Source of the DNA: a virus
Length of the DNA: 22,043 nucleotides
Strand: one strand, 5' to 3'
IMG/VR virus record: IMGVR_UViG_3300045118_000337
Location: 1-22,043 of that record
In this document: positions 1 to 22,043 of the stretch, piece after piece
How positions within the stretch are numbered: the stretch's first letter is position 1
Layout: each line of letters begins with the position of its first letter
Notes under the pieces: model-generated
Told to the model about the DNA's origin: nothing
Seen by the model: the letters and a program-made list of their open reading frames with translations, nothing else
The model's database searches: none
Translations under genes and position numbers: made by a program

Positions 1-418
1 CGTTTACATAATTGTCATTAGATACTTCACCTAATCCTCTTGAAGATATACCGATCATTTTTGATTCTTTTAACAGTGCTGCGGCAATTGAACCTTTGGG
101 CAATTCTTTTAATATCTTAGCTTTACCATACAGATCGTTGCCTCTCCATTCTAGAGCAACAGTTCGCAATGCAACATCAGGTAAATCTGTTTCAGGACTA
201 GATGGGTGTCCTAAAGTGCCAAATAATGGCTTACCAGTTTTAAAATACTCTTCATTAATCCGATTAACTTCGCGTTCTAATGTAGCCTTTTTATATATTC
301 TGCCATTTTGGTTCTTTTGTTCAGCAGAGCTAAAAATACCTACAACATATAAATCTTTATCGGACTTTGATTCCAATAATTCCAGTCCATATATTGTTTC
401 AGTTATCAATTTTAGCAT
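1..418 (-). CDS. 21: Prohead core protease, T4 gp21-like (3' end outside window)
   Basis: This is the N-terminal 139 codons of a head-maturation protease; the gene runs off the left edge of the window. The family (T4 gp21) is a serine protease inside the prohead that cuts scaffold, internal and capsid proteins after Glu in [LI]-x-E sites. The translation shows the family landmarks in order: GIFSSAEQKNQNGRIY at residues 27-42, LGHP with the likely catalytic His71, the W-x-GNDLYGKAKIL stretch at 91-103, and ISSRGLG at 124-130 with the likely nucleophilic Ser. The ATG at 418 was chosen because AGGAGA lies about 9 bases upstream and tandem late-promoter motifs sit just before that. The order portal, small core genes, protease matches T4 genes 20-67-68-21. 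The family assignment is strong; the third catalytic residue lies outside the window. Confidence 0.92.
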   Translation of the reverse strand, partial: MLKLITETIYGLELLESKSDKDLYVVGIFSSAEQKNQNGRIYKKATLEREVNRINEEYFKTGKPLFGTLGHPSSPETDLPDVALRTVALEWRGNDLYGKAKILKELPKGSIAAALLKESKMIGISSRGLGEVSNDNYVN

Positions 419-438
419 AACAACAATTCTCCTTTATA

Positions 439-452
439 TATTTATATTTATA
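439..452 (-). promoter_or_regulatory. Tandem T4-type late promoter motifs before the protease gene
   Basis: On the minus strand the octamer TATAAATA occurs twice, overlapping by two bases (452-445 and 446-439), in the gap between the hairpin and the protease start at 418. TATAAATA is the T4 late-promoter -10 element read by gp55-loaded RNA polymerase. Its intergenic position, about 21-27 bases upstream of the start codon, and the gp55-like gene elsewhere in the window support the call. The region is AT-rich, so chance matches occur; the tandem placement makes chance less likely. Confidence 0.65.
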
Positions 453-454
453 AT

Positions 455-489
455 ATAAAATAATTGAGCCGTTTATATAAACGGCTCAA
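455..489 (-). terminator. Perfect 26-base palindrome, probable terminator
   Basis: Positions 464-489 form a perfect inverted repeat: 11-base arms TTGAGCCGTTT and AAACGGCTCAA around ATAT. On the minus strand it is followed by TTATTTTAT, a moderately T-rich tail, so it can act as an intrinsic terminator after the core-gene cluster and just before the late promoters of the protease gene. A third copy of TTGAGCCG (509-502) lies upstream and could pair alternatively with the distal arm. On the plus strand the hairpin is followed by A residues, so it would not terminate in that direction. Confidence 0.6.
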
Positions 490-512
490 AAATGACTCAA
501 TCGGCTCAATTT

Positions 513-584
513 TTATTCTTCATCATCACTTTCTAGATGGGTATGCATATCACTCAAGTAGATACCATAGAGAACCCCTTCCAC
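513..584 (-). CDS. Possible 23-codon small ORF
   Basis: A GTG-started reading frame encodes 23 residues, beginning MEGVLYGIYLSD and ending with an acidic ESDDEE tail. It was too short for ordinary ORF calling. The support is a very strong ribosome binding site (AAGGAGGG, about 7 bases before the GTG) and its place in the gap between the 74-aa gene and the terminator. The acidic tail is in keeping with small prohead-core peptides, which in T4 are acidic and cleaved by gp21, but that is only an analogy. I do not recognise the sequence. It could instead be a leader peptide linked to the hairpin downstream. Confidence 0.45.
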   Translation of the reverse strand: MEGVLYGIYLSDMHTHLESDDEE

Positions 585-590
585 AGAGTT

Positions 591-597
591 CCCTCCT
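591..597 (-). promoter_or_regulatory. Strong Shine-Dalgarno for the 23-codon ORF
   Basis: On the minus strand AGGAGGG sits 6-7 bases before the GTG at 584. It has no other start codon to serve: the nearby ATG in another frame opens only a four-codon frame. This site is the main reason for calling the 23-codon ORF. Confidence 0.55.
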
Positions 598-619
598 TTT
601 TTGCTGGAAAATCAATAAA

Positions 620-844
620 TTACTTATTTCTTCCCTTGATTAATGCCTGGGGATTGGCAGCAAAGAGACCATATTTTTGAACCTCTGCCAAACGCGACTC
701 ACTCCCTGGATGCCCAAGAGAATGTGAACCAAGAAAGCGATCAGAATCAGCTTCTCGGATAATCTGACTAGAATGATTATTAGATTCGGCTATAGGGATA
801 ACCCTGTTTCCCTTAACCACTTCTAGTCCATATTTTCTAGGCAT
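620..844 (-). CDS. Unrecognised 74-aa protein in the gp68 position
   Basis: I do not recognise this product. The ATG at 844 shares one base with the TGA of the upstream gene (TGATG), with GAAGAGG just before it, so translation is probably coupled; a GTG one codon earlier is also possible. The protein is polar, begins MPRKYGLEVVKGNRV and carries a central HSLGHPGSES stretch and a basic C-terminal end (KGRNK). It has no membrane segment or signal peptide. Its place between a gp67-like core gene and the gp21 protease is that of T4 gene 68 (prohead core), so a role in the prohead interior is reasonable by context only; no clear sequence match to gp68 is visible. Confidence 0.7.
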   Translation of the reverse strand: MPRKYGLEVVKGNRVIPIAESNNHSSQIIREADSDRFLGSHSLGHPGSESRLAEVQKYGLFAANPQALIKGRNK

Positions 845-1020
845 CACACCTCTTCCTCTATGGGCTCTATAGTATTATCCATATCTCCAATTAATTTATT
901 TTGTAGATATTCATCTCTTGCTGTTCTGATTTCTTGTTGTAATAGTTCCTTTGATGCTACATAATCATCGTCTTCAAACTTATCAATAGCAGCCTTAACA
1001 TTTTCCAAATTTATTGGCAT
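844..1020 (-). CDS. Small prohead core protein, gp67-like
   Basis: This is a 58-aa acidic, probably helical protein lying directly after the portal gene, where T4 has gene 67 (prohead core component). It begins MPINLENVKAAIDKF and continues DDDYVASKELLQQEI, the pattern of short core proteins: an N-terminal helix, an acidic patch, then a second helix ending in an acidic tail (EPIEEEV). The start was moved to the ATG at 1020 because a near-perfect AGGAGG (1027-1032) lies 6 bases before it and inside the longer open frame, which would begin MKKKRR. The assignment rests on position, size and composition more than on clear identity; a different small core or scaffold protein is possible. Confidence 0.72.
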   Translation of the reverse strand: MPINLENVKAAIDKFEDDDYVASKELLQQEIRTARDEYLQNKLIGDMDNTIEPIEEEV

Positions 1021-1026
1021 TAGATA

Positions 1027-1032
1027 CCTCCT
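1027..1032 (-). promoter_or_regulatory. Shine-Dalgarno AGGAGG that fixes the gp67-like start
   Basis: AGGAGG on the minus strand is 6 bases upstream of the ATG at 1020. It falls within the coding part of the longer in-frame ORF (start 1044), whose own upstream region is only A/T-rich, so the shorter start is preferred. Confidence 0.75.
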
Positions 1033-1075
1033 CTTCTTTTTCATATAATTTTTTAATTATACTAGATTTTTGTAA

Positions 1076-1083
1076 TATTTATC
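1076..1083 (-). promoter_or_regulatory. Candidate late promoter before the gp67-like gene
   Basis: In the 94-base gap between the portal stop and the small core gene the minus strand reads GATAAATA, a 7 of 8 match to the T4 late element TATAAATA, about 55 bases before the start codon. A perfect TATAAT (1056-1061) lies slightly downstream but has no good -35 partner at 16-18 bases. The gap itself is unusual in this tightly packed block, which supports a regulatory role; the exact element is uncertain. Confidence 0.4.
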
Positions 1084-1114
1084 ATCAATATGAAACTTCC
1101 ATAATAAATAATCA

Positions 1115-3133
1115 TCATTCTTCTTCAGTGTTTTGCTCTTCGTATTCTCTCTCATAAGGTTGATCAGTTACACTTGAAAACCCCAGTTTTTTATCTTTCT
1201 TTAAGCCATTAGCATTCTCACGAATTTCTTCATCATCTAATTCTAAATATCTTTTCATCAGCCAAGATTTAGAAAATTCTGGATTATTAGATAATGCTAA
1301 ATAGTTAGAAAATTTTGATTCCCGAAGCAATTGTTGTTGTTTATCTTTATAGAAACTAGGTGGTGTCATAGTAATTTTAATTTTACTCTCATCCAAATCA
1401 AATTCTTTTTTAAGACCTTTAAATTCTAAATGTAGAAGAAACAACCTTTCAAACTCGTTGCAAAATCTATTTTGCTGTTTCTCTAGAAATGTTGCCCATT
1501 TTATTTCATCTCTAGCTATTTCACCAATGGGAGAACTTGCAAATAAAACGGTATTTTCTTGTCTTCCTTCAATTGCAGACACTCTACTCATAGGATACTT
1601 TAAGGCTTTATAAAGTTTTCGCATAAAATAATTAACATCGGCCAGTTCCGTAAAACCAGCAGGATTGCCGCCAACTGTACTTATATCTGAACCTCTGCCA
1701 TCTGATGAGTTTTTTACATAAACACCAGCTATGGTTAAAAAATTATGATTGATATCATCTACTTCAATACATCCAGTATCAATTGTATAGAGCATAGGAT
1801 GTACACTATTAACATATATTGGATGTAAATGTGCAGATAACTCTACATTTGCTTGAAGATGTTGGGCCTCACATTCAGTACCATCTTTTAAAATAAATCG
1901 GTGATCTGGTGTAGTAATATGATATTGTCCCGTTGAAAAAACAACTTTTACAATTTTAGTATTTTTTCTTGTGACCCCTGCCCATTTTATATCAGCGAAA
2001 TATGGTTTATTTGTACCAATATCTTTGCTAATAACTTGATTTATGTAGCCATTATTATATTCTTTTATTATTTTTGATAGTGTTTTTACTCCGCTTGTCG
2101 TAATAATTTCAGTATCCAAACTCAAACATGTAGGAAGAAAGAAATTATCCATTACACTAAGAACATCAGGTGTATTAGTTAATGTGCCGGTATCAGGATC
2201 GTAAGTTTGTTTTTTGGTCATTTTGTTTTTTACATCTTCAACAAATTTCATTGCTTTATCACGAGGCATCTGTCCGACATCTATTTTAAAAACAAATCTT
2301 TCGGGCGCTCGAACAATACGATAAATTATTACTGAAGTCTCAAGTAATTTTAATTGGTTGAAAGGAATTTTGGCTTTATCTAAAAACCCTTTAATGTCAA
2401 ATCTATTTCTACCAAACACACCATAATTTATTGCTCCAATTTGCTCGGGCTCAAATACAATAATATTTGGATCATTATTAGTTGCATTCAAATGTGGTTT
2501 TTTAACACCATCTTTTAAATATTGATAATATTTTAATATTTTTAATGTTTTTGGATCGTAAACAAAGTCAATAGTTTCACTAGGAAGCCTTTTTATGCCT
2601 ACTATTCCCTCTGCTTGTTTGTTTCTGTTTATTAATCTTTCATAATATACTCTACCGTCAATGAAATATGTCCGTAAAAAATCATCAATAATATTGTTAA
2701 TACCAATTTTTTTATAAAACAAATCTTCAAATTCTTGTAGTAAAATTTTGGTAGTATTTTCATTTTTTGATATTTCTTCATCGACAATTTTCAATTTTAA
2801 CGTACTGCCTTCTAAATCTTGTATTGTGCTTTCATTAACAGCATCATCAATTACGTCAGAAATTTCGGGCATTTCAGACATATTTCGATATTGATTCATC
2901 TTGTCAATTTCATCTTTAAATGTCTTGTTAATATAAGAATTGTAAAAAATATTAAAACTTGAAATTGATGTCGGACTAGGAAAACCCGCTGGAAACTCAT
3001 ATCCTTCACCAGCGGATGCTTTAATCGTTCTATCTGAAACAGCAGATTGTCCTTTTCTTTTAAAAGATTTTATATCTTCATTAAGAACATTGTTGCCTGT
3101 AAAGAAATTTACTATATTTCTAAATAATCCCAT
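1115..3133 (-). CDS. 20: Portal vertex protein (T4 gp20-like) interrupted by a mini-intein
   Basis: This encodes the dodecameric portal through which DNA is packaged and to which the tail attaches. The precursor is 672 aa; removal of the 140-aa intein (residues 336-475) leaves 532 aa, close to T4 gp20 (524 aa). Family landmarks include the N-terminal region around FPSPTSISSF, EISDVIDDAVNE, the APERFVFKIDVG strand, DVLSVMDNFFLP just before the insertion, GRGSDISTVGG just after it, and MTPPSFYKDKQ near the C terminus. The ATG at 3133 was chosen over a GTG four codons upstream because GAGGGGG precedes the ATG and nothing precedes the GTG. The GTG overlaps the PAAR stop, so the two genes are adjacent and probably coupled. 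The acidic C-terminal tail (EEQNTEEE) is typical of T4-like portals. Confidence 0.95.
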   Translation of the reverse strand: MGLFRNIVNFFTGNNVLNEDIKSFKRKGQSAVSDRTIKASAGEGYEFPAGFPSPTSISSFNIFYNSYINKTFKDEIDKMNQYRNMSEMPEISDVIDDAVNESTIQDLEGSTLKLKIVDEEISKNENTTKILLQEFEDLFYKKIGINNIIDDFLRTYFIDGRVYYERLINRNKQAEGIVGIKRLPSETIDFVYDPKTLKILKYYQYLKDGVKKPHLNATNNDPNIIVFEPEQIGAINYGVFGRNRFDIKGFLDKAKIPFNQLKLLETSVIIYRIVRAPERFVFKIDVGQMPRDKAMKFVEDVKNKMTKKQTYDPDTGTLTNTPDVLSVMDNFFLPTCLSLDTEIITTSGVKTLSKIIKEYNNGYINQVISKDIGTNKPYFADIKWAGVTRKNTKIVKVVFSTGQYHITTPDHRFILKDGTECEAQHLQANVELSAHLHPIYVNSVHPMLYTIDTGCIEVDDINHNFLTIAGVYVKNSSDGRGSDISTVGGNPAGFTELADVNYFMRKLYKALKYPMSRVSAIEGRQENTVLFASSPIGEIARDEIKWATFLEKQQNRFCNEFERLFLLHLEFKGLKKEFDLDESKIKITMTPPSFYKDKQQQLLRESKFSNYLALSNNPEFSKSWLMKRYLELDDEEIRENANGLKKDKKLGFSSVTDQPYEREYEEQNTEEE
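1709..2128 (-). other. Mini-intein coding region inside the portal gene
   Basis: This in-frame 420-base insert encodes a 140-aa protein-splicing element. Block A is CLSLDTEI with the nucleophile Cys1. Block B is ITTPDHRF with the T-x-x-H pair (Thr73, His76). Blocks F and G are DDINHNFLTIAGVYVKN followed by Ser as the first residue of the C-extein. No homing-endonuclease domain fits between blocks B and F (about 40 residues), so this is a mini-intein. The residue before the terminal Asn is Lys rather than the usual His. Joining the flanks gives LPTSSDGRG, which keeps the same spacing as LPRREGGRG of T4-type portals as I recall them; this supports the exact boundaries. Confidence 0.92.
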
Positions 3134-3139
3134 ATTCCC

Positions 3140-3143
3140 CCTC
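3140..3143 (-). promoter_or_regulatory. Shine-Dalgarno that decides the portal start
   Basis: On the minus strand GAGG (part of GAGGGGG) lies 6 bases before the ATG at 3133 and overlaps the alternative GTG start at 3145, so it can serve only the ATG. Confidence 0.6.
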
Positions 3144-3417
3144 ACGTTATTATAACTGTAAAATCACCCAATACTATTGGTTGTAAATAGTGTGGTGGAT
3201 ATACCCATTTACATACATCATTTATATCCCCTACACCACAAACCGGCAAACCATTAGCTAAAACTGAATATGATCCGGTAATAGCATTTCCACCATGAGA
3301 ATCTAATGAACTCATAGTCGCGACAGGCAAAAGATTAGAATATACCGTCGGTGAAAGGCTTGTTATAATAGATGCACCACAAGCTCTAATACTACTTATT
3401 CTTCCTATTGGTCTCAA
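3142..3417 (-). CDS. PAAR-domain tail spike tip protein
   Basis: This 91-aa protein fits the PAAR family, which caps the central spike of contractile tails and T6SS (T4 gp5.4 is the phage example) and folds into a sharp zinc-bound cone. The visible pattern is the two-fold PAAR repeat: SPTVYSN-x-LPVATMSSLDSHGG, then GSYSVLANGLPVCGVGD. Candidate metal ligands are Cys13, His41, Cys60, Cys69 and His76. The start is a TTG, with AAGAG a few bases upstream; no in-frame ATG occurs before the core of the domain, and starting there keeps the N-terminal strand RPIGRIS that the family needs. It overlaps the end of the 133-aa gene by 26 bases and abuts the portal gene. Confidence 0.82.
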   Translation of the reverse strand: MRPIGRISSIRACGASIITSLSPTVYSNLLPVATMSSLDSHGGNAITGSYSVLANGLPVCGVGDINDVCKWVYPPHYLQPIVLGDFTVIIT

Positions 3418-3793
3418 AATTTTCTCTTTTTAAATGTGAAACATCCAACTCATTTAATTCTAATAATTTCACAGCTTTTATCTTACAGTTTTCCAAATAA
3501 TCTAATTGCTCAGATGTTAAAGATGGTAAACCTCCAAGAATATTTATAAGTTCATATTTCAATTCATCTTTCAATTCTCTTAATTGTTTGGTTAAAAAAC
3601 AATTAAGTAATAAAAGCGGGCTATCAATCGAAATAACATTTTTAGATAAAATGGAAGTTTCCCCATTTATCGTTATTAATAAATCACCATTAACAGATAT
3701 ATGAATGTTTTGTGGTAAATTTATCTTTAAAATATCATCTTCAATGGAAATTAAGCTGTCAATTCCGGGTGCTCTGCTAAATAAGTCTCCCAT
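3392..3793 (-). CDS. Unrecognised 133-aa virion-associated protein
   Basis: The function is not recognised. The N-terminal half alternates short strands (ISIEDDILKINLPQN, ISVNGDLLITINGE), a pattern of the beta-rich spike or hub proteins of phages; the C-terminal half (from about residue 66) is helical and charged with heptad-like leucines (QLRELKDELKYELINIL). It sits directly before the PAAR tip gene, so it may be a spike-associated or adaptor protein; that is inference from position. Its ATG lies 43 bases inside the preceding gene, a long overlap for this block, with only a distant AAAGG upstream. No better in-frame start occurs downstream, and the N-terminal RAPGIDSLI stretch looks genuinely coding. 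Confidence 0.75.
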   Translation of the reverse strand: MGDLFSRAPGIDSLISIEDDILKINLPQNIHISVNGDLLITINGETSILSKNVISIDSPLLLLNCFLTKQLRELKDELKYELINILGGLPSLTSEQLDYLENCKIKAVKLLELNELDVSHLKRENFETNRKNK

Positions 3794-4752
3794 GTTTTAG
3801 CAATACCTTTTTTTGGTAAATTATCTAATATCTTTGGTCTGTTAGCCGAGATATAAAAATCTTTACCGTAAATAAGACTATCATTATCCAAATCCAAATT
3901 CTGATAATATTCTGCTAATAAAAGCGATGCTATGTGAATTGGTGTAGTTAATTTTATCCTATCATGAATGTCTTCTAAATTTGTGTTTACAGATGTAAGC
4001 TCTGTAATAACCTCATCTAATCCTACTACCACGGTAGCCGAAACTCCTTCTGTTAATGTTCTATCTTCATATGCCCATATGTCAGATGCTGATAAACCTA
4101 AATCTGTTAATGTTCTATTTATATATCCCCAAATAGACGCCGGAAGAGTATCAATATATGTGTTTGTAGCAGGATCAGCAGGAATTATATCTGTCTTTAA
4201 TTTTATATTATCAACAACATTCTGTAAAGATACTAATGTTTCTGTTGACCAGCCAATTCCTTTTATACTATCAAATAATGCTTCCAGTTCAGCATTTGTT
4301 GGTGAATCATAAGACAACAGTGATGCATCACATGCTGTTTCAACATCACTAGATGATAAATCATTGAGAGCATCTAATGTTGTTTTAACACCTGAAATGG
4401 TAAAATCACTTTTGTCTGTTAATGCTCTAATTGATTCTGACCATACTTCCCCGCTTATATTGTCAATAATAATATCTTCAGTAAAAACACCAGAAATATT
4501 GTCTGTGTCTATTAAAGTATATTCAGCAATATAATGTCCAACACCTAAACCGGGGGAATTCCAAATATACCGCCAAATATTGGTAATACCAACTTGAGAT
4601 AAAGACACGGGAGCCAGGTCTTCAATTTCGACCCCGGAAATATGGTAAACTCTAACTGTAGCAGAACTTATATTAGTTTTTGAACTACCATCAATATCTA
4701 ATACAGAAACCTCTAATACAATAGAACTACAACTTAAATCATCAATTATCAT
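3751..4752 (-). CDS. Virion structural protein with Ig-like N terminus and RTLT repeats
   Basis: This 333-aa protein is probably part of the tail or baseplate. Residues 8-100 look like an Ig-like or BppU-type beta domain (VLEVSVLDIDG, TVRVYHISG, GHYIAEYTLID). It is followed by a helical linker and three copies of a short W-x(4)-R-[TA]-LT motif: VWSESIRALTD at 103, IWGYINRTLTD near 207 and IWAYEDRTLTE near 225. Such motifs recur in phage tail proteins. Residues 240-268 (VGLDEVITELTSVNTNLEDI) form a probable coiled coil. The ATG overlaps the previous stop as ATGA, so it is translationally coupled to the 520-aa virion protein, and the two probably act together. The precise role is unknown. Confidence 0.82.
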   Translation of the reverse strand: MIIDDLSCSSIVLEVSVLDIDGSSKTNISSATVRVYHISGVEIEDLAPVSLSQVGITNIWRYIWNSPGLGVGHYIAEYTLIDTDNISGVFTEDIIIDNISGEVWSESIRALTDKSDFTISGVKTTLDALNDLSSSDVETACDASLLSYDSPTNAELEALFDSIKGIGWSTETLVSLQNVVDNIKLKTDIIPADPATNTYIDTLPASIWGYINRTLTDLGLSASDIWAYEDRTLTEGVSATVVVGLDEVITELTSVNTNLEDIHDRIKLTTPIHIASLLLAEYYQNLDLDNDSLIYGKDFYISANRPKILDNLPKKGIAKTWETYLAEHPELTA

Positions 4753-6311
4753 ATAGCCGGAATAGTAACTTGAAAAAATTCAGCACCAGACTGTCTTTGG
4801 GCACATAGAAAAGAAAGCTTTGTTGCACCATCAATATATAAAGTTGTAGCAATTTTTAACCCTACAACGGCCGTAGATTGAGCATATCTTAACCAAGCAA
4901 AAGGCTCCAAAACCCTATTTAACATATCGAATCTAGTAAATCTTTGTGTACCATTAATCACCAGATACATATATTTACCCTGTTCGGTTGCCGGAGCATA
5001 TGCTTCTGAGGTGCCTGTTGTAACAAGAATATTTGCCGATTGATTTCTATAAACAATATTATTTGTCCATGTTCCGGTTGCTGAAGCTGTTATATCTAAT
5101 AAATCTAATGTATTAACATTACCACCTCTAAAACTGAAAATATGTCCCCATCTTGCATTTCTTGCCGAATCTGGTTGTATTCCAAATGCTTGTTCTGAAG
5201 AACAACCTGCCCCCATATTAGCACCTCTTACCGCAAATGCCGTTGTTGACCAGGTATCGGCAACTAGTGCACCAATAGCATAAGGACAATATGTATATGT
5301 TGTTCCACCACCAGCGGTAAACAATAACATTAAATCTGAATTTTCAATAACATATTTTGCACCTACGGTTGGATTGGTGGACCAGTTTGGGGTAATTGAA
5401 TATACTGGGCTCGGACCAGCAGTATTACTAGAAATCAATCTACGTTGTCCAACTGCTTGTGGATTGGTAGCATCTTCTGTGATCCTGATAATAAAATTAC
5501 GATGTTCATTTACCAATAAACCAGCATCTCCTGCGGCCGCATGTCCAGTTAATGTACCAGCGGCTATTCCTGTGCTTGTAAGAAGGCCCCAAAACCCAGA
5601 ATAAAGTGACATATTATATGGAATATGCCCTGCATCTAACCCCACAATGGATGAATCTGTTCCTATAGTGGGAAGGTTTAAATAACCTAACGTAAGATAA
5701 CTATTAGTTGCAATATCATAGGCTTTCCATGTCCCAGAAGCAGCAGTAGATGCACTTAATAAATAAACTCGACCTGAAAGTATTTCATAAGTGCTACCAT
5801 TTGCAGGAACAAAACTTAAAGCGGAGTCTAAAATTAGTGTTGGGGTTGTACCGCCTGTATTTGCTACAATAAGCCGTTCTTCTGTTAGCCCAGAACCTCC
5901 AGCAGTATTTCCCATAATTCTTATTCTGAAACCTCGACCATCACCTCTATTAGCTAAATTATTAACCCCAACAGCAGCGGGTAACGCTGTGCTAAGAACA
6001 ATACTTGTCGTCGAACAACCTGCGGCAACCGTACCTCTGGGACCATGAGTAGGCATAAAATAAGCACAGGCACCTGCCCCAAATGTTCCTGCTAATGCCG
6101 GAGAAGTTAACGTGAACCATTCATCATTTTTTATACTATATGCATCAAGTAATACCGCTGACCTTAAATAATATAAATATGGATAACGGTCTTCATCATT
6201 TCTTAAATCGAATGCTAAAGCAGTGCCTGCTGCGGTGGCACCAGGAATATTTGCAAGCGGTCTCCATTCCGGAAGATCAATAATATTTTTAAAATTTAAT
6301 GTTGTTGCCAT
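4749..6311 (-). CDS. Beta-propeller-like virion protein with a duplicated inserted domain
   Basis: This 520-aa, Ala/Gly/Thr-rich protein has no Lys-rich or membrane regions and looks structural. Kelch-like blades are suggested by repeats of the form [YV]-x-[YL]-L... followed by a polar turn and an aromatic strand: residues 44-68 ending NDEWFTL, 181-207 (GTWKAYDIATNSYLTL), and 446-474 (TQRFTRFDMLNRVLEPF). Two similar inserted domains lie at about 127-185 (RGFRIRIMGNTAG ... STYEILSGRVYLLS) and 271-330 (RNFIIRITEDATN ... AKYVIENSDLMLLF), an internal duplication. The start at 6311 follows the gp4 stop without a gap. Context puts it with neck, tail or fibre components; I cannot say which. The propeller fold is an inference from pattern only. 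Confidence 0.8.
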   Translation of the reverse strand: MATTLNFKNIIDLPEWRPLANIPGATAAGTALAFDLRNDEDRYPYLYYLRSAVLLDAYSIKNDEWFTLTSPALAGTFGAGACAYFMPTHGPRGTVAAGCSTTSIVLSTALPAAVGVNNLANRGDGRGFRIRIMGNTAGGSGLTEERLIVANTGGTTPTLILDSALSFVPANGSTYEILSGRVYLLSASTAASGTWKAYDIATNSYLTLGYLNLPTIGTDSSIVGLDAGHIPYNMSLYSGFWGLLTSTGIAAGTLTGHAAAGDAGLLVNEHRNFIIRITEDATNPQAVGQRRLISSNTAGPSPVYSITPNWSTNPTVGAKYVIENSDLMLLFTAGGGTTYTYCPYAIGALVADTWSTTAFAVRGANMGAGCSSEQAFGIQPDSARNARWGHIFSFRGGNVNTLDLLDITASATGTWTNNIVYRNQSANILVTTGTSEAYAPATEQGKYMYLVINGTQRFTRFDMLNRVLEPFAWLRYAQSTAVVGLKIATTLYIDGATKLSFLCAQRQSGAEFFQVTIPAI

Positions 6312-6776
6312 TTATTTTAAACTTTCCTCTGTGATAATTTTAAATTCCATATTATATTTATTACAAAACAATAGTGCAGCATTCCATTTTGCAGAATTAA
6401 TCATATATTTTCTCTTTTCTAACAATAAAACATTTTTACTTCTACTTCTGTTTATTGTATTAATGACACCTTTTGGTGTTTCCTTTACAGGTTTTATTTC
6501 TATTATATAATTTAATTTTTTATTGTTCACATCCGTAGTTATAAAAAAATCTGGATAATAGTTTGCATACCGTTTTTTAATTGGATTCCAATATGGTATT
6601 GCAATGGTCTCACTAGACCATTTAACAATTTTAATTTCATTATCACACCATAAAGCAAATTTTAACTCTAAACCAGAACGCAATACAATAGGCACATTAC
6701 CATCATATTTTTCAAGATTCTTTGGCACAAACAACTTATGTTTAGTTGGATTATATACATGTCTCATGTAACCCAT
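6312..6776 (-). CDS. 4: Head completion protein, T4 gp4 (gp50/65)-like nuclease fold
   Basis: This 154-aa protein, close to the T4 gp4 length of about 150, acts late in head assembly, after packaging and before tail joining. The family has a TnsA/PD-(D/E)XK endonuclease fold. Visible landmarks are RSGLELKFALWCD at 33-45 (Glu37), the WSSE-x(4)-IPYWNP stretch at 53-65, YYPDFFI at 73-79 (Asp76) and YIIEIKPVKE at 90-99 (Glu93, Lys95). These give a complete E, D, E-x-K set, so the active site looks intact. The start overlaps the upstream stop as TAATG, with AAGGAAAA about 7 bases before it. The call is strong on motif and length. Confidence 0.92.
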   Translation of the reverse strand: MGYMRHVYNPTKHKLFVPKNLEKYDGNVPIVLRSGLELKFALWCDNEIKIVKWSSETIAIPYWNPIKKRYANYYPDFFITTDVNNKKLNYIIEIKPVKETPKGVINTINRSRSKNVLLLEKRKYMINSAKWNAALLFCNKYNMEFKIITEESLK

Positions 6777-7291
6777 TATTGTTTTCCTTGTCGTTCTCTC
6801 AATCCTAAAATATTAGATAAATTCATTTGTAATTTTCTTATTCCAGTCCAATATGCTATTCTAGCCTGTCTAGCAAAATCTTTATATAGGCTGCCAATAA
6901 CAACATTTTCAATATTTTTAAGGTCTATAGGCTTAATATTTTTAATATAATAACCCGGTCTATAAAAATATCTTCTTGTGGCAAATTGAATATCCGGCCA
7001 TCTTTTTTTAACTGTATCCCATGTTACTTTTACATTTTTAGTAGCATAAAGTTTTTCGAACCATTCTTTAACCAACCATTTTCTATAATTTCTTGAAACA
7101 TAATTAAGGTTCAAAGTTTGAATAAAATGCCACTCATGTTTTGTTCTCGGATGGTATCCAGATACACTATACAGATATATGGCTAAAGGTGAAGGATCAT
7201 GCTGATAGCCAATATACGAAAAATTATATACATGCCCGCTTTCGAAAAGCGTACCATGTAAACGATGTCGGAAACTAAATTTTAATGCCAT
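6776..7291 (-). CDS. Unrecognised basic 171-aa phage protein next to gp4
   Basis: This protein is basic and very rich in Tyr, Trp and His, with no signal peptide or membrane segment. Apparent motifs are YQHDPSPLAIYLYSVSGYHP at 29-48, HEWHFIQTLNLNYVSRNYRK at 52-71, a TWDTVKKRWP segment at 90-99, and RRYFYRPGYYIKN at 106-118. The pattern of a beta strand ending in D-P-x-P-L followed by a G-x-NLxY-like segment recurs in phage proteins I remember without an assigned function. It overlaps the upstream paralogue by 10 bases and the gp4-like gene by one, so it may serve head completion or DNA handling; that is inferred from position and charge only. Confidence 0.8.
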   Translation of the reverse strand: MALKFSFRHRLHGTLFESGHVYNFSYIGYQHDPSPLAIYLYSVSGYHPRTKHEWHFIQTLNLNYVSRNYRKWLVKEWFEKLYATKNVKVTWDTVKKRWPDIQFATRRYFYRPGYYIKNIKPIDLKNIENVVIGSLYKDFARQARIAYWTGIRKLQMNLSNILGLRERQGKQ

Positions 7292-7734
7292 TTTCTACTT
7301 CTAAACAACCGCAACATTTCTTTTGCAGCATATTTGGTGAAATATTTTTTACTCCAGTTATCGTTTTTCACATGTTCTATGATAATTTTCTCGATGTTTA
7401 TGGCATATTTTATTGTATCAGAATCAGTGATTTCAAGTTTCATATCTTTTAACACAGCTTCCCCCATAAAAAATTTTGCACTTTTAAAATCGTGATATCT
7501 AATTCCCTCTTTTTCTAAAAAGTTCTCAATTATGTCACTATGCAAAATTTTGAAATGCCAAACATAAACATTTTCATTTTCAAAATCAACTAAAAATCTG
7601 AAATGTGGTGCGTAAAATTGGAAGAATTCTTTTTTATAATCAAGGAGTTCCTTCTTTCCTGGATTTTTTAAAATTACAACTTCTTTTTGATATAAGCCAT
7701 AATATTCTTCGTATATGAATTTTAAAAATTTCAT
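7282..7734 (-). CDS. Leader-bearing paralogue family member 4 (150 aa)
   Basis: This is one of four related proteins in tandem. It begins MKFLKFIYEEYYG, the shared leader F-x-F-[IL]-x-E-E-Y, then has the family core: VVILKNPGKKELLDYK, RFLVDFENENVYVW and a conserved His in ILHSDII. The C-terminal part, with NDNWSKKYFTKYA, is shared closely with the neighbouring 7731-8207 gene but not with the two shorter copies. It is basic and soluble. The start overlaps the previous stop as ATGA. No known domain is recognised. The leader resembles those of T4 internal head proteins (MKTYQEFIAEA), so packaging in the capsid with trimming by the gp21-like protease is a testable inference, not an observation. 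Confidence 0.8.
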   Translation of the reverse strand: MKFLKFIYEEYYGLYQKEVVILKNPGKKELLDYKKEFFQFYAPHFRFLVDFENENVYVWHFKILHSDIIENFLEKEGIRYHDFKSAKFFMGEAVLKDMKLEITDSDTIKYAINIEKIIIEHVKNDNWSKKYFTKYAAKEMLRLFRSRKWH

Positions 7735-8207
7735 GCCTCTTTATAATTCCCGTTGATATAGTTTAGTGCCATCTTTAGCATCGTTTGGCCAGCAAAATCA
7801 TCAAAATATTTTTTTGACCAATTATCATTCGCAGCAATCAATTTAATGCCTTCAAATTCTTGAGGAGATATTGATACTGATGCTATCGACATTAATTGAT
7901 CAGAATAAGAAAGATGTATTCTATTTCCGTGTATTTTTCCTACTGCTGATAAAAAATTAATATTATTATTATATTTTACAAATTTGGATAATTTTGTTCT
8001 ACTTATAACTTGTGGATGTATTCCCCTAAGTCCGGTCCATACATAAACATCTTTCTTCTTAAAGTCAACAATAACTCTAACATAAGGGTGCTCTTTATTT
8101 AATTCGATAAGTTCTTTTAATGTTGGATTCTTGAATATCGTAATATCCTCAATATATTCAACATCAAAATATTCTTCATTTAAAAAATTATAGAATGTTT
8201 GCATCAT
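7731..8207 (-). CDS. Leader-bearing paralogue family member 3 (about 158 aa)
   Basis: This family member begins M(M)QTFYNFLNEEYFD, with the shared leader, then ITIFKNPTLKELIELN, VRVIVDFKKKDVYVW and a conserved His in GIHPQVI. The C-terminal ANDNWSKKYFDDFAGQTML pairs it with the 7282-7734 copy. The open frame extends to a TTG at 8222, but AGAG lies about 6 bases before the ATG at 8207, and this start (or the next ATG at 8204) aligns with the N termini of the other copies. The start overlaps the end of the 219-aa gene by about 20 bases. Function unknown; see the leader hypothesis in the findings. Confidence 0.8.
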   Translation of the reverse strand: MMQTFYNFLNEEYFDVEYIEDITIFKNPTLKELIELNKEHPYVRVIVDFKKKDVYVWTGLRGIHPQVISRTKLSKFVKYNNNINFLSAVGKIHGNRIHLSYSDQLMSIASVSISPQEFEGIKLIAANDNWSKKYFDDFAGQTMLKMALNYINGNYKEA

Positions 8208-8847
8208 AATATTCTCTATCAACTAAATAATATTGATCACAGTGTATAGCAATTTCAACAGAAGGGTCAACTTTGCTTAAATCGTTAACATTGTCTGTTT
8301 TATTGTAATTGCTAACAAAATATTTATTTAAAATTTCAGACATAATTTTTTCATAAGCTTTTCTTTCTTCTGGTTCCTGTCCATCTAAAAGTTTTATTAC
8401 AATATCGTCCCAAGTTTTTATATTGCGTTTATAATATGCAATCCAATTACAAAATTGATATTTGAATGTTCTATCTATCTCTAATGGAGGGTCTTTTTCA
8501 AAAGGACGCAGATTAGCATCTTCATATAAATCGCTAACAAAATTATTATAATAAAAGTAGTATTTTCCTATGGGAACAACTACTTTTCGCCACACCTCAT
8601 CCATTTTTCTACAAAAAACACATTCACTTCGTACTTTAACTTTGAATTTTTTATAAAATAAATCATTCAAAATGTTATGGATGTATAGCGGTATATCTCG
8701 TGGTTTTCTATCTTTTCTTGTGGTAACTTTAATAATATTTTCTTGTGTTGGAATACGTACACTTCGTGTTAAATAAATACTATTTTTGATAAAAGGTTTA
8801 GCGGCTTCTTTCAAATTTTCTTCTTCTAAATGTGTTTTTAATTTCAT
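8188..8847 (-). CDS. 219-aa protein with cleavable-looking leader, possible ADP-ribosyltransferase-like fold
   Basis: This protein is not a member of the four-copy family but lies in the middle of it. It opens MKLKTHLEEENLKEAAKP; residues 12-15 (L-K-E-A) match the T4 gp21 cleavage pattern L-x-E before Ala exactly. The body has TTRKDRKPRDIPLYIHNIL at 42-60, VKVRSECVF at 71-78, VVVPIGKYYFYY at 89-100, FVSDLYED at 103-110 and VEIAIHCDQYYLV at 197-209. This order (R-P-x-D..H, RSE-x-VF, P-x-G, DLY, final E-x-x-x-x-C..YY) resembles phage proteins I recall that look ART-like, but no catalytic triad can be proved here. Coupled by ATGA to the gene upstream, with GAGGG before its ATG. Confidence 0.8.
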   Translation of the reverse strand: MKLKTHLEEENLKEAAKPFIKNSIYLTRSVRIPTQENIIKVTTRKDRKPRDIPLYIHNILNDLFYKKFKVKVRSECVFCRKMDEVWRKVVVPIGKYYFYYNNFVSDLYEDANLRPFEKDPPLEIDRTFKYQFCNWIAYYKRNIKTWDDIVIKLLDGQEPEERKAYEKIMSEILNKYFVSNYNKTDNVNDLSKVDPSVEIAIHCDQYYLVDREYYDANIL

Positions 8848-9242
8848 TTGAAAACCCTCATATCATTGGAATATAACGCATCAATCAATAATTCTTTTCC
8901 TGGTGTTTTTAATATATTAACTAATTTTTTGAGCTTCTTGTCCGATGGTAATATATCTGATTCTAAAGATAGAACATCTCTTTCTATATCCATACTAAAA
9001 TATCCCCTCATAAGATTTTTCCCATTTAAACTATCTAAAGCATAATGATGTAATAAATTGCTACTAAACATATAGATAATATTATTATCCCAATCATATA
9101 ATGCTCTTAAAGTATTACTATAAGCATCTTTTTTTAATTTCTGAAGCTCTTTTTTGTTTGGATCAATAAAAATAGAATAATATCCTCCACCGAGTTTTAT
9201 TGAAGTAACATATTCTTCTTTAATAAAATTATAGAAATTCAT
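8844..9242 (-). CDS. Leader-bearing paralogue family member 2 (132 aa)
   Basis: This copy is the closest relative of the 9252-9650 gene: both are 132 aa and begin with the identical MNFYNFIKEEY, and by eye about half of all positions agree. The family core reads YYSIFIDPNKKELQKLKK, LRALYDWDNNIIYMF and SSNLLHHYAL; RGYFSMDIERDVLSLES follows. The acceptor of the common NP-x(3)-EL motif is DP here. It is soluble, with no membrane segment. Ten bases separate it from the upstream copy, and its TGA overlaps the ATG of the 219-aa gene. No known domain is recognised. Confidence 0.8.
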   Translation of the reverse strand: MNFYNFIKEEYVTSIKLGGGYYSIFIDPNKKELQKLKKDAYSNTLRALYDWDNNIIYMFSSNLLHHYALDSLNGKNLMRGYFSMDIERDVLSLESDILPSDKKLKKLVNILKTPGKELLIDALYSNDMRVFK

Positions 9243-9251
9243 AGATAATCT

Positions 9252-9650
9252 TTATTTAAAAAGCATCTTATCAACACTAGAACGTAATGTATTAATCATT
9301 AAATCTTTTCTTGGATTTTTTAATAATGTAGCCAATTTTTTAAGATTTTTATGTGTCGGTAACGGTGCATCAAAAGTTAAAACATCTCTTCCCATCTCTA
9401 TAGTAAAATAGCCTCTATTAAGATGTCCCCTTTTCAATGTTCGTATAACATAATCATGTAATAAATTGCTATTAAACATATAAATGTCGTTATTGCTCCG
9501 ATCATATAATATTCTAATAACTTTACCATAAGAAGTGTTTTTCAGTTTCTGTATTTCTCTAGTATCGGGATTAACAAAAACCTCATAATATTCTTTACCA
9601 TATGGTACTGAAATTTCATATTCTTCTTTAATAAAATTATAGAAATTCAT
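9252..9650 (-). CDS. Leader-bearing paralogue family member 1 (132 aa)
   Basis: This is the first of the four paralogues in transcription order. It begins MNFYNFIKEEYEISV, then YYEVFVNPDTREIQKLKN, IRILYDRSNNDIYMF, SNLLHDYVIRTL, RGYFTIEMGRDVLTF and a basic C-terminal helix (KNLKKLATLLKNPRKDL). The family pattern is F-x-NP-x(3)-E-[LI], then R-x-[LI]-x-D, then [VI]-Y-[VM]-[WF] and a His 5-8 residues later. The start shares one base with the upstream stop (TAATG). The product is probably basic and soluble, of unknown function. Confidence 0.8.
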   Translation of the reverse strand: MNFYNFIKEEYEISVPYGKEYYEVFVNPDTREIQKLKNTSYGKVIRILYDRSNNDIYMFNSNLLHDYVIRTLKRGHLNRGYFTIEMGRDVLTFDAPLPTHKNLKKLATLLKNPRKDLMINTLRSSVDKMLFK

Positions 9651-9925
9651 TATTTTTCTTCAAATGAGGCTGATACCTTTTCTTGCATTTTCTTGGCCCA
9701 AGAAGACAATTCAGGATAATCCTTTTTGTTCCACCGATAAAGATTCATTAAAGCTTTAACAATAGCATTTCTGCCTTTTTTCTTAGCTAAATTGATAAAA
9801 TGTGATGTCGGTAAATCTTGTACACTAATATCAACAGGAACTTCTAAAATTCCAGGATGTGTAACATTATCTGTCCATTTTTTCTTTTCTGTAAATAGTT
9901 TTATCTTTTTTAGAATATCAGCCAT
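9650..9925 (-). CDS. Conserved 91-aa phage protein of unknown function
   Basis: This small basic protein has a compact and highly patterned centre: WTDNVTHPGILEVPVD at 17-32, VQDLPTSHFINLAKKKGRNA at 35-54, IVKALMNLYRWNKKDYPELS at 55-74. The combination HPGILEVP, LPTSHF, LAKKKGR and ALMNLYRWN reads like a recurring phage family, but I know no function for it. The helix content and repeated Lys-rich turns would suit nucleic-acid or protein binding. It lacks the leader of the next five genes, so it may be their neighbour rather than a member of the same set. It begins 12 bases after the fibre gene, with CGGAAAA upstream. Confidence 0.78.
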   Translation of the reverse strand: MADILKKIKLFTEKKKWTDNVTHPGILEVPVDISVQDLPTSHFINLAKKKGRNAIVKALMNLYRWNKKDYPELSSWAKKMQEKVSASFEEK

Positions 9926-9937
9926 GATTTTTTCCGT

Positions 9938-10672
9938 TTAATATTTTATAATAAAATTTAATGTTATATATGGTTGTAGATTTTGGTGCGGCTGTGATCC
10001 TCCCGTTGATTCCGTGTTCAATGTTGTTCCGGGTCTAAATGATCCGGTCCCATATAACACACTCCATGGCAATGTATCCATATTTAGGGAGTGATGATGA
10101 CTAGGCATTTCATCAATTGTTAATGTCACTTCCTTATCACCACCAGTCTTACCTAAAACATTAAAATCGCTATCAGCAGCATTATATCCAACGGCTATTT
10201 TGCCTTTTAAGTTTGGAAGAGCAAAGTTTCCACCCCCACCACCATATGTATATCCTATGATAGCAAATAATGTTGAGTATGTTGTTGTTGAAACCAAAGA
10301 ACCATCACATAGCAAGTATCCTGTTGGTGCTGTACTTCCGGCATATGCATGTATGCACCCTGGCGGCAGTAGATCAACAATACTAGTATCAACATATGCT
10401 TTTCTAACAGCTTGATTATCTGTTGTAGGGTTACTTGCTGGCAAAACCGGAATAGATGTAAATGTTTTTATACCACCAACATTTTGATTGTCTGTAATAG
10501 TAACAAAAACAGAAGAATCAAAACCCTCTACTGTAACTGAACCACCAGGAGTTGCTGGCTCAATGGTATCAACTTTCAATGTTGGATTTATTGTTACTTC
10601 ACCATCACCCATTTGGATACTGGATGTTGTAAAAAGTGTCGGTATAATGGTATTAATTTTTAATTCAGACAT
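9938..10672 (-). CDS. Tail fibre with gp12-type collar domain
   Basis: This 244-aa protein carries a phage tail collar domain of the kind found in T4 gp12 short tail fibres and microcystin-dependent proteins. The N-terminal third (to about residue 75) is a beta-rich shaft (TLKVDTIEPATPGGSVTV), then the fibre motif NPTTDNQAVRKAYVD. The collar begins at PGCIHAYAGSTAPTGYLLCD (103-122) and continues through YSTLFAIIGYTYGGG and FALPNLKGKIAVG. The C-terminal part has TIDEMPSHHHS and ends with HQNLQPYITLNFIIKY, typical of the domain. It probably forms a trimeric, host-contacting short fibre or baseplate adaptor. A clear AGGAGA lies 5 bases before the start. It is shorter than T4 gp12 (527 aa), mainly in the shaft. 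Confidence 0.88.
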   Translation of the reverse strand: MSELKINTIIPTLFTTSSIQMGDGEVTINPTLKVDTIEPATPGGSVTVEGFDSSVFVTITDNQNVGGIKTFTSIPVLPASNPTTDNQAVRKAYVDTSIVDLLPPGCIHAYAGSTAPTGYLLCDGSLVSTTTYSTLFAIIGYTYGGGGGNFALPNLKGKIAVGYNAADSDFNVLGKTGGDKEVTLTIDEMPSHHHSLNMDTLPWSVLYGTGSFRPGTTLNTESTGGSQPHQNLQPYITLNFIIKY

Positions 10673-10681
10673 ACATGTCTC

Positions 10682-11023
10682 CTATAATGTATTTTCTTGA
10701 AGCCTTTGATATAAGGCATCCTTTATATCACTATGCTTTTTTTGTTTTCTTAAATGATTTAAAAATGCATTTTCACATATTTTAGTTACATATGCAAAAG
10801 CATTTGTTGTTTTTGTTGGATTAAAACTGCTCATTAAATATGAACATATAGTTAAAAGTGCATCACCAATCATATCATCTTTATATGTGTAACCGGCAAA
10901 ATTTCCCTTATCGGCATAATTATAGGCAATAGACATAACCATTTTACCTAATTCCTCAGAAAAAATTCCATTTTCTTGGCATTTAACTATTTCATTAAAC
11001 AAATCCTTATTATTTATATACAT
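10682..11023 (-). CDS. 55: Late-transcription sigma factor, T4 gp55-like, very short
   Basis: This is a 113-aa member of the gp55 family, the sigma subunit that directs host RNA polymerase to TATAAATA late promoters. It begins MYINNKDLFNEIVKCQE, similar to the VNNKELLQAI start of T4 gp55 as I recall it. The sigma-2-like core follows: NFAGYTYKDDMIGDALLTI at 41-59 and NAFAYVTKICENAFLNHLRK at 74-93. It ends at ENTL soon after the core, while T4 gp55 has 185 aa and a C-terminal clamp-binding tail, which is absent here. The gene lies between two fibre genes in the same orientation, one base after the upstream stop, with AGGA 5 bases before the ATG. Late expression of its own activator implies positive feedback. 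Confidence 0.88.
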   Translation of the reverse strand: MYINNKDLFNEIVKCQENGIFSEELGKMVMSIAYNYADKGNFAGYTYKDDMIGDALLTICSYLMSSFNPTKTTNAFAYVTKICENAFLNHLRKQKKHSDIKDALYQRLQENTL

Positions 11024-11024
11024 A

Positions 11025-13268
11025 TTATCCTGTTATGTCCGTAAAATATGGCACATATCTTGTGTTTCCATCTGGAGTATATATTTTTATAAATCCGGTT
11101 GAATTTCTGTTTGATGCACCACACATTTTTATTGTTCCTGTACCAGCGGCTATTCCTGTATCATGAACATTTGTTAATCCTAAAGCACCAGCTCTAGCAA
11201 TATTGTCACCTGCAACATATAACCCACCACTTACTGTTGTTGTTGTACTGATAAGGAATTCATCTCCATCCATGGTTATATATCCCGATGGATGAACAGT
11301 TTCTAGGCCACCAAAATACAACTTACCAAAATTAGATATTCTTATGTCACCATTGATATCTAATTCAAATTGTGGATTTATATTTTGAATGCCGATATAT
11401 TTTTCAGTAAAATCGCCGTATAATAATGGTATAGGAGATTCACTATTAGCGATATATAATTTTCCCGAACCACTTGCAGCGGCACCAGTTACATCTCTAC
11501 CTGCCCTGTATCCAATAAAAACATTGCCCTGGCCACCAGTTGCCCAATATCCGGCTTCGGCACCAATATATGTGTTCATTGATGATCCAACATCGGCATA
11601 ATATGCTGTATCATGGCCGATAATAACATTTTTTGATCCTGTTATATATTGTCCGGCATAATTTCCAATGATAACATTTCGTTCTCCGGTGGTTATTGTT
11701 CTTCCGGCTTCATAACCAATTATTAAATTATTATCACCCGAATCAATTTCATATCCCGCTGATGGGCCAATAGTAATATTAAAACTTCCGGAATTATTAT
11801 TAAATCCGGAATTTTTACCTATAAAAGTGTTCTCAAAACCAATAACAGTATTTTCACCGGCACCAACACCGACACATAGATTACCATGATCAGGACATTG
11901 TAAAACAGTATGTCCATTTATTTCAAATGTTACTGCATTACAATATCCTCTTATGTTTAAATCACCACTATTTGTAAAAAATGATGCTGATGTGCCGATA
12001 TCTAATAACACATTATTAGATAAATTAACATCCGAGCTGATATAGAAAAGTGGGCTAGTACCATTTGTTGTTAGTGTTAGTGCACCAACACCATTAACAT
12101 CCATCTCAGCATAATTTACATTATCATATTGTAATCTTAAATGTGTGGCATGAGAGACAATATTGAATTGTGCAAAGGCAGCAGCACTTATACCAACTGA
12201 AGTTAAACCAGAGTCTGGAATCCATATTCCACGACCATTGTCATTTTGCAAGCTTATACCACTATTGGTGGTAGCATAAACCACATTAGAAGCAATAGCC
12301 AGACTTCCAACAGAAAATATACCTGAACAATTCCAATTTCCAGATAATGTTCTATCTGTTATATATCCTGTTCCTGTATCAATTAATGGGGTATGAAGCG
12401 AATCTGTTAAGATATTAGACAATACAGCAGTATTAGCAGATATTCCTAAAAATGTTCCAGATGCAGGTATAGATGCACCTATAATAGTATTATCTATTAA
12501 ACCATTATCAATATTTATCCATGAAAAATAACCAGATGTTGGGGTAGTAGAACCTATAATAGTATTATCAATAACACCACCATCTATATTAACAGAAGAT
12601 AAAGCCGCGACAGAAGTAGCAATAACAACACCATCAATTGTTCCTCCATCTATATTAACATTGTTTATATCAACCCGGCCACCATCCTGAACAATAATAC
12701 CTAAATTAGCATCATCTGTTAGTTTCAATGTTCCAGAAGGTCTAGCTTGTATTTGTTCTGCGGAAATTTTTCTGCTTGCCCCGATATCCCAATTACCTGT
12801 TAATGTTCTAGCACCATCTGTCCGTAAATATTGTGTATGGTTATCAACTGTTGTTAATGTAACATGCTCGTTCCAAAGTTTAGCCTGATAGTTGCTAATC
12901 ATTTTATTTTTATTACTATCAGTTTTGGTTTCATCTACTTCCCTATTAGCAACATCAAATAGTTGTACTTTGTCTATGGTGCCTGTAGGATATCCAGCTT
13001 TTTGCCAGGTTATTTTAAATTCTCTGGTAAAACTATAACCATAAGTTGAACTTTCCTCTATATCTGCAATATAGAATTCAAAATATCCATTAGCATCGGT
13101 TGTTAAACTATAAACATCTGTTGTTGTGGGTGAACCATCTATGGTCGGATATATATATGCATATGTTGCAATTCCACCCCCAACTGGATATACATATACA
13201 TTTATGGTAGCACTGCTAATCGGAGCACCAGTACCTGCTCTAAGATATTGCCAAAATTTAGTTTTCAT
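11025..13268 (-). CDS. Large tail fibre with trimeric beta-roll repeats
   Basis: This 747-aa protein is a probable trimeric fibre. Residues 1-90 form a carboxypeptidase-regulatory or Ig-like domain (FWQYLRAGTGAPISSATINV, TTDANGYFEFYI). The phage motif HTQYLRTDGARTLTGNWDIG is at 144-163. Three NIDGG-x-ID-x-x-x-I units lie at about 205-265. Residues 465-600 hold about eight repeats of N-x-x-IG-x-x-AG-x(5-8)-G (for example NVIIGNYAGQYITGS), the YadA/Hia-head type left-handed beta-roll that requires trimers. The C-terminal domain ends TGFIKIYTPDGNTRYVPYF. It probably extends from the baseplate as a receptor-binding or stalk fibre. The start directly follows the stop of the baseplate gene, with AGGATAG about 9 bases upstream. 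Confidence 0.87.
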   Translation of the reverse strand: MKTKFWQYLRAGTGAPISSATINVYVYPVGGGIATYAYIYPTIDGSPTTTDVYSLTTDANGYFEFYIADIEESSTYGYSFTREFKITWQKAGYPTGTIDKVQLFDVANREVDETKTDSNKNKMISNYQAKLWNEHVTLTTVDNHTQYLRTDGARTLTGNWDIGASRKISAEQIQARPSGTLKLTDDANLGIIVQDGGRVDINNVNIDGGTIDGVVIATSVAALSSVNIDGGVIDNTIIGSTTPTSGYFSWINIDNGLIDNTIIGASIPASGTFLGISANTAVLSNILTDSLHTPLIDTGTGYITDRTLSGNWNCSGIFSVGSLAIASNVVYATTNSGISLQNDNGRGIWIPDSGLTSVGISAAAFAQFNIVSHATHLRLQYDNVNYAEMDVNGVGALTLTTNGTSPLFYISSDVNLSNNVLLDIGTSASFFTNSGDLNIRGYCNAVTFEINGHTVLQCPDHGNLCVGVGAGENTVIGFENTFIGKNSGFNNNSGSFNITIGPSAGYEIDSGDNNLIIGYEAGRTITTGERNVIIGNYAGQYITGSKNVIIGHDTAYYADVGSSMNTYIGAEAGYWATGGQGNVFIGYRAGRDVTGAAASGSGKLYIANSESPIPLLYGDFTEKYIGIQNINPQFELDINGDIRISNFGKLYFGGLETVHPSGYITMDGDEFLISTTTTVSGGLYVAGDNIARAGALGLTNVHDTGIAAGTGTIKMCGASNRNSTGFIKIYTPDGNTRYVPYFTDITG

Positions 13269-16200
13269 TTATTTTTCTATCCTATATAAAACCGCAAAAT
13301 CTGTTTCGGCTATTTTAGCCAATTGACAATTTTGTTTAACATAAGTGTAAAAAATCAATTCATCTTCTTGTGTAAATAATCCCATTTCAGTTATTGACAT
13401 AGGAACAAATTGATTTTTTATTTCACCTAAAACATAATAATGTTGGGCATCTTCAGTTACTTTCAAACTTGTCTGTGTTTGTAAATAATTGCTATCTTTT
13501 ATATCATTATTTGATGTAGCATCCCAAAGGTCAGTATTTTCTGCTGCTCCTATTTTGATATAACCGCCAGCAGACATAGATTCAATTAATGATGTTTTAC
13601 AAAAAGTGCTGCCAACTGCTGTAATTATAGCATATCCAGAAACAGGATTATCGATAAAAGAAATTATGACCTGTTTATTATATTTATCTAATTGAATATT
13701 ATCTGGAAGTATCATCTGATGTTCTAAATCAAAACATTGAACAAATACACCGTCGTGTTTAAGATTATGTTCAATATTCCAGGTATAGGATGTTTCACTT
13801 TGTACATGGAGATATTCATAATCTCTTATTCTACAATATCCTAATGTGGGAACATACCATACAACTTCAAATTCCTTTGTGGCAATTTGCATTTCAACAT
13901 TAGATGGTAATATTTGTGAATGATCTGAATAAAAATAATAATCTGTCAATACGTCTTCATTTGGTTGATGATGTTCTATATACCATGATGCCGATGCATC
14001 AGCAGTATTAATAAAGTTTTCCTTTGCTTTCATTATTAAAACAAATCCATTTTGTTGATTATAAAATGATACTGTTAAAGTATCAGTAGAATTAAGAATA
14101 ATATCTTCTGGGTATATTAAATTTCTATTATAATCATAACATTGTATTAGCAATTCGTAAGTTCCCAAATTATGTGTAATATTCCATTCGGTGTCACTAT
14201 AATATTGAGAAAACAAGTAACTATCTACCAAGGCACCTGATGTACTTACAGTAGCATAGCTATAAACTTTTACATCATCAAATCTTTCATCATATAAATC
14301 TTTCTTGTTCGTGGTAAAATCAACTTTTGGTGCAATAAAAATACCATAATGAGGAAATTTACATGCCGGTCTTACTGTTTCCCAACTAGCTATGACCTGA
14401 TTTAATGTTGTGCTTTCAATGATATTGGTTTGTGATAACGGTTCACAGTTTACATCAATTTCAACTTTATAATGGGGCGACATTATTAAACCATCATTAT
14501 ATGTTAACGTACCTACTTCTTTTAATATAGCTAAACCGTCTTCTCTATCGCTAAATGTGGCTCGGCAATTGTTTTCATCTATTATTTGATAGTCGGTGGG
14601 CTTTTTTTGTTTTAATGGTTTTGCTGTGGCATCAGCTTTACATATTAAAGCATAACCTATTGTTCCTGAAGCACCCCATGAAGCAGTACAATTGGCTGAT
14701 GAAGATAATGTTAACGTTTCTGGTGTAACCTTATTTAGGGGAGTTATAATACAATCATCCGCAACTTTTATAATTGTATATCCCGGCCAATTGCCTTCAA
14801 AATCAAGTTCCAGCCAATTTTCATCATATAATCTGCACTTCGGCAAATGTTCAAATATTGGTGGATGTGTACCCTTTATTGCTATATATCCAGATGTCGG
14901 AACACTAAATGTAATTGTACAGGTATTTCTATCTGTTAATTCTATATTTGCTGCTGAAGTTGCAATTGATCTTAAATTGCCGTCATAAATTTGAATAATA
15001 GCACCAATTTGATTTAAGTTATGAGATATAATCCATGATGCAGAGGGTGTCGTTTGTGTCCAAGTATAATCAGGTAAAGCATATACACATGACCCTGAAA
15101 CCGGACTAGTAAAATTTACAATCAAATCATTGTCGCCGTTTAACTGAACATCTGGACATACAACCAATAGATCATCAATATAACATTGACATAACACCAA
15201 TTCGTTATTTAAATTGTGATTTATATTCCAGGTGGCACCGGATGCTGGTATATTGTTCCCAACAATCATGCACCCGAAACCTATTATTGGTTCATTGTTC
15301 ATAATATAGATAGATTCATCTTCATAATGTATGGTCGAAAAACCATCAATACAAAGATTATTATTATCATACGTCTGAACAATAGTATTTTTATCCTGCC
15401 CCATATACATCCAAACACCACCATCTGTAAACCAGGAATATGTTGCAGAGATAATCTTATATGTATCTAAGTAATGTGTTATCCACCATTTACTAGCTGG
15501 TGTAACTTGTTCATGAACATAATTACCTTTTATGACATGAGCATATGCACCACTTGATTCAGCAGAAAAGGTTGTATAGATTAGGCCATCTAATGTAAGC
15601 TGAACATCAACTGGCATGATTAAAGCTTTAGTGATATTAGATTGGTATTGTGTAATTAAATTTACTCTAGTATCAATATCAGGATCAATAATAAACAGAT
15701 CACCAGGCCAATATGAACTTGAAGGTGCCCATAATGGCACTCCGGTAAATCCTGCCGGAAGAAACCATCCAGGAGATAAAAACCACCCTGTTCCCGCGAA
15801 CCAACCCCCATATCCAAAATATAATGTATCTTGTATTGAAGCATCAGCTATTGAAATAGTAATAAATCCACCTACAGGTTCATTGAAATTTAAATAATAT
15901 CTATCATCATAATAGGCTATACTATCTGGTCTTATTTCATTTCTATCTGTATCATAGCAACGTATAATAACATTATTACCATAAAAATTAGAAAATTCCC
16001 AGGTGGTGCTTTTATATGTTGTATAAAATTGTGCCAAAACTTGCTGTTGGTCTAAATTATGAACTATATCCCATGTTGCACTTTTATATAAAAACATCTC
16101 CATATAATCAGGAGTTTTAACCATGAAGGTTGCACTAACTGCGGGCGATTCATGAACATGTAAAGTTGCATTTAGAAATGGTAGTTCCCAATCTATTGAA

Positions 16201-18029
16201 AGAACATCCCCATCATTATCAGTATATTGTGTTGCATAATAACCACTAGTTGGTGTAGTTAAAACCCAACCGGATGAAATTGGTGTGGTTGAAATTTCTT
16301 CTGCTTCTACTAAAACAGCATAACCAGAAACCGGCTCGGAAAATGTTACTTTAACAATTTCATCATTAACTATGTTTATATTTTCATAGTCTAATTGCAC
16401 ATTATTGGTATCAAATAATTGAACTAGGATATTTTCAGTGTTCAAAACATGAGATAATGTCCAATGTTCAGATGCTGTAGTTGTATAAAAATCTGCTACA
16501 ACAGCACGAGAATCTAAATCATGTTCAATATTCCAAATAGTATTCTTGTTTAATTGTTCGTGAACATAATTTCCAGAAGTTGCACATGTGATAGTTCCAT
16601 TTAATGAAGACAATGAAGATATAATAACGATATTTGAACCACTCGGTGATACACTATACAAATCACATTCCGTAAAATTGCTTTCATATCCATGAACAAT
16701 TGGAACCAAATAATTTAAATCGTGTTGAAAGTTTCCTGACGTTGTATCTGTAAAAGTAAAAGTTGAATTTGGTAATAGAATAAAAGCATAGCCGCTTTTA
16801 TTGGTATTAAATGTTACAACGGTAAGATAACTTGATATACCTTCAATAGATTGAGGCACGATTAAATTCATATCTTGATCATAACATTGAACTAATGGTG
16901 TTTGAGTATTTAAATTGTGAACTATTATCCAAGATGTAGTAGAAATTTTTTGTTCATGAATATAACAATTTGTAAGAGGAACAGGATATCCTCCAGCATT
17001 GATCAAATCAACATAACCTGCTGATACACAAGTTGTCGGCATTTGATTATAATAATTAAGATAATTTATATCTACAAAATGTTCTAATGGTGTTTCTGGT
17101 ATGGCATTAGGGTTTGTTGGCCAGCCGTTACATATTGTTGGGCTGTGCCATCTTTCATAAATGTTTATTTTATCTGTGGTATTCCAGAATAGGTTTTTGA
17201 AAATAATATAAAGTGAGGTATAAGTGCCTTTACGTTTGAGGGAATTGGGTAATTCCCTTACATATTCTCTCAGTCTTCTTTCTCTTATTCTAGTTTCCAA
17301 TGAATCTCTATCGTAATATAAAGAATCAAGATATGTTTTATCAATTTCTATACCAAAAAACGAAGCAAGATATGTAATATAATCTAAATCTATTTCTAGA
17401 GGATCAATTAAAGTTGAAATTGTTCTAGCTTTATTATAAATTCGATTATAAACTTGATCAAAGAAAACTTTAAATATTTCACCAATATTTGTGGTTTGCA
17501 TATGATCTGGTAAACAACTAACTGCATAACGATCCATGCCCCAATATTCTATTCTATATACATCTCCTGTTTCCGGATATATTTTACCGAAATATAAAAA
17601 TGGTTTATTAACCGAAATAAAATCTAATATTGTGGTATCATCTGAATATTTTGCTCGTACATAATCATTCATTGCGCCAGCATAATAAACACTGTCTCCC
17701 ATTGTTATTGTTTCAATTGTTGATGAACTGCTTTTCTTGAGATAAGTTAAACTATCGGCATCTATTTCTATAGCAGAAGTCGCCGACGTTTCCATGGTAG
17801 TCATTCTACGAGCATAAAAAAAATTTCCAGAATAATATGGTGTGTATGGCTCGAAAGGAATCTGATATAACTGACTATAATTGTCGTATTGTTTTTCTAC
17901 CATTAGATAGAAAAAAGAACATATTGGTGCAGTAATACCATCAACAAATGGTGACTCGGAAGAAGAAGCAATCATGGAATCAAAAAAGTCTTCTAATAAA
18001 AATCTTGGTATTTCAGCAAATTTGGACAT
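13269..18029 (-). CDS. Giant baseplate/tail protein: P2-I-like N terminus plus HNL repeats
   Basis: At 1586 aa this is the largest gene in the window and lies where T4 has gene 7, just after gp6. Residues 180-285 resemble the tail protein I family (P2 gpI): LEIDLDYITYLASFFGIEID, then RIRERRLREYVRELPNSLKR and TYTSLYIIFKNLFW. From about 365 to 1472 there are some 13 full or partial copies of a 50-60 residue beta unit, W-x-I-x-HNL ... V-QCYD ... I-x-P-x-x-I ... V-F ... SGYAxI (clear copies start near 367, 522, 932, 998, 1281, 1348, 1416). A Gly/Trp/Phe-rich segment occupies 738-770. The C terminus (MSITEMGLF, LIFYTYVKQ) is a fibre-attachment type domain. It probably links the baseplate wedge to the fibres. 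Whether it is a true gp7 homologue is unclear. Confidence 0.85.
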   Translation of the reverse strand: MSKFAEIPRFLLEDFFDSMIASSSESPFVDGITAPICSFFYLMVEKQYDNYSQLYQIPFEPYTPYYSGNFFYARRMTTMETSATSAIEIDADSLTYLKKSSSSTIETITMGDSVYYAGAMNDYVRAKYSDDTTILDFISVNKPFLYFGKIYPETGDVYRIEYWGMDRYAVSCLPDHMQTTNIGEIFKVFFDQVYNRIYNKARTISTLIDPLEIDLDYITYLASFFGIEIDKTYLDSLYYDRDSLETRIRERRLREYVRELPNSLKRKGTYTSLYIIFKNLFWNTTDKINIYERWHSPTICNGWPTNPNAIPETPLEHFVDINYLNYYNQMPTTCVSAGYVDLINAGGYPVPLTNCYIHEQKISTTSWIIVHNLNTQTPLVQCYDQDMNLIVPQSIEGISSYLTVVTFNTNKSGYAFILLPNSTFTFTDTTSGNFQHDLNYLVPIVHGYESNFTECDLYSVSPSGSNIVIISSLSSLNGTITCATSGNYVHEQLNKNTIWNIEHDLDSRAVVADFYTTTASEHWTLSHVLNTENILVQLFDTNNVQLDYENINIVNDEIVKVTFSEPVSGYAVLVEAEEISTTPISSGWVLTTPTSGYYATQYTDNDGDVLSIDWELPFLNATLHVHESPAVSATFMVKTPDYMEMFLYKSATWDIVHNLDQQQVLAQFYTTYKSTTWEFSNFYGNNVIIRCYDTDRNEIRPDSIAYYDDRYYLNFNEPVGGFITISIADASIQDTLYFGYGGWFAGTGWFLSPGWFLPAGFTGVPLWAPSSSYWPGDLFIIDPDIDTRVNLITQYQSNITKALIMPVDVQLTLDGLIYTTFSAESSGAYAHVIKGNYVHEQVTPASKWWITHYLDTYKIISATYSWFTDGGVWMYMGQDKNTIVQTYDNNNLCIDGFSTIHYEDESIYIMNNEPIIGFGCMIVGNNIPASGATWNINHNLNNELVLCQCYIDDLLVVCPDVQLNGDNDLIVNFTSPVSGSCVYALPDYTWTQTTPSASWIISHNLNQIGAIIQIYDGNLRSIATSAANIELTDRNTCTITFSVPTSGYIAIKGTHPPIFEHLPKCRLYDENWLELDFEGNWPGYTIIKVADDCIITPLNKVTPETLTLSSSANCTASWGASGTIGYALICKADATAKPLKQKKPTDYQIIDENNCRATFSDREDGLAILKEVGTLTYNDGLIMSPHYKVEIDVNCEPLSQTNIIESTTLNQVIASWETVRPACKFPHYGIFIAPKVDFTTNKKDLYDERFDDVKVYSYATVSTSGALVDSYLFSQYYSDTEWNITHNLGTYELLIQCYDYNRNLIYPEDIILNSTDTLTVSFYNQQNGFVLIMKAKENFINTADASASWYIEHHQPNEDVLTDYYFYSDHSQILPSNVEMQIATKEFEVVWYVPTLGYCRIRDYEYLHVQSETSYTWNIEHNLKHDGVFVQCFDLEHQMILPDNIQLDKYNKQVIISFIDNPVSGYAIITAVGSTFCKTSLIESMSAGGYIKIGAAENTDLWDATSNNDIKDSNYLQTQTSLKVTEDAQHYYVLGEIKNQFVPMSITEMGLFTQEDELIFYTYVKQNCQLAKIAETDFAVLYRIEK

Positions 18030-19754
18030 CTAGTTCTCTTCAAAAAAGTTACAATTTTCTATACTTAACATAGGATATTGATTATGATCTAAAACAATGG
18101 TTTTTAATTGATTTTCTTCCCAATATCCTGTTGAAGTATAACTGGAATATTGTGGATAGCTTGTGCTCCCGGCGGCATAAAAATTAATCCATGATCCTGT
18201 AACAATATCATAAAAGTCTATATCTCTAATGTTTATGTTATATATCCCTTTAACATTATTAAATGTATTGGTGGATGATATTTTAGTTGAATCCATCAAA
18301 TAATTGACTATATCCATGAAACTTATAGTCTCACCAAATTTTCTGTCTTCCAGGGTAAAATAATATGACAGTTTATTTTTTACATCCTCTCTAACATTGG
18401 CATAACGGTAATTTTTCTTTATTCTCAGTCCCATGTTAAATCGGAAATAAGTAAAATCTGGGATAACAAATTCCTCATAGGCACATAACATTTTTTTTGG
18501 CTCTATATATTCTGAAATTGTTTCCAAAAATGATGTTGTATATGATCCAGCAATAGCTATATTATCATTATTTGTAGTGTAATTTAAATTTCCTGGCCAG
18601 GTTACAGGAACGATAGATAAATAGACTTTATTATAATCTAAAATGTTTCCCCCCACATATAAATCCTTTTCTCCCCAAGCATTAGCTTTATGTACTGAGT
18701 TGTGTGTTTCAAGATATGAAATATAATCAGTTTTAGTAACACATCTATATTGTGAATTAACCATACCTTCTATTGATGATCTAATTTCATCATTAGTTTC
18801 ACTATCTTGTGCTCCGGCGCTCGCTTCAGCATTTGTTATACTATATTTTGACTTAGCTAAATTGAATTCTGCTCCAGCGGACGGTGTAACTGTTATAAAA
18901 TCTAAAGATGAAACATTCGTAATTGTGTTAGCAGCAACATTACCATTAACACCGATTGTTTCTAATATGGTAATTTTTATTTCATCATTTGCACCTGGAA
19001 CATTTCTAGCATTGGAAAACCTAATAATATATTGATCATATTTATTGTAACGTAAAACATAAATGTTATCATCATCTTCTAAGCCAGACAAGTCATCGTA
19101 AAAATCAGATATTCTTGTCCATGGATTACCATTAACTTCAACATAAATTGAAGGATAATCATCATCTAGATTATCATCATAACCATATTGTAATGTAGGA
19201 AGATATAATGTATCATCTATCAAATCTTTACCATAATATGTATATTCTTTCACCATACCTTGAGATACTGGAACTTCTAATATAACAGGAAATTCTACTA
19301 TTTCTTCAAATGTATCTGTTATGGTAGAGAAATATATAGGCAAATTATCATACTTTGCCTTGTTGTTTGTATATGTTTCTTTCCAAGCGTTTACTCTTAT
19401 TGTATCACCAATAATACATCCATTTTGCGAGTGTTCTGATGCCGATGGTACAGTTACAGTTAATGTTGTTCTTGATGATATATATCCTTTCGGATAATAT
19501 CCTACTAGATAACCCAATCTAACTATATTTTCTCTTAAATCACAAGTATCAAGAAAAACATTTCTTGCCACTTTGTTTATGTAATAGGTTGACAATTCTC
19601 CCAAATAAGCTATTAATTCTAAGAGAATAGTGATATTGCTAGCATCATATTTATAATCTTGAAATACCGCTGATTCTGCGAGTTTTTCTTGCAGATCAGC
19701 TTTAATGGTATCAAAATTAGTATCAAGGTAATTGGGTACTATTTCATTAGTCAT
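18030..19754 (-). CDS. 6: Baseplate wedge protein, T4 gp6 / P2 gpJ-like
   Basis: This 574-aa protein belongs to the gp6/gpJ family that forms the inner ring of the baseplate. The N-terminal landmarks are typical: NFDTIKADLQEKLAESAVFQ, then DASNITILLELIAYLGELST, NKVARNVFLDTCDLRENIVR and LGYLVGYYPKGY, all within the first 95 residues. The central part is a beta-rich domain that contains EIKITILETIGVNGNVAANT, and the C-terminal part contains FGETISFMDIVNYLMDS, as in the family. The length is a little below T4 gp6 (660 aa). The ATG is 8 bases after the gp25-like stop, with AGAGGC upstream. Order gp5, gp25, gp6 is standard for contractile tails. Confidence 0.92.
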   Translation of the reverse strand: MTNEIVPNYLDTNFDTIKADLQEKLAESAVFQDYKYDASNITILLELIAYLGELSTYYINKVARNVFLDTCDLRENIVRLGYLVGYYPKGYISSRTTLTVTVPSASEHSQNGCIIGDTIRVNAWKETYTNNKAKYDNLPIYFSTITDTFEEIVEFPVILEVPVSQGMVKEYTYYGKDLIDDTLYLPTLQYGYDDNLDDDYPSIYVEVNGNPWTRISDFYDDLSGLEDDDNIYVLRYNKYDQYIIRFSNARNVPGANDEIKITILETIGVNGNVAANTITNVSSLDFITVTPSAGAEFNLAKSKYSITNAEASAGAQDSETNDEIRSSIEGMVNSQYRCVTKTDYISYLETHNSVHKANAWGEKDLYVGGNILDYNKVYLSIVPVTWPGNLNYTTNNDNIAIAGSYTTSFLETISEYIEPKKMLCAYEEFVIPDFTYFRFNMGLRIKKNYRYANVREDVKNKLSYYFTLEDRKFGETISFMDIVNYLMDSTKISSTNTFNNVKGIYNINIRDIDFYDIVTGSWINFYAAGSTSYPQYSSYTSTGYWEENQLKTIVLDHNQYPMLSIENCNFFEEN

Positions 19755-19762
19755 TTTTGCCT

Positions 19763-20149
19763 CTATAGTCGTTTAATTATATAATTTATAGTCATTGTAT
19801 CTGTGCCCCTGCCCAACATTACAAAATTAAGAATAACATTATAATAATATTGTTCTGGGCTATATTGCACATTAACATTTTTTAAATCTATTCTAGGTTC
19901 ATATGTATTTATTGCTGAAGCCACAGCCGTGCCCAAAGCTTGTGCATGTTTTTCGTTTATTGGCTCAAAAAGAAAATTATAAGGACCGTAAGCAAAATCT
20001 GGCCTCATTCTTCTTTGGCCTTGAAAAGTCATAACAATATTACGTAGTGAATTAAACACGGCTTCAACATCTTCATCTTTTTGTATATCACCATCATTTT
20101 GTTTATTTAGTTCAATATCAATATCACTATAAATCGCCACTCCAGTCAT
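19763..20149 (-). CDS. 25: Baseplate wedge protein, T4 gp25-like
   Basis: This 128-aa protein belongs to the GPW/gp25 family, a small baseplate wedge component that anchors the sheath and is shared with T6SS TssE. Landmarks are SLRNIVMTFQGQRRMRPDFA at 34-53, YNFLFEPINEKHAQALG at 57-73, and AINTYEPRIDLKNVNVQYS at 79-97; the EPRI motif is the family signature. Length matches T4 gp25 (132 aa). The start lies 23 bases inside the gp5-like gene and is preceded by AAGGAAAA, so it is probably coupled to it. Confidence 0.93.
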   Translation of the reverse strand: MTGVAIYSDIDIELNKQNDGDIQKDEDVEAVFNSLRNIVMTFQGQRRMRPDFAYGPYNFLFEPINEKHAQALGTAVASAINTYEPRIDLKNVNVQYSPEQYYYNVILNFVMLGRGTDTMTINYIIKRL

Positions 20150-22043
20150 TATATTTTCCTTCCCATATTATACTATCAAAATTTATTCCAGAAATTATGC
20201 TTCTAACATCTACTTCTAATTGTAATAATATATTAAAAACAGATCGAACCTGTTCTTTTATTATTGCAATTACAGCTTCAGCATAATCTGGTATTCTATT
20301 ATCTCTTGTATCTATTAACATTGCCGATGCACTAGGTGAAATCGTTTCTAAAAGTGCTTCATCTACAGTCATATCTTTTATATCTTCCCAATCTTCCGGA
20401 GTAAATTCATTCTCAAGCAATGGATCAATAAAATATCCGCTGCAAGCAACATTAAGAGTGTCCACATCAATCATTAATTCTGTTGTTCCGGGTTTAACCA
20501 TAGAATCAGGAGAAAGCAATTGTTCAATTGTTTTTTCATATAAAATATTTTTTAAATATGTTACTTGCCCTGAATATACATTATCTAAAGCATCATCAAA
20601 AATGAAATCACCTGAAGCAGCCAAAAAACTAGCTGATAATGCATCAGTTATAAATTGATCATGTTCATCCATTTCTTCTTGTAAATTACCTGAAACTGTT
20701 ACTGATCCAGTATCATAATAGAAATTGTCTATGTTTTTTCTGGCATAATCAATTCCATCATAACTTGATATTCCCGATCTTACATATTGATTGAGGTCAT
20801 ATTGAGAAAAATTTATTAGGTTGCTTTTGAGATTAGTATAATCTGATAAATTAATTTTAAGATTTAAGCCCAAATCTTTAGCTGTAGAATTAAGCTTACT
20901 TAAAGATTGCAACAGTTTTATATTACTAGTTGAACTAGATAATTTTCCTATAGTTGAATATATCAAAGTCCCCGGCAAATTAATAATAGAATTTGCCTTA
21001 TTTACTATAGACCGAACCAAAGTATAAGGTAAATTTTGTACTGTAGTTACCAATTGCACAGCATAATTATATTCTTGTTTTACATAATCAGCAATAGCAT
21101 TAATATCATTGACAATATCAGTTATTGGCATCAAAACATTATTGACCATTTCTATCACTTCATTTACAACAGTATCAATTTCAGATTTAATAGTATTAAC
21201 AACATCAAATATAGGTTGCATTGCTTCTCTAATTGCTCCAGTCACACCATCAATGGCCGCATTTACTGTAGAACATGCTGTTCCCATTGGTGAAAATCCT
21301 AGATTGGTTTGTACAGGGGAACCGATAAAATGTTGAGAATATGAAAATTTACTGGTAATACCATAAATTGATTTACTATACATACCTCCAATAGTATCAT
21401 TGTATCTACCTAAAGCAGACCGGGCATAATTTCCCTTAAAATTGTTTGATGTGTTTCCCCAACATGATATACTTTGATTTCCTTTCACAGAAATATTTTG
21501 GTTTACCCAAGCCGAAAGGTTTTGATTTGTTTTGGCTCTAAGGTACTGTGTATTGGCTACAAGGGTCTGTGATCCAGTAATACTATATAACTGATCCTTT
21601 AAAACAGTCTTAGTCTCTTTTTCACTCACCGAAATAATTCTTTCATCAATAATATATCTTTTTTCTTTACCAACAATTACACCTGTTTTGGTTCCTGCTA
21701 TATATTCTTCTAAATCAGCACCTATAATATTCCATCTATCACCTTCGTTTCTTAAAATTAAATCACCATCATTGTTTATCTCAAAATATGAATTTGAAGG
21801 ATGATAATAGTGAAATCTTTTGCCTTCTTCTGTGTTGTCTATCTCAAAAATATGCCCACCATGTGTGCCAACAACAATATTATGTGGATATTTTTCTTCA
21901 GTTAAAAGATAAAATGGTTCAGGCTCTTCTATTTGGGCATTTTTAATTAAATTTTCTCTTCTCGTGTCAATATATGTATCTTCAGTTTCATCTCGTGCTA
22001 ATCTGTGCCAATCAGCTTCTTCCAACCAATCTTCAAGAGGATA
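20127..22043 (-). CDS. 5: Baseplate hub/tail spike, T4 gp5-like (5' end outside window)
   Basis: The frame is open to the right edge of the window with in-frame residues YPLEDW before the first possible TTG, so the gene starts outside and 638 residues are visible. The segment LEEADWHRLARDE and then EKYPHNIVVGTHGGHIFEID with GKRFHYYHPSNSYFEI is typical of the spike region after the OB domain of gp5/VgrG proteins. Beta-helix-like repeats follow (NQNLSAWVNQNISVKGNQSI, near 168-187). From about residue 255 to 350 a helical, coiled-coil-like stretch (IFDVVNTIKSEIDTVVNEVI) replaces the expected end of a needle. No lysozyme domain is visible in this part. The role is membrane-puncturing central spike and hub. 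Confidence 0.82.
   Translation of the reverse strand, partial: YPLEDWLEEADWHRLARDETEDTYIDTRRENLIKNAQIEEPEPFYLLTEEKYPHNIVVGTHGGHIFEIDNTEEGKRFHYYHPSNSYFEINNDGDLILRNEGDRWNIIGADLEEYIAGTKTGVIVGKEKRYIIDERIISVSEKETKTVLKDQLYSITGSQTLVANTQYLRAKTNQNLSAWVNQNISVKGNQSISCWGNTSNNFKGNYARSALGRYNDTIGGMYSKSIYGITSKFSYSQHFIGSPVQTNLGFSPMGTACSTVNAAIDGVTGAIREAMQPIFDVVNTIKSEIDTVVNEVIEMVNNVLMPITDIVNDINAIADYVKQEYNYAVQLVTTVQNLPYTLVRSIVNKANSIINLPGTLIYSTIGKLSSSTSNIKLLQSLSKLNSTAKDLGLNLKINLSDYTNLKSNLINFSQYDLNQYVRSGISSYDGIDYARKNIDNFYYDTGSVTVSGNLQEEMDEHDQFITDALSASFLAASGDFIFDDALDNVYSGQVTYLKNILYEKTIEQLLSPDSMVKPGTTELMIDVDTLNVACSGYFIDPLLENEFTPEDWEDIKDMTVDEALLETISPSASAMLIDTRDNRIPDYAEAVIAIIKEQVRSVFNILLQLEVDVRSIISGINFDSIIWEGKYNDWSGDL

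Follow-up and report, generated by a model that had tools for sequence, protein, structure and literature searches.

The stretch of DNA analysed here (the window) is a complete IMG/VR record of 22,043 bases and covers part of the genome of an uncultured T4-like myovirus. Encoded on its minus strand are gp5-, gp25- and gp6-like baseplate proteins, tail-fibre-like proteins, a late sigma factor resembling gp55, the intein-containing portal gp20, a gp21 protease and a spike protein of the PAAR type. Between the baseplate/tail-fibre genes and gp4, the same strand has a block of small genes that share a short N-terminal leader. Five consecutive minus-strand genes bear this leader (7282-7734, 7731-8204, 8188-8847, 8844-9242 and 9252-9650), and in coordinate order their starts read MKFLKFIYEE, MQTFYNFLNEE, MKLKTHLEEENLKEA, MNFYNFIKEE and MNFYNFIKEE. 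Reading all five starts bears out the original prediction of one leader type on five genes, and the [IL]-x-E said to lie in every leader is present within the first ten residues of each.

The genes at 9252-9650 and 8844-9242 encode 132-aa proteins (paralogs b and a), with the leader MNFYNFIKE at 9624-9650 and 9216-9242, respectively. Beside them lie the genes of a 219-aa protein of an ADP-ribosyltransferase-like family (8188-8847, leader MKLKTHLEE at 8821-8847), a 158-aa protein (7731-8204, 157 aa from its second Met, leader MQTFYNFLNE at 8175-8204) and a 150-aa protein (7282-7734, leader MKFLKFIYE at 7708-7734). The L-K-E before Ala that had been pointed out in the 219-aa protein is there as well, a second possible cut at residue 14 (LKE/A, the slash marking the cut here and below). 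All of the bodies are basic (pI 8.1-9.7). A 91-aa basic protein (9650-9925, minus strand) starts with a longer form of leader, MADILKKIKLFTE, at 9887-9925 and is tentatively regarded as a possible sixth member, the pattern for its longer leader having been picked after relatives had been seen. A presumed link between the 91-aa protein and a DUF3175-like protein in contig L130 failed.

Directly downstream of the leader array is a gp4-type head completion protein (6312-6776, minus strand). The gp21-type prohead core protease (Peptidase_S77) that the original prediction placed in the window is encoded at 2-418 on the minus strand (PF03420, E 6.9e-21), cut off at the window end, and its own N-terminus reads MLKLITE/T. 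A small protein between portal and protease (844-1023, minus strand) occupies the place of T4 gp67/gp68; it has a relative in contig L002 and no family match, and position makes it a candidate gp67/gp68-place gene. The portal protein, a T4 gp20 homolog (1115-3145, minus strand), contains a 140-aa intein (1709-2128) that is too small to hold a homing endonuclease and is absent from the L002 relative. Between the gp68-like gene and gp21, a 74-aa open reading frame (620-844, minus strand) resembles the gp21 start and GHP region, with an equal or better score in 6 of 500 shuffles, and may be a disrupted duplicate of the protease gene. The PAAR-motif spike protein gene (3142-3417, minus strand) adjoins the portal gene, and the gp55-like late sigma factor (10682-11023, minus strand) lies within the tail-fibre/baseplate block, an order repeated in L002. 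The T4 late-promoter-like TATAAATA was rejected as a signal, its frequency in the window being at chance level.

Paralogous bodies within the block

The shared leader was originally described as standing before bodies that differ. This holds for the 219-aa protein alone, whose body is unrelated to the others; the remaining four (132, 132, 158 and 150 aa) are paralogous over their full length. Compared after removal of the first 15 residues, the two 132-aa bodies match at E 5e-34 and the 158- and 150-aa bodies at E 1.5e-15, while most cross pairs fall between E 1e-4 and 1e-6 and the 158-aa body against 132a is weaker (1e-2). An alignment of five members of the family has P28, E32, R44, D48 and H64 invariant along the body. 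The window holds just two independent body families, and because four of the five genes are paralogs, the likeness of their leaders is explicable mostly by common descent, so that the argument first made for a targeting leader from the window itself is weak.

Common descent only, with a duplicated family retaining its N-terminus and the leader having no targeting role, would also account for the two 132-aa genes, whose leaders are identical at 33 of 33 nt over MNFYNFIKEEY. Identical codons stand at 41 of 56 identical body residues in this pair, and the comparison gives a mild hint of gene conversion between the two genes. The evidence against descent as the whole explanation lies in the 219-aa protein, where the same register precedes an unrelated body, and in the relatives considered below.

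Those relatives were obtained by portal-based and family-based scans. No relatives emerged when viral contigs were scanned with the paralog alignment, the 158-aa protein alone or the 219-aa protein alone, and megablast and tblastn against named phages found nothing for the paralogs. A paralog-profile match in Agrobacterium phage Atu_ph07 (E 0.016, with an internal stop) was dismissed as chance. An AlphaFold model of the 158-aa paralog, built from five sequences, was too poor for use (pLDDT 50); in this model and in that of the 219-aa protein alike, the leader forms a low-confidence, separate N-terminal stretch.

The register of the T4 capsid-targeting sequence

In T4, the first ten residues of IPIII are enough for targeting, residues 4 and 7 of the leader bearing on targeting and residues 8 and 10 on processing (PMC9026906). 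The T4 capsid-targeting sequence, MKTYQEFIAE, has an aromatic residue at positions 4 and 7, I or L at 8 and E at 10, and two T4 proteins do begin MKTYQEFIAEA, as originally stated. MQTFYNFLNE (7731-8204) has exactly this register. The register is one residue shorter in MNFYNFIKE (twice), MKFLKFIYE and MKLKTHLEE; in the last of these, that of the 219-aa protein, L3 and H6 occupy the two targeting positions.

A broad pattern for this register, Mx(1,2)[FYLIW]xx[FYHLMW][IL]xE, matches 5 of the 23 open reading frames in the window against 0.02 expected from internal positions, the five matches coming from two body families; its P value for the window is optimistic, since the residue sets were widened after the leaders had been seen. 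Elsewhere the pattern matches 4 of 134 open reading frames in G002, 5 of 103 in G006 (both relatives of the window phage) and 4 of 251 in T4, with expectations, the window included, of 0.02 to 0.4, and it has no match in the non-T4-like phage SPO1. The four T4 matches are IPII, IPIII, MAKINELLRES and one false match. We take MAKINELLRES to be gp24, presumably a gp21 substrate whose short propeptide is removed by gp21, and the false match to be RNase H.

When the residue sets are fixed by T4's own residues, one leader in the window matches in T4's exact register and three match one residue shorter, against an expectation of at most 0.004. The exact form of this strict pattern starts 7 of 15 genes in contig L132 and 5 of 9 in L134, where about 0.001 would be expected, and both contigs were retrieved by body similarity, independently of the leader. 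There was no clear excess of the pattern in the T4-like phages KVP40, S-CAM7 and Pelagibacter phage Mosig. Some leaders of Atu_ph07 and contig L126 match the looser [IL]xE form only, and a generic [ILM]xE rule was set aside as too loose, with a weak excess in most phages. Candidate cleavage sites of gp23 resemble the leader ends: FLTE/A in T4 and, with the exact cuts predicted from sequence, YLTE/T in G002 and SINE/A in G006.

The leader on unrelated bodies

The portal-based scan led to G001, with a portal segment 68% identical, and to G002, G004 and G006. In G001, a gene of the paralog family (MKFIGYLKEE) has the portal gene as its immediate neighbour on one side and the gp68-like and protease genes on the other. 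The proteins bearing the leader in G002, G004 and G006 are of several kinds: a carbon-nitrogen hydrolase, a P-loop kinase-like protein, proteins like HAD phosphatases, members of two ADP-ribosyltransferase-like families and a number of small proteins. G002 also has a longer leader type (MITEKIDEYLNE, MDTISKINKYINE and MTNIIEKIDTYLTE), like T4 MAKINELLRE, on several small proteins (53233-53930, 74547, 84266, 91458 and 91700); it gives 8 matches against 0.23 expected, for a pattern picked after seeing them. Near the tail-fibre region, G004 (16706-26313) and G006 (59539-69875) have clusters of CxxxCxxC proteins resembling radical-SAM enzymes; sugar-metabolism-like genes lie alongside.

The family-based evidence centres on the 219-aa protein. 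It and its relatives match phrog_11975 / phrog_15932 (E 1e-10 to 1e-34), and about ten copies each are found in Atu_ph07 and in Salicola phage SCTP-2. In Atu_ph07 the array spans 39.5-50.6 kb and contains bodies of two families, with M[RK]W[HEQDN][QD]L[TN]E at the start of nearly every gene. By count of annotated CDS this array is CDS 53-63, which falls inside a virion-protein-rich cluster, CDS 31-76; for that whole cluster, 29 proteins are reported as detected in virions by mass spectrometry (PMC6102473). In SCTP-2 (W02, 209-214 kb), tandem copies start MKINxLLxEN or MKVNDILKEN. Further arrays occur in IMG/VR contigs L126, L130, L131, L132 and L134. In these arrays nearly every gene has such a leader. 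Its wording differs between phage lineages while [IL]xE is kept, as SCTP-2 illustrates: L126 has MKLRDLFE-type leaders and MMTFKDFIAE, L130 has MRLIKYINE, and L132 and L134 have MITFKQFLNE-type leaders that are almost identical to those of T4. L130 also encodes a rubrerythrin/encapsulated-ferritin-like protein (4999-5331) with the start MKIIDRLNKYITEA, which may be head cargo in that phage, and an HD_4 hydrolase (1571-2113), presumably of the ppGpp-hydrolase type, with the leader-like start MRLEYQLLYEE.

The 219-aa protein has no sequence match to Alt or to any Pfam family. Its AlphaFold model (pLDDT 76, pTM 0.74) may resemble ADP-ribosyltransferases in fold: the whole-domain structural neighbours, all at low Z, are 2aua (Z 5.6, 124 aligned) and the OspC3/CopC ADP-riboxanases (Z 2.2-2.5), and Foldseek against the PDB gave no significant match (best E 0.09). 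The protein of 2aua, of unknown function, is taken here to belong to DUF2441, a family of the ADP-ribosyltransferase clan. Across 13 family members R28, R47, F78, P92, G94, D106 and E198 are invariant, and strand order suggests that the columns of R28, F-[AV]-[TS] and E198 form a catalytic R - S/T - E triad. The window copy reads VFCRK where its relatives read VFATG, and with the S/T of the middle motif absent its activity is doubtful.

The leader reaches well beyond these arrays. A back-translated form, MITFK[QE][FY]LxE, matched exactly against IMG/VR, gave at least 142 matches on at least 120 stretches. Among the matches listed, 137 of 142 have an in-frame stop no more than 40 codons upstream (median 9) and 133 begin open reading frames of at least 60 aa; the bodies behind them fall into at least 50 unrelated families. 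A gp21-type protease (PF03420) is encoded in 14 of the 14 source contigs of at least 100 kb that were tested. In the genes of L132, L134 and L126 the leader peptide is kept while its codons differ, which argues that selection acts on the peptide. Descent alone is poorly placed to explain the same register on so many unrelated bodies, or a peptide kept despite codon change, and appears quite unlikely as the full account. An effect on expression, through translation start, mRNA structure or a degradation signal, might be read into a leader that is always N-terminal, in genes that are AT-rich. The conservation across genes and phages is of amino-acid positions, not codons, and coincides with the targeting residues of T4, so a role in expression instead of localisation seems very improbable.

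The residue after the predicted cut is the main source of doubt. It is Glu in four of the five window leaders and Ala in T4, so that targeting without processing is possible; in T4 itself, targeting can survive a substitution at position 10 that abolishes processing (PMC9026906). The leader might then dock its protein, uncut, to the prohead or to another part of the virion such as the tail or baseplate. Gene position could be read the same way, since the window block lies between baseplate/tail-fibre genes and gp4 and the L126 array adjoins gp15 and an apparent tail-sheath gene. Against uncut docking, [IL]-x-E is retained throughout, the family member of L002 is placed directly between the portal gene and the gp68-like/protease genes, and Ala is the commonest residue after the predicted cut among the MITFK matches listed, with Glu second. 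On balance uncut docking is unlikely.

A probable T4-like targeting leader and its relation to known systems

The reading best supported is the one originally proposed, that the leader works as a capsid-targeting sequence like that of T4 internal proteins; we put its probability at roughly 0.8. The support comes from the match at the critical T4 positions, the unrelated bodies, the near-exact T4 leaders in the arrays, the conservation of the peptide and the presence of gp21 in every large contig tested. In the infected cell, the leader would bind the prohead core (scaffold), so that the attached protein is built into the prohead. The phage's own gp21-type protease would then cut the leader after [IL]-x-E, the basic body would remain in the head beside the DNA, and it would probably enter the next host together with that DNA. 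For the window, the cargo would comprise the family of four paralogs together with the single ADP-ribosyltransferase-like protein and, perhaps, the 91-aa protein. The further suggestion that these are injected effectors, with some action on the host, is plausible, given the possible ADP-ribosyltransferase-like fold of the 219-aa body and the precedent of T4 Alt, a packaged ADP-ribosyltransferase.

With rather less assurance, though still on the favourable side, we suggest that uncultured phages of the T4 superfamily use the leader generally as a cargo tag, exchanged in modular fashion onto dozens of unrelated proteins, such that a packaged and probably injected set could be listed from sequence. 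That proposal takes in ADP-ribosyltransferase-like proteins, zeta-toxin-like kinases, HAD and HD hydrolases, an amidoligase, a carbon-nitrogen hydrolase and ferritin-like proteins together. So far the T4 targeting leader has been described on few proteins, and the proteins that phages carry into their hosts have mostly been established in a few models. Were the leader a portable tag, one could predict from a simple rule of sequence which proteins thousands of uncultured phages package, name new candidate anti-defence and host-takeover proteins, and obtain additional leaders with which to load proteins into phage heads.

The closest known system is that of T4 IPI, IPII and IPIII and their capsid-targeting sequence (Mullaney and Black; PMC9026906), which share with the window genes an aromatic-xx-aromatic-[IL]-x-E leader, small basic bodies, a gp21 protease in the phage and the use of one leader on different bodies. 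The window leaders differ in being mostly one residue shorter and in having Glu, not Ala, after the cut in most cases; their bodies are unrelated to those of T4, and several tagged genes, predicted to encode packaged proteins, stand in one block. A longer-range comparison is offered by the head propeptides of phiKZ and SPN3US (PMC5694885), which are likewise N-terminal, end at an x-x-E site, are removed by a gp21-related protease and have been suggested to target the head; these are mostly over 100 residues with A-x-E, whereas the window leaders have about 10 residues with [IL]-x-E.

T4 Alt and other phage ADP-ribosyltransferases are packaged in the head, and their frequent packaging has been inferred from gene context (Iyer et al. 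2022, PMC9503650). The 219-aa family is like the Alt group in its ADP-ribosyltransferase-like fold neighbours, its candidate R ... E pattern and the position of its genes among late structural genes; it is unlike that group in having no sequence match to it, a window copy without the middle-motif S/T, and large lineage-specific arrays. For phrog_11975 and phrog_15932, with members in Atu_ph07 and SCTP-2, PHROGs holds no annotation of function or packaging and makes no mention of the leader. A review has proposed that T4-like phages use the leader to package a variety of proteins (PMC9026906), and we found no report of it on dozens of families in the open-access literature. The T4 capsid-targeting sequence and the head-packaged ADP-ribosyltransferases were already known, and what appears new is the extent of the leader over dozens of families.
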